Shown here piece after piece: positions 1 to 64,000 of a stretch of DNA of 64,000 nt (the first letter of the stretch is position 1; the number at the start of each line of letters is the position of its first letter). A program made the position numbers and the translations under genes. The stretch covers positions 4,030,001 to 4,094,000 of the forward strand of contig NZ_CP036426.1 in the NCBI RefSeq assembly GCF_007752535.1. The letters are read 5' to 3'. Origin of the DNA: Tautonia plasticadhaerens (GTDB taxonomy: Bacteria; Planctomycetota; Planctomycetia; Isosphaerales; Isosphaeraceae). The notes beneath the pieces are model-generated. The model was not told the origin of the DNA. It made no database searches and saw only the letters and a program-made list of their open reading frames with translations.

Positions 1-101
1 GGGAACCGACCGGCCGGGACGCGGCTCGACGCCCCGGCACGGTCCTCGGTATGGTCGATCGTGCCTCCGGATCCGCGAACCTCCTGCCCGGGAATCCCGC
101 C

Positions 102-1487
102 ATGACCGTCGCCCCCTCGCCCTCGGTTTCGAAGGCTGCCCGACCCCCGGGGCCGAAGGGGCACTGGCTGCACGGGAACGTCCGCCAGTTCGGGCCGGAT
201 CGGCTCCACTTCCTCGTCGACTGCGCCCGGGACTACGGCGACGTGGTCTCCCTCCGCCTGGGACACCACCGGATCTGGGCCCTGAACCACCCGGATCTGG
301 TGGAGGAGGTGCTGGTCCACCAGAACCGCAAGTTCCGCAAGCACTTCGCGCTGCGGGCCGCGAAGCCGACCCTCGGCGAGGGGCTGCTGACCAGCGAGGG
401 GGAGTTCTGGCGTCGCCAGCGTCGGCTCGCCCAGCCGGCCTTCCACCGGGAGCGGATCGCCGGCTACGGCGGGGTGATGGTCGAGTCCGCCGAGCGGATG
501 CTCCGGTCCTGGGCCGACGGCCAACGCCGGGACGCCCAGGCCGACATGATGCAGCTGACCCTGGAGATCGTCGCCAAGACCCTCTTCGACGCCGACATCG
601 CCCACGGGGCCGGCGACGTGGCCGGGGCGATGGAGATCCTCATGGCCAACTTCACCCGGCGGGTCAACCGGATGGTCCCGCTGCCCCGGTGGCTGCCGGT
701 GCCGGAGAACTTCCGGTTCCGCCGGGCGATGGCCGTGGTCGATCGCACCCTCGACGCCATCATCGCCGGCCGGCGCCGGGAGGAGGTCGACCGCGGGGAC
801 CTGCTCTCGATGCTCCTGCTCGCCACCGACCCCGAGGCCGAGGAGGGCTCCGGCTCCGGCATGTCCGACGCCCAGCTCCGGGACGAGGTCGTCACCCTCT
901 TCATGGCCGGGCACGAGACGACCGCCAACACCCTCTCCTGGATCTGGCTGCTGCTCTCCCGGCACCCCGAGGTCGAGGCGAAGCTCCACGACGAGCTGGA
1001 CGAGGTGCTCGACGGCAACCGGCCCCCGTCCGTCGCCGACCTGCCCCGCCTGCGGTACGCCGACGCCGTCGTGACCGAGGCGCTCCGGGTCCTCCCCACG
1101 GTCTGGCTGCTGGGCCGGGAGGCGGTCGAGCCGGTCGAGGTCGGCGGCTACCGGGTGCCGGTGGGCACCACCATGTGGATGTCCCAGTGGGTCATCCACC
1201 GCGACCCCCGATGGTTCGACGAGCCCGAGCGGTTCCGCCCCGACCGCTGGCTCGACGGCCTGGCCCGCCGGCTCCCCCGATACGCCTACTTCCCCTTCGG
1301 CGGCGGGCCGAGGGTCTGCATCGGCAACCACTTCGCCCAGATGGAGGCGGTGCTGCTGCTCGCCGCCATCGCCCGGCGCTTCCGGCCGATGGTCCCCGAA
1401 GGGATCTCCCCCCGGCCGATCCCGACCATGACCCTGAGGCCCGAGGGGGGCGTGCCGGTCGTCCTCCGGGAACGCCGCCCGGCCTGA
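102..1487 (+). CDS. Cytochrome P450
   Basis: Haem-thiolate monooxygenase of about 461 residues. Counting from an upstream in-frame ATG at 51, the I-helix oxygen-binding motif AGHETT is at residues 286-291, the ExxR pair is E343/R346, and the haem loop FGGGPRVCIG has the ligand Cys at 423. All three hallmarks are intact and the length suits a soluble bacterial P450. I chose the ATG at 102 because the product then begins just ahead of the conserved proline-rich start (ARPPGPKG) and a GGGA lies upstream; the ATG at 51 would add 17 residues. No ferredoxin or reductase gene is adjacent, so the redox partner and substrate are unknown. Several planctomycete and myxobacterial P450s of this soluble type act on fatty acids or terpenoids, but nothing here fixes the substrate. 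Confidence 0.93.
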   Translation: MTVAPSPSVSKAARPPGPKGHWLHGNVRQFGPDRLHFLVDCARDYGDVVSLRLGHHRIWALNHPDLVEEVLVHQNRKFRKHFALRAAKPTLGEGLLTSEGEFWRRQRRLAQPAFHRERIAGYGGVMVESAERMLRSWADGQRRDAQADMMQLTLEIVAKTLFDADIAHGAGDVAGAMEILMANFTRRVNRMVPLPRWLPVPENFRFRRAMAVVDRTLDAIIAGRRREEVDRGDLLSMLLLATDPEAEEGSGSGMSDAQLRDEVVTLFMAGHETTANTLSWIWLLLSRHPEVEAKLHDELDEVLDGNRPPSVADLPRLRYADAVVTEALRVLPTVWLLGREAVEPVEVGGYRVPVGTTMWMSQWVIHRDPRWFDEPERFRPDRWLDGLARRLPRYAYFPFGGGPRVCIGNHFAQMEAVLLLAAIARRFRPMVPEGISPRPIPTMTLRPEGGVPVVLRERRPA

Positions 1488-2252
1488 TCGGATCGGGACC
1501 CGGGCGGTGCGCCGGTCGGGAGGGGGTCGGTGCGCCCCGGTGCGCCCCGGTCCGTTGGGCGATTTTGCGTTGCTGGAAAGGAGTTGCGTCGATCGGAATG
1601 GGTTCGTTCCGCGCACCCGGCCCGGGGCGTTGGGTTCGTTTCGCGCGGGAACCGCGACGCCCCCGGCCGAGGGGGAACCCGGTCGAGTTCCGGGGACCCT
1701 CGCCCCCGGGTTCGAGGGCGATCGCCCTGGCGCGGCAGGGGGATTCGGGGCCCGGTACGCCGGTCGGGGACGGCTCGGTGCGCTTCGGTGCGATCCGGGA
1801 GATCGGTTGATCTTCGTTTCTGGGAAAGGGGTTGCGTCGATCGGAATGGGTTCGTTCCGGTAAATCCGGCCACATCGATTGGGTTCGTTTCGCGCGGCGG
1901 TCGGGCCGACCGATTCGAACCCTGAATACCGGGCTCGCCCGGCCGAGGGGCGGGGCCTTCGTCGTCCTGATTGCCAAGGAACGGGGCAAGGTTCGGCGCG
2001 GTCGGTCCCCCCGGGGCGTTGTCGGCGGCGGCGGGGACGACGGGCAAGGGACGCGATCGGAGTCGGGCCCTCCCCTAGATCATCGTGGAAACGCGGACCG
2101 GCAGTCACACGAAATGGCCGGGAGGGGGATCGGGCCGCTCCGATCCGGATTGTCGGCCGGGGAGGGACCGGCTACGCTCCCGTCTCGTCCGCATGGATGG
2201 CCTGATGCGAAGGCCGGAGCGGATGTCGACGCCCAGGGAGGGGAGGCTGGTC
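1488..2252. other. Long intergenic region without a convincing gene
   Basis: About 765 bases between the P450 stop and the PEP-CTERM start. Reading frames cross it on both strands, but none has a ribosome site, a recognisable domain or a sensible composition. It contains a duplicated block (separate entry) and a local dip in GC. The last 170 bases before 2253 should hold the promoter of the PEP-CTERM gene; a TAGATC at about 2075-2080 is the only -10-like string I see. Confidence 0.6.
1575..1897. repeat. Duplicated intergenic repeat block, four TGGGTTCGTT units
   Basis: A 37-base segment at 1575-1611 recurs at 1823-1859 with a single A/G difference. Each copy is followed by an identical 18-base segment (1631-1648 and 1880-1897). 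All four segments carry the core TGGGTTCGTTYCG, at about 1599, 1631, 1847 and 1880, so the array is two pairs spaced about 32 bases within a pair and 248 bases between pairs. Read on the minus strand the core encodes an ETNPI/KRTQ-like string; I recall spurious planctomycete proteins with such repeats, which suggests a dispersed non-coding family. That last point is memory, not something the window proves. Confidence 0.75.
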
Positions 2253-3191
2253 ATGAGGACCCGAGCGGGGATCGTCGGGGCGGTGCTGGCGGTCGGGGCC
2301 TGGGGCGCTGCCGCGTCCTCGAGCGACGGCAGCGAGATCGTCGTCTTCGACAATCCCGATGCCCCGGCGGGCAACTATGCCCCGTTCAGCGGGCTGCCGG
2401 ACACCGGGGCCGTGCGATCGCAGCAGGTCTACGACGCCTCGATCTTCGGGGACCGCGAGGGGCCCGTCGTCATCCAGTCGCTCCTCTTCCGGGCGGACGG
2501 CTACTTCTCGGCCGAGGTCCCCGGGATCACCGTGGCGCTCTCGACGACCGATCGCCCGGTGGACGGCCTGAGCCCGGTCTTCGCCGAGAACGTCGGCGCC
2601 GACGAGGCGGTCGTCTATCGGGGACCGCTGCCGATCTTCCGGGGGCCCTCCCTGCCGGAACTCGGGTCGATGGACGTGGTCGTCAACCTCCAGGAGCCGT
2701 TCCGCTTCGACCCGGCGGAGGGCAACCTGCTGCTCGACGTCCTCAACCCCGTCGGCCCGCTGCCGAGGAACGCGTTCTCGCTCGTCGCGGCGGAGCAGGA
2801 GGGCGACGCCGTCTCCCGGGTGCTCGGCGACCTCGACCCGGCCGTCCGGGACTGGGAGAACGCCTATGCAAGCGAGGACGTGTCGAGGGAGAACCCGGGG
2901 GCCCGGGGCAACCCGGACTCGCTCGGCCTGGTGACCGCCTTCCGGATCGGCGGCAACGGGACGATCCCCCAGCCGGAGATGCCCGAGCCGACCCCCGAGC
3001 CGGCGACCTGGGTCGCGTTCGGCCTGATCGGGGTCGGCCTGATCGCCCGGTCCCGATCGAAGGGGGGCGGACGGCCCGACGAGCTGGGGCGCGGTCAGTC
3101 GCCCGAATCGGCGGTGGGGAGGCCTTCGAGGGTGTGGAGGCCGCGGTGTCGGCCGGGGCCCTCGGCCTTCCGGGAGACGGCGGCGAGGTAG
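2253..3191 (+). CDS. Exported PEP-CTERM anchor protein
   Basis: About 312 residues. It begins with a signal peptide (basic start MRTRAG, hydrophobic core, AAAS-type cleavage region) and ends with a PEP-CTERM sorting tail: a PEP motif (PEPTPEPATW), a hydrophobic helix and a basic cluster (ARSRSK). The tail is followed by about 40 extra residues, which is unusual because the family normally stops just after the basic cluster. Such proteins are exported and then processed by exosortase-type enzymes; none is encoded here. The middle is predicted beta-rich with no domain I recognise. The ATG at 2253 has a strong GGGAGGGGAGG upstream and starts exactly at the signal peptide, so it is preferred to in-frame starts further upstream. 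The 3' end overlaps the convergent lipase gene by 97 bases. Confidence 0.8.
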   Translation: MRTRAGIVGAVLAVGAWGAAASSSDGSEIVVFDNPDAPAGNYAPFSGLPDTGAVRSQQVYDASIFGDREGPVVIQSLLFRADGYFSAEVPGITVALSTTDRPVDGLSPVFAENVGADEAVVYRGPLPIFRGPSLPELGSMDVVVNLQEPFRFDPAEGNLLLDVLNPVGPLPRNAFSLVAAEQEGDAVSRVLGDLDPAVRDWENAYASEDVSRENPGARGNPDSLGLVTAFRIGGNGTIPQPEMPEPTPEPATWVAFGLIGVGLIARSRSKGGGRPDELGRGQSPESAVGRPSRVWRPRCRPGPSAFRETAAR

Positions 3192-4288
3192 GTGTCGGCG
3201 ATGTGATTGGGGAGCAGGTCGCCGAAGTGGGCGAGGAAGGTCCAGGGCTCCCCGACGTGGACGAAGCCCCGACCCATCTTGGTGGAGGGGACGAGCGGGA
3301 CGGTGTCGGCCACGTTGGCAACCCGGTAGGCGTTGGGGACGAGCCGGCGGAAGGACTCGGCGAAGCTGGGGTCGCCGACCCGCGGCGCGGCGTAGGTGTA
3401 GAGGCGGATCTGCCCGGCCAGCTCGGGGACGCGGTGGGCCAGGTCCAGCGCCGAGATCGTCGCCAGGGCGCCGCCGAGGCTGTGGCCGGTGATGTAGAGC
3501 GGCAGCGCGGGGTCGAGCACCTCGTCGGCCAGCTCGGCCGGGTTGGGGCGGAGCTGGGTGCCGGCGATCGTCAGGAAGCCGTTGTGGACCCAGCCGAGCT
3601 GGGGCTCGGCGGGGTCGGCCGGGTAGCGGCGCTGGCCGCTCCGGATGTTGCTGACCCACTCGGCCTGGGTCTGGGTGCCCCGGAAGACCATGAGCTGGTC
3701 GCGGTCGGACCGGAGCACGAAGCCGAAGTAGACCGGCAGGCGGTAGGCCCGCCGGACGATGGCCGGGATCGTCTCGTGCAGGGCCCGGCGGAGGAACTGG
3801 AGGCCGTCCCCGAGCGGGCTGTGCAGGGTTCCCGGGGGAGGGGCCGGGTCGGCCTGGAGGTAGCGCTCCAGGTTCTCCTCGGTGGCGACGAAGGTGGCGA
3901 CGTGCTCGTAGCCGGGGAAGGACCGCCGGAAGTCGTCCAGGTCGGTCAGGTCGCCGTCGAAGGAGGGGACGGAGCGGCCGGTCCGGTACTGGGTGACGGC
4001 CAGCTTGCAGGCCCGGATCAGCTGGAGCGACCGCTCGCGGTCGTAGGGGATCGGCGGGGGAGGCAGTTCGGGCTCGGAGGTGGAAAGCAGCTGCTCGACC
4101 TCCTCCTGCCAGGAGGCCTCGGAGGCGTAGGCGGCCTCGACGGCGCTGGTGTACTGCGAGAGGGAGTCGTCGGCGAGCTGCCGGGCGGCCCGCCGACGCT
4201 CCCGGAGGCGGTCGACCGTGCTGCCGGTGGCGAGCCCGGCCCCCAGGCCGGTGAGCAGCAGCCGGCGTCGGTTCCACTTCGGCGTCAC
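3095..4288 (-). CDS. Class 3 lipase family hydrolase
   Basis: Alpha/beta hydrolase of 397 residues. A basic stretch and hydrophobic helix (residues 6-22) make an N-terminal membrane anchor or signal. The Lipase_3 fold follows, with the strand motif VFRGTQT near residue 201, the nucleophile elbow GHSLGG (Ser270), and candidate acid Asp328 and His361. Family members hydrolyse acyl esters such as triglycerides; the substrate here is unknown. The GTG start at 4288 overlaps the stop of the upstream membrane-protein gene as GTGA, which supports both the start and translational coupling. About 110 residues of predicted helix lie between the anchor and the hydrolase core. It is transcribed toward the PEP-CTERM gene and overlaps its 3' end. 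Confidence 0.87.
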   Translation of the reverse strand: MTPKWNRRRLLLTGLGAGLATGSTVDRLRERRRAARQLADDSLSQYTSAVEAAYASEASWQEEVEQLLSTSEPELPPPPIPYDRERSLQLIRACKLAVTQYRTGRSVPSFDGDLTDLDDFRRSFPGYEHVATFVATEENLERYLQADPAPPPGTLHSPLGDGLQFLRRALHETIPAIVRRAYRLPVYFGFVLRSDRDQLMVFRGTQTQAEWVSNIRSGQRRYPADPAEPQLGWVHNGFLTIAGTQLRPNPAELADEVLDPALPLYITGHSLGGALATISALDLAHRVPELAGQIRLYTYAAPRVGDPSFAESFRRLVPNAYRVANVADTVPLVPSTKMGRGFVHVGEPWTFLAHFGDLLPNHIADTYLAAVSRKAEGPGRHRGLHTLEGLPTADSGD

Positions 4289-4914
4289 GAGGGGGCACTC
4301 CCGGGGGAGGTCGGGGTGGATGCGGATGCGGGCGCGGGGGTCGCGGATCCGGCGTCGGGTGCGGATTCGTCCCGCTCGCGACGGGCCCGCTCCCATCGCC
4401 TCATGGCGGACCGGAGCCGACGGGGGTTGACCCGACGGGCGCTGAGGAAGAAGTCGTTGGCGGCCCGGCCGACCGCGAGCGTGAAGGCGAAGGCGGCGGC
4501 CGACCGGGCCCAGCTCAGGAAGAGGGGGACGTACAGGCCGATCGAGTAGGTGGCGACGAAGACCGCCAGCAGGATCGCCAGGGCGCCGACCAGGCCGAAG
4601 ACGAGCATCACGCCCGCCAGAGGCCCATGCCCCCGGGGGAACCCCCACCGGGAGCCGATGCCCAGGATCATCAGCCCGTTGGCGACCAGGCTGGAAGCGA
4701 CCTGGGCCTCGAAGATCCAGGGGCCAGTCGGGATGGCGTTGATCAGGGCGACGAGCAGGGCCACGTCGAACATCAGCCGGTGGACGCCCTCGTTGAGCCC
4801 GAGGACCGCCTCCAGCAGGGACTGGATCGACCCCAGGTCGCGCATCGCCCGGGGGTGCTCGGGCACCTCGGCCGATCGGGAGGGGCGGGGGTCTCGGGCC
4901 GGGTCGTCCTTCAT
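4285..4914 (-). CDS. Membrane protein coupled to the lipase
   Basis: About 209 residues from the ATG at 4914 (a GTG at 4977 is possible). A charged N-terminus of about 50 residues is followed by roughly four hydrophobic segments, the clearest being one spanning the text GVMLVFGLVGALAILLAVF, then a basic region and an Ala/Pro/Ser-rich, probably disordered tail. I recognise no family. Its stop codon overlaps the lipase GTG (GTGA), so the two are very likely made together; a role in anchoring or assisting the lipase is an inference from that coupling only. Confidence 0.72.
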   Translation of the reverse strand: MKDDPARDPRPSRSAEVPEHPRAMRDLGSIQSLLEAVLGLNEGVHRLMFDVALLVALINAIPTGPWIFEAQVASSLVANGLMILGIGSRWGFPRGHGPLAGVMLVFGLVGALAILLAVFVATYSIGLYVPLFLSWARSAAAFAFTLAVGRAANDFFLSARRVNPRRLRSAMRRWERARRERDESAPDAGSATPAPASASTPTSPGSAPS

Positions 4915-5071
4915 GCCGGTCGGCCTGCCGGGTGGGAGGTCGGGGGCGGCGTCCGATCCCGGCGCCGACGCCCCCACCCGAGGGGGCGGCCCCGTCTCCC
5001 TTCGGATGATGGGCGATGCCCCCGGGGCCTGGCAAGGCCGATCCCGGGATCGGGGAGGCGGGCCGCGCCGA

Positions 5072-5467
5072 TCAGAAGCCGCCGGAGCTGCCCAGGGCGT
5101 CCCGGATCCGGCCGGCGGTGGCGGGGTCGCCGAGGTCGGACTTGCCGAACCCGGGCAGGGCCCCGGCCTCGACCGCCCGCTGCTGGGCGTCCTGGTGGTT
5201 GCTGACGAGCATCACGGGGACCTCGGCCAGGGCGGAGTCGCGTCGGATCGCCTCGATCAGCTCCAGGCCGGACCCGCCCCCGCGGTCGAAGACGCGGTTG
5301 ACCAGCACGAGGTCGAAGCCGGCGGGGTCGGCCCGGAGGGCCTGCAACGCCTCGTCGGCCGAGTCGGCGGGGTCGACCTTCGCCTCGACGGACTGCTGCA
5401 GGAACCGGGAGATCGAGGAATGGTCGTAGCCGCACTGGCCGACGCTGAGGACTCGGGGGCCGGGCAT
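5072..5467 (-). CDS. Degenerate receiver-domain protein
   Basis: Stand-alone CheY-like domain of 131 residues. The alternating strand/helix pattern of a response regulator is clear, and the switch Ser (VMLVS) and conserved Lys (FGKSD) are present. The phospho-acceptor position, normally Asp at the end of strand 3, reads VLVNRVFD, so it is Asn. The acidic pair after strand 1 is also missing (LSVGQCGYD). It is therefore unlikely to accept a phosphate at the usual site and is better seen as a pseudo-receiver that binds a partner. There is no output domain and no histidine kinase nearby. Confidence 0.82.
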   Translation of the reverse strand: MPGPRVLSVGQCGYDHSSISRFLQQSVEAKVDPADSADEALQALRADPAGFDLVLVNRVFDRGGGSGLELIEAIRRDSALAEVPVMLVSNHQDAQQRAVEAGALPGFGKSDLGDPATAGRIRDALGSSGGF

Positions 5468-5563
5468 GGTGCTCGTCCGGATGAGTGGGGGATTCGGGGT
5501 CGATGCTCTTCGAATGGGAGCGAGGCCGGGCCATCGGCTGCAAGCGGGATGCCGGGGGCGGGC

Positions 5564-5926
5564 TCAGCCCGGGCCGAGCCCCTCGAACCAGGGGCGATAC
5601 GGCGTGTTGACCGCCATGCGGCGATTGTAGTCCGGCGCCCCGTCGGGCCACCAGGGCGGGCCTCGCTCCCCGAGGGCGACCTTGGCGGCGTCGATCCGCC
5701 GCCGGGCCAGGAGCCTTGCCTCGTCGTCCCCGGCCTTCCGGGCCCGGCCGAGGGCCGATCGGGCCGACATCAGCTCGCGTTGGAGCCGGGAACGCTCCTC
5801 GGCCGGGAGCGCCGGGTTCGACATCCGCCAGAGCCGCCCCCGGACGACGAAGTAGCGGCCGTCGGGGGTGACGGGGTAGGGGGGCGAGGGCACCGGGAGG
5901 GACTCGGGGATGGGGGAAAGGAGCAT
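5564..5926 (-). CDS. Small conserved hypothetical protein
   Basis: About 120 residues starting at the ATG at 5926. The N-terminal half carries the string PVTPDGRYFVVRGRLWR, the middle is a charged helix, and the end has PPWWPDGAPDYNRRM. This arrangement matches a widespread family of short uncharacterised proteins that I recall from Proteobacteria; I know no function for it. The Trp, Tyr and Arg residues concentrated at both ends suggest a conserved binding surface. Longer in-frame extensions upstream have the composition of non-coding DNA. It lies between the receiver gene and a DUF1579 gene on the same strand, with gaps of 96 and 152 bases. Confidence 0.75.
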   Translation of the reverse strand: MLLSPIPESLPVPSPPYPVTPDGRYFVVRGRLWRMSNPALPAEERSRLQRELMSARSALGRARKAGDDEARLLARRRIDAAKVALGERGPPWWPDGAPDYNRRMAVNTPYRPWFEGLGPG

Positions 5927-6078
5927 GGGCCTCGTCCCCGATCGGCGGCCCCCGACCGGCCGCCGGTGGGCCCTTCGACCGGGACGAGGCCCGGGCCGGG
6001 ATCCCGGGCGGTTGTTCGGGGGGGAGGGCCGGCGGGCCCACCCCCCACCCGGGCAATCGGGATGCCGGGGGCCCGGGG

Positions 6079-6558
6079 TCACGCCTTCCGGGTGTAGCGG
6101 ATCGTCATGAACTGGACCCAGTTGCCGTCCTCTCCCAGGATGCGGGACGTCATGTTGCGGTGGTCGTCGTCGACCAGCTCGATGCTGTCCACGTATTTCG
6201 CCGTCCCCTGGCCGGAGAAGCTCGGCCCCTCGGCCTCCAGCGTCAGCACCTTGCCGGTCTCGTCGAGCGAGCCGCTGTACGTCCAGAGGTGGGCCATCCC
6301 TGTGGCGATGAACGTCCCCACGAAGCGGCCGCCGGCCGGGTCGAAGCCGAGCGTCATGATCGAGCTCATGGGCCCGACGTCCGGCACCTCGCCCTCGCCC
6401 TCGGCGATGGTCCAGAGGCCGCCGAGCGAGCGGACGACCTCGACCCCCTGCGCCGTCATCGTCGGCTGGTCCGGGCCCATCAGCATCTCGGACTCGTAGG
6501 TCCATTCCCCGACGAGCTTCTCCAGCCAACGGTGCTGATCCTGGGGTTCCGCGTGCAT
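6079..6558 (-). CDS. DUF1579 family protein
   Basis: 159 residues, a full-length DUF1579-type protein. It opens with the family's characteristic helix and WLEKLVGEWTYE, followed by a run of beta strands including LGFDPAGGRFVGTFI and an alternating SYSGSLDETGKVLTLEAEGP-like region that fits a lipocalin-like barrel. It has no signal peptide, so it is probably cytoplasmic. The family is usually a stand-alone protein of unknown role. The start at 6558 is the first Met of the family and has GGGAGGAGGGAT directly upstream on the coding strand. Confidence 0.85.
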   Translation of the reverse strand: MHAEPQDQHRWLEKLVGEWTYESEMLMGPDQPTMTAQGVEVVRSLGGLWTIAEGEGEVPDVGPMSSIMTLGFDPAGGRFVGTFIATGMAHLWTYSGSLDETGKVLTLEAEGPSFSGQGTAKYVDSIELVDDDHRNMTSRILGEDGNWVQFMTIRYTRKA

Positions 6559-6752
6559 CGATCCCTCCTCCCGGAACGGGCGTGACGCCGGCGACCGGCC
6601 ACCTCCTGTTCGCCCGAACAGGAGTCCGGCCGGACTCGTGGATTCAATCCAGAGATCGGCCGTTTGTCAACGCCTGTACACTCAATCCGGGAGAAAAGCG
6701 GAGGTCGATCGCGCCATCGAGCCTCAATCCTTCGGACGCCCGGCCACCCGCG

Positions 6753-7286
6753 TCACGAGTGCCACCACCGTTGGTGCAGGTAGGCAATGGCCGCCAGCAG
6801 GTCGGGCGAGTCCCGGCTCGGCTCGATCGCGAAGAGCCAGCACCGCATCGTCGGGCCGACGCAGCCGAGCAGGTCCGGGGAACCCCGGACGGTCCCGGTG
6901 ACGCGCAGCTTCCAGAAGAACGGGGTGTCGAAGACCCAGGCTTCCCCGCCCGCCAGTTCCAGCGCGTGCCGTTTGCGGAGGAGGGATCGGACCGATAAGG
7001 TCCACACCGGGCCCGAGTCCCGACGCATCACGTACCGGACCCCGGGGAGGAATCCCTCGGGGGCGATGGCCCCATCCTCCGACCCGCCGGGCCCCTGCAC
7101 GCGGACCCGGGACGAGCGACGGGATCGTGATTCCAGCACCAGGCAGGGCCGCTCCGGGGGATCGTAACGGATTTCGGTGTCCTCGTCCGCGGCGTAGACA
7201 TGGACACGTTCGGGCACCTCGTCCCGGATCACGGAAATATAATGGCAGGCATTCCCGAACCAGGACGGCATCCACAATTCGCCCAC
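6753..7286 (-). CDS. Hypothetical protein in a lower-GC patch
   Basis: 177 residues, no family recognised. It is rich in Trp, Arg and Cys; the C-terminal third reads as a helix-rich segment ending QRWWHS, and the middle has charged strands. It has no signal peptide or membrane segment. Base composition of the gene and the 190 bases upstream of its neighbour is noticeably less GC-biased than the rest of the window (for example around 7200-7260), and it uses codons with A or T in third position more freely. That suggests recent acquisition or weak selection, but could also be local variation. Confidence 0.55.
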   Translation of the reverse strand: MGELWMPSWFGNACHYISVIRDEVPERVHVYAADEDTEIRYDPPERPCLVLESRSRRSSRVRVQGPGGSEDGAIAPEGFLPGVRYVMRRDSGPVWTLSVRSLLRKRHALELAGGEAWVFDTPFFWKLRVTGTVRGSPDLLGCVGPTMRCWLFAIEPSRDSPDLLAAIAYLHQRWWHS

Positions 7287-7338
7287 GATTCGGCACCCCT
7301 CGTCATCCTAGCCGGTGATCGAGGCCGGGGCGGTCGCC

Positions 7339-8400
7339 TCAGCCGGTCGGCTCGGCGCCAGGACGGCCGGGGCCACGCTGGAAGCGTCGAAAGACGCGGT
7401 CGCCGGCACCCCGGGCCGACTCGGAGACGGTGGTGACCTTGGCGGTGACGTTCCCCTTCACGCTGTCATACGTGGTCACCACGCGGCCCTTGACGCCGTC
7501 GAAGGTCTGGGTGCCCTTCTCCCGGACGGCCCCCCAGACGGCGCCGGAGATCTTGGCGGTGCCGGCGGCGACGATGCCGCCGAGCATCCGGGCGGCCTCG
7601 GCCGAGGCGGCGCGTCGGATCGCCGGCCTGGGCTGGAGGACGACGGCGCCGCAGTACTTCTTGGCGATCAGGCCGACCCGGAGGGTCAGGTAGGCGTTGG
7701 CCGAGCCGGACATCACCGAGTTGACCAGCAGCATCGTGGCGACCTGGAAGCCGGGGATGGCGCCGGCCATCGAGCCGACGGTCGAGCCGAGGATCGGCTG
7801 GATCTGCTCGTTGAGGTCGACCTCCTCGATCGCCCCGGCGGCGAAGGCGGTGGCGGCCACGTTGGCGTAGAGCCGGGTCATGTCCTTCGCCGTCGGCCGC
7901 TGGCTGTAGAGGTGGGCGACCTGCCAGACCATCCGGGATTGCGCCGCCAGGACGATCATCGCGTCGAACTTGCCGTTCTGGGAGACGGCCGTCGACAGGA
8001 AGACGACCGAGGCGGTGGAGCGGACGATCTCGTCGGCCCGGGCGTCGAGCTGGGCGATGGCGCGGTCGAGCCCGGCCCGGGAGGCCAGGTCGGCCTCGGT
8101 GACGAGGGGGTTGCCGGCGAGCCGGCGGCGGAGATTATCCAGGTGATCGGGGAAGGCGGGGTCGTCCTCGGCCCGGGGGGGATCGAGCGACCGGGGGAGC
8201 CGGACGAACAGCACCACCGGCACGCCGATCAGGGCCGCGTAGGAGCCGACCAGGCCGACCAGCGTGGCCTTCCCCAGCAGGGGATGGACCTCGCCCGCCA
8301 GCGAGACGACCCCGGCCGTCTGGTTGACCACGACGACGCCGAAGGAGAGCAGGACGAACCCGCTGACGAGGACGGCCGCGTTCTTGATCGTGCGATTCAT
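7339..8400 (-). CDS. DUF697-like membrane protein
   Basis: About 353 residues from the ATG at 8400, which places the first transmembrane segment (NRTIKNAAVLVSGFVLLSFG region) at the N-terminus; a second follows within 60 residues. After a charged linker comes a region with STAVSQNGKFDAMIVLAAQ and a Gly/Ala-rich helical pair, which resembles the DUF697 (YcjF-like) domain. The C-terminal 60 residues repeat a KGRVVTTYDSVKGNV pattern and are predicted to be extended or coiled. Longer upstream starts would add 39 residues of low-complexity Arg/Pro sequence. YcjF-type proteins are inner-membrane proteins of poorly known, often stress-related, function. Confidence 0.72.
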   Translation of the reverse strand: MNRTIKNAAVLVSGFVLLSFGVVVVNQTAGVVSLAGEVHPLLGKATLVGLVGSYAALIGVPVVLFVRLPRSLDPPRAEDDPAFPDHLDNLRRRLAGNPLVTEADLASRAGLDRAIAQLDARADEIVRSTASVVFLSTAVSQNGKFDAMIVLAAQSRMVWQVAHLYSQRPTAKDMTRLYANVAATAFAAGAIEEVDLNEQIQPILGSTVGSMAGAIPGFQVATMLLVNSVMSGSANAYLTLRVGLIAKKYCGAVVLQPRPAIRRAASAEAARMLGGIVAAGTAKISGAVWGAVREKGTQTFDGVKGRVVTTYDSVKGNVTAKVTTVSESARGAGDRVFRRFQRGPGRPGAEPTG

Positions 8401-8712
8401 TCGGGTCGACCTGTGAGAGGGTCCCTCGGTCCGGGGCCGGGAGGCCCGTCGGCGAGGGGAGGGGGCCCGGGCAGGCGGAGTCATCTTCCAGTGCAAGGCG
8501 AAGCGTTGCAAGGTCATTCGTCGGGGAGGGGCCGGGGCCGGCGGGCGGTTGACGGGGGCGGATCCCGGCCCCTAAGATCGCAGTCCTGCCCGACCGTCGG
8601 CCGACCCGTCCCACCGCGTTCGAACCGATCAAGCCGCGGTCAGGCGCTCTCCACCTGACCCGAGACCCGGGCCCCGATTCGCGCTCGAATCCGGCCCGCG
8701 GAGGCGACGATC
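8401..8712. other. Divergent intergenic region upstream of acetyl-CoA synthetase
   Basis: 312 bases between the DUF697-like gene on the minus strand and the synthetase on the plus strand. It contains a good housekeeping promoter facing the synthetase (separate entry). I see no gene and no promoter I would trust on the minus strand. Confidence 0.6.
8549..8578 (+). promoter_or_regulatory. Sigma-70-type promoter for acetyl-CoA synthetase
   Basis: TTGACG at 8549-8554 and TAAGAT at 8573-8578, with an 18-base spacer. The predicted transcript begins near 8585 and leaves a leader of about 125 bases before the ATG at 8713. Confidence 0.6.
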
Positions 8713-10683
<1,971 letters not shown>

Positions 10684-10822
10684 TCCCGGCCGGCCGGGGC
10701 GAGACGGGGCGGGATGAGATCGGTTGCCACCGGCGGGAGGGCCGATCCGCCGGTGGTGGCCGAGGTCCCCAGTCGTCCCGGACGAGGCGCCCGAAGACCC
10801 GCATCACCCCCGGAGATCCCCC

Positions 10823-12076
10823 GTGCCCCTCCGCCTTGCAGCCCCTTGCGTGTTGCTCCTGATCGGGTCGACTCCGCTGCTCGCGCAGCCCGACGCCTCG
10901 GAGTCGGCCGGGGCGGTCGAGGCGCTCCGGGCCGCGCTCGACGAGAATCGCGGCATGCCGGCCGATCTCGCCGGGGAGCCGTTCGCCCGGGTGCCGCTCA
11001 CCCGGGAGGACGCGGCGACGGCCCGGGGCCTGATCTGGCAGGCGCACGAGGCCCGGATCCGCCGGGATCGGGCCGGGGAGCTGGAGGCCCGGGTGATCGA
11101 GGACGGCGACCTGACGATGCCCTTCTCCTATTCGACCTTCGGCGAGGAGCCGGAGGGGGGGCGGGGCCTCTACATCTCGATGCACGGTGGCGGCAACGCG
11201 CCCGCCCGGGTGAACGACCGCCAGTGGGAGAACCAGAAGCGACTTTACGAGGTGGGGGAGGGGATCTACCTCGCCCCCCGGGCGCCGACGAACACCTGGA
11301 ACCTCTGGCACGAGCCGCACATCGACCGGATGTTCGGCCGGCTGATCGAGACGCTGATCGTGCTCGAAGGGGTGGATCCGGACCGGGTGTACCTGCTCGG
11401 CTATTCGGCCGGGGGGGACGGCGTGTATCAGCTCGCCCCGAGGATGGCCGACCGCTGGGCCGCGGCCGCGATGATGGCCGGGCACCCCAACGGCGTCTCC
11501 CTGCGGTCGCTCCGCAACGTCCCCTTCGCGCTCCAGGTCGGCGGCGACGACTCGGCATATGACCGAAATACGGTCGGCCGGGAGTACGGCGATCGGCTCG
11601 ATGCGCTCCGGGAGGAGGACCCGGGCGGCTACGAGCACCTCGTGAAGATCTACGAGGGGAAGGGACACTGGATGGACCGGGAAGACGCGGTGGCCTTGCC
11701 CTGGATGGCCGGGTTCACCCGGGATCCGATCCCGTCGAAGGTCGTCTGGGAGCAGGTCGGCACCCCTCACGGGCGATCGTACTGGCTCGCGGTGCCTCCC
11801 GAGGACGCGAGGCTCGGGTCGTTGGTGGTGGCGACCCGGGGGGGCCAGACCATCGAGGTCGCCGAGGCGGAGGGGGTGTCGACGCTCCTGGTCCGGCTCG
11901 ACGACCGGATGGTCGACCTCGACCGGCCGGTCCGGGTCGAGCACCGGGGCGAGGCGCTGTACGAGGGGATCGCGCCCCGGACGATCGGGACGCTGCTGGA
12001 GACGCTGGTCGGCCGGGGCGACCCGGGCCTCCTGTTCGACGCGGAGGTGTCGGTCGCCTTGCCCGACGCGGGTTGA
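10823..12076 (+). CDS. Secreted alpha/beta-hydrolase (esterase or depolymerase-like)
   Basis: About 417 residues. A signal peptide (VPLRLAAPCVLLLIGSTPLL, then AQ) fits export. The hydrolase core has an oxyanion HGGG at 121-124 and the nucleophile elbow GYSAGG with Ser195; the late motif GKGHWMD offers the catalytic His. This arrangement resembles extracellular esterases and poly-hydroxyalkanoate depolymerase-like enzymes. The last 120 residues form a separate beta-rich region after the hydrolase fold. The GTG at 10823 is chosen because it begins the signal peptide and has GGAG upstream; an ATG at 10724 would prepend 33 Arg/Pro-rich residues and hide the signal. The substrate cannot be read from the sequence. 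Confidence 0.82.
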   Translation: MPLRLAAPCVLLLIGSTPLLAQPDASESAGAVEALRAALDENRGMPADLAGEPFARVPLTREDAATARGLIWQAHEARIRRDRAGELEARVIEDGDLTMPFSYSTFGEEPEGGRGLYISMHGGGNAPARVNDRQWENQKRLYEVGEGIYLAPRAPTNTWNLWHEPHIDRMFGRLIETLIVLEGVDPDRVYLLGYSAGGDGVYQLAPRMADRWAAAAMMAGHPNGVSLRSLRNVPFALQVGGDDSAYDRNTVGREYGDRLDALREEDPGGYEHLVKIYEGKGHWMDREDAVALPWMAGFTRDPIPSKVVWEQVGTPHGRSYWLAVPPEDARLGSLVVATRGGQTIEVAEAEGVSTLLVRLDDRMVDLDRPVRVEHRGEALYEGIAPRTIGTLLETLVGRGDPGLLFDAEVSVALPDAG

Positions 12077-12108
12077 GGCCGGGGGGGGCACGCCCGGACC
12101 GGGGGGCC

Positions 12109-13569
12109 TCAGGCCGTCTCCACCACCGACTCGGGTCGGTCGGGGGCGGTCGTCTCCGGCTCCGGGGCGGGGCCGGGAGGACCGAGGAGGACCTCCTCCC
12201 CCTCGGAGAGGCCGTCGACCACCTGGAGGCGGTCGATCGAGCCGGGGCGGGCGTCGACCACGCGGCGTTCGACTCCGGCCGGGCCGACGACGAAGCAGAC
12301 CGTCTCGCCCCCCTCGACGGCCAGGGCCTCGGAGGGGATCGCCATGGCGTTGCGCTCGGCCGGGATGAGGATGGCCACCTCGGCGCTGAGGCCGGGCAGC
12401 AGCCGCTCGCCGGGTTCCAGCTCGATGCCGACGTTGTAGCGCATGACGCCGGTGGCCCGGGCCATGGTGTCCTCGGTGTCGGCGAACGGCGAGACCTGCG
12501 TGACCCGGCCCCGGAGGACCAGGCCCGGCTTCGCGTCGACGCGGACCCGGGCCTCCATGCCCTCGGCGACCCTCCAGATCTGGGTCTGGTTGACCTGGGC
12601 CTCCACCACGGGCCGGTCCAGGTCCGGCAGCAGGAACAGGTCCATCCGGCGGTAGACCTCCAGGCCCACCCGGATCGGCGAGCCGTCCCGGGTGGTGCAG
12701 TAGACCACCCGGCCGTCGTGGGGGGCCCGGATGGTGCAGCGTTCGAGCTGCGACTCGGCCAGGGCCAGCCGCTCCTCGTCCAGCTCCAGGCGGCGGAGGG
12801 CGAAGCGGTGGGACGCCCGGGCCTGGTCGAGCCTCGACTCGAGCTGCCGGGTCAGCTTCGGCTGGGTATACCGGACGTAGTCCCGGACCGACCGCTCGGC
12901 GCGGTCGAGCGCCAGCCGGGACTGGAGCATGGTGATCAGCTCGTCCTGGACGGCCGAGATCGCGACGTAGCCGAGGGGCAGCACGCGGTTGGTCCAGTCG
13001 AGGTGGTCCTGCTGCTGCTGGAGCTGGGACTTCGCCAGCGCGACCTGCCCCTCGAGCTGCATGAGCGTCTGCGGGCGGACGCCGTCGAGGTACTCGGCCA
13101 GGGCGATCTCGGCGGCCTGCAGGTCGAGCCCCGCCTTGGCCTCCTCCGCCCGGGCCTCCTCGACGCTGATCTGCAGCAGCCGGGCGATCTCGTCGAACCG
13201 GGAGGGGTCGATCTCGGCGAGGATCTCGCCGGCGTTCACGTAGGACCCCTCGGGGACGAGGCTGATGAGCGTCAGGCCCGACGGGCTCCGCGAACGGGAG
13301 CCCCGCCCTCCGGTGCTCAACCCCGCCCCGCTGATGTTCTCGACCTCGCACTCGATCAGCGTGTACCGGGCACTCTTGACCTGGCCGGGGACCGTGACGG
13401 CGAACCGGGACTGCGGGTCGAGGCGCATGACCCGCGCCACCGGGGGGCCGCCCGGCCCGGGATCCCGGCCCCAGGGCAGGCCGCCCGCCTGATAGAGCCC
13501 GGCGAGCCCGGAGATCGCCACGACGGGCATCGCCAGCAGGAACGGCCTGAGCGGGGGCTCGAATGGCAT
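12109..13569 (-). CDS. HlyD/RND-type membrane fusion protein
   Basis: 486 residues, periplasmic adaptor of an efflux or secretion system. An N-terminal membrane helix is followed by a lipoyl-like half (SLVPEGSYVNAGEILAEIDP), a long coiled-coil hairpin (about residues 120-290, rich in Gln, Leu and Glu), the second lipoyl half (APHDGRVVY), and beta-barrel and membrane-proximal domains (GVMRYNVGIELEPGERLLPG, then AMAIPSEAL). The layout is complete. Neither an inner-membrane transporter nor an outer-membrane channel is encoded next to it, so it is an orphan adaptor or works with genes elsewhere. It converges on the esterase gene with a 32-base gap. Confidence 0.88.
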   Translation of the reverse strand: MPFEPPLRPFLLAMPVVAISGLAGLYQAGGLPWGRDPGPGGPPVARVMRLDPQSRFAVTVPGQVKSARYTLIECEVENISGAGLSTGGRGSRSRSPSGLTLISLVPEGSYVNAGEILAEIDPSRFDEIARLLQISVEEARAEEAKAGLDLQAAEIALAEYLDGVRPQTLMQLEGQVALAKSQLQQQQDHLDWTNRVLPLGYVAISAVQDELITMLQSRLALDRAERSVRDYVRYTQPKLTRQLESRLDQARASHRFALRRLELDEERLALAESQLERCTIRAPHDGRVVYCTTRDGSPIRVGLEVYRRMDLFLLPDLDRPVVEAQVNQTQIWRVAEGMEARVRVDAKPGLVLRGRVTQVSPFADTEDTMARATGVMRYNVGIELEPGERLLPGLSAEVAILIPAERNAMAIPSEALAVEGGETVCFVVGPAGVERRVVDARPGSIDRLQVVDGLSEGEEVLLGPPGPAPEPETTAPDRPESVVETA

Positions 13570-13954
13570 CGGCGTGCTCCCGTGGCGAGGATCCGAGGGC
13601 CCCGCCCCCGGTCGATCTGCCGGGACGGGCGACGGCGGGCCGCCCGGGCCCGGCCGACCGCGACGGAGGCGGTCGCGGTCGGCCCGGGTCCCGGATCGTC
13701 CCGGGGGAGCCGGCGGGCCTCTCGGGCCGGTTTCGTGCGTCGCATCCCATCAACCAAGGGATGCAACCAGCCCTGGCTTCGCGGACTCCGCCAGGGATAT
13801 GGGCGCCGAGTCGCCCCGGCCTGGCCCCACTTCCTCGGGAAGAGGACGGCCCGGAGGCCGGGTCGTCCGGGTCGCGCCCCCGAATCTCGGGGAGTGCCGG
13901 GGTCGGCCCCTCGACGATCCGCCCGACGGCCGGGCCCGATCCCGGGGCCTGGCC
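13570..13954. other. Intergenic region with two adjacent hairpins
   Basis: 385 bases between the fumarylacetoacetase-family gene (upstream on the minus strand) and the membrane fusion protein gene. No gene is seen. It holds two perfect short inverted repeats (next entry). The part nearest 13570 should contain the promoter of the fusion protein gene, but I see no clear -10/-35 pair. Confidence 0.55.
13742..13796. repeat. Tandem pair of hairpins
   Basis: GCATCCC at 13742-13748 pairs with GGGATGC at 13758-13764 (nine-base loop). Seven bases on, CCCTGGC at 13771-13777 pairs with GCCAGGG at 13790-13796 (twelve-base loop that can itself fold). Neither is followed by a T-tract on either strand. They lie downstream of the fumarylacetoacetase-family gene and could end its transcript, or be a REP-like element. 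Confidence 0.55.
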
Positions 13955-14806
13955 TCATCGGGCGGCGACGGGATTCTCCAGGGTCCCGAGCCCCTCGATC
14001 GCGATCCGGACCACGTCGCCGGCCCGGAGGGAGAACTCGTCGGGGGGGACGATGCCGGTGCCGGTGAGCAAGACGACGCCGTCGGGGAAGGACTGGTCCC
14101 GGCCGAGCCAGGAGATGAGGTCGTCGAGGGGTCGGGCGAGCCGGGAGGTGGAGGTGTCTCCCGAGAAGACAGGGGAGCCGTCCCGGAGGATCTCCAGGGT
14201 GATGGCGAGGTCGGCGGGGTCGGGGACGGCGGAGATGAGGGTGACGCAGGGGCCGAGGGCGCAGGAGGACTCGTAGACCTTGGCCTGGGGGAGATACAGG
14301 GGGTTCCGGCCCTCGATGTCCCGGGCCGAGACGTCGTTGCCGATCGAGAGGCCGACGAGGCGGAGGGTGTCGTCGAGCACCAGGGCCAGCTCGGGCTCGG
14401 GGACGGACCATTTCGTGTCGGACCGGACCCGGATCGGGGCGCCGTGGCCGACGGCCCGGCCGGCGGTGGCCTTGAAGAACAGCTCGGGGCGGTCGGCGGA
14501 GTAGACGAGGTCGTAGAAGGAGCCCCCCTGCTCGGATTCCTCCTGGCGGGCGACCTTGCTGCGGATGTAGGTGACGCCGGCGGCCCAGATCTCGTGGTCG
14601 TCGACGGGGGGGAGCAGCCGGATCGAGGAGACGGGGAGGGCGGGGCGGTCGGGGTCGAGGCGTCGGGCGGCCTCGGCGGCGGGGTCGGTGGCGTGGAGGA
14701 TCGTCGCGATCCGCCGGGATCCGCGCAGGGGGCGGAGGGAGTCGCCCTCGATCAGGCCGAGGCGGGGGAGGCCGGACTCGGGGTCGAGAAATTTCGCAAG
14801 CTGCAT
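13955..14806 (-). CDS. Fumarylacetoacetate hydrolase family protein
   Basis: 283 residues, cytoplasmic. It shows the family fold and metal-site regions: an N-terminal cap, then LLPPVDDHEIWAAGVTY, the acidic cluster WSVPEPELALVLDD with the metal-binding Glu pair, and GNDVSARDIEG, the usual Asp-containing strand. The C-terminal part carries LLTGTGIVPPDEFSLRAGD, typical of the bacterial branch. Family members cleave or isomerise beta-diketones and 2-oxo acids in aromatic and sugar-acid breakdown. No other gene of such a pathway is nearby, so the exact substrate is open. Confidence 0.88.
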   Translation of the reverse strand: MQLAKFLDPESGLPRLGLIEGDSLRPLRGSRRIATILHATDPAAEAARRLDPDRPALPVSSIRLLPPVDDHEIWAAGVTYIRSKVARQEESEQGGSFYDLVYSADRPELFFKATAGRAVGHGAPIRVRSDTKWSVPEPELALVLDDTLRLVGLSIGNDVSARDIEGRNPLYLPQAKVYESSCALGPCVTLISAVPDPADLAITLEILRDGSPVFSGDTSTSRLARPLDDLISWLGRDQSFPDGVVLLTGTGIVPPDEFSLRAGDVVRIAIEGLGTLENPVAAR

Positions 14807-15031
14807 GGCCGAGACGAGCCTTTCGTGTTAGAACCCGCGTCCGGTCGATCGGCCGAGGCCGTCCTCGCACCGTCGTCGCGTCGCGTCGGGGGCCGGGAGG
14901 GCGGGGGCGATCGAGGGCCGACCGAGGCCCCCGGGGGAGGCCCGAGCGGCATCCCCCGGCCCCGTCGGGATGCCCGGCCGGGAGGGCCGGGGCCGCTCGG
15001 AGTCGGACCGGAAGGAACCGGGAGGGGGCGG

Positions 15032-16300
15032 ATGGCGCCGGATCGGATCGTCGTGGTCGGCCACGCCGCGGTGACGTGCCTCGGGCCGGACCTGGACACC
15101 ACCTGGCGGCGACTCGTCGCCGGCGAGTCGGGCCTGTCGAGCCGCCCGGATCGGCTCGACCCGGGGCAGTACCTCCAGGACGTCGCCGGGCTGGTCGACG
15201 GCGTCGGGCCGGGGACCCCCCTCGAAGATCCGGCGATCGCCCGGCTCGGGTCTCGGTTCGTGCACTTCGGGCTCCTGGCCGCCCGCCAGGCCTGGGCCGA
15301 TGCGGGCCTGGATCGAGGTGACCTCGGCGTGCCGGGCGACCGGGTGGCGGTGGTGGTCGGCTCGGGGCTCGGGGGGCTGGACCTCTACCACGCCGAGGGC
15401 CGCCGGGCCTCCTCCCGCAAGACGCTGGCGACCGGGCCCTATCTTGTGCCGGGGCTCATCGCCAATCAAGCCGCCGGGCAGGTCTCCCAGCAGCTCGGGC
15501 TGCACGGGCCGAGCCTCTCCCCGGCCAACGCCTGCGCCACCGGGGGGCACGCGATCGCCAGCGCCGCCCTGCTGCTCCGGGCCGGCGAGGCCGACCTCGC
15601 CGTCTGCGGGGCGAGCGAGAGCGCCTTCACGCCCGAGGTCGTCAACGGCTTCGTCACCATGAAGGCGATGCTCGCCCGGAAGCCCGGCGACCGATCGGCC
15701 GGGGACCCCTCGCAGGCGAGCCGCCCCTTCAGCGTCGACCGGGCCGGGTTCGTGATGGCCGAGGGGGCGGGGATCCTGGTGCTGGCGACCGAGTCGGCCG
15801 CCCGGCGGTTCGGCCTGACCCCGCAGGCGGTCCTGGAGGGGTGGGCGACCAATTCGGACGGCTTCCACGTGGCCCAGCCGCACCCGGACCGGGTCCGGCG
15901 CTGCCTGGAGCTGGCGATCGGCCACGCGGGGATCCACCCCGAGCAGGTCGACTACTACAACGCCCACGGCACGAGCACCTCGGTGAACGACCGGGTGGAG
16001 GCGGAGGCCGTGAAGGCGATCTTCGGCGACCGGGCGAGGGCATTGCCGGTCAGCTCGATCAAGGGGGCGGTCGGCCACGCGCTGGGGGCGGCCCCGGCGA
16101 TCGAGGCGGCGGTCTGCGTGCGGGCCCTGCGGGAGCAGGTGGTGCCGCCGACGATCAACCACCGGGCCGACCCGGCCCTGGACCTCGACTTCGTCCCGGA
16201 CGAGGCCCGGGGGGCCCGGCTCGGCCGGATCCTCTCGGCCTCGTTCGGCTTCGGCGGCACGAATAACGCCCTGGTCTTCGGGAGGTGGAACGATGCGTGA
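15032..16300 (+). CDS. Beta-ketoacyl-ACP synthase (FabF-like)
   Basis: 422-residue ketosynthase that condenses acyl chains with malonyl-ACP. The full Cys-His-His triad is present: Cys168 (NACATGG), His312 (NAHGTST) and His349 (AVGHALG). The C-terminal FGFGGTNNAL loop is intact. The ATG at 15032 has GGGAGGGGG just upstream; a longer frame before it is non-coding in character. The stop overlaps the next start (ATGCGTGA), so synthesis of the carrier protein is coupled. A second, more conventional FabF is encoded at 25.2-26.5 kb, so this copy is probably dedicated to a special acyl chain rather than bulk fatty-acid synthesis. Confidence 0.92.
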   Translation: MAPDRIVVVGHAAVTCLGPDLDTTWRRLVAGESGLSSRPDRLDPGQYLQDVAGLVDGVGPGTPLEDPAIARLGSRFVHFGLLAARQAWADAGLDRGDLGVPGDRVAVVVGSGLGGLDLYHAEGRRASSRKTLATGPYLVPGLIANQAAGQVSQQLGLHGPSLSPANACATGGHAIASAALLLRAGEADLAVCGASESAFTPEVVNGFVTMKAMLARKPGDRSAGDPSQASRPFSVDRAGFVMAEGAGILVLATESAARRFGLTPQAVLEGWATNSDGFHVAQPHPDRVRRCLELAIGHAGIHPEQVDYYNAHGTSTSVNDRVEAEAVKAIFGDRARALPVSSIKGAVGHALGAAPAIEAAVCVRALREQVVPPTINHRADPALDLDFVPDEARGARLGRILSASFGFGGTNNALVFGRWNDA

Positions 16301-16550
16301 TCCCCAGCTGTTCGACGCCGTCTGCGCGCTGATCCGCTCCGTCGTCAAGCTCGACCCCTCGGTGCCGATCGCCCCCGAGTCGACCCTGGTCGACGACCTC
16401 GGGGTCGACTCGCTCGACCTCGTCAGCGTCTTCCTCGAAGTCCAGGACGCCTTCGGCGTGGTGGTCGACGAGGAGGATCTGAACGGGATCGTCTCGGTGG
16501 CCGACCTGGTGGCGTACGTGGAGGGGCGTCGGGCGTCCCAGGCGGCCTGA
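16293..16550 (+). CDS. Acyl carrier protein
   Basis: 85 residues, acidic, four-helix carrier protein. The phosphopantetheine site is Ser40 in LGVDSLDLV, the canonical DSL motif. It carries growing acyl chains on a thioester. Its gene overlaps the ketosynthase gene by eight bases, so this ACP is very likely the partner of that enzyme. The residues around the site differ from the usual housekeeping LGADSLD form, which fits a specialised carrier. The acyltransferase gene follows 133 bases later. Confidence 0.93.
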   Translation: MRDPQLFDAVCALIRSVVKLDPSVPIAPESTLVDDLGVDSLDLVSVFLEVQDAFGVVVDEEDLNGIVSVADLVAYVEGRRASQAA

Positions 16551-16683
16551 GCCGGGGATCGGCGGCCGCGGGGCCGGGCGGGCGTCCCTCGGGCTTGGCC
16601 CGGCGATCCGCCCGGGACGGCCCGCCATCCGTCGCCGTACGCCCGCTACGCGGCGGCTTCCGTCCGCGTCGGCCGAAACCGAG

Positions 16684-17661
16684 ATGCAGTCCGTCGGGTC
16701 CGGGGGCAAGTCGAGCATGGGCCGTCGCGGGATCAATACGAGGAAGGGGCTCCTCCGGGCGACGCTGCCGCTGCTGAGATGGCTGCCGGTCCGGACGGGA
16801 CTGGGCCTGATCGGGGAGATCGGCCGCTGGGAGTATCGCCTGTCGCCGGGGTCGAGGGCCCGGTTCGACGGGGCGATCCGGCGTCACGCCGAGATCCTCG
16901 GGGAACGCTGGGATCCCGGGGTCGTCGGCCCGGAACTGGCGGCCAACCGGATCCGGTCCCGGGCCCGGGACCTGCTGCTCGACGGCCGGACCGACGCCCA
17001 GCTCGACGGGGTCTTCCGGGTCGAGGGCCGGGACCGGCTCGACGAGGCGGTGGCGCGGGGCAGGGGGGTGCTGCTGCTGGGCAACCACTTCGGGGCCCAC
17101 CTGCTGATGGCCTACTGGATGATCCGGCACGGCTACCAGTGGCGGATGTTCGGCGAGCGGCCGAGGCACATCTCGAAGCTCATGGCGGCCCAGTTCGCGC
17201 TGGAGGGGCCGCTGGGGCAATCCCGCCTGTTCGTCTCCCGCAAGACCAACCCGGCCGAGGCCGCCGGGGCGATCCTGAGGGCGGCCCGGGTGCTCAAGGG
17301 GGGGATCGTGCTCTCGATCGCCTCCGACGTCCGCTGGCCGACCCCGCCGAACGCGACGGCCCGCTTCCTCGGCCGGTCGTACGACTTCTCCTCGACCTGG
17401 GTGACGCTGGGGGCCCTCTCCGGCGCCCCGGTGGTGCCGGCCTACTGCTCGATCGAGCGGGACGGGACCTACCGCGTCGAATTCGAGCCCTCGTTCGCGA
17501 TCCCGACCGCCGCGGCGCGGGACGAGGCGCTGGCGGCCCACTGGGTCCAGCACGGCCTGGATCTGATCGAGGGCCGCGTCCGCACCGACCCGGCGAACAG
17601 CATCGACTACTTCTTCTGGGAGGAGGACGAGGCGAGGCCGAGGGCCCAGATGGCGGGGTGA
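16684..17661 (+). CDS. LpxL/HtrB-like acyltransferase with altered catalytic motif
   Basis: 325 residues with the fold of lauroyl/myristoyl (lipid A late) acyltransferases, inner-membrane associated through a hydrophobic N-terminal stretch. The family active-site motif is H-X4-(D/E). Here the corresponding string is NHFGAHLLMA: His135 is present but the fourth-spaced acidic residue is Leu140. Downstream family blocks are recognisable, including FGERPRHISK, the FVSRKT region and GGIVLSIASDV. It may use another acidic residue, or belong to a subfamily with different chemistry. Placed after a ketosynthase and ACP, it probably transfers a special acyl chain to a membrane lipid. An ATG at 16717 is an alternative start. 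Confidence 0.82.
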   Translation: MQSVGSGGKSSMGRRGINTRKGLLRATLPLLRWLPVRTGLGLIGEIGRWEYRLSPGSRARFDGAIRRHAEILGERWDPGVVGPELAANRIRSRARDLLLDGRTDAQLDGVFRVEGRDRLDEAVARGRGVLLLGNHFGAHLLMAYWMIRHGYQWRMFGERPRHISKLMAAQFALEGPLGQSRLFVSRKTNPAEAAGAILRAARVLKGGIVLSIASDVRWPTPPNATARFLGRSYDFSSTWVTLGALSGAPVVPAYCSIERDGTYRVEFEPSFAIPTAAARDEALAAHWVQHGLDLIEGRVRTDPANSIDYFFWEEDEARPRAQMAG

Positions 17662-17692
17662 GCGGTGGCCCATCCGGGCCCGCCGGGCAGAT

Positions 17693-17734
17693 CTCCGACC
17701 CTCGCCCCGCCCTCGGGGGAGGGGGTGGCCGGAG
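17693..17734 (+). terminator. Stem-loop after the ketosynthase/ACP/acyltransferase genes
   Basis: CTCCGACC at 17693-17700 pairs with GGCCGGAG at 17727-17734 with one mismatch, and the inner GC-rich bases (CTCGCCCC / GGGGGAG) extend the stem. It begins 31 bases after the acyltransferase stop codon. No U-tract follows. Confidence 0.5.
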
Positions 17735-17785
17735 GCCGGGCGCGGGGGCTCGGATGACGCGCGAGGCGTGGCGAATCCTCGAGGA

Positions 17786-17826
17786 CCCCTCACCCCGGCC
17801 CTCTCCCCGCGACCGGGGATGAGGGG
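17786..17826. repeat. Stem-loop of the CCCCTCACCCCGG type
   Basis: Thirteen base pairs with one bulged T: 17786-17798 against 17813-17826. The sequence resembles a CTCACCCCxxCCCTCTCCCC intergenic motif found in many bacterial genomes. It could act as a second terminator. Confidence 0.5.
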
Positions 17827-17900
17827 GGCGGAGTCTGGCCCGGCCCCGAACCACTTCTGCCCGGGTCGTGTCGGGCGGGTCGACCGGCCCCGACCGCGGG

Positions 17901-17928
17901 TTGACCGATCAACGGGACTTGTTAGATT
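17901..17928 (+). promoter_or_regulatory. Sigma-70-type promoter for the aminotransferase
   Basis: TTGACC at 17901-17906 and TAGATT at 17923-17928 with a 16-base spacer. Transcription would begin near 17935, giving a leader of about 45 bases before the ATG at 17981. Confidence 0.6.
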
Positions 17929-17980
17929 TCATGGAGCAGGGTCCTCCGCTCCCTCTCCCCCCCAATCACCCCCGGCTGTC

Positions 17981-19264
17981 ATGAATCCGTCGTCGTCCCT
18001 GAGTCGATTGGCCCGAGACCGAGGAGGGTCGCCGATCAGCGACCTGATGAAGCGTGCGCTCGACAACCCCCGGCTGATCTCCCTGGCCGCCGGGTTCGTC
18101 GACCCCGCCTCGCTGCCGCTGGATCCCACCAATCGGGCCGTCGACGCCCTGCTGGGGGATCCGGCCCTCGGCCGTCGGGCCTTGCAGTACGGGACGACCA
18201 TCGGCGACCCGTCGCTCCGGGCCCGGCTCGTCCGGCGGCTGGAGCGGGAGGAGGACGCCCTGCCGGGGCAGTTCGAGCACGTCGTGCCCCGGACGGTGGT
18301 GACCAACGGCTCCCAGCAGTTGCTCTACCTGGTGGCCGAGGCGCTGATCGACCCGGGGGACGTCGTCCTGGTCGAGTCGCCGACCTATTTCGTCTTCATG
18401 GGGCTGATCGAGGGGCGGGGGGCCCGGGTGATCGGCGTGGAGACGGACGAGGGCGGCCTGAACCTGGAGGCGCTGGAGGAGACGCTCCGCAGGCTCGAGG
18501 CCGAGGGCGACCTGCCCCGGGTGAAGCTGATCTACACGGTCAGCGAGCACTCGAACCCGACCGGGATCAGCCTGGCGGAGGGCCGCCGGGGGCCGCTGGT
18601 CGAGCTGGCGAACCGGTGGTCGAAGGGGCATCAGATCTTCGTGCTCGAGGACGCGGCGTATCGGGGCCTGAGCTTCTCGGGCCGGGAGCCGTCGAGCGTC
18701 TGGAGGCACGACGAGGAGGGGCGCTGCGTCATCCTCGCCCGGACCTTCAGCAAGAGCTTCAGCCCGGGGCTCAAGACCGGCTTCGGCGTGTTGCCCGAGG
18801 CGCTGGTCGGGCCCGTGCTGAGCCTGAAGGGGGACCACGACTTCGGCTCCAACAACTTCGCCCAGATGGTGCTCGATCGCGCCCTCGGCGACGGCGGCTA
18901 CGACGCCCAGGTGGCCCGGCTCCGCGAGGTCTACCGGGACAAGTGCGCCGTGCTGCTCGGGGCGCTGGGGGAGCACCTCGGCGGGGTCGAGGGCGTGAGC
19001 TGGACGGTCCCCAGGGGCGGGCTCTACGTCTGGCTGACGGTGCCGGAGTGGCTGGACACGGGCAAGGCGGGGCCGCTCTTCTCCCGGGCCCTGGAGCACG
19101 AGGTGCTCTACGTGCCGGGGTGCTACGCCTTCGCCGAGGAGCCGGGACCGGTGCCGAACAACCACGCCCGGCTCTGCTTCGGCGTGCCGGACGAGGATCA
19201 GTTGCGCGAGGGAGCCCGGCGGCTGGCCGGGGCCCTGGCGAGCTGCGGCGAGCAGGTCGCCTGA
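17981..19264 (+). CDS. PLP-dependent class I/II aminotransferase
   Basis: 427 residues, fold-type I enzyme of the 2-aminoadipate/MocR-catalytic-domain branch. The N-terminus (SPISDLMKRALDNPRLISLA) is typical of that branch. The PLP Lys is Lys258 in RTFSKSFSPGLKTG, with the Asn of HSNPTG and Asp/Tyr of VLEDAAYR around the ring. No DNA-binding domain is attached. It would move an amino group between an amino acid and a 2-oxo acid; the substrate cannot be set from sequence. The ATG at 17981 follows a promoter; a longer frame before it runs through a hairpin. It is followed by two LptF/LptG-type genes on the same strand with a 94-base gap. Confidence 0.88.
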   Translation: MNPSSSLSRLARDRGGSPISDLMKRALDNPRLISLAAGFVDPASLPLDPTNRAVDALLGDPALGRRALQYGTTIGDPSLRARLVRRLEREEDALPGQFEHVVPRTVVTNGSQQLLYLVAEALIDPGDVVLVESPTYFVFMGLIEGRGARVIGVETDEGGLNLEALEETLRRLEAEGDLPRVKLIYTVSEHSNPTGISLAEGRRGPLVELANRWSKGHQIFVLEDAAYRGLSFSGREPSSVWRHDEEGRCVILARTFSKSFSPGLKTGFGVLPEALVGPVLSLKGDHDFGSNNFAQMVLDRALGDGGYDAQVARLREVYRDKCAVLLGALGEHLGGVEGVSWTVPRGGLYVWLTVPEWLDTGKAGPLFSRALEHEVLYVPGCYAFAEEPGPVPNNHARLCFGVPDEDQLREGARRLAGALASCGEQVA

Positions 19265-19358
19265 AACGGGCTGAGTCGGGCGGGACGGGATCGGGCGCCG
19301 AGTCGATCGATCGGACCGGGGCAGGGAACGCCCCGATGGCCTCGCGAGGGAACGCGAC

Positions 19359-20588
19359 GTGAACGGACTCCTTCGCCGATACGCGACCGGCATCCTGCCG
19401 AGGTACGTCATGGCGCAGGTCGCCAAGGCGTTCTCGCTGGCCTTGCTGATGCTCACCAGCATCTTCGTGCTCGTCGTGGTGGTCGCCAAGGCGGCCGACG
19501 TGGGGCTCGGGCCGCGGGAGATCGCCATGATGCTCCCCCTGGCGGTGCCGAGCACCCTGCCCTACACGGCGCCGGTGTCGCTGCTGTTCGCGGTGTCGGT
19601 CGTCTACGGCCGGATCGCCTCGGACAACGAGGTGCTCGCCGTGAAGGCGTCGGGCCAGGGGGCGATGACGATGATGCTGCCGTCGTTCCTCGTCGGGGCG
19701 ATCCTCAGCGGCGGCCTGATCTTCCTGAGCAACGACCTGATCCCGAGGGCCACCCACCAGACCAAGGTGGCGCTCTTGAGCAACCTGGAGGAGCACTTCT
19801 ACCGGATCCTGAAGAAGGAGCGGTCGTTCGACAACCCGCTCTGGCCGTTCAAGATCGAGGTGGAGGACGTCGAGGACAAGACCCTCGTCGGCGCCCGGTT
19901 CTCGCACCGGAACAAGTCCCCGGAGGCCGAGTCGCCGTTCGACCTCTACATCTTCGCCGAGCGGGCGGCGATCCGGTTCGACAAGGACGAGGAGAAGATC
20001 GTGGTCGGCCTGGAGGACGCCTACGTCATCGGCGACCACAAGCGGCCGGACTTCGTGCTGATCGACAAGGAACGCCTCGAATTGCCGATGCCCGGCAACC
20101 GGGACATGGTCGGCACGGTGCAGGAGCTGACCACCGGCCAGATCATGGACGAGCAGGAGCTCTGCATGACGAAGTCGGTCGAGGACCGCCGGAGGCAGTC
20201 GGTGGCGGCGTCGCTCTGGATCGCCTCGGGCCGGCCGAGGCTGGTCAACTGGGGCTTCGTCCGCCAGGCGTTCATCGACTACGACTACTTCGAGCACCGC
20301 TACGACAAGCTCGAGACCGAGAAGCAGATGCGGGTGGCCATCGCGTTCAGCCCCCTGTTCTTCGTGCTGCTCGGCACGCCGGTCGGCATCTGGAGGGCCC
20401 GGGGGGACTTCCTCACGGCCTTCATGGTCTGCTTCCTGCCGATCATCACCATCTATTACCCGCTCACCCTCTTCGGCGTGAACCTGGGCAAGGAGGGGAT
20501 GGTCGAGCCGCTCCTGGCCCTCTGGGCCGGCAACCTCGTGCTGGCGGTGCTCTGCGGCCTGGTGCTCCGGCCGGTGCTGCGGCACTGA
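19359..20588 (+). CDS. LptF/LptG-family permease (first copy)
   Basis: 409 residues with the YjgP/YjgQ architecture: three transmembrane helices in the first 125 residues, a periplasmic beta-jellyroll-like region to about residue 325, and three more helices to the end. LptF and LptG together with the ATPase LptB extract lipopolysaccharide or a related lipid from the inner membrane. The motif TPVGIWRARGDF at the start of the second helix block fits the family. The start is GTG with GAGGGAA upstream. A second family member follows after 55 bases, so the pair can form the heterodimer, though which is LptF and which LptG is uncertain. No LptB ATPase gene is in the window. Confidence 0.88.
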   Translation: MNGLLRRYATGILPRYVMAQVAKAFSLALLMLTSIFVLVVVVAKAADVGLGPREIAMMLPLAVPSTLPYTAPVSLLFAVSVVYGRIASDNEVLAVKASGQGAMTMMLPSFLVGAILSGGLIFLSNDLIPRATHQTKVALLSNLEEHFYRILKKERSFDNPLWPFKIEVEDVEDKTLVGARFSHRNKSPEAESPFDLYIFAERAAIRFDKDEEKIVVGLEDAYVIGDHKRPDFVLIDKERLELPMPGNRDMVGTVQELTTGQIMDEQELCMTKSVEDRRRQSVAASLWIASGRPRLVNWGFVRQAFIDYDYFEHRYDKLETEKQMRVAIAFSPLFFVLLGTPVGIWRARGDFLTAFMVCFLPIITIYYPLTLFGVNLGKEGMVEPLLALWAGNLVLAVLCGLVLRPVLRH

Positions 20589-20643
20589 TCCGGCGGCGGG
20601 TCGGTCGGATCGGGCCGGGTTTCCAAGGAAGGGAGGGGGCCGG

Positions 20644-21819
20644 ATGCTGCGGATCCTGGACAGGCAGCGCTACTGGGCCTTCCTGAAGGCCTACGTCATC
20701 TGCTTCGTCTCGCTGGTCGGGCTGATCATCGTCATCGACGCCTTCGCCAACTTCGACGAGTTCACCCAGGCCGCCGGCGGCCTGGCGCTGCTGAAGAAGA
20801 TCGGCCGCTATTACCTCGTGCGGACGAGCCTGTTCCTGGACCGGCTCAGCGGGGTGATCGCCATGATGGCCGCCGTCTTCACGGCGACCTGGATGCAGCG
20901 CAACAACGAGCTGCTGGCGATGCTCGCCGCCGGGGTCGGCACCAAGCGGGTCATCCGCCCGGTGCTTATCTCCGCCTGCCTGGTCAACGGCGTCGCCGTC
21001 CTGAACCAGGAATGGGTGATGCCCGAGATCGCCGACGAGCTGATGCAGAAGCCGGCCCACTTCGACGGCAAGCAGGTCACCGCCTTCCACAGCAGGCAGG
21101 ACCGCAACGGCGTCGCCGTCAGCGTGGGGACCGGCGGCGAGGGGGACCCCCGGCGTCGGATCGTCACCAAGTTCCACGCCTTCCTACCCGTGCCCGCCCT
21201 GGGCACCTTCGGCACCGTCGACGCCGCCGAGGCGGCCTACGTCCCCCCCGGGCACGCCGGCGTGCCCCACTCCGGCGGCTGGCTGCTCCGGCGCGCCCGG
21301 GTCAGCCCCCCCGACGCCCCGGTCGACCCCGAGTTGCTGATCGAGCTGCAGGCCCCCGACGGCCTGGCGGGCTTCCCCCCCTCGAAGGACGGCCTGGCGG
21401 ATCTCGGCGGCCGGACCTTCTTCCTCAGGACCGACGTCTCCTTCAAGGCGATCACCCGGGACCACCGCGAGTGGTTCCGATACGCCTCCACCCCCGACCT
21501 GGTCGAGGCCCTGGCCGACCCGTCGAACGACCCGGAGAAGACCGAGATCGCCGTGTACCTGCACACGAGGATGCTCCGCCCGCTGATGGGCATGGCGCTG
21601 CTGTTCCTCTCCCTGCCGCTGGTCCTCGGCGGCGAGGGGAGGAACATGTTCCTCAACCTCGGCCTGTCGCTGGCGACCTCGGCCGCCTATTACGGGACGC
21701 TCAACGTGGCCCAGTACCTCGGCGGCAACGGGGTGCTCACGCCGATGATCGCCGCCTGGGGGCCGCTGGTCGCCTTCGGGACGATCGCGGCGGCGCGCTG
21801 GGACTCGATCCGGACCTGA
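20644..21819 (+). CDS. LptF/LptG-family permease (second copy)
   Basis: 391 residues, same topology as its neighbour: N-terminal helices (AFLKAYVICFVSLVGLIIVI onward), a periplasmic domain of about 190 residues, and C-terminal helices with MALLFLSLPLVLGG. A strong AAGGAAGGGAGG precedes the ATG. It is likely co-transcribed with the first copy and forms the transmembrane part of a lipid exporter with it. The two proteins are diverged, as expected for an LptF/LptG pair and not a recent duplication. An unusually Pro- and His-rich loop in the periplasmic domain (around 21240-21330) has no obvious counterpart in the E. coli proteins. Confidence 0.88.
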   Translation: MLRILDRQRYWAFLKAYVICFVSLVGLIIVIDAFANFDEFTQAAGGLALLKKIGRYYLVRTSLFLDRLSGVIAMMAAVFTATWMQRNNELLAMLAAGVGTKRVIRPVLISACLVNGVAVLNQEWVMPEIADELMQKPAHFDGKQVTAFHSRQDRNGVAVSVGTGGEGDPRRRIVTKFHAFLPVPALGTFGTVDAAEAAYVPPGHAGVPHSGGWLLRRARVSPPDAPVDPELLIELQAPDGLAGFPPSKDGLADLGGRTFFLRTDVSFKAITRDHREWFRYASTPDLVEALADPSNDPEKTEIAVYLHTRMLRPLMGMALLFLSLPLVLGGEGRNMFLNLGLSLATSAAYYGTLNVAQYLGGNGVLTPMIAAWGPLVAFGTIAAARWDSIRT

Positions 21820-21995
21820 CCGACGCCGGCCCGGGGATGCCCGCCGGACCTCGGGAGGATGCCCCCCGGCGCCGCCCCGGGGGCCCCGGCGGGCCGTCGA
21901 CGTCCCGGGACCCCGTCGACCTGCGCGGTCGATTCGGCGACGATTCGATGGTGCGAGGGGGATGACCTCGCATCGATCGAACCGGAGGGCCGCGC

Positions 21996-24900
21996 ATGGC
22001 CACCGACGTCCCCGACCGTTGCCCGACCTGCGGCGCCGACCTCCCCGCCGACGTCCCCCCGGGCACATGCCCCCGCTGCTTCGCCCCCCTCGAGCCCGAC
22101 GGCCCTCCCCCGGCCCGGGACCGCTCGGGCGAATCCGCCCCCCCCGTCGACTTCGACGGTCCCGGGGGCCTGATGGAGACGCTCCCCTCCGGCGAGGGGG
22201 ACGCGACTCGCGGGCCGCTCCGGGACACGCAGGAGGGCCCGGAGCCTCCCCTCGTCCGGCCCGGCTCCCCCGGGCTCCTGGCCCCGACCGGCCCACCGTG
22301 CCGCATCCGGCTGCTCGGCGAGATCGCCCGGGGGGGGATGGGTGCGATCCTCAGGGGGAGGGACGAGGTCCTCGGCCGCGAGGTCGCCGTCAAGGTCCTC
22401 CTGGACCGGCACCGCGACCGTCCCGACCTGATCCGGCGGTTCGTCGAGGAGGCGCGGATCGGCGGCCAGCTCCAGCACCCCGGCGTCGTGCCGATCTACG
22501 AGCTGGGCGCCTTCGACGACCGACGCCCCTACTTCGCCATGAAGCTGGTGGAGGGGCGGACCCTCGCGGCCCTGCTGGCCGGCCGGCCGTCGCCGGCCGA
22601 CGGGCTGCCGAGGCTCCTGGGGGTCTTCGAGCAGGTCTGCCAGACGATGGGCTATGCCCACGCGCGCGGGGTCGTCCACCGGGACCTCAAGCCGCCGAAC
22701 GTGATGGTCGGCGGCTTCGGCGAGGTCCAGGTCATGGACTGGGGCCTGGCGAAGCTCCTCCGACGGGGAGGGGTCACCGACGACCGGCCGGCCGAGGAGG
22801 TCGACGAGCCGGAGTCGATCGACGACGCGATCGGGGACGGGTCGGGCTCCGACCCCTCCCGGGCCGGGTCGATCCTGGGCACCCCGGCGTACATGAGCCC
22901 CGAGCAGGCCCGGGGCGAGGTGGGCCGGCTCGACGAGCGGTCCGACGTCTTCGCGCTGGGCTCGATCCTCTGCGAGATCCTGACCGGGCAGCCGGCGTAC
23001 GCCGGCCGCGCCGCCGACGAGGTCCGCCGCCGGGCGGCCCGGGGGGACACGGGCGAGGCGCTGGCCCGCCTCGGCCCCTGCGGGGCCGACGCCGAGCTGA
23101 TCGCCCTGGCGAGGGACTGCCTGGCCGTCGACCCCTGCGCCCGCCCCCGCGATGCCGGGGTCGTCGCCTCCCGCCTGACCGCCCACCTCGCGGGCGTCCA
23201 GCGTCGGCTGCGCGAGGCCGAACGCGACCGGGCCGTGGCCGAGGCCCGGGCCGGGGCGGAACGCTCGAGGCGACGGCTCCAGCTCGGCCTGGCCGCGTCG
23301 ATCCTGGCCCTGATGGCCCTCGGCGGCCTGGCCACCGCCTACGAGGTCCGGCGGGGCCACGACCGAGCGACCCGCGCCGCCCGGGGGCTGGCCGAGGTGG
23401 GGGCCCTGATCGACCGGGCCCGACGCCGGCCCGAGGAGCCGGGCCGCTGGGACGAGGCGCTGGAGGCGATCCGGGGAGCCCGGGACGAGGTGGCCGGGGG
23501 TGGGGCCGGGGCCCTGGCGATGCTCGCCGCGCAGCGGGCCGACGCCCGGGCCGGATTGCAGGACGCCGAGCGCGACGCGCAACTGCTCCGGAGGCTGGCC
23601 GAGCTCCGCGTCCTCCGGGCCTTCCAGGGCCTGGTCCCGTCCGAGGAGGGATACGCCCAGGCCTTCCGGGACGCCGACCTGGACCTCCGGTCGCTCCCGG
23701 TCGACGAGGTCGTGGCCCGCCTCCGTCGCCGTCCCGGGCCGGTGGTCGTCGCGCTGGTCCCCTACCTGGACGACTGGTTCATGATGCTCGGGGGGGGCGG
23801 CGCCCCCGGCCTGGAGCGGACGCTCCTGGAGATCGGCCGGGCGGCCGACCCCGACCCCTTCCGCAGTCGGCTCCGAGACCTGTTGCTCTCGGCCCGGGAC
23901 CGGGGCGCCCTGGGGGCCCAACTCCCGGCGCTTCGGGGGCTGGCGACCGACCCGGAGGCGGATGAGTTGCCGGCCCCGACGGCCGTCCTGCTGGGCTGGG
24001 CCCTGGCCTGGGCCGGGGACATGGAGGGGGAGGCGGCCCTGCTGGAACGCGCCGTGGTCCGCCATCCCGACGACCTCTGGATCAACCTCACCCTGGGCTA
24101 CGTGCTGACCCAGGTGAACCGGCCCGAGGACGCGCTCCGCTACTACACCGTGGCCCGGGCCCTCCGGCCCGATTCGGCGTTCTACATGGCGGTGCTGCTC
24201 CGGCAACTGGGACGGGACGAGGAGGCGGGACGCATCTACGACGACCTGGGCCGCCGCCTCCCCGACCGGTTCGAGATCCTCGGGGATCATGGCCTGTTCC
24301 TGCTCGACCGGGGCCGGGCCGAGGAGGCCGGGCCGGTGCTGGACCGCGCGGTCGCGGTGAAGCGGGCCGAGATCGCCCGACGGCCCGACTCCACCCGCCT
24401 CCGCCTCGACCTGATCGAGCTGCTGGCCCGCCGGGGGATGCTCGACGAGGCGATCGCCGCCTACCGGGAGGCGACCCGGCTCGGGATCGCGGATCTCGTG
24501 TTCCACGCCTCCTTCGCCGGCACCATGTCGGCCCGGGGGAGACACGAGGAGGCGCTCGCCGCCCTCGGCGAGGTGAAGGCCCTGGACCCCGATTACGGCC
24601 CGGAATGGGTGCGGGGGATCGAGCGCAAGGCGGCACTGGCCCCGAGGCTCCCGGGCGTGATCTCCGGCGACGACGCCCCGGCCGACGCCGCCGAGGCGAT
24701 CGACTTCGCCATGCTCGCCTACGACGCCCGGGCCTACGCCGACGCCACCCGCCTCTTCACCGAGGCCCTGGGGGCCGGATCGGGGCTGGGCGAGGACCGA
24801 CGGGCCCGGCACCGCTCCGACGCCGCCCGATGCGCCGTCCGGGCCGCCGCCGAGGCCTCGGATGACCCGGCGGGCGGCCCCGCCGCCGGGGCCGAACTCC

Positions 24901-25145
24901 GGGGTCGGGCGCTCTCCTGGCTCCGGGCCGACCTGGGGCGCTGGGCCGAGCTGCTCGACGCCGATGCCCCCGCCGGCCGCCTCGTGGTCGAGCTCTCCCT
25001 GAGGCGATGGCAGACGGACCCCGACCTGGCGCCCGTCCGGGGCCCGTCCGCCCTGGCCCGCCTGCCCGTCGCCGAGCGGGCCGAGTGGCGCACCTTCTGG
25101 TCCGAGGTCGACCGGCTCCGCTCGGACTCCTTGCCGTCACCCTGA
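21996..25145 (+). CDS. Ser/Thr protein kinase with zinc ribbon and TPR domains
   Basis: 1,049 residues. A zinc ribbon with CxxC at 9-12 and 25-28 opens the protein. The kinase domain follows a Pro-rich linker: glycine loop IARGGMGA, catalytic Lys133, HRDLKPPNV with Asp230, and DWG (Asp248) in place of the usual DFG, a substitution common in planctomycete kinases. [10 protein letters not shown] closes the activation segment. One transmembrane helix ([19 protein letters not shown]) separates the cytoplasmic kinase from a long C-terminal part with several TPR-like repeats, such as [17 protein letters not shown]. Kinase activity looks intact. The C-terminal TPR part would sense or bind a partner on the far side of the membrane. 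It is transcribed alone, after the permease genes. Confidence 0.92.
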
Positions 25146-25222
25146 CCGCCTCGCCCCGGGCCATTTGCCATGAGGCACGCGCGGGCGGCCCGACGGGGAC
25201 ACCCGACCGGGCGGGTCGCGGT

Positions 25223-26503
25223 TCAGACCCGGGCCAGCACCAGCGAGGCGTTCTGGCCGCCGAAGCCGAAGCTGTTGGACATCGCCACCCGCACGGAATC
25301 TTCCCTCGCCGTGTTGGGGACGTAGTCGAGGTCGCAATTCGGGTCCGGCGTGGCCTGGTTGATGGTGGGGGGGATGACGCCCCGGTCCAGGGTGATGGCG
25401 GTGGCGGCGGCCTCCAGGGCGCCGGAGGCGCCGATGAGGTGGCCGACCATCGACTTCTGCGAGCTGATCGGGATCGTCTTCGACCGGTGGCCGAAGACGC
25501 GCTTCACGGCGTTGGTCTCCATGATGTCGTTGAGCCGGGTGCTCGTGCCGTGGGCGTTGATGTAGTTGACGGCGCTGGGGTCGGTCTTGGCCTCCCTCAG
25601 GGCCGCGTGGATGGAGAGCGCCGCCCCCTTGCCGGTGGGCTCGGGGCGGGTGATGCCGTAGGCGTCGAAGGAGGAGCCGTAGCCGGTGACCTCGGCGAAG
25701 ATCTTGGCGCGTCGGCGTCGGGCGTTCTGCAGGCTCTCCAGCATCAGGACCGCCGCGCCCTCGCCCAGGACGAAGCCGTCCCGCTCGCCGTCGAAGGGGC
25801 GGGAGACCTCGGCCGGGGCCCGGGTGGAGCGGCTCAGCGCGTTCATGGCCTGGTAGGCGACCAGCAGCAGGGGGTCGAGCCGGCTGTCGCAGCCGCCGGC
25901 GAGCATCAGGTCGGCGTCCCCCCGGGCGATCAGCCGGAAGGCCTCCCCCACGGCCTGGGTGCCGGCGGCGCAGGCGGTGACGATCGTGTTGTTGGGCCCC
26001 ATCGCCTGGTGCAGGATCGAGATGTGCGCCGCCGCCATGTTCGGCAGGTGCTTCATCAGCCAGAGCGGGAACATCGACTCGGCCTGGGCGATCGAGAACT
26101 GCTTCCAGTCGAGCGTGCCGTCCCGGGCCATGCCGGCGGCGATCGGCGCCGCCAACTCGCCCAGGGCCATCGGCGTGATGCCGGTGCCCATGCAGACGCC
26201 GAATCGGGCCGGGTCGACCCGGTCGGGGTCGATCCCGGCGTCCTCGGCCGCCAGGGCGGCGGCCCCGACGGCGAAGTTCACCGCCCGGCTCATCACCTTG
26301 GCGTTCTTCTTGTGCTCGCCGAGGTAGGGGGTCACGTCGAACCCCTTCACCTCGCCGGCGATCCGGACGGGGAGGCCGGTCGCATCGAAGCTCTCGATCG
26401 GGCCGACGCCGGAACGGCCTTCGGCGATCGCCTCGCTGAACGCGACGCGACCGACGCCGTTCGGAGCGACGATCCCGATCCCCGTGATCACCACCCGGCG
26501 CAT
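25223..26503 (-). CDS. fabF: Beta-ketoacyl-ACP synthase II
   Basis: 426 residues, elongating ketosynthase of fatty-acid synthesis. The triad is Cys178 (TACAAGTQA), His318 (NAHGTST) and His355 (SMVGHLIGA), and the gatekeeper-loop region FGFGGQNASL is intact. It is closer to textbook FabF than the copy at 15 kb. The ATG at 26503 directly follows a purine-rich GAGGGGGG. A convincing minus-strand promoter lies about 125-150 bases upstream. It is divergent from an aminotransferase gene and convergent with the kinase gene, so it forms its own transcription unit. Confidence 0.94.
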   Translation of the reverse strand: MRRVVITGIGIVAPNGVGRVAFSEAIAEGRSGVGPIESFDATGLPVRIAGEVKGFDVTPYLGEHKKNAKVMSRAVNFAVGAAALAAEDAGIDPDRVDPARFGVCMGTGITPMALGELAAPIAAGMARDGTLDWKQFSIAQAESMFPLWLMKHLPNMAAAHISILHQAMGPNNTIVTACAAGTQAVGEAFRLIARGDADLMLAGGCDSRLDPLLLVAYQAMNALSRSTRAPAEVSRPFDGERDGFVLGEGAAVLMLESLQNARRRRAKIFAEVTGYGSSFDAYGITRPEPTGKGAALSIHAALREAKTDPSAVNYINAHGTSTRLNDIMETNAVKRVFGHRSKTIPISSQKSMVGHLIGASGALEAAATAITLDRGVIPPTINQATPDPNCDLDYVPNTAREDSVRVAMSNSFGFGGQNASLVLARV

Positions 26504-26626
26504 CGACTATCCCCCCTCGCCTCGGTGCTGCGATCGTCCGCGGTGTCCATCTCGTCGAGGCCCTCGACCCGGCGACACCGGCTCCGCAGTCGTCGCGCCG
26601 GTCGGGCGATGCCTGGCTCATTGGGC

Positions 26627-26655
26627 ATCTTACAATGCGGACAACGCGGGAGCAA
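26627..26655 (-). promoter_or_regulatory. Promoter for fabF
   Basis: On the minus strand TTGCTC (26650-26655) and TAAGAT (26627-26632) are separated by exactly 17 bases, inside the low-GC part of the gap. The leader would be about 115 bases. Confidence 0.6.
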
Positions 26656-26749
26656 GTTAGAATAGCCACTCTGGGAGGTTCGGCGCATTTGCTTCGGTTG
26701 GCTCGCCTTTTCCGGCGATCGGCCCGCCGACCCGCCGCGAACCGGCCGA

Positions 26750-26778
26750 GTGACCGCGGGGTCCGGGGTTGCTAGAAT
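26750..26778 (+). promoter_or_regulatory. Promoter for the aspartate-type aminotransferase
   Basis: GTGACC at 26750-26755 and TAGAAT at 26773-26778 with a 17-base spacer. The -10 is in the context TTGCTAGAAT, a string that recurs upstream of other genes in this window. Confidence 0.55.
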
Positions 26779-26904
26779 GGGGGGCCGCGTCGGGTGGGCG
26801 CGGGTCGGCGACGCGGTCGGAGGGGCGGGGCCCGGTCGGGCCCGCCCGGCGGTCGGGTCGTGCTCGGAAATCATCGGCTCCGGGGAACTCGGGGAGAGCG
26901 TTCG

Positions 26905-28098
26905 ATGTCCCTCCGCCTGGCGGAACGATCCAAGTGGGTGGCCCCCTCGGCCACGATGGCGATGGCGGCCGAGGCGGCCCGGCTCAAGGCCACGGGGGTG
27001 GAGGTCTTCGACTTCACCCTGGGCGAGCCCGACTTCCCGACGCCCGAGAACGTCTGCCGGGCCGCCCAACGCGCCATGGCCGAGGGGAAGACCCATTACA
27101 CCCCCGCCGCCGGGATCGCCCCGCTGCGGGAGGCGATCGCCCGGCATTACTCCTCTTCGGCAGGTCTGCCCATCGATCCCCAGCAGGTGGTCGTCTCGAA
27201 TGGCGCCAAACATTCCATTCATAACGCCTTGATGGCCCTTTGCGGCCCCGGGGACGAGGTGATCATCCCCGCGCCTTACTGGGTCAGCTACGCCGAGCTG
27301 GTCCGCCTGACCGGCGCCGAGCCGGTGATCATCCCCACCACCGAGGCCGAGGGCTTCCTCCTCTCCCCCGACCGCTTCCGGCAGGCCGTCACCCCCCGGT
27401 CGAAGCTGCTGATGATCAACAGCCCCTCCAACCCCACGGGGGCAATCTACGACAAGGCCGACCTGGAGGCGCTCGCCGACGCCGTCCTGGAGACCGAGGT
27501 CGGCGTGATCTCCGACGAGATCTACGAGGAGCTGACCTACGACGGCGCGCGGGCCCACGTCTTCGCCTCGCTCCGGCCGGGGCTGGCCGACCGGACGGTG
27601 ACGATCTCTGGTGTGAGCAAGACCTACGCCATGACCGGCTGGCGGATCGGCTGGGCGGCGGCCCCGGCGTCGGTCTCGAAGTTCATGGGGGCCTTGCAGA
27701 GCCAGGAAACCAGCAATCCCTCCTCGATCAGCCAGTGGGCCGCGTTGGAGGCGATCACCGGGCCGAAGGACGCGATCGCGCGGATGCTTGGAGAGTTTAC
27801 CAAGCGTCGGGCCTACGTGATCGACCGGGTCGCCGGCCTCAAGGACGTCTCCTTCACGCCCCCTCGGGGCGCCTTCTACGCCTTCATCAACGTCGAAAAA
27901 CATTTCGGCCGGACGATCGGCGGGGTCGAGGTGACCGACTCCACCTCCTTCTGCCAGGCCGCACTGAGTTCCGCCCGGGTGGCGCTGGTGATGGGCTCCG
28001 CCTTCGGGGCCGAGGGGTACGTCCGCATCTCCTTCGCCACCGGCATGGACACCCTGGGACGCGGCTTCGACGCCCTGGGAGCGATGCTCGAGGGGTGA
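26905..28098 (+). CDS. Class I aminotransferase (aspartate aminotransferase type)
   Basis: 397 residues, fold-type I PLP enzyme that interconverts an amino acid and its 2-oxo acid, most likely aspartate/2-oxoglutarate. Signature strings are FTLGEPDFPTPENV near the N-terminus, NSPSNPTGAIY, SDEIYEELTYDG, and the PLP-Lys motif SGVSKTYAMTGWRIGW, with the Arg that binds the substrate carboxylate near the C-terminus (GYVRISFATGMD). This is the thermostable subgroup Ib type found across many phyla. The ATG at 26905 sits after GGGGAGAG; longer frames upstream run through the promoter region. Confidence 0.92.
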   Translation: MSLRLAERSKWVAPSATMAMAAEAARLKATGVEVFDFTLGEPDFPTPENVCRAAQRAMAEGKTHYTPAAGIAPLREAIARHYSSSAGLPIDPQQVVVSNGAKHSIHNALMALCGPGDEVIIPAPYWVSYAELVRLTGAEPVIIPTTEAEGFLLSPDRFRQAVTPRSKLLMINSPSNPTGAIYDKADLEALADAVLETEVGVISDEIYEELTYDGARAHVFASLRPGLADRTVTISGVSKTYAMTGWRIGWAAAPASVSKFMGALQSQETSNPSSISQWAALEAITGPKDAIARMLGEFTKRRAYVIDRVAGLKDVSFTPPRGAFYAFINVEKHFGRTIGGVEVTDSTSFCQAALSSARVALVMGSAFGAEGYVRISFATGMDTLGRGFDALGAMLEG

Positions 28099-28238
28099 TC
28101 GGGGGGGGCCGGGCGAGGCCGGGCGGCCGGGACCGGGCCGCCGTCGATCGGCCCTCCCGCGTCCGACATCGACCGGCGCGCGTCGCCCGGCCTGCGATTC
28201 GCATGGGGCCCGGCAGGTGCGAGGGGCGCGACGGCACC

Positions 28239-28268
28239 TTGCCCGGCGCGTCCGGCATCTCCTACAAT
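28239..28268 (+). promoter_or_regulatory. Promoter upstream of the 28.3 kb membrane protein
   Basis: TTGCCC at 28239-28244 and TACAAT at 28263-28268 with an 18-base spacer, 43 bases before the ATG at 28311. Confidence 0.5.
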
Positions 28269-28310
28269 GAATGCTCCAGTCTCCGCCTGGCGACCCGCGG
28301 GGGAGCGGCC

Positions 28311-28796
28311 ATGACCAGGTATCTCGTCGCAGGGATGTTGCTGCCGGCCTCGTTGACGATGGCCTACCTGATCCTCCGGAGGCCGATCCGGGAGATCTGC
28401 GAGGAGGTCGGGTTCGAGAAGGCCCGCCAGCGGTTCCGCCAGCAGCGGGAACGGCTGGAGGCCCGGTTCCTCGTCGCGCTCGGCCGGCTCGACCCGGAGG
28501 AGCGGGAACGCTGGGAGGAGGACGCCGACTGGTGCCCCGAGGTCGCCTGGGCCCGGGACCGCAAGACCCGGACCCTCAACGCCCTGGTCGCCGTCCGCTT
28601 CGCCCCCCCTCCCTTCACCGACCTGCCCCCCCCCTTCGCCACCGCCCTGTTCGAGTACGTCGACGGCCGGTGGACCACCGACGGCCAGTGGTTCGACGAC
28701 ATGCGCCCCGACGAGGCGATCGTCTCCCAGCGCCGCCTGGAGCCGGTGGTCGTCTCCAGGCACCGGACCTCCCACATGGGTGACGCGGCGCTCTGA
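28311..28796 (+). CDS. Small membrane-anchored hypothetical protein
   Basis: 161 residues. A single N-terminal hydrophobic helix (MTRYLVAGMLLPASLTMAYL) is followed by a strongly charged helical region rich in Arg and Glu, then a Pro/Phe-rich stretch and a C-terminal part with two Trp and several Asp. I recognise no family. The start is ATG after GGGAGC, with a promoter a little upstream. The next gene begins 15 to 33 bases after the stop, so the two are probably co-transcribed. Confidence 0.68.
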   Translation: MTRYLVAGMLLPASLTMAYLILRRPIREICEEVGFEKARQRFRQQRERLEARFLVALGRLDPEERERWEEDADWCPEVAWARDRKTRTLNALVAVRFAPPPFTDLPPPFATALFEYVDGRWTTDGQWFDDMRPDEAIVSQRRLEPVVVSRHRTSHMGDAAL

Positions 28797-28828
28797 CCGG
28801 TGTCTCCCGGGTGTCGGGGATGGGGCCC

Positions 28829-29281
28829 ATGACCGAGGACGCCCGGCCGCGGTTCCGGCTCTCGCTGATCCAGCTCGTCAAGCTGGTCGCGTGCGCCGCC
28901 CTGGTCTTCGCGTGCCTCCCGCCCGTCATCGAGCCGGGAGACGGGGGCCTCCTCGGCCGGGTCGTCGCGGGGGCGATCACGCTCCCCTTTGCCATGACCG
29001 TCTGCGCCCTGGTGCTCGACGAGCGAGGCCGTCGGCGGGGCATGGTGCTCGCCTCGATCTGGCTCTGCACCGCGCTCGCGTTGTTCTCCTGCGCGGCCGT
29101 TCCGCTCGTGGTCATCCTGGGGGATGTGGTCGCATCGGGCGGCATCGCCGACCTGTTCGATCCGTCGCTGCCGCTCCGATACCTCGGCGTGCTCGCCGCC
29201 GTCTGTGCGGTGTTCGGCCTGGCGGCCGCGCTGCTCCTCGGCCGCCTGGTCTGGCTGGCCAGGGCCGGACCATCCCGCTGA
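28829..29281 (+). CDS. Small integral membrane protein
   Basis: About 150 residues from the ATG at 28829; a GTG at 28811 and an ATG at 28820 are other possible starts. Four hydrophobic segments are evident (for example LIQLVKLVACAALVFACL and LRYLGVLAAVCAVFGLAAAL), with basic cytoplasmic loops. No family is recognised. It closely follows the 28.3 kb gene and is followed by a strong stem-loop, so it ends the unit. Confidence 0.6.
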   Translation: MTEDARPRFRLSLIQLVKLVACAALVFACLPPVIEPGDGGLLGRVVAGAITLPFAMTVCALVLDERGRRRGMVLASIWLCTALALFSCAAVPLVVILGDVVASGGIADLFDPSLPLRYLGVLAAVCAVFGLAAALLLGRLVWLARAGPSR

Positions 29282-29326
29282 TCGTCCCCAAGGGTGGACT
29301 GGACCCGGGATCGGGGCCGGAGTTCC

Positions 29327-29362
29327 TGCAGGGTGGGTCCGCGTAGTGCGACCTACCCTGCA
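29327..29362. terminator. Bidirectional stem-loop between convergent genes
   Basis: TGCAGGGTGGGTC (29327-29339) pairs with GACCTACCCTGCA (29350-29362) around a ten-base loop: 13 pairs in RNA, one of them G-U. It lies between two gene ends facing each other and has no T-tract on either side. Confidence 0.65.
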
Positions 29363-29385
29363 CAGGATCTCCAGAGCCATCCGGG

Positions 29386-30093
29386 CTACTCCCGGACCTT
29401 CGCCTTCATCTCGGCGCGGAGCTGGATGTAGCGCTCCAGGTCGAAGTCGGCCGATCGGCAGCATTCGAGCAGGGGGCGTTCGAGCTGCTCGACCTGGTCG
29501 CAGGCGTCGGCCACCCGGTCGGCGATCTCGATGGGGATGATGCAGACGCCGTGCTTGTCGGCGTGGATCAGGTCGCCGGGCTTGATCTCGACGCCGGCGA
29601 TCGTGACGGGCTTGCCGAAGTCGACGAGCCGGACGTAGGCGTGGCTGACGCAGAGGTTCAGGCCGAAGAGCTGGAAGCCGAGGCCCTCGACCTCGTCCAC
29701 GTCCCGGGGGCAGCCGTCGGTGATGTGGCCGACGCAGCCGAGCTTCTTGTGGATCGTGGCGTTCACCTCGCCGAACTGGGCGCCGAGGCCGGGCTCGGGG
29801 TCGAGGTCCTGGCCGATCGCCACCTTCGGGCCCGGCCGGGAGGCGACGTAGCGGAGGTAGTCGGCGTTCAGATCCGGGCCCTTGGCGTCGGGGTCGTGCG
29901 AGGCCCTGGTCTGGGAGGTGACGGCGTAGCCGACCATCACGCCGAGGCCCGGCGTCAGGCTTCGGATGCGGTGCGGCAGGTAGCCGACGTGCCGGGGGCG
30001 GACGTCGAAGACCTCGATCGCGTTGGAGACGGTCGGCGTGTTGTACCGCTTCAACCGCTCGATCGCCTCGGGGCTCAGGGGCGAGTCGGACAT
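29386..30093 (-). CDS. RraA-like family protein
   Basis: 235 residues, longer than E. coli RraA by about 70. The family core is present: GEVNATIHKKLGCVGHITDG with Gly108-Glu109, and the metal/substrate residues Asp126, Arg130 and Asp131 in TDGCPRD. Many proteins of this fold are 4-hydroxy-4-methyl-2-oxoglutarate or oxaloacetate-type aldolases/decarboxylases; others regulate RNase E, and older databases call them demethylmenaquinone methyltransferases. The intact catalytic Arg/Asp favours an aldolase. No aromatic-degradation gene is adjacent. A TAGACT -10-like box lies at 30136-30141 on this strand, 43 bases upstream. Confidence 0.85.
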   Translation of the reverse strand: MSDSPLSPEAIERLKRYNTPTVSNAIEVFDVRPRHVGYLPHRIRSLTPGLGVMVGYAVTSQTRASHDPDAKGPDLNADYLRYVASRPGPKVAIGQDLDPEPGLGAQFGEVNATIHKKLGCVGHITDGCPRDVDEVEGLGFQLFGLNLCVSHAYVRLVDFGKPVTIAGVEIKPGDLIHADKHGVCIIPIEIADRVADACDQVEQLERPLLECCRSADFDLERYIQLRAEMKAKVRE

Positions 30094-30214
30094 GGGGAGG
30101 GCGCTCCGGCGGGCCGGGTTCGGGTCGATCCGGGCAGTCTAGCAACGCCGGGGGCAGGAGGCCAGCGAGGGCCGCGGATGGTCTATCCGGGGCGATCCCG
30201 CGCGAACGCAGTCG

Positions 30215-30256
30215 CCTCCGCCCCTCGCCCCCGCCCTCGGGGGCGAGGGCCGGAGG
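30215..30256 (-). terminator. Strong stem-loop ending the kinase/phosphatase operon
   Basis: An inner 12-pair stem (30222-30233 with 30238-30249, four-base loop) extends after one mismatch into CCTCCG (30215-30220) / CGGAGG (30251-30256). It begins about 60 bases downstream of the phosphatase stop codon on the minus strand. Confidence 0.6.
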
Positions 30257-30314
30257 GGCGTCGGCGGATTTTGGGGGGCGTCGCACGGCCGTGATCGGGG
30301 GGATCGGACGGGCC

Positions 30315-32021
30315 TCAGACGCGGCCGAAGCAGATGATGGTCATGTCGTCGGCCTGGGGCTCCCCGGTGGAGAACTCCCGGATCTCCTGGAGGATGCCCT
30401 TGCCGACGGCCTCGGGGTCGCCGGAGAGCTCGGCCACCCGGTTCAGGAGGCGGGGGGTGTCGACGGTGTGGTAGAGATCCCCCTCGGGGCTCCGGGCGTC
30501 GGTGATGCCGTCGGAGTAGACGACGACCACGTCGCCGGGCTCGAGCTGGACCTCGCGCTGCTGGTACTCGAAGGCGGGCATGATGCCCAGGGGGAAGCCG
30601 GAGACGTCGGCGCCGAACTCCTCGACCCCACCCCCCTTGCGGCGGATGAACACGGGGGGGTGGCCGGCCGCGCTGAGCGTGAATCGGCCGGTGGAGAGGT
30701 CGAGCACCCCGAGGCTCAGGGTGATGAACCGCTCCTCCAGGTCGGCCTCGCAGAGCTGGTCGTTGAGGATGGTGACGGCCGGGGCGGGGGCGTTCTCGGT
30801 GAGGATGCAGTACCGCGTGTTGCCGGAGAACTTGGCCATCATCAGCGCGGCGGGGATGCCCTTGCCGGAGACGTCGGCCAGGGCGATCCCCAGCCGGTTG
30901 TTCGGCAGGGGGACGAAGTCGTAGTAGTCGCCGCCGACGTTGTAGGCGGCGTGGTAGTAGGCGAAGAACCGGTAGCCGTCGGCCCTGGGGACGGCGTCGG
31001 GCAGGAAGCTGCGCTGGACCTGCTCGGCGAGCCTCAGGTCGCGGCGGACGCGCTCCTGGTTGAGCAGGTCCTCGTACATCCGCGCGTTCTGGATGCTGAT
31101 GGCCGACTGGCAGGCGATGGCGACCAGCAGGTCGAGGTCCTCCTGCTGGAACTGCCGGGCGGAGGTGGTGTCCAGCTGGATGATGCCCAGGGCCTGCCCG
31201 TCGGGCGTCATCAGCGGGGCGCACATGACGGACCGGATCTTCAGGTCGGCGATCGAGGCGGCGACGGGCAGGTTGGCGTCGTTGCCGGCGTCCTGGCTGA
31301 GCACCGCCTGCTTGCGCTCCATCACGTGGTTGACGATCGACCGGCTGATGTTCGTGGGCGGCTCGTCCTCCTTGGCCGCCGCGGCTGCGGCCAAAGCGCC
31401 GAGCCCGGTCCGGGGGGGGCGGCCGTGGCGGTGCTTGAAGGCCTTGCGGAGCAGGCGATCGGTCTGGGGGTCCTTGAGGATCAGGAAGGCACGCTCGGCC
31501 GAGGGGAAGATCTCGAAGAGGGTGTCGAGGATCTTGGGCGCCACGGCGTCGATCTGCACGGCGCTGGAGAGGTTGCGGGTGATGTCCAGCACGGCCTCGA
31601 GCTTGCGCTCCGGGGAGACCCGTGAGCCGGAGACCCGGGTGGTGGAGGCGTCGAGGGTGTGGAGGGTCGACTCCTCGATCTGGTCGGTGACGATCACCTC
31701 CGAGTCCTCGGACTCCCGCGCGGCGGACCGGGTCAGGTAGACGAACTCGACGTCGCAGATGTTGATCCGGTCGCCCGGCTTCAGGGGCAGGCGCTTCCAG
31801 GGGGCGACGGTCTCGTTGTTGAGCTTGGTGGTGTTGCGCGAGCCGAGGTCTTCGAGGTAGAACTTGCCCGCGTCCCGGCCGATCTGGGCGTGTCGGCGGC
31901 TGACGCCCTGCGGGTCGAGCACCAGGTTGCAGTCGGGGGCGCGGCCGATGAGGAAGGAATCCCCCTTGAGCTCGATGCACTGGCCTCGCTGATCGCCGTT
32001 CTCTCTGCGGAGGAAAGGCAT
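30315..32021 (-). CDS. FHA-GAF-PP2C (SpoIIE-type) phosphatase
   Basis: 568 residues, cytoplasmic. An N-terminal FHA domain (residues 1-100) has the phosphothreonine-binding set Arg27, Ser41, His44 and Asn63. A GAF domain follows a linker (about 140-330). The C-terminal SpoIIE/PP2C domain has VGGDYYDF, ADVSGKGIPAA, YSDGITDA and ADDMTI, with the metal-binding Asp residues in place. It should bind a phosphothreonine protein through FHA, sense a small ligand through GAF, and remove phosphate from Ser/Thr (or from an anti-anti-sigma partner). Its gene lies 108 bases behind a kinase gene on the same strand, a natural kinase-phosphatase pair. Confidence 0.93.
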   Translation of the reverse strand: MPFLRRENGDQRGQCIELKGDSFLIGRAPDCNLVLDPQGVSRRHAQIGRDAGKFYLEDLGSRNTTKLNNETVAPWKRLPLKPGDRINICDVEFVYLTRSAARESEDSEVIVTDQIEESTLHTLDASTTRVSGSRVSPERKLEAVLDITRNLSSAVQIDAVAPKILDTLFEIFPSAERAFLILKDPQTDRLLRKAFKHRHGRPPRTGLGALAAAAAAKEDEPPTNISRSIVNHVMERKQAVLSQDAGNDANLPVAASIADLKIRSVMCAPLMTPDGQALGIIQLDTTSARQFQQEDLDLLVAIACQSAISIQNARMYEDLLNQERVRRDLRLAEQVQRSFLPDAVPRADGYRFFAYYHAAYNVGGDYYDFVPLPNNRLGIALADVSGKGIPAALMMAKFSGNTRYCILTENAPAPAVTILNDQLCEADLEERFITLSLGVLDLSTGRFTLSAAGHPPVFIRRKGGGVEEFGADVSGFPLGIMPAFEYQQREVQLEPGDVVVVYSDGITDARSPEGDLYHTVDTPRLLNRVAELSGDPEAVGKGILQEIREFSTGEPQADDMTIICFGRV

Positions 32022-32129
32022 CGCCGGGAACTCCGAGGGCCGTCGCAGGTGATGCGGGTGCGGTGCGGTGCGGGGGCTTGCGTCCGGGGGCGGTCGACTG
32101 GATCCGATCGGGTGCGGCCGGGGCCCGGG

Positions 32130-33857
32130 CTAGGGCGAGGGCCGGCCGGGGGGGCGGCGTCTCCCCGGCTCGAACCGATCGGCGGGGTCGAGCGTCATGA
32201 GGCGGAGGGCCTCGAAGAGGTCGTCCCGGAGGTCGTCCCACTGGGGGGCCTGGGCCTCGGCCCCGGGGGCGCCCCGGGCCCATTCGACGACCTCCAGGGC
32301 CAGCTCGGCGGAGCCGGGCTCCAGGTGCGAGGGGGCCGGGGCCAGGGCGGTGAGCTGCCGGACGACGTCGGCGGGGCGGTCGTCCAGGGCGGCGGCGGCG
32401 GCCCGGCAAATCTCGGCCAGGCGGGGCAGGGGGGCGTCGGGTTCGGCCCCGGTCCCCGGGGCGGCCTCCAGCGACTCGGCCAGGGCGACGAGGCCGTCCC
32501 GGTCGAGGCGGCCGAACAGCAGGCGGGCCAGGTGCGTGTAGGAGGTCAGCGCCCAGCCCGGGTCCCCCGGGAAGTGGCCGGGGACGGCCAGCAGGGCGGC
32601 GGGGCGGTCCTGGGGGCGGGCGACGAGCTGGGCGTAGCGGAGCTGCGCCCGGGGGGAGGGCTGCCGGGGGATGTCCTCCCAGGTCGGCGCCATCCAGGAG
32701 GCCGCCGGCCCGGGGGGGGGGCCGGCGGCCGTCGGGTCCCGGGGCCGGTCCGACCAGCCGAGGGCCGCGCCGGCGACCAGGCCGAGGACGCCGAGCAGGG
32801 CCAGGGTGCCGCCGCCGACGCTCGGGTCGCTCAACGCCGACCAGGCCCGGCGGGCGATCGGCCGGCCCCGCCCGGGCCGGGGGCCGGCGGGGGGGGGCGT
32901 GTCCTGGGCCGGGATCTCCCCGGAGGGGGAGGGGGCGGCCGCGACGGCCCGGGTCGCCGAGACGATCCCCTTGAGCCGGGCCAGCTCCCGGTCGACCTCC
33001 CGGGCCGACTGGTAGCGGTCCTCCCGCTTCTTGGCCATCAGCTTCATCACCAGCGCGACCAGCTCCGGGGGGAGGTCGGGCCGGTGGACGGCCAGGTCGA
33101 TCGGCGTGTCCTGCAGGTGCTTCAGGGCCATGGCCACGGCCGACTCGGCCCGGAACGGCGGGGAGCCGGCGAGCATGTGGTAGAAGGTGACGCCCATCGA
33201 GTACAGGTCGCTGCGGTGGTCCAGCGCGTGGCCCCGGACCTGCTCGGGGCTCATGTACATGGGGGTGCCGAGGGTGACGCCCTCCTGGGTGAGCTGCAGG
33301 GCGTCGGCCCCCTGCTCCCGGCAGAGGCCGAAGTCGGCCACCTTGACCTGCCCCTTGCGGGTCAGCAGCAGGTTCTCGGGCTTGACGTCGCGGTGGATCA
33401 GCCCCAGGTCCCCGGCGGCGGCGATCGCCTGGCAGGTCTGCCGCATGAAGGAGAGGGCCAGGGGCAACTCGACGGTCCCCTTCTTCGTCAGGTACTCGCG
33501 GAGGTTGGTCCCCTGGACGAACTCCATGGCGATGAAGCGGAGGTCGCCGTGGTGCCCCAGGGTGAAGACCTGGACGATGTTCGGGTGATTGAGCCGGGCG
33601 ACGGCGGTGGCCTCGACCTCGAACCGGCTGAGATAGGTGGGGTTGCTGGCCAGCTCCGGCTTGAGCACCTTCAGGGCGACCGGCCGGTTGAGCGACCGTT
33701 GCCGGGCGAGGTAGACCTCTCCCATGCCTCCCCGGCCGAGGGGCCGGTCGACGAGGAAGTCGCCGCCGACGAGCTGCCCGGTCAGGTCGCGCGCCGGGCC
33801 CCCGCCGGCCGAGGGGCCGTCACCCTGCCATCCGGCGGTGGTCTCGGAGTTGGTCAT
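32130..33857 (-). CDS. Ser/Thr protein kinase paired with a phosphatase
   Basis: About 575 residues from the ATG at 33857. The PknB-type kinase domain has GRGGMG at 41-46, Lys63, HRDVKPENL with Asp157, and DFG at Asp175, followed by GTPMYMSPEQVRG. After a Pro-rich linker comes a transmembrane helix (GTLALLGVLGLVAGAALGW) and a C-terminal part of about 190 residues, mostly helical, with no domain I recognise. The promoter lies inside a longer frame that starts at 33974, which supports the shorter start. The FHA domain of the next gene is a plausible reader of this kinase's autophosphorylation. Confidence 0.92.
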   Translation of the reverse strand: MTNSETTAGWQGDGPSAGGGPARDLTGQLVGGDFLVDRPLGRGGMGEVYLARQRSLNRPVALKVLKPELASNPTYLSRFEVEATAVARLNHPNIVQVFTLGHHGDLRFIAMEFVQGTNLREYLTKKGTVELPLALSFMRQTCQAIAAAGDLGLIHRDVKPENLLLTRKGQVKVADFGLCREQGADALQLTQEGVTLGTPMYMSPEQVRGHALDHRSDLYSMGVTFYHMLAGSPPFRAESAVAMALKHLQDTPIDLAVHRPDLPPELVALVMKLMAKKREDRYQSAREVDRELARLKGIVSATRAVAAAPSPSGEIPAQDTPPPAGPRPGRGRPIARRAWSALSDPSVGGGTLALLGVLGLVAGAALGWSDRPRDPTAAGPPPGPAASWMAPTWEDIPRQPSPRAQLRYAQLVARPQDRPAALLAVPGHFPGDPGWALTSYTHLARLLFGRLDRDGLVALAESLEAAPGTGAEPDAPLPRLAEICRAAAAALDDRPADVVRQLTALAPAPSHLEPGSAELALEVVEWARGAPGAEAQAPQWDDLRDDLFEALRLMTLDPADRFEPGRRRPPGRPSP

Positions 33858-33928
33858 AATCGGCCCGTCGGGGCGCCGATCGGCGCCCCGACGCCCTTCG
33901 CCTCGGGCTGTCGAACGGGGTCCCGCAT

Positions 33929-33957
33929 AGTCTAGTGCCCCCGGGGCCCGCCTGCAA
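33929..33957 (-). promoter_or_regulatory. Promoter of the kinase/phosphatase operon
   Basis: On the minus strand TTGCAG (33952-33957) and TAGACT (33929-33934) with a 17-base spacer. The leader to the ATG at 33857 would be about 65 bases. Confidence 0.6.
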
Positions 33958-34054
33958 ACATGAACCGTCGCCAAGGTTCATTTGTCCAGGATCGGGGCGC
34001 CCCGGGGGGCGGGGTGGCGGCGATGGAGGCTCGCCGCGACGCCCGGCCCCGGGA

Positions 34055-34060
34055 TAGAAT
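34055..34060 (+). promoter_or_regulatory. -10-like box before the 34.1 kb gene
   Basis: TAGAAT at 34055-34060, about 75 bases before the ATG at 34136. No good -35 is present, so this is a weak call. Confidence 0.35.
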
Positions 34061-34135
34061 CGGGGGGGTGCCCCCCCGGGCCGGCGGCCCGGGGGCGGAG
34101 CCGGACACCGCGACCACCCCCGGGAGCCGCCCACG

Positions 34136-34888
34136 ATGCCCCGACCGACGATCCTCCGGTCGATGCTGGCCCTGGCCGCCTCGGCCCTGCTGGCCCTGCC
34201 CGGGCCGCCGACGGCCGGGGCCCAGGGCCCCTTCACCGGCGGGGCGGGCATGGCCGGGATCTCCCCCCCGAGGTTCGAGCCGGGGGGGAGCTGGGCCCGG
34301 GTGATCACCGCCACGCCCAAGTGGCTGGTGCTGGAGAATGCCGCCGGGCAGCAGTTCCCCGTCTCCTTCAACGCGATCGAGTTGTTCGTGATCCGCTGGC
34401 CGGCCGGCCTGGCGATGGCCGCGCCGGGCACCCTGGCCGAGGCCACCGGCATGGACCTGAGCAACGGCAGCCTCGTGACCGGCCACCTCGATCTGTACGA
34501 GGGGGCGGCCCGGTCGCTCGTCTCGCCGACCTCCCTGGTGCTCGTCGGCTTCAACCGGGTGATGACGCCGACGGATCCCTACCAGATGAACACCTTCGGC
34601 CAGTTCACCCTGCTGCCCGGGGAGGAGCTGATCCCCCAGCGTCGCCACGTGGTCGGCCCGCTCATCAGCGCCTCCCCGATCGTGATCGCCACGCCGGGCA
34701 ACCAGGTGGCCCAGGTGGTCCCCGGGGCCGGGGGGATGTCGATCACCCAGGTGACCATCGGCTCCCCCAGCTTCGTCCGGCCCGGGGATTCGGTCTGGTT
34801 CCTGCCGATCAACGCCGGGCCCCAGTCGCTGGCCCTGGGGCGGATGGTCGTCTACAAGGACGTGCCGATGAACCAGTTCGTGCCCTGA
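34136..34888 (+). CDS. Exported hypothetical protein
   Basis: 250 residues. A clear signal peptide (LRSMLALAASALLALPGPPTAGAQ region) is followed by a beta-rich mature protein with no recognised domain. It has almost no Cys and few charged residues, alternating hydrophobic strands, and a late string SLALGRMVVYKDVPMNQF. Such features suit a secreted or envelope beta-sandwich protein. It is divergent from the kinase operon and convergent with the cytochrome gene (16-base gap), so it stands alone. Confidence 0.7.
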   Translation: MPRPTILRSMLALAASALLALPGPPTAGAQGPFTGGAGMAGISPPRFEPGGSWARVITATPKWLVLENAAGQQFPVSFNAIELFVIRWPAGLAMAAPGTLAEATGMDLSNGSLVTGHLDLYEGAARSLVSPTSLVLVGFNRVMTPTDPYQMNTFGQFTLLPGEELIPQRRHVVGPLISASPIVIATPGNQVAQVVPGAGGMSITQVTIGSPSFVRPGDSVWFLPINAGPQSLALGRMVVYKDVPMNQFVP

Positions 34889-34904
34889 CCGGGTCGGGCC
34901 GACC

Positions 34905-36290
34905 TTACTCGGCCGCCCGGCCACCGGGTCCCATCGGCATGTCCTGCTGGACCCGGATGTGGTGGTCGGTGAACATCGCGTGCCTCATGGAGCTGGGGCG
35001 CTTCGGCATGTGGCAGCCGACGCAGCCCCGCAGGGGATCGACCGGGCAGGGGACCTGGGAGGCTGGGGGGAGGGCGGCCCCGGCCGGGGGGCGTCCGGGG
35101 CCGGAGTGGCAGGACAGGCAGGCCGCCTCGTAGAACCCCGGGTCGGCCTCGGCGTCGCGGTGCGGGTCGTGGCAGGAGACGCAATCGAACTTGGCCGAGG
35201 CCGGCGACTTCGTCGAGCAGGCGCTCCGGACCAGGGTCGCGGCCTGGAACCGGACGAACATCGGCTCGTCGGAGGCGAACATCGGCGGCCCGGCGTCGAG
35301 CGGCTTGTGGCAGTCCCCGCAGAGGGCGAGGACCTGCCCGGCCGTCGCCCGCTTCGGCCGGGCGATCGCCGGGCTCGGGAACCCGAGGTCGACGGCCCGC
35401 AGGTGGTTCCCCCCCGGCCCGTGGCACCGCTCGCAGCCGATCCCGCCGTCGGCCAGCGTCGGGCCGGAGCCGGCCAGGACCTCCCGGAAGTTGGTCGAGT
35501 GGCAATCGAGGCACTGGTCCTGCTCCGCACTCCCAAGCGGTCGGCCGAGGAAGCCGTCGGGCGAGCCGGGGTGCTCGGGGTGGCCGGTCGTGAGGTCCCA
35601 GCCGACCCCCCCGGCGTAGTGCGAGAGCCGGAGCTCCCGGGGCCCGCCCTGCTCGTCCGTGCCCAGGGGGGTCATGGCGTGGCGTCCGGAGCCGACCAGG
35701 CGGTCGATCACGGCCAGGAACTGCTCGCCGGCCGCCTCGGTCTCGACGGCCAACGCCCCGTCCCCCTCCCGGCCGATCCGGTGCGAGACCGTCGGCTCCT
35801 CGGGGTCGACGACCGGCCCGTCGGGGAGGGGGAACTCCCCCGGCCCCGAGGCGTCCCGGAGCGTCAGGGCGTGGTGGCTCGACCGCTGGGACCGGGCGAT
35901 CTCGGCGTGGCATTCGGCGCATCGGCCGGACCCGACGAACGGCGAGGGCTCGGCCCGCATCGGGTCCTCGACCAGGCCGGCCGCCCCGGCCCGGGAGAGG
36001 GCGGCCGACGCCTCGTCGACCCGGCCGAGCTGCAACTCGGCCCGGCTCAGCAGCCAGAGGGCCTCGCCGTCCGGCCGGGAAATGGCGGCGAGTACCTCGC
36101 GGGCCTCCCCGGCCCGGCCGGATTCGAGCAACGTCCGGGCCCGGGCGACCCCGACGCCGCCGGGCACCTCGACCCGGCCGTCGCCCCCCATCATCACCCA
36201 GCCCCAGCCGAGGAGGCCCGCCAGCGCGAGCACCGCCAGCAGGAGGGGCCATCGTGCCGGTCGGCCCGAGTCGATCCGCCCGTCGTCCAT
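34905..36290 (-). CDS. Seven-haem c-type cytochrome with TPR-like N-terminus
   Basis: 461 residues. An N-terminal membrane helix (residues 13-34) anchors or exports it. Residues 50-105 form a TPR-like pair of helices. Seven CxxCH haem sites follow: 124, 260, 286, 324, 370, 391 and 423 (first Cys). The arrangement resembles multihaem cytochrome c554-related proteins and the doubled-CxxCH class. It would carry electrons in the periplasm; the donor and acceptor are unknown. GGGAGCG precedes the ATG. The next gene downstream on the coding strand is absent (convergent neighbour), and the upstream neighbour is a cyclase-fold membrane protein 129 bases away. Confidence 0.88.
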   Translation of the reverse strand: MDDGRIDSGRPARWPLLLAVLALAGLLGWGWVMMGGDGRVEVPGGVGVARARTLLESGRAGEAREVLAAISRPDGEALWLLSRAELQLGRVDEASAALSRAGAAGLVEDPMRAEPSPFVGSGRCAECHAEIARSQRSSHHALTLRDASGPGEFPLPDGPVVDPEEPTVSHRIGREGDGALAVETEAAGEQFLAVIDRLVGSGRHAMTPLGTDEQGGPRELRLSHYAGGVGWDLTTGHPEHPGSPDGFLGRPLGSAEQDQCLDCHSTNFREVLAGSGPTLADGGIGCERCHGPGGNHLRAVDLGFPSPAIARPKRATAGQVLALCGDCHKPLDAGPPMFASDEPMFVRFQAATLVRSACSTKSPASAKFDCVSCHDPHRDAEADPGFYEAACLSCHSGPGRPPAGAALPPASQVPCPVDPLRGCVGCHMPKRPSSMRHAMFTDHHIRVQQDMPMGPGGRAAE

Positions 36291-36419
36291 CGTCGCTCCC
36301 GGTCTCGGCGCGGGGGGGAAGGAGCCCCGAGGTCAATGCGTCGGGCCATCGTACCAGGCCGGGGCGTGCCCGATCGATCCCGGCCCGGTGCCGGCGATCG
36401 GGCGGCCCGGCCCGGCCCG

Positions 36420-38012
36420 TCAGTCGGCCGGGGCGGGGGGAGGGGAGGCGAGGGGGTTGAGGTCGCGCTCCTGGTAGAGGGGGAGGTATCGGTAGTAGAC
36501 CTCCAGGGTCAGCAGCGACATGCAGGTCATGTAATGCCGGCCGGCGGAGCGGCCCCAGCGGTCGGGCTGGGGGGCGTCGGGGTCCCAGCTGCCCCGGTCG
36601 CACGAGACGCCCTTGACCTGATTGGCGACCAGGCCGTCCCGGATCCGGGCGTTCCACTGTTTCCACGTGGGGCCGCCGATGTTGTGGAGCAGCTGGGTGG
36701 CGTAGTACCAGTAATACATGTTCCGCTCGCCGGAGGTCATCAGGTCCTTGAAGACCAGGCCGGCCCCCTGCCGGAGGGCGGGGGCGGTACGCTTCCAGCC
36801 GAGGTACTGGCGGCAGAGCAGGGCCTCGGCGGTCATCACGGGGCTGACCCGGCGGCCGGGGCGGTAGGCGTAGGTGGCGCCGGCGGGGTCGGCGGCGGCG
36901 GCGTCGAGGTAGCGTCGGCAGCCGTCGACGACCGGCCCGGGGACGGGGATCCCCGACAGCGAGGCGCTGCGCAAGGCGAGCATCTGCCAGCCGAAGACGG
37001 AGGTGTCCCCGGGGTCGCCCGGCTGGTATCGCCAGCCGCCGTCGAGCTGGTTCTGGGAGAGGATGATGAAGCGGATGGCCCGCTCGGCGGGACCCCGGAG
37101 TTCCAGGTCCTTGGAGACCCCGTAGGCCTCGCAGAGGGCCATCGAGGCGATGGCGTGGCTGTACATCCGGGAGTTGTCGCCGCCGCCGAGGAACAGCTCG
37201 CCGCTGGGCTGCTGGACGCCCCTCAGCCAGGCCAGGCCGCGCTCGAGGCTGGCCCGGTATCGGCCGGGCTCGGTGTGGCTGTGGCCGGCGCCGAGCATCG
37301 GCAGCAGGGCCAGGCCGGTGGCGGCGGTGTCGGAGGCCATCGACCCGCCGCCGGGGCACGGCCCCTCGGTGCAGTAAGGGCGGGGGTCGAGCGACCAGTT
37401 GCCGGCGGGCCCCTGGTGCCGGGCCAGCCAGTCGAGCCCGCGCTCGACGGCCTCCTCGGACTCGACCGTCCCCCCCTCGCTCCGGAGCAGTGCCGCCTTC
37501 ATCGCGGCGCTCCGGCCGGTGAACGGGGCGACCTGGGAGAGGCCGCCCAGGCGGATGGCCACGTCCTCCTGGCCGGGGAGGAAGCGGTCGGGCCGCTCGA
37601 CGGCGACCTCCATCGGCGTCAGGTCCGTCTCGGGGCCGAAGCGGTCGGCCAGGTCGGGGACGTTGACGAGGGTCGGGACCAGCTCGGTGGGCAGCGAGGG
37701 GGTCTCGTCGTCGAGCGTGGTGAAGGGGTCGCCGACCTCGTCGAGCGATTCCAGGGTGGTCAGGTCGTCGACGAGCTGGTCGGCCAGGTCGGCCCGGAAA
37801 CCGGGGTCTCCCGGGCGGAGGTCGTCGGCCGGGGGGACGAGGAAGGCGAGGATGGCGATGAGGATCAGCAGGACCGCGTGGGCGAGCAGGCTGCCGCCCC
37901 AGGGGGTGAGCTGGTCCAGCCAGGCCGGGGGGCGGCGGTCGACCCGGGCCAGGCCGCGACGCAGCAGGATCCGGGCCCTCCTCCAGAGCTTCGGTCGATT
38001 CGATCGGCGCAT
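36420..38012 (-). CDS. Membrane protein with prenyltransferase/squalene-cyclase-type repeats
   Basis: 530 residues. A basic N-terminus and one transmembrane helix (LLAHAVLLILIAILAFLVPP) are followed by about 150 residues of acidic linker, then alpha/alpha-barrel repeats of the terpenoid-cyclase superfamily, with strings such as RGLDWLARHQGPAGNWSL and NQLDGGWRYQPGDPGDTSVF. The DxDD acid motif of squalene-hopene cyclase is not seen, so cyclase activity is unlikely; in planctomycetes this fold occurs in large families of unknown, possibly protein-binding, role. It is upstream of the multihaem cytochrome on the same strand and may share a transcript with it. A TAGAAT box lies at 38114-38119 on this strand. 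Confidence 0.83.
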   Translation of the reverse strand: MRRSNRPKLWRRARILLRRGLARVDRRPPAWLDQLTPWGGSLLAHAVLLILIAILAFLVPPADDLRPGDPGFRADLADQLVDDLTTLESLDEVGDPFTTLDDETPSLPTELVPTLVNVPDLADRFGPETDLTPMEVAVERPDRFLPGQEDVAIRLGGLSQVAPFTGRSAAMKAALLRSEGGTVESEEAVERGLDWLARHQGPAGNWSLDPRPYCTEGPCPGGGSMASDTAATGLALLPMLGAGHSHTEPGRYRASLERGLAWLRGVQQPSGELFLGGGDNSRMYSHAIASMALCEAYGVSKDLELRGPAERAIRFIILSQNQLDGGWRYQPGDPGDTSVFGWQMLALRSASLSGIPVPGPVVDGCRRYLDAAAADPAGATYAYRPGRRVSPVMTAEALLCRQYLGWKRTAPALRQGAGLVFKDLMTSGERNMYYWYYATQLLHNIGGPTWKQWNARIRDGLVANQVKGVSCDRGSWDPDAPQPDRWGRSAGRHYMTCMSLLTLEVYYRYLPLYQERDLNPLASPPPAPAD

Positions 38013-38222
38013 GGTGCTCGTTCGAGACGGGGTTCGACCGGGATCGGGGCCGGGACGGGGGGGCGGGATCGGGGTCGGCCGGGGTCGGGGCCTCCCTCCC
38101 CCGGCCCGCCCCCATTCTAGGGCGGGGGTCCGGACGGGACGACGGGCACCCCGCAGATCGGCCCCCGACCCGAGTCCCCCCCGACCCGCCCCGATCCGGG
38201 GGCGGACTCGGGGGCGACCGTC

Positions 38223-40904
38223 CTAGGGACGCTCCGCGCCGGACTCCGATTCGAGGAGTCCCGCCGCCTCGTCCCGGAATCGGACCGTCTCGGGGTCGGC
38301 CGAGGCGAGCCCGCGCAGCTCGATGAGCTTGAGGCCCTGGTCGAGCTGGCGGCGGGCCTCCTCCAGATCCCCCCGGCGGTGGTGGATCATCGAGAGCAGG
38401 AAATGGTCGATCGGGACCTCGCCCTGGTTGAGCCGGATGGAGGTCCGGATCGCCTCCTCGGCGCCGTCGAGGTCCCCCGAGCGGAAGAGGCCGACGGCCA
38501 CCGTGTTCTGGATCGCCCCGGAGCGGGGCGCCATGCCGACGGCCCGACGGGCCAGCTCCATCCCCTCCCGGAGCTGCTCGGCGGTCATCTCGGGGGCGTT
38601 GAGCAGGGCCCAGGCCAGGTTGTTGATCGTCAGCGGGTCGTGGGGGTTCAGGGCGATGGACTTCCGCAGCAGGTCGAAGCCCTGCGGGCGGCGGTCCCGG
38701 GCGATGGCCAGGTCGGCCAGGATCCGGTAGCCGCCGGCGGCGAGGGAGCGGCGGCCCGGGTCGCCCCGGGAGAGGTCGTCGAGCGTCGCCATGCAGCCGG
38801 AGCGCAGGTCCTCGGCCTCGGCCTCCCGGCCGCCCTCGCGGAGCCGGTCCTCCATCCTCACCAGGGACTCGATCCAGTTCCGCAGCGCGCCGGGGACGGC
38901 CGGCGAGCGGAAGGCGAGCCCCTTCCAGAGGTCGATCGACCGCATCCGGGCCTGCTCGGCCTCGACGGCACGGGAGGGGTCGGCCCAGGAGAGCCACCAG
39001 GCGAAGGAATCCAGGGCGACGGCCAGGTTTTCGGCGAACTCGGGGTGGTCGGACTCGGACAGCAGCCGCTCGTTCAGCTCGATCGCCCGGCGGTAGTCGG
39101 CGGCGATCTCGGGGTCCCAGCCGCGCTCGGCCAGGTCCCGGCTGACCAGCAGGAACTGGCGGGCGGCGCCGAGGTAGCCCGCCCACCGGGCGGCGTCGCC
39201 GCACATGGACATCAGCTCCGTGTCGGCGCTGTCGATCCGGGAGAGGCGGTCGAAGTAGTCGATCGCCAGGGAGTAGGTCTCGGGGGAGATCAGGTCGTTG
39301 ACGGCCAGCTCCCCCATCGCCTTGACGGTGACGCCCTGCATCATGCCGTAGCTCAGGCGGAGGGCCTCGGAGGCCTCCTTGCGGGCCCGCTCGGCCTCCT
39401 CGAGGGCCTCCTCCTTGGCCGCCAGGGCGGCGACGGTCGTCTCGTGCTCCCCCCAGAGCACGAGCATGCCGATCGCCAGGCAGGAGACCAGGCTGATCGT
39501 CGCCGTGGCGACCAGGGGCCGGTGGCGCCTCCCCCATCGGGCGAGCCGCTCGGCGGGGTTGGGGCGTCGGGCGAGGATGGCGCGGTCGTCGAGGAAGCGG
39601 CGGAGGTCGTCGGCCATGGTGGAGGCGTCGGCGTAGCGGTCCCTCGGCTCCTTGGACAGGGCCTTCAGGACGATCGTCTCCAGGTCCTTCGGGATCGTCG
39701 GGTCGACCTTCCGGGGGGCGACCGGCTCCTCCAGGGCGATCTGCCGGAGCAGGGCCCGGCGGTCCTGGCCGTCGAAGACCGGGCGGAGGGTCAGCAGCTC
39801 GTAGAGCGTGGCGCCGAGGGAGTAGAGGTCGGCGCGGTGGTCGACCACCTCGCCGATCACCCCGGCCTGCTCGGGGCTCATGTAGCGGATCGTGCCGATC
39901 AGGTCGCCGGTCCGGGTCGGGCCGACGGCGTCCTGGATGCGGGCGAGGCCGAAATCCGTGACCCAGAGGGCGCCGGCCTCGTCGACCAGCAGGTTGCCGG
40001 GCTTGATGTCGCGGTGGACCACCCCCAGGGCGTGGGCGTGCTCCAGCGCCTCGGCCGCCTGGAGGCCGAGCCGGGCGGCCGACCGGTGGGACTCCCGGTC
40101 GCGGGACCGCCCCCGGGAGGAGGACCGGCGGCCCGACCGGGCGCCGGAGGACGGGGGGCCCTCGGCGTCGGACCTCGGCGGGGTGGGGTCGGGGCCGATC
40201 GGCGGGGAGGGCGCCGGCCCGGCCGCGGCCCCGGGGCCCTCGGTGCGGCCCGGGCCGGGGTGCCGGGGGTGGTCGCGCAGCTCCTCGATGAGCGCCGCGA
40301 GGCTGCGGCCGTCGATGAACTGCATGGCGTAGAAGGGCACGCCCCGGTCGGTGCCGACGCCGTAGACCGGCACGATGTGCGCGTGGTGCAGCAGGGCCGC
40401 GGCCTGGGCCTCGACCTGGAACCGCTGCCGCTGCCTCGGGTCCAGCGAGGCGGCGAAGGGCAAAACCTTCAGCGCCACCCGACGGCCGAGCGACCGCTGC
40501 TCCGCCTCGTAGACGACCCCCATCCCCCCCCGGCCGATCTCCCGGAGGATCCGGAAGTCCCCCAGCACGGTCGCCGTCGGGAAGGGGGCCTCGTAGCGGC
40601 CGGTGCCGGCGAGGTCGTCGGCGGCGGAGCGGACGAGGTCGAGGCCGTCGAGGCAGTCCCCCAGCTCCTCGGCGATCCCCGGGTGCAGGGCGAGGAAGGC
40701 GGCCCGGTCGGGCTTCCTCCCCGCCTCGATCTCCGAGAGGTAGCGCTCCAGGGCGGCCGTCACCCGGGAGTCGGACCGGGAGGAGGCCGGGCCGGCGTGC
40801 GACTCGGTGGGCGGGTCGCCCTCGGTGGTGGTCGGCTCGCCCTGGGGCCGGGTGCCGCCGAGGGCGACTCCCCGGCCGTTTCGAACGTCCTCGGGCCGGT
40901 TCAT
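38223..40904 (-). CDS. Ser/Thr protein kinase with TPR domain, coupled to an ECF sigma factor
   Basis: 893 residues. An N-terminal helical region of about 110 residues, of a kind common in planctomycete kinases, precedes the kinase domain: GRGGMG near 125, Lys146, HRDIKPGNL with Asp299, DFG at Asp317. A Pro/Ser/Arg-rich insert of about 65 residues (210-273) interrupts the domain before the catalytic loop, which is odd. A transmembrane helix (TATISLVSCLAIGMLVLW) is followed by a charged coiled coil and TPR-like repeats to the end. Its ATG overlaps the sigma-factor stop as ATGA, so kinase and sigma factor are made together. Such pairs are known in planctomycetes, where the kinase is thought to control the sigma factor in place of an anti-sigma protein. 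Confidence 0.93.
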   Translation of the reverse strand: MNRPEDVRNGRGVALGGTRPQGEPTTTEGDPPTESHAGPASSRSDSRVTAALERYLSEIEAGRKPDRAAFLALHPGIAEELGDCLDGLDLVRSAADDLAGTGRYEAPFPTATVLGDFRILREIGRGGMGVVYEAEQRSLGRRVALKVLPFAASLDPRQRQRFQVEAQAAALLHHAHIVPVYGVGTDRGVPFYAMQFIDGRSLAALIEELRDHPRHPGPGRTEGPGAAAGPAPSPPIGPDPTPPRSDAEGPPSSGARSGRRSSSRGRSRDRESHRSAARLGLQAAEALEHAHALGVVHRDIKPGNLLVDEAGALWVTDFGLARIQDAVGPTRTGDLIGTIRYMSPEQAGVIGEVVDHRADLYSLGATLYELLTLRPVFDGQDRRALLRQIALEEPVAPRKVDPTIPKDLETIVLKALSKEPRDRYADASTMADDLRRFLDDRAILARRPNPAERLARWGRRHRPLVATATISLVSCLAIGMLVLWGEHETTVAALAAKEEALEEAERARKEASEALRLSYGMMQGVTVKAMGELAVNDLISPETYSLAIDYFDRLSRIDSADTELMSMCGDAARWAGYLGAARQFLLVSRDLAERGWDPEIAADYRRAIELNERLLSESDHPEFAENLAVALDSFAWWLSWADPSRAVEAEQARMRSIDLWKGLAFRSPAVPGALRNWIESLVRMEDRLREGGREAEAEDLRSGCMATLDDLSRGDPGRRSLAAGGYRILADLAIARDRRPQGFDLLRKSIALNPHDPLTINNLAWALLNAPEMTAEQLREGMELARRAVGMAPRSGAIQNTVAVGLFRSGDLDGAEEAIRTSIRLNQGEVPIDHFLLSMIHHRRGDLEEARRQLDQGLKLIELRGLASADPETVRFRDEAAGLLESESGAERP

Positions 40905-41521
40905 GGCTCTTCCTCCCGCTCTCTCAGCTCCCGGCGGAGCCGGCCGAGGGCCCTCGCCCAGAGGTGCTTGACGCTGTCCTCGCTCCGGGCCATCCGGGAG
41001 GCGACCTCGGGGAACCCCAGCCCTTCGAACTGCCGGAGCACGATCGCCTCCCGGTAGTCCTCGGGCAGGCGGTCCAGCGCCACCGCCAGGCGGGCCAGCC
41101 GCTCCCCCCGCTCGGCCCGGTGGCTCGGGGAGCTGTCCGGGGAGACGAGCCCCCGGTCCAGCGCCGCCGAGGTCCGGTCCAGCGCCTCGCCGAACTCCCG
41201 CTCCAGCCTCAGATCCCGCCCCCCGGTCCCGAGATACCGCCGGACCTGGTTGGCCAGCTCGGCGGCGAGGATCTGGCGGAGCCAGCCGAGGAATTCCGCC
41301 TCCGAGTCCCCCCGGAAGCGGCCGAAGCCGCGGTGGGCCCGGAGGAACGCGTCCTGGACGACGTCCTCCGGGTCGAGCTTCGTCCTCAAGCGGTCGCCGA
41401 TCCGCACCCGGGCCAGCAGGCGGAGGTAGGGCCGGTACGCTTCGAGCAGCCTCCCCAGCTCCTCCGGGCCTCCCGATCGGGCGTCCCGGAGCCGGGGGTC
41501 GGGGCCGTCGATGCCGCTCAT
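40901..41521 (-). CDS. ECF-type RNA polymerase sigma factor (kinase-linked)
   Basis: About 206 residues from the ATG at 41521; an upstream start at 41548 is possible. Region 2 shows LDPEDVVQDAFLRAHRGFGRF for core and -10 binding, and region 4 shows LPEDYREAIVLRQFEGLGFP with a helix-turn-helix for the -35. There is no region 3, as expected for ECF factors. No anti-sigma gene is adjacent; instead the stop overlaps the start of a Ser/Thr kinase gene. Control by phosphorylation is therefore the likely mode, by analogy with kinase-linked ECF groups. Confidence 0.92.
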   Translation of the reverse strand: MSGIDGPDPRLRDARSGGPEELGRLLEAYRPYLRLLARVRIGDRLRTKLDPEDVVQDAFLRAHRGFGRFRGDSEAEFLGWLRQILAAELANQVRRYLGTGGRDLRLEREFGEALDRTSAALDRGLVSPDSSPSHRAERGERLARLAVALDRLPEDYREAIVLRQFEGLGFPEVASRMARSEDSVKHLWARALGRLRRELREREEEP

Positions 41522-41754
41522 CGGCGGTCCCCCCAGGGTGAGAGACACGCTCCGGATCGGATCGCGCCGAACTTTCTCGGATTCGGGTCCGGATGCCCGA
41601 TCGCGGGGGCCCGGCCGGATCGACGGGGCGGGGCCGGCCGTCCCGATGCCGATCGCCCCGACGGGATCATCGGCCCCGGCGGTCCATCGTCCGCCCCGGA
41701 CGCCCGGGGATCAATCGCCAAGCCCCCGAGCCGGGGCATCCCCCTGGATCCCGA

Positions 41755-44433
41755 TCAGTCCTCCGGCCCCTCGACCCGCTCCACTTCTCCCCAGCCGAGG
41801 CGTTCCAGGGAATCGAGGACCTGGGCCGCGTCGGCGACCACGACGGCGACGAGCCCCTCGGGGCGGAGCCGACGCCCGGCGACCCGGGAGAGGGCGTCGA
41901 GGTCGACGCCGGCCAGGCGCTCGGGGAATCGGGCGTGGTGGTCGGGGGGCAGGTCGTGGACGAACAGGCCGGCGAACCGGGAGACGAGGTCGGAGGGGGT
42001 CTCGAAGTGCCGGGCCTGCCCCTCCAGGAGGCTGCGGCGGGCATCGTCCAGCTCCCGGGGGGTGGGGGGGCGGTCCCCCCGGAGGGCCTCGATCTCCCGG
42101 GCGATGTCGGCCAACGCCTCGGCGGCCCGGTCGGTCTGCACGGAGGCGGCCACGGCGAAGGGGCCGGTGCCCCGACGGGAGTCGAAGGCGCTGCGGACGC
42201 CGTAGGTCATCCCCTTGCGCTCCCGGAGCGACTCGTTGAGCCGGGAGGTGAACTGGCCGCCGAGGATCTGGTTGAGCACGACGGCGTCGAGGTAGTCCTC
42301 GTCGGCCCGCCTCACCCCAAGGTGCCCGACCCGGACCGCCGCCTGGGGGGCGTCGGGCCGGTGGACCAGCAGGATCCGGCGGCCGGGGGGCGGGGCAGGG
42401 CTCGTCGGCTCGGGCGGCCTCGGGACGGCGCCGGCCCAGTCGCCGAGGCGCTCGTCGAGCTGCTCGGCGATCGCGTCGGGGTCCAGGTCGCCGGCGACGA
42501 CCCAGGCCGAGCCGACCGGCCGGAAGTGCTCGCCGTGGAAGCGGACGAGGTCGGCCCGATCGAGCCCCTCGACCGCCGAGGCCGTCCCCTCGGAGGGGAC
42601 GTGGTAGGGGTGGTCGGCCCCGAAGAGGGCCCGGAGCAGCACCCGGGAGGCCACCGACTCGGCCCGGTCGCGACGGGCCCGCAGGGCGGCGAGCGACTGG
42701 CCCCGGATCCGGGCCCATTCCGGCCCGGGGAAGGTGGGGTTGAGCAGGATGTCGGCCGCGAGGTCGAGGCTCCGGTCGAGGTTCGGGGCCAGGCACCGGA
42801 CGCCGACGTACGAGCCGTCCCACCCGGCGCTGGCCCAGAGGCTGGTGGCCATCGACTCGGCCCGCTCGGCCAGCTCGACGGCCGACCGCGACGCGGTCCC
42901 CTCGTCGAGCATCGCCGCCGTCATCGCCGCCAACCCGGCCCGGTCCGGCCCGTGGGCGCCGGCCCCGGCGGGCACGGCCAGGCTGGCGGTGATCACCGGG
43001 AGGTCCCGGCGGGGGATCGCCCACAGCTCGGCCCCGCACCGCAGGGCCCGGCGCTCCGGGGACGGCGCCCGGAAGGGGACCGGCGCCAGGGCGGCCGGGG
43101 CCGCCGAGCGGTCCAGCGGCGCGGCCCGCCTCGGCTCCCCCCCCCGGCCGAGCACGACCAGCTCGACCCGGGGGGCGGTCGTCCCGTCCTCGCCGACGAG
43201 CAGCCGGCCGACGACCTCGGCGACCTGGTCGTCGGCGACCCGCTCGAAGCGCTCGAAGTCGGAGGTAATCCGCCCCGGGTCGCCGAGGTAGACGTTGAAG
43301 GCGTTGAGCCGGTCGGCCACGCCGCCGAAGCCGCCGAGCGACTCCAGTGCATAGATCAGGGCCCCGAGCCTGCCGGTGCGGACCCGGGCCAGCTCCTCCC
43401 CGCCGGGGCCCCGGGCCAGGTCGGCCAGCTCGGCGTCGACCACGGCCCGGGCCTCCTCCCACGACCTCCCCGGCCGGAGCGTGACGACCACGCCGAAGGT
43501 CCCCGCCAGCTCCCGGCCCGACTGGTAGGCCGAGACGTTCTGCGCCAGCTCCCGCTCCAGGACCAGGCGGCGATACAACCGACTCGACCGCCCTCGGCCC
43601 AGCAGGTCGGCCGCCAGGGCGAGCGGGGCGTCATCCGGCCCGAACTGGGGGACGGTGTGCCAGACCAGGTGCAGGCGGTCCAGCTCCACCCGGTCCCGGA
43701 CCCGGATCGCCCGGTCGGACGGCGGGTGGACCGCGGGCACCGCCGGGCGGACGGCCGGGGCGCCGCCGGGGATCGGGTCGAAGTAGCGGTCGGCCAGCGC
43801 GAAGGCCCGATCCTCGTCCAGGTCGCCGACCAGGCAGAGGCTGGCGTTGCTGGGCACGTAGAAGCGGCGGAAGAAGGCGTCGACGTGCGCCCGGGTCGCC
43901 GAGGCCACGTCCTCCATCGCGCCGATCGTCGGCCAGTGGTAGGGGTGGTCCGGCGGGTAGAGGGCCTCGGCCAGCAGCCGGGGGACCTGCCCGTAGGGGC
44001 GATTGGCGTAGTTCTGGCGGTACTCGTTGGTGACGACGCCCTTCTGGATCTCCAGCTTCTCGTCGGTCAGGGCCGGCAGGAGGTGGCCCATCCGGTCGGC
44101 CTCCATCGCCAGGGCCAGCTCCAGGTGGGCGGTGGGCAGGTCGACGACGTAGTTGGTCCGGTCCGGGGAGGTGGAGCCGTTGACCGAGGCCCCCAGGGGC
44201 TGCAGCGGCGTGAAGTAGTCGCCGGGGAAGTGGAGCGAGCCCTCGAACATCAGGTGTTCGAAGAGGTGGGCGTAGCCGCGCTGGCCGTGGCGCTCGTCCT
44301 TGGAGCCGACGTGGTACCAGAGGTTGACCGCCGCCAGGGGCAGCCGGGGGTCCCGGCGGACGATGACGTCGAGCCCGTTGGGGAGGGTCCGCTTGCTGAA
44401 GGGGAGGGCGGGGGGGCGGAGCGGGGCGTTCAT
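41755..44433 (-). CDS. M16-family metallopeptidase (fused two-half protein)
   Basis: About 892 residues from the ATG at 44433. The N-terminal half carries the inverted zinc motif HLFEH (His56, Glu59, His60) and Glu137, exactly 76 residues after His60, which is the classical M16 spacing. Two M16-type halves are joined in one chain, each with the family's inactive C-terminal subdomain; the second half lacks the zinc motif, as usual. Members degrade small proteins or process peptides. No signal peptide is obvious, so it may be cytoplasmic, though planctomycete members vary. It is divergent from the phosphatase gene. Confidence 0.9.
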   Translation of the reverse strand: MNAPLRPPALPFSKRTLPNGLDVIVRRDPRLPLAAVNLWYHVGSKDERHGQRGYAHLFEHLMFEGSLHFPGDYFTPLQPLGASVNGSTSPDRTNYVVDLPTAHLELALAMEADRMGHLLPALTDEKLEIQKGVVTNEYRQNYANRPYGQVPRLLAEALYPPDHPYHWPTIGAMEDVASATRAHVDAFFRRFYVPSNASLCLVGDLDEDRAFALADRYFDPIPGGAPAVRPAVPAVHPPSDRAIRVRDRVELDRLHLVWHTVPQFGPDDAPLALAADLLGRGRSSRLYRRLVLERELAQNVSAYQSGRELAGTFGVVVTLRPGRSWEEARAVVDAELADLARGPGGEELARVRTGRLGALIYALESLGGFGGVADRLNAFNVYLGDPGRITSDFERFERVADDQVAEVVGRLLVGEDGTTAPRVELVVLGRGGEPRRAAPLDRSAAPAALAPVPFRAPSPERRALRCGAELWAIPRRDLPVITASLAVPAGAGAHGPDRAGLAAMTAAMLDEGTASRSAVELAERAESMATSLWASAGWDGSYVGVRCLAPNLDRSLDLAADILLNPTFPGPEWARIRGQSLAALRARRDRAESVASRVLLRALFGADHPYHVPSEGTASAVEGLDRADLVRFHGEHFRPVGSAWVVAGDLDPDAIAEQLDERLGDWAGAVPRPPEPTSPAPPPGRRILLVHRPDAPQAAVRVGHLGVRRADEDYLDAVVLNQILGGQFTSRLNESLRERKGMTYGVRSAFDSRRGTGPFAVAASVQTDRAAEALADIAREIEALRGDRPPTPRELDDARRSLLEGQARHFETPSDLVSRFAGLFVHDLPPDHHARFPERLAGVDLDALSRVAGRRLRPEGLVAVVVADAAQVLDSLERLGWGEVERVEGPED

Positions 44434-44843
44434 GCCGGGTCGGGATCCTGCGGCGTCTCGGCTCGACGGGGAGACCCGACGGCCCCGGGGCGGGCCGGCA
44501 CGACCGGCCCCCCCGGAAGTCACATCCCCACCTTAGCCGAAGTACTCTTTCGTGCCTACCGGTCCGCAGGGTACGCTGGGACCGATCGGGACGCCGCATG
44601 AGGCATGGCCGGGTCCCGGCCGGCCGACGGTTCCCCCCGGGGATCGCGTCGGGGGCTGTCGGGCCGACCCCGAGCCGCAGTAGAATACCACCCCCAAGGT
44701 CGCGGGCCGGCATGATCGCGTGGCCCGCCCCGGTCCCCCTCCCGAGGGGGCGGCCCGGGGCCGATCGACCCGAGGACCGTCCGGCAATCGCCCGAGACGC
44801 CGGGCCGGGCGGCGCGCGATCGCCGAAGCAGCGAGGCCCCGTC
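44434..44843. other. Divergent intergenic region, M16 protease / PP2C
   Basis: 410 bases. A TAGAAT at 44681-44686 faces the phosphatase gene, without a good -35. A TAAGGT on the minus strand near 44530 is the best candidate -10 for the protease. No gene is seen; long frames across it have no domain or ribosome site. Confidence 0.5.
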
Positions 44844-46007
44844 GTGAACTGGCAAGACATCCTCATCGACGCCGCGGCGACGGACACCGGCATGCGGCGG
44901 TCGAACAACCAGGACAGCCACGCGATCGTCCGGGCCAAGACCGTCGAGGCCTGGAAGAAGCGCGGGCACGTCTTCATGGTCGCCGACGGCATGGGCGCCC
45001 ACGCCGTCGGCGAGCTGGCGAGCAAGCTCGCCTGCGACAACATCCCGCACAACTTCGCCAAGCTGAAGGTCGACAGCACCGCCGAGGCCCTGACCAAGGC
45101 CTACCGCGAGGTGGCCAACATCATCCACGCCAAGGCCACCGCCAACAAGGACTTCCAGGGCATGGGCACCACCTGCTCCACCCTGGTCCTCGGCCCCGGG
45201 GGCGCCCTGATCGCCCACGTGGGGGACTCCCGGGTCTACCGCATCCGGGGGGGCACGATCGAGCAGCTCACCTTCGACCACAGCCTGGTCTGGGAGCTGA
45301 TCCGCCGCAACCACCTCCCCCCCGAGCACGCCAAGAAGGCCGTCCCCCGCAACGTCATCACCCGGAGCCTGGGGCCCGACCCCAACATCGAGGTCGACAT
45401 CGAGGGGCCCCACCCGGTCGAAGCGGGGGACGTCTACCTGCTCTGCTCCGACGGCCTCTCCGGCCCGGTCGAGGACCCCGAGCTGGGCGCCTTCGCCGCC
45501 CACTTCCACCCCGAGGTCGCCGGCCGCTACCTGCTGCACCTGGCCAACCTCCGGGGCGGCCACGACAACATCACCGTGATGGTCGTCCGCGTCGGCCCCT
45601 GGGAGGACCCCGACGACCCCAATGCCTCGGTCCTGACCGCCGCCGACGCCGGCGACGCGGGCAAGGGCAAGAAGGGCTTCTCCCTCGCCGGCCTGATGAA
45701 CGCCTTCCAGCGCAAGCCCGCCCCCGAGCCGGCCGAGGAGCACATCTACCGGACCGCCCCCTGCGCCATCGACGACGCCCTGCTCAACCGGATCGCCGAG
45801 GACCTCCGCCAGGCCCAGGCCGCCGCCGTCGAGCAGGCCTGGCCGATCGACTGGGCCGCCCTCACCGAACTCCAGCTGCGGGCCAAGCAGGCCCGGGCCT
45901 CCGGCGACCCCCGCAAGGCCCTCCGCCAGCTCGGCGAGATGATCGTCCGGCTCGGCGTCGCCGGCCGCCTGCACCGCAAGGAACGCGGGCCGATCGGCGC
46001 CCACTGA
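44844..46007 (+). CDS. PP2C-family protein phosphatase
   Basis: 387 residues from a GTG at 44844, which begins just ahead of the PP2C fold. The metal and phosphate-binding motifs are all present: NNQDS, VADGMGAH, GDSRVYR, LLCSDGLSG and GGHDNIT. It should remove phosphate from Ser/Thr residues in the cytoplasm and could oppose any of the kinases in this window. After the catalytic domain, about 120 residues form a Pro-rich linker and a helical tail with no recognised domain. The next gene starts 92 bases later on the same strand. Confidence 0.92.
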   Translation: MNWQDILIDAAATDTGMRRSNNQDSHAIVRAKTVEAWKKRGHVFMVADGMGAHAVGELASKLACDNIPHNFAKLKVDSTAEALTKAYREVANIIHAKATANKDFQGMGTTCSTLVLGPGGALIAHVGDSRVYRIRGGTIEQLTFDHSLVWELIRRNHLPPEHAKKAVPRNVITRSLGPDPNIEVDIEGPHPVEAGDVYLLCSDGLSGPVEDPELGAFAAHFHPEVAGRYLLHLANLRGGHDNITVMVVRVGPWEDPDDPNASVLTAADAGDAGKGKKGFSLAGLMNAFQRKPAPEPAEEHIYRTAPCAIDDALLNRIAEDLRQAQAAAVEQAWPIDWAALTELQLRAKQARASGDPRKALRQLGEMIVRLGVAGRLHRKERGPIGAH

Positions 46008-46099
46008 TCGATCGGGCCTGCGCCCCGGCCCGATCCCGATCGTATCGCCCCGCACGCCCCGCCCCGCACCGCCGCCGCACGACGCCGAAGCCTACCCCG

Positions 46100-47284
46100 A
46101 TGGACACGCCCCCCCCCCGGCCCGAGACGACCTGCGCGAGGGCCGTCCCGCCCCCGCCGTCGTCGACCGCCCCGCTGGTCCCCCCACCCCAGCTGAGCGT
46201 CGTCTACCGCTTCGAGGGGCTCGACCACGTCGACGCCGTCTACCGGGGGGACGCCGACGGCTTCGTCTACGCCCGGGACGGCCACCCGAACGCCGCCGCC
46301 CTGGCGGTCCGGGTCGCCGAGCTGGAGGGGGCCGAGGCCGCCCTCGTCTGCGCCTCGGGCATGGGGGCGACGGCCGCCGTCCTGCTGGCCGAGCTGGGCG
46401 AGGGGGACCACGTCGCCTACGCCGAGCAGCTCTACGGCAAGACCATCTCGCTCGTGCGTCGGGAGCTTTCGCGGTTCGGCGTCGCCTCCACCGGCTTCGA
46501 CGCCACCCGGCCCGAGACGCTCTCCGAAGCCCTCCGGGACCGGACCCGGCTCGTCTTCGTCGAGACCCTCTCCAACCCCCTGCTCCGCCTGCCGGACCTC
46601 CCCCGGCTGGCCGAGGTCGCCCGGGGGGCCGGGGCGAAGCTGGTCGTCGACCACACCTTCGCCCCCTTGCTCTGCCGGCCGATCGCGCTGGGGGCCTCGT
46701 ACGTCGTCCACTCGGCCACCAAGATGATCGGCGGCCACAGCGACCTGACGCTCGGCCTCGTCGCCGCCTCGGCCGGCGACGTCGCCCGGGTCGCCCGGGT
46801 CTCGTCCGCCTTCGGCCTCTCGGGCAACCCCTTCGAGAGCTGGCTGGCCGCCCGGGGGCTGGCGACCCTGCCGCTCCGCTCGGCCCGGTCGGGCGAGACG
46901 GCCCTGGAGCTGGCCCGGCGCCTCTCCCGGTCCCCCGCCCTGCGGGCCGTCCATTATCCCGGGCTGCCCGGGCACCCCGACCACGACCTCGCCCGGTCGC
47001 TGCTGCCCTCCGGCTCCGGCGCGATGGTGACGATCGACCTCGGCGACCGGGCCCGCGCCGACGCCTTCATCCGGGCCCTGCGGCACGTCCCCTTCGCCCC
47101 CAGCCTGGGGGACGTGGCGACCACCCTCAGCCACCCCGCCACCACCAGCCACCGCGGCCAGGACCCCGAGCTGCTGGCCCGCCTGGGCATCACCCCCGGC
47201 CTGGTCCGCCTCTCGATCGGCCTGGAGGCCGCCGACGACCTCTGGGCCGACTTCGAGCGGGCCCTCGGCCCGCTGGGTGGGTGA
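46100..47284 (+). CDS. Cys/Met metabolism PLP-dependent enzyme
   Basis: 394 residues, transsulfuration-type (cystathionine gamma-synthase/beta-lyase/gamma-lyase family). The PLP Lys is Lys208 in VVHSATKMIGGHSD, preceded by VVDHTFAPLL, and the N-terminal YxR-containing region that binds the neighbour's PLP phosphate is present (VYARDGHPN). The late DVATTLSHPATTSHRG string is typical of the family. A Pro-rich leader of about 30 residues is unusual. Which reaction it performs cannot be told from sequence alone. Its stop overlaps the next GTG start (GTGA), so the downstream membrane protein is translated with it. Confidence 0.9.
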   Translation: MDTPPPRPETTCARAVPPPPSSTAPLVPPPQLSVVYRFEGLDHVDAVYRGDADGFVYARDGHPNAAALAVRVAELEGAEAALVCASGMGATAAVLLAELGEGDHVAYAEQLYGKTISLVRRELSRFGVASTGFDATRPETLSEALRDRTRLVFVETLSNPLLRLPDLPRLAEVARGAGAKLVVDHTFAPLLCRPIALGASYVVHSATKMIGGHSDLTLGLVAASAGDVARVARVSSAFGLSGNPFESWLAARGLATLPLRSARSGETALELARRLSRSPALRAVHYPGLPGHPDHDLARSLLPSGSGAMVTIDLGDRARADAFIRALRHVPFAPSLGDVATTLSHPATTSHRGQDPELLARLGITPGLVRLSIGLEAADDLWADFERALGPLGG

Positions 47285-47802
47285 CCGCCGATGTCCGATC
47301 CCCTCCCCCGGAACCCGAGCCTCCCGTGAGCCAGCCCACCACCCCGCCGACGACCCTGTACCCCGACCGCCGTCCGGCCCTCGGCCTGGCCCTGCTCGGC
47401 CTCTGCGCGGCGATGGCGGGGGCCTGGCTGGCCTGGCGGGGGTGGTCGTTCGCCGGGGTCGCCGCGACGGTGGCGGGGGCCGTGGTGCTGGTCGGGGCCC
47501 TGATCTGGCTGATCCCGAGCCGGGCCTACCTGCACCTGACGGATCGGGGGTTCATCTATTGCACCGCCTTCAATCCGAAGCGGGTCGACTGGGCGGACGT
47601 CGCCCGGTTCGGCGTGCTCCCCGGCCCGGACGGCGGCCGGGTCGCCTGGGATTACGTCCCCCTCTATCCGGCCGACGCGATCTCTCGCGAGCAGACCAAG
47701 GCGCGCACCGGGTTCGAGGCGGTCCTCCCCCGCTGCTGCCACCTCCGGGGCGATCGGCTCGCCGAGCTGCTCGAACGCCGCGGGGGGCGGGCCTCGGGCT
47801 GA
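47281..47802 (+). CDS. PH-like membrane protein
   Basis: 173 residues from the GTG at 47281, which overlaps the upstream stop as GTGA; a GTG at 47326 is another possible start. Two transmembrane helices in the first half (GLALLGLCAAMAGAWLAW and AATVAGAVVLVGALIWL) are followed by a small beta-rich domain (YLHLTDRGFIY, WADVARFGVL) that resembles bacterial PH-domain proteins of the STM3941 type. Function is unknown. The tight coupling to a PLP enzyme is surprising given the unrelated features of the two proteins. Confidence 0.75.
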   Translation: MTADVRSPPPEPEPPVSQPTTPPTTLYPDRRPALGLALLGLCAAMAGAWLAWRGWSFAGVAATVAGAVVLVGALIWLIPSRAYLHLTDRGFIYCTAFNPKRVDWADVARFGVLPGPDGGRVAWDYVPLYPADAISREQTKARTGFEAVLPRCCHLRGDRLAELLERRGGRASG

Positions 47803-47828
47803 CCCCCCGGGGGGCGCACCGGCCCCGC

Positions 47829-47851
47829 CGACCCCGCCTCATGCGGGGTCG
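47829..47851. terminator. Stem-loop between convergent genes
   Basis: A nine-pair perfect stem with a CTCAT loop (47829-47837 with 47843-47851), between the PH-like protein stop and the CBS protein stop. It can serve both directions; no T-tract follows. Confidence 0.6.
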
Positions 47852-47894
47852 CGGGCCCGGGCCGGTCTCCGGGGCGGAGGGGCGCGGAGGCCGC

Positions 47895-48332
47895 TCAGAC
47901 CACCCCGTAGACGTAGGACATCAGGTTCTTCTTCTCCTCCTCGGCCTCGCCGTGGAGGACCCGGACCAGGTCGCCGACCGAGACGAGCCCGGCGAGGCCG
48001 CCGTCCTCGTCGAGCACCGGGAGCTGGCCGATCATGTATTCGCTCATCCGGCCCATGGCGTCGTGGACCGAGTCGCCCACCGAGCAGGTGGCGACCTTCC
48101 GGGTCATCACCGCGCCGATCGGCTGGTGGCAGAACTCCTTGCCCTTGTTGTGCAGGCCACGGAGCACGTCGCGCTCGGTGAAGATGCCGACCATCGCGCC
48201 GGAATCGTCGAGGACCGGGAGCGAGCCGATGTTGTGCCGGACCAACTCGGCCACCGCCTCGGAGACGGTCGAGCCGGAGTCGATCGTGATGAGCGGGCGG
48301 TCCTTGGCAGCCAGGACGCTTCGGATCTGCAT
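47895..48332 (-). CDS. CBS-domain pair protein
   Basis: 145 residues, essentially two CBS motifs (one Bateman module). The first contains AELVRHNIGSLPVLDDSGAMVGIFTERD, the second MSEYMIGQLPVLDEDGGLAGLVSVGD; each ends in the characteristic TERD/SVGD that binds nucleotide ribose. Such modules bind AMP, ATP or related ligands and usually regulate a partner. There is no fused domain. The ATG at 48332 has GGGGGA upstream; the longer frame through the divergent region is spurious. Confidence 0.92.
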   Translation of the reverse strand: MQIRSVLAAKDRPLITIDSGSTVSEAVAELVRHNIGSLPVLDDSGAMVGIFTERDVLRGLHNKGKEFCHQPIGAVMTRKVATCSVGDSVHDAMGRMSEYMIGQLPVLDEDGGLAGLVSVGDLVRVLHGEAEEEKKNLMSYVYGVV

Positions 48333-48716
48333 CGTGTGTCCCCCACGACTGCGACGCGACCGTTGATGGGTCGGCGGGCCGGCACGATCGACCCTGCCCG
48401 TCGCGCCTGGATTTGGAGATACGCGTGTGGAGAAGGGACTAGCCTGGACATCTTGAACCATCCCGGGCGCCGATGCAACAGATTTCGGCACGATTCGGCC
48501 GGCGGATCGACACGCGACGATGGCCGACCGCGAGGATGCACGCCCCCCCCACCCCGGGCGGCCCGGGGCCCCGAATGCCACCCCGGGTCGCCCCCTCCCT
48601 GGGAGGGGTGTGGCCGGTGCGCCTACACTGGAGACTCCGAGGGCGCCGGGGCGGCGCGGCCGGCGGTCGGCCGACCCGCCCCGATCGATCGATCGGGGAA
48701 CGTCCGGGGATCGTCC
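48333..48716. other. Divergent intergenic region, CBS protein / carotenoid gene
   Basis: 384 bases with a lower-GC stretch at about 48400-48500. A TACACT at 48624-48629 could be the -10 for the desaturase. On the minus strand TTGCAT and CAAGAT are spaced 17 bases apart near 48450-48480 and could serve the CBS gene, but the -10 match is poor. No gene is seen. Confidence 0.45.
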
Positions 48717-50249
48717 ATGGCCGGGTCGCGCGTGGTGGTCATCGGCGGCGGGGTGGGTGGGCTCTCCGCCGCCCTGGAGCTGGCCCGACGGGGGGCGGTC
48801 GTGACGCTCCTGGAGCGTCACGACCAGCTCGGCGGCAAGGCCAGCCAGCGCCGGGAGTCCGGCTACCGCTGGGACGAGGGGCCGAGCATCGTCGTCATGC
48901 CCTGGGTCTACCGCGAGCTGTTCGGGCTCGCCGGGCTCGACCCCGACCACTACCTCCCGCTCCGACGCCTCGACCCCGCCTTCCGGGTCGTCTTCCCCGA
49001 CGGCCGACGCCTGGACCTGCCCGCCGACGAGCCGGGGATGCGGGACGCCTTCGCCAGCGTCGACCCCCACGACGGCGCCGCCCTCGGGCCGTTCCTGGGA
49101 CGGCTGGACCGCTTCGCCGCCAAGATCGGACACGCCTATTGTGACCGGATGCTGGAGAACTGGTCACAGGTGATCGCCTCCCCGCTGATGACCTCGGCGA
49201 TGATCATCTCCCCGTTCCAGCAGTACGCCGCCGAGGTCGACCGCACCTTCCGCTCCGGGCCGATCCGGGAGCTGCTCTACGGCTTCCCCACCTACTCCGG
49301 CTTCAACCCGGTCACCGCGCCGGCCTCCCTGCTAATCATCCCCTGGACGATCATCCGGGAGGGGGTCTGGTACCCCGCCTCGGGGGGGATCGCGGCGATC
49401 CCGCTGTCGATCGCCGCCGCCTGCCGGGACCTGGGGGTCGACATCCGGACCGGGGTCGAGGTCGAGGCGATCGACCTGGACGCCTCGGGCCGGGTCCGGG
49501 GCGTGGCCACCTCCGCCGGGCCGATCGCCGCGGGCGCGGTCGTCTCCAACGGCGATTACGTGCACACCCATCGGCTCCTCCGGGGGGGTCGGGGATTCGC
49601 CCCCGAGGTCGAGGCCGTCCGGGAGGGCAAGGTCGAGCCCTCCGGCTCGTTCTTCACGGTGCAGCTCGGCTGCGACCGCACCTGGGACCTCTCGGCCCAC
49701 CACCTGCTCGTGCTCACCGAGGGGTCGGGCCGGGTCTACGACGAGGTCTACGGGCGCGGCGAGTTCCCGAGCGACCCGCCGCTCTACGTCAACGTCACCA
49801 GCGTCACCGACCCCCACGACGCCCCCGAGGGCGGCAGCAACCCCTTCCTCGTCATCGGCGCCCCCGCGATGAAGGCGGGCGCCGAGGCCGACCCCGACTT
49901 CGAGGAGCGTTATGCCGACCGGCTCGTCGCCCGGCTGGAACGGGCCGGGATGACCGGGCTCAAGGACGCGACCGTCACCCGACAGGTGACGGGCCCTTCG
50001 GACTGGGTGCGGAAGTTCCACGCCTTCCGGGGGGCGATCTACGGCCTGGGGAGCACGCACAACATCCTCGGCGGCGGCTTCCGGCCCCTGAACTACCGGC
50101 CGGAGATCCCAGGCCTCTACTTCGTCGGCGGCGGCGTGCAGCCGGGCGCGGGGCTGCCGATGGCCGTTCAGAGCGGCAAGATCGCCGCCGGCCGGGTCGG
50201 CCGGGACCTCCGCCTCCGGGGCCGGGCCGGGTCGAGGGCCCGGATCTGA
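48717..50249 (+). CDS. CrtI/CrtN-type carotenoid desaturase
   Basis: 510 residues, FAD-dependent membrane-associated enzyme that desaturates or oxidises carotenoid chains. The dinucleotide fold is at the N-terminus (VVVIGGGVGGLSAALELARR) with ERHDQLGGKA, and the family's C-terminal FAD motif reads GLYFVGGGVQPGAGLPMAV. Length and motifs fit phytoene desaturase, diapophytoene desaturase (CrtN) and the CrtP oxidase alike; sequence alone does not decide. Planctomycetes have been reported to make C30 carotenoids from squalene, so a CrtN or CrtP role is plausible. A glycosyltransferase gene follows after 40 bases. Confidence 0.88.
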   Translation: MAGSRVVVIGGGVGGLSAALELARRGAVVTLLERHDQLGGKASQRRESGYRWDEGPSIVVMPWVYRELFGLAGLDPDHYLPLRRLDPAFRVVFPDGRRLDLPADEPGMRDAFASVDPHDGAALGPFLGRLDRFAAKIGHAYCDRMLENWSQVIASPLMTSAMIISPFQQYAAEVDRTFRSGPIRELLYGFPTYSGFNPVTAPASLLIIPWTIIREGVWYPASGGIAAIPLSIAAACRDLGVDIRTGVEVEAIDLDASGRVRGVATSAGPIAAGAVVSNGDYVHTHRLLRGGRGFAPEVEAVREGKVEPSGSFFTVQLGCDRTWDLSAHHLLVLTEGSGRVYDEVYGRGEFPSDPPLYVNVTSVTDPHDAPEGGSNPFLVIGAPAMKAGAEADPDFEERYADRLVARLERAGMTGLKDATVTRQVTGPSDWVRKFHAFRGAIYGLGSTHNILGGGFRPLNYRPEIPGLYFVGGGVQPGAGLPMAVQSGKIAAGRVGRDLRLRGRAGSRARI

Positions 50250-50289
50250 CTCGACCTGACCTGATCGGGACGCCCACGGGGATCGTCGG

Positions 50290-51495
50290 ATGAGCATCGC
50301 GTTCGTCGTCAGCATCGCGGTCGCCCTCGGCTGGCTCGGCCTGGCCGCCCTCTGCATCGGCCGCTCCCGAGACTCCCGGCGCCTGCCTCCCGCCGACGCC
50401 CCCCCCGGGCCAGACGCCCCCACGGTCGTGGCCGTGGTCCCGGCCCGGAACGAGGAGGGCCGCATCGGCGAGACGCTCCGGTGCCTGATGGCGCAGGAAT
50501 ACCCGCACCTGTCGATCCTCGTCGTCGACGACCAGTCGACCGACGCCACCGCCGGGGTCGTCCGCTCGGCCTCCCCCGGCGCCGGCACCGAGGCCCATCC
50601 CGTCCGCCTGCTGCCGGGGGGGGACCGCCCCGAGGGCTGGGTCGGCAAGACCTGGGCCCTGCACCAGGGGGTCGAGGCCACCGATTCGGAGTGGATCTGG
50701 ATGGTCGACGCCGACCTCTGGCTCCACCCCCGGGCGCTGGCGACCGCGATGGAGCAGGCGGATCGGGCCGGTGCGGACCTCGTCTCCTTCCTCGGCCGCC
50801 CCCGGTGCGAGACGTTCTGGCAGGGGTCGATCGCGCTGGCCCTGGTCCAGATCCTCTCGATGCTCTACCCCCTCCGCCGGGTCAACGACCCGACGCGGGC
50901 CGAGGCGCTGGCGCACGGGGCCTTCGTGCTCATCCGGCGGTCGACCTACGACCGCGTCGGCGGCATCGGCAGCGTCCGGGGGGAGATCGTCGAGGACATC
51001 CGGTTCGCCTCCCGGGTCAAGGCCGAGGGGGGGCGGATCCGGGCCTCGGCCGCGCCGGCGCTGTCGCAGACGCACATGTACGGGACCTTCGGCGACATCT
51101 GGCGAGGCCTGCGCAAGAATGCCTACGCCGGGATGGATTATCTCCCCCACAAATACGTCACCGGGTCGATCCTCGGCCTGCTGATGGCCTGGGCCCCGCC
51201 GCTCTCGCTGCTGATCGGGCTGGTCGGCCTGCTCACGCCCCGGGCCCCCTCCCCCTCGCCGGTCGCCTGGGCGGCGGTGGGGCTGTCGGGATGGCTGGCG
51301 CAGGCGGCGGCGGCGATGCCGGCGGTCGTCTTCCTGGAATTGCCCCGGATCTTCGCCTTCTCGCTCCCGGCGGGGATCGCCGCGTACGTGGCGATCACCT
51401 CGGCGAGCGTCTGGCACTACGCCCGGGGCCGGGTCCTGTGGAAGGACCGCGCCTTCCCCTCGCGGGTCGTCAAGCCGCGGCCCTCCCGGGACTGA
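50290..51495 (+). CDS. Membrane glycosyltransferase family 2
   Basis: 401 residues. An N-terminal membrane helix precedes a GT-A domain with VVPARNEEGRIGETL, the nucleotide-binding VVDDQSTDAT, the metal-binding DAD in MVDADLWLHP, and GWVGKTWALHQG. Four C-terminal hydrophobic segments complete it. The layout resembles hopanoid-associated HpnB and the carotenoid glycosyltransferase CrtQ. Directly after a carotenoid desaturase on the same strand, it probably attaches a sugar to an oxidised carotenoid end group in the membrane. Acceptor and sugar are inferred only from context. Confidence 0.85.
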   Translation: MSIAFVVSIAVALGWLGLAALCIGRSRDSRRLPPADAPPGPDAPTVVAVVPARNEEGRIGETLRCLMAQEYPHLSILVVDDQSTDATAGVVRSASPGAGTEAHPVRLLPGGDRPEGWVGKTWALHQGVEATDSEWIWMVDADLWLHPRALATAMEQADRAGADLVSFLGRPRCETFWQGSIALALVQILSMLYPLRRVNDPTRAEALAHGAFVLIRRSTYDRVGGIGSVRGEIVEDIRFASRVKAEGGRIRASAAPALSQTHMYGTFGDIWRGLRKNAYAGMDYLPHKYVTGSILGLLMAWAPPLSLLIGLVGLLTPRAPSPSPVAWAAVGLSGWLAQAAAAMPAVVFLELPRIFAFSLPAGIAAYVAITSASVWHYARGRVLWKDRAFPSRVVKPRPSRD

Positions 51496-51534
51496 CCGGT
51501 CCATCCGCCTCTCGGTCGGCGGGACGGTCCCGGA

Positions 51535-51569
51535 CCCCGCTCCCCGCCCGCGGGGGGCGGGAGGCGGGG
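51535..51569. terminator. Stem-loop between convergent genes
   Basis: Fifteen-position stem with two mismatches (51535-51549 with 51555-51569, five-base loop), between the glycosyltransferase and amidohydrolase stops. Confidence 0.6.
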
Positions 51570-51606
51570 GCTCGATGACGCCGGGCCGCCCTCGTCGGCG
51601 ATCGGC

Positions 51607-52665
51607 TCAGGCACCCAGCCCGGGCAGCCATCGCAGGGCGTTCTCCCGGAAGATCTTCCGCAGGATCGCGACCGGCAGCCCGAGGCCCGTCGTCTCCCGG
51701 CCGTCGTACTCCATCGGCCCGTCCTCGGAGAAGAACCGCCAGTCCTGCTCGTGACGCTCCCGGAACGACCGCGCCGCGGCCTCCTCCGGGCCCCCCCGGT
51801 AGGAGGAGTCGGTGCCGTAGAGGATCCGGTCCTGATGCCGGGTGAGGAAGTCCCGGACCCGATCCCGATCCCCCCGGGCGAAGTAGCGGACCCGGGCCGC
51901 GGTGTCGACCGCGAAATTGGGATGGGCGTCGAGCCGGGCCGACAGCCGGTCCAGGTCGTCCTCGTTGCTGCCCAGGTGGCAGCCGACCACGCGCAGGTCC
52001 GGGTAATGCGCCAGCACGCGATCCCTCGCGGCCAGGATCTCCTCCTTCGGCGGCGCCCCCTCCTTGCCGAGCATGTGCCACTGCGGGTTCCGGGAATAAT
52101 AGGAGAACTCCGGGTTGTCCTCGTCGAGCGGCAGCCAGGCGCCGTCGGGTTCTGCGAGGTGGGCGACCAGCGTCCGGCCGGCGTCCCGGATCGCCTCGTA
52201 GATCGGCAGCAAGCGGCGGTCGTCGGGCAGGAGATACTCCCCGGACTCTCCCCGGATCGCCATCCCGATCGTCTTCCAGATCTTCACGGCGATGGCGCCT
52301 TGGTCGAACGTCTCCCGGAGCCCGGCGACGGTCCGGTCGACGAAGTCCGGGTCCTCGAACCCCCGGGCGTCGAAGGTGGAGGCCCAGGAGAGCGTCCCCC
52401 CGCTCCGCTCGGCGACCTCCCGGGTCGCCTCCAGCTTGGCCTGCAGGTCGAACGGCTCGTCGCCGACCGCCGGGCAGACGACGATGTCCAGCCCCCGCCA
52501 GCCCGACTCCCCCAGCGAGGTGACCAGTTCGGGGGCGGGTTGATGGATGTGGATGTGCGTGTCGATCCGCCCGAACTCCGGGCCCTGGGCCCCCCGGGCC
52601 GGGGAGGCGGCCGGGACCAGGAGCGAGGCGGGCAGCAGTCGGAGCAGGTCCCGTCGGCTGAGCAT
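51607..52665 (-). CDS. Exported metal-dependent amidohydrolase
   Basis: 352 residues from the ATG at 52665, which has GAGGAG nine bases upstream. The N-terminus (LSRRDLLRLLPASLLVPAAS) is a twin-arginine-like signal. The TIM-barrel amidohydrolase_2 fold has the metal motif DTHIHIH near the start, a later HLAEP and GCHLGSNED, and the Asp of LYGTDSSYRGG. Members hydrolyse or decarboxylate cyclic and aromatic acids; the substrate is unknown. It is the last gene of an operon with the DUF1552 and DUF1592 genes (52-base gap), which suggests work on the same exported substrate. Confidence 0.87.
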   Translation of the reverse strand: MLSRRDLLRLLPASLLVPAASPARGAQGPEFGRIDTHIHIHQPAPELVTSLGESGWRGLDIVVCPAVGDEPFDLQAKLEATREVAERSGGTLSWASTFDARGFEDPDFVDRTVAGLRETFDQGAIAVKIWKTIGMAIRGESGEYLLPDDRRLLPIYEAIRDAGRTLVAHLAEPDGAWLPLDEDNPEFSYYSRNPQWHMLGKEGAPPKEEILAARDRVLAHYPDLRVVGCHLGSNEDDLDRLSARLDAHPNFAVDTAARVRYFARGDRDRVRDFLTRHQDRILYGTDSSYRGGPEEAAARSFRERHEQDWRFFSEDGPMEYDGRETTGLGLPVAILRKIFRENALRWLPGLGA

Positions 52666-52716
52666 CAAGGAAGGCTCCTCGGTCAATGATGGGATGGGCG
52701 GCGCCGGGCCTCCCGC

Positions 52717-54096
52717 TCAGAGGTCGGCCAGCGGGCCGTCGGCGTCGCCGAAGCGGGCCAGGGAGACGCCTATCCGCTCCATCAGCGAGAGATACAGGCG
52801 GCAGGCGCGGCGGTCGTCGTCCGGGCGGTCGAGGTAGTCCAGCACCCGGCCTGTCCTCAGGGTCCCGCCCGCCCGGCCCGCCAGGAGGATCGGCATCTCG
52901 TCGGCCTGGTGGCGGTCGCCGTCGAAGAGGTTGGAACAGCACATGAGCAGGCTGTGGTCGAGCAGGGTGCCCTCGCCTTCGGGGATGCCCTTGAGCCGGT
53001 CGACGAGGTAGGCGAACTGGCCGACGTGGAACTGGTTCGTCTTCAGGTACATCGCCTCCAGCTCCGGCTCACGGCCGTTGTGCGTCAGGTCGAGGTGGAG
53101 GCTGCCGCGGACCCCGTCCAGGAACCCGAAGTTCATCTGGGAGAGGTCGTTGTTCAGCATGCAGGTGGCGATCCGGGTCTTGTCCATCTGGAAGGCGAGG
53201 ACGAGGAGATCCATCATCATCCTCATGTGATCCGGCACCTCCTGCGGCAGCTGGTCGCCGGGCCTCGGGATGTTCGGCGCCTCCAGCGTCGGCCGACGGC
53301 CTTCGAGGCGGCCGTCCTCCGAGGCCCGGTCGATCCGGCGCTCCACGTCCCGGATCGATTCCAGGTACTCGTCCAGCTTCCGGCGGTCGTCGACGCCGAC
53401 CCGGCCCCTCAGGGCCTTCGCGTCGTCGAGCACCTGGTCGAGGATCGAGCGGTCCAGCCGGCGGCCCTCGGGGTCGCCCACGAGCAGGTCGAAGACCCGG
53501 GCCGGGTAGATCTCCTTGGTGGCGGGTTTGGTGTCGGTCGCCCAGGAGATGGACGACCCGTAGATCATCGACAGCCCGTCCTCCAGCCTCAGCTCGGTCG
53601 GCTCGATGCCCAGCACCAGGCTCGGCACGGCCGTCCGCCGGCCGATCTCCCGGGAGAGCACCTGGTCCATCGATTGCCCGGCCCGGATCTCGGCCTGGTC
53701 GGTGCTGACCCAGGCCCCCGACAGCAGGTTCGGCATCCTCCCCAGGTGGGCGCTGGCGTGCCGGACGGCCTGCTCGTTGAACAGGCCCCTCAGGAAGACC
53801 AGATCCTCCCGGAAGGGCCGCATCGGCTCCAGCCCGGGGCCGATCTCCATCCCCGATCCGCTCCCGCGGGCCCACCAGTGCTCCGGCTCGACCCCGTTGG
53901 AGAAGTAGACGCAGGCGAACCGCACGGGGGGGCTCGACCCGTCGTCGGTCGGGACGACTCGCTTGCCGGTGTCCTCGGCCCGGACCGGGAGCGACTCCAG
54001 CCAGGGGAGCGTCAACGCCAGCCCGCCGCTGCTCCTCAGGAAGCCTCGACGGCTCATCGGGCGATCGCCCGCCCGGTCGGTTCGGTCGGTCATCAT
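52717..54096 (-). CDS. DUF1552 family exported protein
   Basis: 459 residues, a typical DUF1552 protein. It begins with a twin-arginine signal ([11 protein letters not shown]), and carries [13 protein letters not shown], the [11 protein letters not shown] region and a C-terminal block with [21 protein letters not shown]. Proteins of this family almost always accompany DUF1592 cytochromes in planctomycetes; their reaction is unknown. The ATG at 54096 overlaps the upstream stop (ATGA), so the pair is coupled. The catalytic nature is suggested only by conserved His, Asp and Cys. Confidence 0.92.
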
Positions 54097-57000
54097 TCCC
54101 CTCCCGACGCCTCCCCCTCGGGGGGCTCGAACGGAGTGCTGCGGCGGTTCCGGAATTGCTCGCTGGTGACGACCCGGACGACCAGGTCGGAGAACCGGCC
54201 CCCGGCGTCGAGGTCCGCCACCATCCGCCCCACCAGGGGGCGGTCGGACACCAGCTCGGCCCGGCCGAGGGCGTAGCCCAGCAACTTCGCGCCGATCGTC
54301 CGGTGGAACCGGGGACGCTCCCGGCGGAGGTAGTCCCTCAGGCCGCCCGGCCCGGTGATCGTCGTCCCGTCGCTCAGGGTGCCCGAGGTGTCGATCTCCT
54401 GGCCGTCGGCGTAGGAGTCTCGCCATCGCCCCAGCGGGTCGAACTGCTCCAGGGCGAAGCCGAGCGGGTCGATCCGGGCGTGGCAGTTCACGCAGGAGGC
54501 GTCGGAGCGGTGCGCCTCCAGCCGCTCCCGGACCGTCAGGCCGTCGGGCAGGACCTCCTCGGCCGGGATCGAGCCCACGTCGGCCGGGGGGGGCGGCACC
54601 GGGGTGCCGACGACCCTCCTCAGCACCCAGTCCCCCCGCTTCACGGCGCTCGTCCGGAGCGGGGCGGACGTGACCGCCAGCACGCTCCCCATGCCGAACA
54701 GCCCTCCCCGGTGGTGGGTGTCCAATCCATCGACCCGGGCGAATTCGTCCTCCCGGAGCGAGTCGGCCGGGATCCCGTAGTGCTCGGCGAGCCGGCGGTC
54801 GAGGAACGAGTAGTCGGCGAAGAGGATCTCGTCGACGGGCCGGTCCTCCCGGACGAGGTGCCCGAAGAACGCCTCGGCCTCCCCGTACATCGAGCCCCGG
54901 AGCCGTTCGGTGAACTCGGGGAACGCACCCGTGTCGATCCCCCGATGGCGATCGAACCGGTAGAAGCCCAGCCACTGGCCGAAGAACTCCGAGGCCAGCC
55001 GCCCCGCCTTCGGGTCGCTGAGCATCCGGCGGGCCTGGCGGGCCAGCTCCCCCGGATCCCGCAACCGACCCCCAGCGGCGAGCCGACGCAGCTCCTCGTC
55101 GGGCATCGAGGACCAGAGGAAGTAGCTCAGGCGGCTGGCCAGCTGCCAGTCGTCCAGCGGGACGACCCCGGGCCGGTCCCCGGGCGTCGGCTCGGCCCGG
55201 TACAGGAACGCAGGGGAGACCAGGATCCGGGCGAAAAGCGCCCGGATCGCCCGGTCGTGGTCCAGCCCGGCCTCGGCCCGAAGCTCCCGGTAGAAGGAAC
55301 GCAGCCGACCCTGTTCGCCGGACGAGAGCGGCCTCCGCCAGGCGAGCCCGGCGAGCCGGAGGGCGTCCTCGACGTGGCCCGGCTCGGCGTCCTCCAGGGC
55401 CTGCCTCATCCCCTCAAGCTCGTCCTTCCAGCGCGTCACGAACGCCCGAGGGCCCTCCGGGATCGCTTCGATCGTCCCGGCATCCAGCGAGTCGATCGAG
55501 GCGTCGTCCAGGCCGAGCCCGAACTTCCGGGAGAGGAAGCGGAGGTTCAGGTCGTGGTACTCGAACGAGGAGAGCAGGTCGGTCCAGGCCCGGTCGAGCC
55601 GGAGCCTCGCGGCGTCGTCGGCCACGTGACGGACGAAGAAATCATCATCCCTGTGGTACTTGATGCTCGAATGGAATTCGTTCCGCTCGGGCATGTTGTA
55701 GGCGGCGTCGAAGGGGGCCGGGATCGGGTCCCGGTCGGAGGGGGCGGGCTCCCGGTGCGAGACCTCGGGCAGGAGCCGGGCGAACTCGGCGACCCCCTCC
55801 CGCCAGGACTCGACCAGCGGATTGCCCGGGTCGGCCAGCAGCGCCGAGGTGTCTCCCACCTCGGCCGCCGTCTCCCCCTCGACCTCCCCGTCGGCGACCC
55901 GGCATCGGACGATGCCGAACTCCCGACTCTCCTCGTCCAGCTCCACCTCGACCGTCAACCGGGCCGAGATCGCCCCCTCGGGGATCCGGAGCCGCACCGG
56001 CACCGAGGCCCCGCCGCCGATCGCGAAGTCCCCCTCGTCGATCGGGCCGCCCCGGGGATGCGAGCCGATCGCCAGCCGATCGGCCGATTCGGGATCCAGG
56101 AACTCGGCGATCGACCGGGGCCGGTCCCGTCGCCGGTCTTCCAGGCGGAGCCGGATCCGGGCGTCCCGCCAGAGGACCACCGCGTCCTCGATCGGGTGGT
56201 CGCTGGCCGGGGAGACGGAGAGGACGAACTCGGTGGACCTCGCCCCCTCGGGCCAGCTGATGTCGGCGGCCATCTCGTGCCGGGGGGCCACCCGGATCTC
56301 ACCGGCCGTGAGGACGGCCGCCTCCTCCTCGTCGCCGGCCGAGGCGGCCAGCGTGCTTTGCCACCCCCGGAGCCGTTCGCAGATGCCGAGGCATCGGGCA
56401 CGGGCCTCCTCCGGGCCCAGCTCGCCCGGGGGGGGCAGGGCCCGCCACTCGTCGATCACCAGGGAGAGCGGGAACGGGGCCTCCTCCCGGTTGAGGACCC
56501 GCCAGAGGTGCTCGCAGAGCCGGACGCTCCGGCCCTCCCGTCGGGCGAGCGTCGGGAGGTCGACGTCCCCCAGGCCCAGCTCCTCCCGATGCCGGTACTG
56601 CCAGGCCACGAGCAGGGCCGAGGGGTAGAGGTCCAGGCCGAACGGCTCGGCCCCCTCCCCGGCGGCGGTCCGGAAGCCGTGGGCCTGGTAGATCGCCTGG
56701 ATCCGGGTGATGGCCGACAGCTCCCGGCCGGTCCGGCCCGGATCCTCGAAGAAGCGCAGGGGGCCCGAGCCGACCACGAGGTGGTCGGCCAACCGCCTGG
56801 CGGCCTCCAGGTACCGCTCCAGGGTCGAGTCCTGCATGAACTGGCCGCCGCCGGCGTTGGTGAACCCCTCGCCGGCCACCGCGTCGCTGACGAAGTCGGC
56901 CCCCAGGTCCAGATCCACCCCCGTCAGGTCCTCGATCGTCGCGGCGTACTCGGCGCCGGTCAGCCGTCGCAGGGGGACCGGCCCGGGGTCCCCCTCGTGG

Positions 57001-57341
57001 CGTTCCACGTACTGATCGAGCGCCCCCTCGATGGCCCCGGCGATCGTCTCCCGGGTCTTGCGGGCCGGCTGGGGCATGTACTCCGGCGGCATCCGACCGT
57101 CCCGGACCACCCGGGCGACCTTCTCCCACTCCCGGAACCTCCGGCCCAGGTCGGGGGCCTCGGCCATCTGCTGGAGGTTGATCTTCGCCTCGGCGAACTC
57201 CTCGCCGTGGCACTCGACGCAGTAGCGCCCCAGCAGCGGTTTCAGCTCGGCCCCCAGCTCGTCCGCCGACGCGGGCGAGGGGACGATGCCGACGATCGAG
57301 GCGACCCAGGAGAGGGCCCCCCAGGGTGCGGCGTTCCTCAC
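54093..57341 (-). CDS. Planctomycete-type cytochrome (DUF1587/1592/1588/1585)
   Basis: 1,082 residues from the GTG at 57341, which has AGAGGAGGG upstream and begins the signal peptide. Haem motif CVECH is at 41-45 (planctomycete cytochrome C domain), followed by a long region of DUF1587, DUF1595 and DUF1592 type, and near the end a second CVNCH in [19 protein letters not shown] (DUF1588), then the DUF1585 tail. The family is abundant in planctomycetes and is thought to oxidise or cut polysaccharide-derived or other large substrates in the periplasm; no reaction is firmly known. The DUF1552 partner follows with an ATGA overlap. Confidence 0.94.
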
Positions 57342-57798
57342 GAGATGCCCTCCTCTCGACCCCGGGAGCATCCGAATCGGACCGGGGCGAGCGCCCCCTG
57401 TCCTGTTTAACATACGGCCGAGCTCGACCCGTTCCTAGACGGTATCGCTCGGAAGTCCGTCGATCTCCAGGAGATCGGGGTGGCCCTCGGTGCCGTCGGG
57501 GTGCCGTGAGCGGGGAAGACGCGGGGACGGGATCGCGGCCAAGGCTGGTGGAAAGGGTCGCTCGACGGCGTCAATGAGGCGATCGGATCTCGGCTCGCTC
57601 CCCGCGACAGCGATCGAGAGAAGAGGCATGTGAGACGGTTGCCCCGCTTCGTACAATCGATCACGGTACGGATCGGGCGGCCAGGAGGGGGGCGGCCCGA
57701 TCCCGCGCCTTGCCTGCCCAACTCCGGGGGTCGAGCCGGGATCGGCGACGAGCCGGCCTCGCCCCGGGTCCGACCTCCTCCCTCGCCGGTCCCTCGCC
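57342..57798. other. Divergent intergenic region
   Basis: 457 bases between the cytochrome start on the minus strand and the FAD dehydrogenase on the plus strand. GC is lower than average from 57400 to 57660. A TACAAT at 57652-57657 could be the -10 for the dehydrogenase, and TATGTT on the minus strand at 57409-57414 could serve the cytochrome operon; neither has a good -35. Frames of 80 to 170 codons cross it but look spurious. Confidence 0.5.
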
Positions 57799-59391
57799 AT
57801 GTCCCTGCGCATCACGAACCTCTCCCTGCCCCTGGACGAGGAGGAGTCGGCCCTGCCCGGCCGGATCGCCGATCGGCTCGGCGTCGGCGACGCCGAGATC
57901 GGCCGCTGGCGGATCCTCCGCAAGAGCCTCGACGCCCGGCGACGGGACGACATCCGGTTCGTCTACACCGCCGAGGTCTCCCTGGCCGACCCCGACCGGG
58001 AAGCCGCCCTGCTGGGCCCCGACCGCGCCCCGTATGCCCCCGACTCCTTCGACTGGCCCGAGCCGGGGGAGTCGCCGATGGGGCATCGCCCGGTGATCGT
58101 CGGCTCGGGGCCGGCGGGGCTCTTCGCGGCCTATTTCCTGGCGCTGAGCGGGTATCGCCCGCTGGTCCTGGAGCGGGGGAGGGCGGTCAAGGACCGGGTC
58201 GCCGACGTCCGGGGCTTCGACGAAGGGGGGCCGGTCGACCCCGAGAGCAACTACCTCTTCGGCGAGGGGGGCGCGGGCACCTTCAGCGACGGTAAGCTCA
58301 CCAGCCGGGGGACCGGCCCCGACGTCCGGAGGGTCCTGGAGGTCATCGCCGACTGCCACGGCAAGCCCTCGGTCGTCTACGAGCATCGGCCCCACCTGGG
58401 CTCCAACCGCCTGCCCTTGATCGTCCGGACCCTGCGTCGGAAGATCGAGGAACTCGGCGGCGAGGTCCGCTTCTCCTGCCGGGTCGAGGACCTGGACCTC
58501 CGGGACGGCCGGCTTCAGGGCCTGATGACCAGCTCCGGCCACGTCCCGGGAGACGTGGCGGTGCTCGCCGCCGGCCACAGCGCCCGGGACGTCTACCAGA
58601 TGCTCCTCCGGCGTGGGGTGCCGCTGGAGTTCAAGCCCTTCCAGTTCGGCGTCCGGATCGAGCAGCCCCAGGAGGAGATCGACCGGGCCCGCTACGGGCC
58701 CTCGGCCGGGCACCCCGCCCTGGGCGCCGCCGACTACGAGCTGGCCACGCGGGCCGGCGACCGCGACCTGTTCACCTTCTGCATGTGCGCCGGCGGCTAC
58801 GTGATGGGCAGCGTCAGCGAGCCCGGCTACTTCTGCACCAACGGCATGAGCGAGAGCCGGCACGACTCCCCCTTCGCCAACAGCGGCCTGGTGGTGACGA
58901 TCGGCCGGGCCGACGTCGGCTCGGATCACCCGCTGGCCGGTGTGCACTTCCAGCAACAGGCCGAGCGCCGGGCGTACCTGGCGGCGGGCCGATCGTACCG
59001 GGCGCCGATCCAGTCGGTCCGCGACCTGATGGCCGGCCGGGCGAGCGTCGGGTCGGTGCCGAGCAGCTACCCGAGGGGGACGGTGGCCACCGACCTCGGC
59101 CTGATCATGCCACCGGTGGTGATGGAGGCCCTGGAGCGCGGGCTCCCCCGGCTCGACCGCTCCTTCCGGGGCCTGTTCCTCAAGGGGGCGACCCTGACCG
59201 GCCCCGAGTCCCGGGGCAGCTCCCCGGTGCGGATCCCCCGGGACTCGACCTCTCGGGAGAGCCCCGCCGTCCTCGGGCTCTACCCCTGCGGCGAGGGGGC
59301 CGGCTACGCCGGGGGGATCGTCAGCGCCGCCGTCGACGGCCTCCGGACCGCCCGGTCCCTCGTCTCTCGGTACGCCCGGCCGGGCTCCTGA
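57799..59391 (+). CDS. FAD-dependent dehydrogenase
   Basis: 530 residues, the COG2509-type uncharacterised flavoprotein. An N-terminal domain of about 90 residues precedes the FAD Rossmann motif (VIVGSGPAGLFAAYFLALSG). Family strings include NYLFGEGGAGTFSDGKL, the GVPLEFKPFQFGVRIE block and the closing YPCGEGAGYAGGIVSAA, which contacts the flavin. The enzyme is cytoplasmic; its substrate is not known. It converges on the next gene with a 39-base gap and is alone on its strand. Confidence 0.9.
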   Translation: MSLRITNLSLPLDEEESALPGRIADRLGVGDAEIGRWRILRKSLDARRRDDIRFVYTAEVSLADPDREAALLGPDRAPYAPDSFDWPEPGESPMGHRPVIVGSGPAGLFAAYFLALSGYRPLVLERGRAVKDRVADVRGFDEGGPVDPESNYLFGEGGAGTFSDGKLTSRGTGPDVRRVLEVIADCHGKPSVVYEHRPHLGSNRLPLIVRTLRRKIEELGGEVRFSCRVEDLDLRDGRLQGLMTSSGHVPGDVAVLAAGHSARDVYQMLLRRGVPLEFKPFQFGVRIEQPQEEIDRARYGPSAGHPALGAADYELATRAGDRDLFTFCMCAGGYVMGSVSEPGYFCTNGMSESRHDSPFANSGLVVTIGRADVGSDHPLAGVHFQQQAERRAYLAAGRSYRAPIQSVRDLMAGRASVGSVPSSYPRGTVATDLGLIMPPVVMEALERGLPRLDRSFRGLFLKGATLTGPESRGSSPVRIPRDSTSRESPAVLGLYPCGEGAGYAGGIVSAAVDGLRTARSLVSRYARPGS

Positions 59392-59430
59392 GGGGGAGGA
59401 CGAGGCGGGCACCCTCCGTGCAACCCGGCC

Positions 59431-61677
59431 TCATCGGGGGGCGCCGTCCGGCCACCCCCCGGCCAGCGCCCGGGCCCGGTCGATGAGCCCGAGCAGCGGG
59501 CGGCGGTACTCGGGGAGGAAGTCCTCGTCGATCGAGCCGACGAGGGCCGAGACGCCGTCGATCGCCCCCGGCACGTCCTCGACGGCCCCCGCCAGGGCCA
59601 GCCCGAACCAGGCCATCGCCGAGGCGAGTCGGACGTCCCCCGGGGCCTCGTCGAGGGCCCCGGCGGCGTCGAGCACCGGCCGGTCGACCGAGCGGGGCGC
59701 CTCCATGCCGGGCTCCCGATAGGAGACCGAAACCGCCAGCAGCTCGTCCCGGGTCGCGGGGTCGGCGGCGAGATATCGGGAGGCGAGGGGGGCCCCGGCG
59801 GCCCCCCGGCCGTTTTCCGTCGGCTCGACCTCGATCAGCAGCGTGGCCCGGTCGCCCGCCCTCAGGGCCGGCGCCCCCCCGGCGGGCCCCGGGGACGGCC
59901 GGCCGTCGAAACCGATCGGCCGATAGGAGGCGACCCGGGCCGGGTTGAACGCGACCTCGGCCGAGACCCCCTCGGCCACCACCGGCGGCGCCCCCGGATC
60001 CTCGTCGTCGGCCACCCGCCGGGCGACCAGGGCGATCCGGACGAGCCGATGCCCCAGGTCCCAGGGGGCCGCCACCACCCGGGCGTCGACCGAGACGGCG
60101 CCCCCGCCCCCGTCCCCCTCGGGCCCGGGGTAGGGGTAGGGGTAGGGGGGGGCGTTCACCAACCCGGCGATCGGCACCTCCCGGCCGATCGGCACGAGCC
60201 CGAGGTCGAGCCGGCGGCCGACCTCCTCGAGCGAGGCCCGGCCCGGGTCGACCGGCAGCACCGCCACCGGGTCGGCCTCCGGGCTCCGCCAGCCCGCCCC
60301 CGGCGCCCCCCCGGCCTGGACGAGCCCGTCCCCCAGGTTCGAGAGGATCACCTCGCCCCCCGGGCCGAACCGGGCCTCCGGCAGCGGCTCCCGGTCGAAT
60401 CGCAGGGCGTTGAGGAGCCGGCCCGACTCGACGTGGTAGACCGACATCGACCCGTCGGCCCCCTCGGCGAGCAACTGCGAGCCGGTCGCGTCGAGCACGA
60501 CCTCCCGGACCGGCGCCGGCAGCGCGATCCGGTTGCGGACGTGGCCGTCGGCCAGCTCGATCACCTCGACGACGTTCCCCGCCTCGACCTTCGCGGCCCG
60601 GCCGCCCGCCCGCCCGGCCGCCCCCGGGGCGATCCCCGGCGGGTCGGGAGCCGCTCCGTCCTGCTTGGCCTGCATCATCCCCATGCCTGCCATGCCTGCC
60701 ATGCCTGCCATGCCGCCGGCCATCTCCCCCGTCGCCGGGCGGCCCGGTCGTTCGGGGGAGAAGCCCATGCCCAGGCTCGCCGCATCGCCCTGGGGCTGCC
60801 CGGCCTGGGTCTGAGCCCGGAGGGCGGTCGACTGGCCCAGTTGACTCGGCTCGTCCCGGAGATCGGCGGGGACCTCCCCCGGCCCCCGCCCGGCCTTCCG
60901 GGCGGCCTCGCCCGGTCCCGCCCCCCGCTCGAAGCCGCGAGCGACGGCAAACCCCTCAGCCTCCCGATCGGCCGGCTCACGGAAGGCGACCGCCGGGGCC
61001 TCGTCGATCGCCCCCTCTTGGAAGTCCCGGTCCGGCGGCAGGGCGACCATCGGGGAAGCGGCCATCGACCGGGCCGGGGCCGGCGGCGGCCCGGCCCCGG
61101 CGGCCGGGGAGGACGGCTCGGCCGGCACGAGGGCCACGGCCGCCTCGTCGACCCGGCCCGGCCCGGCCTCGGGCTCCGGCCCGGCCTCGGGTTCGACGGC
61201 CGGGCCGGCCGGGTCGGCGTAGGCCAGCTCGGCCTCGGCGGCCCGGGGGGCGGGTGAGGGCCCGGACAACGACTCAGCGACCGACGCCGCCCGGCCGGGG
61301 GCCGACGCTGGCAGCGACAGCCGGCCGATCCCGAAGCCCCCCGCCGCCAGCAGCAGCCCCGCGGCCAGCGCCGCCAGCGCCCGACGCATCGGCAGCAGGG
61401 ACGCGGCCGACCCCCCCGGCCCCGGCCTCGGCGCCGCCTCCTTCGGGCCCCCGACGAGCCGGGCCTCCAGGTCCAGCCGCTGGACGATCGACAGCCCCGG
61501 CGAGGGCTCCTGCCGGAGCGACTCGGTCAGGATCGCCGCCGTCTGGCGGACCCCGGCGACGAACCGGGACGCCTCGGGGCTCGTCGCCAGCAGGGCCTCG
61601 ACGGCGGCGCGGTCGGCCTCGTCCAGCTCCCCCAGGGCGAAGGCGGTCAGTCTCGGGTCGTCGGGGTCGAAGGTCAT
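59431..61677 (-). CDS. YfbK-related membrane protein lacking its vWA domain
   Basis: 748 residues. Residues 5-40 resemble the N-terminus of anti-sigma-type proteins (LTAFALGELDEADRAAVEAL) but without the Cys/His zinc site. A transmembrane helix lies near 100-122. A long Ala/Pro/Gly-rich region follows, with a Gly-Met-Ala repeat, then a WD-like strand pair near residue 400. The C-terminal 220 residues match the flanks of a YfbK/von Willebrand protein: APWDLGHRLVRIALVAR (Trp539) is the pre-vWA strand, and VAFNPARVASYRPIGF (Phe577) opens the DUF3520 tail. Only about 38 residues separate them, so the roughly 170-residue vWA domain with its metal site is absent. It lies 66 bases behind an ECF sigma gene, so it is probably its regulator. 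Confidence 0.8.
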   Translation of the reverse strand: MTFDPDDPRLTAFALGELDEADRAAVEALLATSPEASRFVAGVRQTAAILTESLRQEPSPGLSIVQRLDLEARLVGGPKEAAPRPGPGGSAASLLPMRRALAALAAGLLLAAGGFGIGRLSLPASAPGRAASVAESLSGPSPAPRAAEAELAYADPAGPAVEPEAGPEPEAGPGRVDEAAVALVPAEPSSPAAGAGPPPAPARSMAASPMVALPPDRDFQEGAIDEAPAVAFREPADREAEGFAVARGFERGAGPGEAARKAGRGPGEVPADLRDEPSQLGQSTALRAQTQAGQPQGDAASLGMGFSPERPGRPATGEMAGGMAGMAGMAGMGMMQAKQDGAAPDPPGIAPGAAGRAGGRAAKVEAGNVVEVIELADGHVRNRIALPAPVREVVLDATGSQLLAEGADGSMSVYHVESGRLLNALRFDREPLPEARFGPGGEVILSNLGDGLVQAGGAPGAGWRSPEADPVAVLPVDPGRASLEEVGRRLDLGLVPIGREVPIAGLVNAPPYPYPYPGPEGDGGGGAVSVDARVVAAPWDLGHRLVRIALVARRVADDEDPGAPPVVAEGVSAEVAFNPARVASYRPIGFDGRPSPGPAGGAPALRAGDRATLLIEVEPTENGRGAAGAPLASRYLAADPATRDELLAVSVSYREPGMEAPRSVDRPVLDAAGALDEAPGDVRLASAMAWFGLALAGAVEDVPGAIDGVSALVGSIDEDFLPEYRRPLLGLIDRARALAGGWPDGAPR
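60682..60717. repeat. Nine-base tandem repeat coding Gly-Met-Ala
   Basis: Three perfect CATGCCTGC units (60682-60708) and a fourth with two changes (to 60717), in frame inside the YfbK-related gene. They encode a Gly-Met-Ala run and could vary in copy number. Confidence 0.85.
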
Positions 61678-61743
61678 CGGCGCTTCCCCCGGCCGCTTCG
61701 GGCCGCGGATCCGGTCGAGAGTCTCGGGATCGGTTCGGCGGCC

Positions 61744-62307
61744 TCAGGCATGTCGGCCCGGCGAGGCGGCCCCGTCGTCGGGGACCCCCAGCCGCCCCCG
61801 CAGCGACTTGAGCCCCATGTGCAGCAGGTATCCCACGTTGCCCACGCTGAAGCCGGTGATCCGGCTGATCTCTTTATAGGAGAATCCCTCCTGGAACCGC
61901 AGCCGGATCACCTCCTGCTGCGACTCCGGGAGCATCGCCATCAGCCGGAGGACCCGGTCCAGCTCGTCCCGGCGCTCCTGGCCGTCGGCCGGGTCGGCGT
62001 CGGCGGCGGGGACGACGCCCAGCCTCGTCTCGGGGTCCCTGGATCGACTCACGCGGCCCTCCTTGCGGAGCACGTCGAGCGCCCGGTTGCGGCAGACGGT
62101 GAACAGCCACTCGGCCAGGTGCGGCTCGACCCGTCCCCGGTCCTGCCCGCAGAGCTTCAGGAACGTCTCCTGCACGATGTCCCGGGCCGCCTCCACCTCG
62201 CCGACGACCCGCACGGCGTAGCGCGTCAACGGCCCCTCGAACCGCTCCACGGCGGCCCGGATCCACCCGTCCCGGTCGGTCGCTGCCGAAGGGTCCCCGC
62301 CCGCCAT
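61744..62307 (-). CDS. ECF-type RNA polymerase sigma factor
   Basis: 187 residues from the ATG at 62307, with GAGGGG upstream. Region 2 reads AARDIVQETFLKLCG with the RALDVLRKEGRV segment, and region 4 reads LPESQQEVIRLRFQEGFSYKEI followed by a recognition helix (ITGFSVGNVGYLLHMGL). A GC-rich, charged spacer joins them. The downstream gene on the same strand encodes a membrane protein with an anti-sigma-like N-terminus, so a classical sigma/anti-sigma arrangement is likely. A kinase gene begins on the other side of the shared intergenic region. Confidence 0.92.
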   Translation of the reverse strand: MAGGDPSAATDRDGWIRAAVERFEGPLTRYAVRVVGEVEAARDIVQETFLKLCGQDRGRVEPHLAEWLFTVCRNRALDVLRKEGRVSRSRDPETRLGVVPAADADPADGQERRDELDRVLRLMAMLPESQQEVIRLRFQEGFSYKEISRITGFSVGNVGYLLHMGLKSLRGRLGVPDDGAASPGRHA

Positions 62308-62380
62308 CACCACCCCTCGTCCCCGGTCCGGCCTCCCGAGCCCCCCGCCACCAGGATAACGGACCCCGGCCGCCGATCTT

Positions 62381-62580
62381 AGGGGGACGCCCCGGGGAAT
62401 CCCCGGGGCGGGCGGGCCGTGCCGGGGTGGCTGGCGTCTCGTCCGCGAGACCCCGGTGCGATGGCCTCCCGGCCGGGGTCGCGCGGACGAGACCCCGGCC
62501 ACCCACTCCCGGATTTTCACCGGCTTCTTCTTGCGCGACTCCTCAGGGGGACGCCCCGGGGAATCCCCGGGGCGGGCGGG
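62381..62580. repeat. 36-base direct repeats, each containing a palindrome
   Basis: Identical 36-base copies at 62381-62416 and 62545-62580. Inside each, GCCCCGGGG pairs with CCCCGGGGC around AAT (62389-62409 and 62553-62573). They bracket the large palindrome described in the next entry. Confidence 0.85.
62425..62504. repeat. 80-base near-perfect palindrome
   Basis: Outer arms 62425-62447 and 62482-62504 match at 21 of 23 positions when one is reversed. After one unpaired base on each side, inner arms GACCCCGG (62449-62456) and CCGGGGTC (62473-62480) pair perfectly, leaving a 16-base loop. In all, 32-base arms with three mismatches. Confidence 0.85.
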
Positions 62581-62743
62581 CGGGCGGGGGCCCGGCCCCG
62601 CCGCTCCCCGCTTGATTCCGGGACGCGAGGGCTGCAACCATTGACCGACGCCCGACCGGCCCGTCGACCGTCGACCCGCCCGGGTATCCGGGCGTCCCGA
62701 GCCCGATCCGACCCGATCGGCCGGAACTCCCCGAGACGACCGA

Positions 62744-64000
62744 ATGCCCGGATCCCACCGCTCGGACGAGCTGGAATTCGCCGCCCGGATGGTCCGGATC
62801 GGTCGGCTCCGCCCCGACCAGTTCGCCGCCGCCTGCTCGGAGTGGTTGCATCGGCCCGACTCCTCGCTGGGGGAGCTGCTCCGGGCCCTCGGCTGGCCCC
62901 CCCCGGACGGCTGGCCGATTCCCGGCTCGATCACCACCCAGCCCGACGGTCCGGGCCCTGATCGCCCGATTCCCCCGCCCCCCCCCGCCGGGGCCTCGAC
63001 CGAGACGGTCGACCCCCCCGACTCGATCGAGACGGTCGACCCCCTCGGCTCGACCCGTGCACTCGTCCCCCCCGGCCCGACCGGGCCGGTCGACCCCTCC
63101 GGCCCGACCGAGCTGTTCGACCCCTCGGGCTCGACCCGCCCGCTCGACCCCCCCGGCCAGGGCCCGACGACCGGCCCGGCCGCCGCCCCGGACCGCTACC
63201 ACCGGCTCGATCCGGTGGGGAAGGGGGGCCTCGGCCTGGTCTGGCGGGCGATCGACCGGCACCTCGGCCGGGAGGTCGCCCTGAAGGAGCCCCGGCCCGA
63301 CCGGCCCGTCGGCTCCTCCGGCTCGGCCCGGTTCCTGGAGGAGGCCCGGGTCACGGGGCAGCTCCAGCACCCCGGCATCGTCCCCCTCTTCGACCTCGTC
63401 GACGAGCCCGCCCTCGGCGGCCCCTTCTACACCATGCGGCTGGTCGAGGGCCGCACGCTCAAGCAGGCCGCCGTCGACTACCACGAGGGGCTCGGCGACG
63501 GCCGGGCCGGGCCCTCGGAGCTGGTCGGCCTGCTCACCGCCTTCGTCTCCGCCTGCCTGGCCGTCGCCTACGCCCACGCCCGGGGCGTCCTGCACCGGGA
63601 CCTCAAGGGGGCCAACGTCATCCTCGGCGACTTCGGCGAGGTCCACGTCCTGGACTGGGGCCTGGCCAAGCTGTCCGGCGGGTCCGACCCCGAGTCCGAG
63701 TCCGAGTCCGGCCGATCCCCCCTGGTCCTCGACCCCTCGCCCGACCGGGACGCCACCCTGGCCCATCAGGCCGTCGGCACCCCGGGCCTCATGGCCCCCG
63801 AGCAGACCGGCAGGCTGCCGGGCGCCCCCCCCCCGGATCACCGGACCGACGTCTACGGCCTCGGCGCCACCCTCTACGAGATCCTCACCGGCCGGGCCCC
63901 CTTCCACGCCCCGACCCAGGCCGAGGTCCTCCGGCTGGTCTGCGAGCAGCCCCCCGTCCCCCCCCGGCAGCACAACCCCGCCGCCCCCCCCGCGCTCCAG
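62744..64000 (+). CDS. Ser/Thr protein kinase with nonapeptide repeats (3' end cut by window)
   Basis: At least 419 residues; the frame is still open at 64000. A helical N-terminal region (about 1-60) of a type seen in other planctomycete kinases is followed by a Pro-rich linker with six tandem nine-residue repeats (85-138). The kinase domain has the glycine loop GKGGLGLVW, Lys181, HRDLKGANV with Asp286, and DWG with Asp304 in place of DFG, then GTPGLMAPEQTGR. A Glu/Ser repeat (DPESESESG) lies just after the DWG. The ATG at 62744 is the first Met of a frame that runs without a break into the kinase. Its C-terminal domains lie outside the window. It is divergent from the ECF sigma factor gene. 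Confidence 0.9.
   Translation, partial: MPGSHRSDELEFAARMVRIGRLRPDQFAAACSEWLHRPDSSLGELLRALGWPPPDGWPIPGSITTQPDGPGPDRPIPPPPPAGASTETVDPPDSIETVDPLGSTRALVPPGPTGPVDPSGPTELFDPSGSTRPLDPPGQGPTTGPAAAPDRYHRLDPVGKGGLGLVWRAIDRHLGREVALKEPRPDRPVGSSGSARFLEEARVTGQLQHPGIVPLFDLVDEPALGGPFYTMRLVEGRTLKQAAVDYHEGLGDGRAGPSELVGLLTAFVSACLAVAYAHARGVLHRDLKGANVILGDFGEVHVLDWGLAKLSGGSDPESESESGRSPLVLDPSPDRDATLAHQAVGTPGLMAPEQTGRLPGAPPPDHRTDVYGLGATLYEILTGRAPFHAPTQAEVLRLVCEQPPVPPRQHNPAAPPALQ
62996..63157 (+). repeat. Six 27-base tandem repeats (nine-residue units)
   Basis: Six in-frame units, residues 85-138 of the kinase: STETVDPPD, SIETVDPLG, STRALVPPG, PTGPVDPSG, PTELFDPSG, STRPLDPPG. Consensus (S/P)T-x-x-(V/L/F)-D-P-x-G, so Thr residues recur every nine positions. 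Confidence 0.9.

Follow-up and report, generated by a model that had tools for sequence, protein, structure and literature searches.

The six genes at positions 15032-21819 of the window, as we call the whole 64,000-nt stretch analysed (Tautonia plasticadhaerens GCF_007752535.1, NZ_CP036426.1:4,030,001-4,094,000, forward strand; coordinates below are relative to it), belong to a gene set that relatives keep in conserved order with tight spacing and that contains the sole LptFG of the genome. We give about even chances to the reading that this is an operon of the Isosphaeraceae for the late acylation of lipid A (LPS), its dephosphorylation and its export. A preliminary description of this DNA had placed the six genes in a row on one strand, and coordinates and family matches bear this out for all six, which lie consecutively on the + strand. 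The features are:

13955..14806, - strand: FAA-hydrolase family protein (FAH), PF01557; divergent from KS, a kept neighbour
15032..16300, + strand: FabF-type ketosynthase (KS), PF00109/PF02801
16293..16550, + strand: acyl carrier protein (ACP), PF00550, 48.1 bits; Ser of the DSL motif present
16684..17661, + strand: LPAT, LpxL-type acyltransferase, PF03279, 25.4 bits (cut-off 22.3)
17662..17980: LPAT-PLP gap, 319 bp, with a sigma-70-like site and a hairpin
17981..19264, + strand: class I/II PLP aminotransferase (PLP), PF00155 (Aminotran_1_2)
19359..20588, + strand: LptF, GTG start, PF03739, 139.1 bits
20644..21819, + strand: LptG, PF03739, 123.7 bits
25223-26503, other strand: FabF, 3.4 kb downstream of the row, family match by PRK07314

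The KS overlaps its own ACP, as described before, the overlap being 8 bp, and among the 24 relatives with both genes this junction is an overlap of 8 or 4 bp in 15 and a gap of 8-11 bp in nine. The starts in the table of relatives' gaps were taken from the alignment of the query, so that its values are lower bounds; for Singulisphaera acidiphila, L097, and L087 the gaps were recomputed from real start codons. The catalytic Cys168, His312, and His349 of the KS, and its Lys344, are invariant across 17 aligned rows, including the FabF of the window, to which the KS is 35% identical. The earlier assignment of this FabF at 25.2 kb is confirmed by its family match (PRK07314, 461.2 bits vs. a cut-off of 387), its TIGR03150 score being slightly short of the cut-off (479.6 vs. 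493.75 bits). The KS was found at 26 of the 29 primary LPAT loci examined, and the ACP adjoins LPAT at 24 of them; the KS is absent at 3/29 and the ACP at 5/29, and the gaps of six such cases were checked. With the ACP, none of the listed NCBIfam ACP models reaches its cut-off, the score being 34.2 bits (cut-off 83) for PRK06508, the AcpXL model.

Alignments suggest that the true start of LPAT is the ATG at 16717. The protein matches no NCBIfam LpxL model at E 0.001, and its best sequence match, a weak one, is PatA (21.3 bits in one search, 27.6 bits in another). Its AF2 model (pLDDT 90.5) gives VIA Z 20.6 with LpxM 5kn7 and PatA 5f2t, the next of the listed entries being at 8.7, and it superimposes on 5kn7 with an rmsd of 4.1 over 251 aligned positions, so that the predicted fold is that of LpxM/PatA, at identities of 15-17% in the top rows of the VIA list. 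Clear LPAT matches are confined to the Isosphaeraceae in both samples, class and phylum: no match appeared in the 116 class genomes outside the family at E 1e-20, and 24 of the 294 genomes of the phylum sample match at 1e-10, those above 75 bits being only the two Isosphaeraceae members among them.

Within the family, LPAT and LptG lie no more than 10 kb apart in 27 of the 45 genomes (14 of 21 genera). LPAT is linked to a further gene, X (see below), also in 27/45 genomes, and LPAT, X, and LptG are all linked in 15/45, representing 11 genera. The joins of S. acidiphila, in the order KS-ACP-LPAT-X-PLP-LptF-LptG, measure -4, 49, 57-87, -4, 76, and 50 bp by start codons, X starting 57-87 bp past LPAT and overlapping the aminotransferase gene by 4 bp. 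LPAT is separated from LptFG in g9, g13, g15, g19, and G003; the LPAT-X pair is intact in g13, g15, and g19, with LptFG elsewhere, and in g9 X stays with LptFG and not with LPAT. A scan of named genomes yielded 31 loci from one peptide pattern, many of them apparently coinciding with the G genomes and thus not independent counts. FAH flanks 19 of the 20 LPAT-LptG-linked loci that were fetched, and the other flanking genes are kept less at these loci, some of which are on contigs ending near LptG (FabF is close to LptG in five, the kinase in none, and HlyD adjoins FAH in one); the gene order is retained far beyond the level of the neighbouring genes. The unity of the row had been doubted, and here the linkage in 14 genera, together with the S. 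acidiphila joins of <90 bp, supports a conserved unit.

That doubt came from a hairpin and a promoter between LPAT and PLP, taken to mean at least two transcripts. Both features exist: the sole promoter-like site in 13.7-22.1 kb, sigma-70-like, is at 17901-17928 within the gap (expected 0.2), and the hairpin is at about 17786-17826. The transcript boundary drawn from the hairpin is rejected, since none of the three terminator-like sites in 13.7-22.1 kb falls inside the gap, the fold is not unusual (-32.2 kcal/mol vs. a shuffle mean of -28.0, the lowest of 300 mononucleotide shuffles being -38.9), and X occupies the gap in 15 of the 27 genomes in which LPAT and LptG are linked. By tblastn no remnant of X was found in the Tautonia gap; X is missing there, and therefore the window itself may have two transcripts. 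The 21-base arm of the hairpin occurs once within the window.

Gene X is predicted to encode a 7-helix membrane cysteine phosphatase. Its HCX5R loop is present in 14/14 rows, the two rows scanned reach 27.5 and 34.1 bits with PF03162 (cut-off 27), and in Foldseek the predicted catalytic domain matches 6byf at E 6e-5, giving a PTP-type fold of the Siw14/PFA-DSP kind, in a model of moderate quality (pLDDT 74.2) with about seven membrane helices. With helix borders set by hand from that model, columns at least 90% identical make up 27/68 in loops 1, 3, and 5 vs. 0/29 in loops 2, 4, and 6, and the former loops are net negative, the latter net positive, which predicts a periplasmic location for the conserved loops and the catalytic domain. 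However, the first 26 residues past the last helix carry a net +3.4 and the first seven residues a net -0.2, both of which speak against a periplasmic catalytic domain; positive residues likewise follow the helix of the short relatives of X, as judged by eye. TpbA, a periplasmic phosphatase, stands at rank 36 of the Foldseek list. Tautonia keeps X elsewhere in its genome, and X lies outside the operon in g2 and g18 as well. Shorter relatives, which occur in two or more other families and mostly have one helix, are found within 1 kb upstream of LptG on the same strand in at least 34 of the 116 class genomes outside the family, counting matches listed down to E ~4e-9; one further genome, G134, has an X-like gene by tblastn. 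X-type phosphatases adjoin LptG in genomes with no LPAT match.

LptF and LptG form the only PF03739 locus of the genome, both subunits above the gathering score, and no second LptG locus was seen in the Isosphaeraceae genomes, where some matches come in pieces. Both fall below the equivalog cut-offs of TIGR04407/TIGR04408 (93.8 vs. 230 and 99.5 vs. 240 bits), which weakens the equivalog label while leaving intact the interpretation as the sole permease pair of LptFG type in the genome. The separate LptB that had been proposed as a check is found at C1:6077925-6078632 (328.8 bits, cut-off 240). LpxC is present in 45/45 family genomes, the T. plasticadhaerens genome has its own LpxC-FabZ and LpxA, and LptD is reported for S. 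acidiphila in PMC3422733. The earlier idea of dedicated export is not borne out, the PF03739 count ruling out a dedicated exporter: because this locus is the sole one, LptB is encoded elsewhere and LpxC occurs throughout the family, LptFG is the ordinary, housekeeping LPS exporter. The suspicion that the pair might simply be the sole LptFG amid unrelated neighbours thus holds in its first half, and fails in its second because the neighbours are conserved.

The other part of the earlier proposal, that a special acyl chain is made and attached to an outer-membrane lipid, fits the content of the row (KS, its own ACP, an acyltransferase of LpxM/PatA fold, and LptFG). The KS would lengthen an acyl chain carried by the dedicated ACP, the reductions and the dehydration being left to fatty acid enzymes of the housekeeping set, and LPAT would pass this chain on to lipid A, or to a closely related glycolipid, at the cytoplasmic face, either following the canonical LpxL encoded elsewhere or working alongside it. 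X, to judge from its context, may remove a phosphate from the flipped lipid, and LptFG with the separate LptB would export the product.

The aminotransferase, tied to LptG by genomic context, has no place in this scheme. A dedicated amino-lipid pathway in which it makes an amino head group, also raised in the preliminary description, is suggested by its position in the operon and its 4-bp overlap with X in S. acidiphila, but we consider it highly improbable. The LptFG is the sole one, and the nearest solved relatives of PLP are amino-acid aminotransferases, including LysN and kynurenine/aminoadipate aminotransferases (PDB 1x0m, 3aov, 2egy). The enzyme is present in 103/148 class genomes, whereas LPAT is restricted to the family; outside the Isosphaeraceae it occurs in 71/116, all with no LPAT match, lying away from LptG in 62 of the 71 and within 231 bp of it in 9/116. 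A sugar aminotransferase of the GnnB type was dropped as a candidate, GnnB being of DegT type and this protein Aminotran_1_2. Known amino-lipid genes lie elsewhere: according to PMC12493201, the ornithine lipid of S. acidiphila is made by OlsH/OlsG/OlsI (Sinac_1599-1601), an operon of a GH3-like synthetase, an N-methyltransferase, and an alpha/beta-hydrolase. None of the six genes matches families of these types, and the terms "ketosynthase," "acyl carrier protein," "LpxL," and "Lpt" have no occurrence in the main text of PMC12493201. Acyl transfer by LPAT is itself not certain because the acid of the HX4D/E motif is missing: the His is kept, and the acid is replaced by Leu, Met, Ile, or Val in 19/19 and 23/23 rows. 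Three LPAT paralogue rows lack it likewise, while the canonical LpxL of the genome has HX4E (HYGNWE). LPAT might then be a lipid-binding protein, a hydrolase, or a regulatory pseudoenzyme, with KS-ACP feeding something else; we hold this to be quite improbable, as His124, Gly126, Asp204, and the whole fold are retained, the ACP stands beside LPAT at most loci (see above), and a paralogue adjoins an acyl-AMP ligase in both genomes inspected.

More weight, although still well below an even share, goes to the possibility that the envelope lipid made or trimmed by the KS-ACP-LPAT-X block is not lipid A but a glycolipid, a phospholipid, or a hopanoid derivative; the block would then lie beside LptFG because the permeases export that lipid or because both sets are co-expressed envelope genes. 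The two PatA scores point this way, PatA being an acyltransferase of phosphatidylinositol mannosides, and so do the canonical LpxL elsewhere and g13, g15, and g19, in which LPAT and X are joined while LptFG is not with them. The linkage to the sole LptFG in 14/21 genera nevertheless argues for lipid A, as do g9, with X beside LptFG rather than LPAT, and the phosphatases next to LptG where LPAT has no match. Rather unlikely is a row of two or three unrelated transcription units held together by slow rearrangement and sharing no pathway, which would agree with the caution about unity, with the distance of PLP from LptG in most class genomes outside the family that have it, and with the ability of X and of the LPAT block to leave separately. 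It accords poorly with the two 4-bp start/stop overlaps and six joins of <90 bp in S. acidiphila, with the lower conservation of the genes on either side, and with the recurrence of X-LptG and PLP-LptG adjacency in other families.

If the operon acts on lipid A as we propose, it would point to specific genes that add an extra acyl chain to an outer-membrane lipid and dephosphorylate it. LpxE/LpxF, known phosphatases of lipid A, belong to the PAP2 proteins, and should X act on lipid A it would be a further phosphatase chemistry in LPS remodelling, tied to the export permease. We suggest only tentatively, and with some doubt, that the LptG-linked membrane cysteine phosphatases of planctomycetes constitute a novel lipid A/LPS phosphatase class at the export gate, accompanied in Isosphaeraceae by an LpxM-fold acyltransferase using catalysis other than HX4D/E and by a private KS-ACP supply. 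S. acidiphila is genetically tractable, a knockout being reported in PMC12493201. Searches of the literature found none on planctomycete lipid A/LptF or on PTPMT1 in planctomycetes, both weak absences as most subscription journals lay outside the coverage; judged by listings, only unrelated work was found on Isosphaeraceae acyl carrier proteins and on LptG with phosphatases in planctomycetes, and no description of Isosphaeraceae lipid A chemistry appeared in the literature surveyed.

Among known systems, LPAT has in common with LpxL/LpxM (HtrB/MsbB) and PatA the whole fold and the position of the catalytic His, and differs from them in its low identity and in having no D/E at His+5. X shares HCX5R and the fold of the catalytic domain with the DSP/PFA-DSP phosphatases (Siw14 etc.) and TpbA, but differs from them by its membrane helices, about seven in number, and its conserved loops. 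Like the LptF/LptG of LPS exporters, the permeases here are a single PF03739 pair; unlike the named equivalogs, they score below the TIGR cut-offs and, in relatives, share an operon-like row with the acyl genes and the phosphatase gene. A close parallel to the row is the rhizobial acpXL-fabZXL-fabF1XL/F2XL-lpxXL cluster, where an ACP of its own, a FabF-type KS, and an LpxL-type acyltransferase are adjacent as they are here. PMC5613085 describes LpxXL as transferring a very long chain fatty acid onto lipid A, and FabZXL and a second FabF as belonging to that cluster. The Tautonia row has neither: no FabZ was found among the scanned neighbouring proteins, and the only other FabF seen is the one on the opposite strand, 3.4 kb further downstream. 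Membership in the AcpXL family is ruled out by the cut-off and these missing genes. The ACP here is below the curated cut-offs, the acyltransferase is without the HX4 acid, and relatives have the genes joined with LptFG and with those for a phosphatase and an aminotransferase. By analogy the operon would function in the manner of the rhizobial AcpXL/LpxXL cluster without being a member of it.

The six-gene row of the preliminary description is present in the window (15032-21819, plus strand). Pfam and NCBIfam scans assign its proteins to a FabF-type ketosynthase (KS), an acyl carrier protein (ACP) and a class I/II aminotransferase (PLP), LptF and LptG are two PF03739 permeases, and the LpxL-like acyltransferase (LPAT) has a weak Pfam match to the lipid A acyltransferase family that is yet above the cut-off (25.4 vs 22.3 bits). 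The reading frames of KS and ACP share 8 bp, and the Cys-His-His and Lys residues of KS are kept in 17 of 17 aligned rows. Two neighbours flank the row:

13955-14806, minus strand: FAA-hydrolase family gene (FAH), divergent to KS, its chemistry without obvious lipid link
21996-25145, plus strand: Ser/Thr kinase carrying TPR repeats, the next gene downstream of LptG

Conservation of the whole order across Isosphaeraceae, proposed earlier as a check, was largely borne out, LPAT and LptG sharing a contig at a distance of no more than 10 kb in 27 of 45 genomes and 14 of 21 genera (G, g and L numbers below denote genomes, genera and fetched loci). LPAT has a match in 44 of the 45 (in G027 probably only the paralogue) and LptG in 43. 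Contig ends interrupt the locus in G013, G015, G021 and G044, a pattern compatible with intact order; some 30 kb separate the LPAT half from the LptG half in G012, the two are on separate contigs in g13, G024, g19 and G003, and at least one gene is missing from G025 and G027. Gene content was counted in the 20 linked loci fetched out of 27: KS occurs in 18, ACP in 16, PLP and LptF in all 20, and FAH in 19, divergent to KS in each. Window neighbours are kept less in the same loci, some of whose contigs stop close to LptG (housekeeping FabF near LptG in 5, HlyD beside FAH in 1, the TPR kinase near LptG in none), so the conservation of the row is specific and above background synteny. When actual start codons are used, the six joins come to -4, 49, 57 or 87, -4, 76 and 50 bp in S. 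acidiphila (L094) and -4, 35, 57-102, -4, 45-75 and 53 bp in L087.

Some loci vary. KS and LPAT follow one another without ACP between them in L048, L049, L050 and L054 (g2, g18), and KS is lacking in L039 and L047 (g8, g5), the remaining genes being in order; no matching frame was found in these six KS/ACP gaps. L054 also carries, in this one genome, a histidinol-dehydrogenase-like gene (by eye, 8520-11480) between LPAT and the aminotransferase. Singulisphaera and relatives (L109, L111, L112, L113) have extra ACP-LPAT pairs without an adjacent FabF-type KS match, with a KAS III-type synthase between ACP and LPAT of the extra pair in L112.

Many relatives carry between LPAT and PLP a gene of about 460 codons, X, which has a match in 44 of 45 family genomes and adjoins LPAT in 27. 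It lies away from the row in Tautonia (the genus of the window), g2 and g18:

C1:5344261-5345583, minus strand: X in the genome of the window

The 319-bp LPAT-PLP gap of the window, which holds the sole promoter-like site in 8.4 kb, is the place taken by X in relatives; tblastn found no X remnant in it. Fourteen aligned X proteins, 40-58% identical to the first row, all keep an HCHG..DR.P loop. Two proteins scanned reach 27.5 and 34.1 bits for PF03162 (cut-off 27), and the C-terminal domain resembles known structures of Siw14 and of PFA-DSPs from plants (E 6e-5). About seven membrane helices are predicted (AF2, pLDDT 74.2). With helix borders set by us from this model, columns at least 90% identical in the 14-row alignment number 15/33, 8/23 and 4/12 in loops 1, 3 and 5, and 0/5, 0/16 and 0/8 in loops 2, 4 and 6; even loops are net positive and odd loops net negative. 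Because of this odd/even charge and conservation, the conserved loops and catalytic domain are predicted to be periplasmic, although the 26 residues that follow the final helix have a net charge of +3.4 and the seven N-terminal residues of X lack a net positive charge (-0.2).

The LPAT model (AF2, pLDDT 90.5) has near full-length matches only to LpxM and PatA (Z 20.6; next entry 8.7). Its catalytic His is invariant, but 19 of 19 and 23 of 23 rows carry Leu, Met, Ile or Val at the position of the acid (His+5); Asp204 and Glu147, invariant in 23 rows, are candidates to replace the missing acid. A paralogue, LPAT2 (three family rows), likewise has no acid five residues past His and adjoins an acyl-AMP ligase in both genomes examined; two GDSL lipases lie ahead of this ligase in the genome of the window.

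L135:2888-9916 and L139:7352-10097: LPAT2, divergent LpxM/PatA-like without the HX4 acid, directly after acyl-AMP ligase

Beyond the family, a search of 148 class genomes gave LPAT matches (E 1e-20) in all 32 family members and in none of the other 116, and LptG matches in 147. At 1e-10 LPAT has matches in 24 of 294 phylum-sample genomes, which score 74.3 bits or less except in two family members. Forty LptG neighbourhoods were compared:

L115-L134 and L147-L166: LptG neighbourhoods outside the family

Unlike in Isosphaeraceae, an LptF match adjoins LptG in none of the 40 (tblastn, LptF of the window as query). Directly upstream of LptG stand a cysteine phosphatase (HCxAGxHRTG) in 12 and the PLP enzyme in 9; the 13 phosphatases (one locus has two) have one predicted helix in 11 cases, two in one and none in one. 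Within 1 kb of LptG, at least 34 of the 116 class genomes outside the family have an X-like phosphatase and nine a PLP match (E 1e-70). The phosphatase-LptG and PLP-LptG links are therefore older or recurrent, and LPAT is a family-level addition.

The preliminary description envisaged dedicated lipid export. A whole-genome PF03739 search gave three matches, all within this LptF/LptG pair, and family genomes have one LptG locus or none, sometimes in pieces. The separate LptB it sought was found at C1:6077925 (328.8 bits, cut-off 240), LpxC occurs in 45 of 45 family genomes, and the genome of the window also encodes a canonical LpxL with the HX4E motif and an LpxC-FabZ fusion adjoining LpxA:

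L138:5396-9015 (G000:C1, about 6.380-6.384 Mb): LpxC-FabZ fusion, then LpxA, then a GFO/IDH/MocA oxidoreductase

With this sole pair, LptB elsewhere and these lipid A genes present, LptF and LptG serve ordinary LPS export and are not dedicated. The order of the fusion, LpxA and the oxidoreductase is reminiscent of GnnA, a putative counterpart from diamino-sugar lipid A.

Most likely, KS, ACP, LPAT, LptFG and X act together in lipid A acylation, dephosphorylation and export. KS would elongate an acyl chain on its private ACP, LPAT would attach this chain to lipid A or a closely related molecule, X would remove phosphate from the flipped lipid, and LptFG-LptB would export the finished product; no step falls to PLP. 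Counted against this scheme are the absence of KS from three and ACP from five of 29 primary LPAT loci, the separation of the halves in several genera, and the position of X outside the row in the window itself. The amino-lipid product suggested earlier is disfavoured because, in the excerpted text of PMC12493201, the ornithine lipids of S. acidiphila are made by OlsH/OlsG/OlsI; a knockout reported there for S. acidiphila makes the proposed scheme directly testable. The row is not filed under the rhizobial AcpXL/LpxXL cluster, since defining parts of that cluster, as given in excerpts of PMC5613085, are missing from it, but this is the known system closest to it in working.
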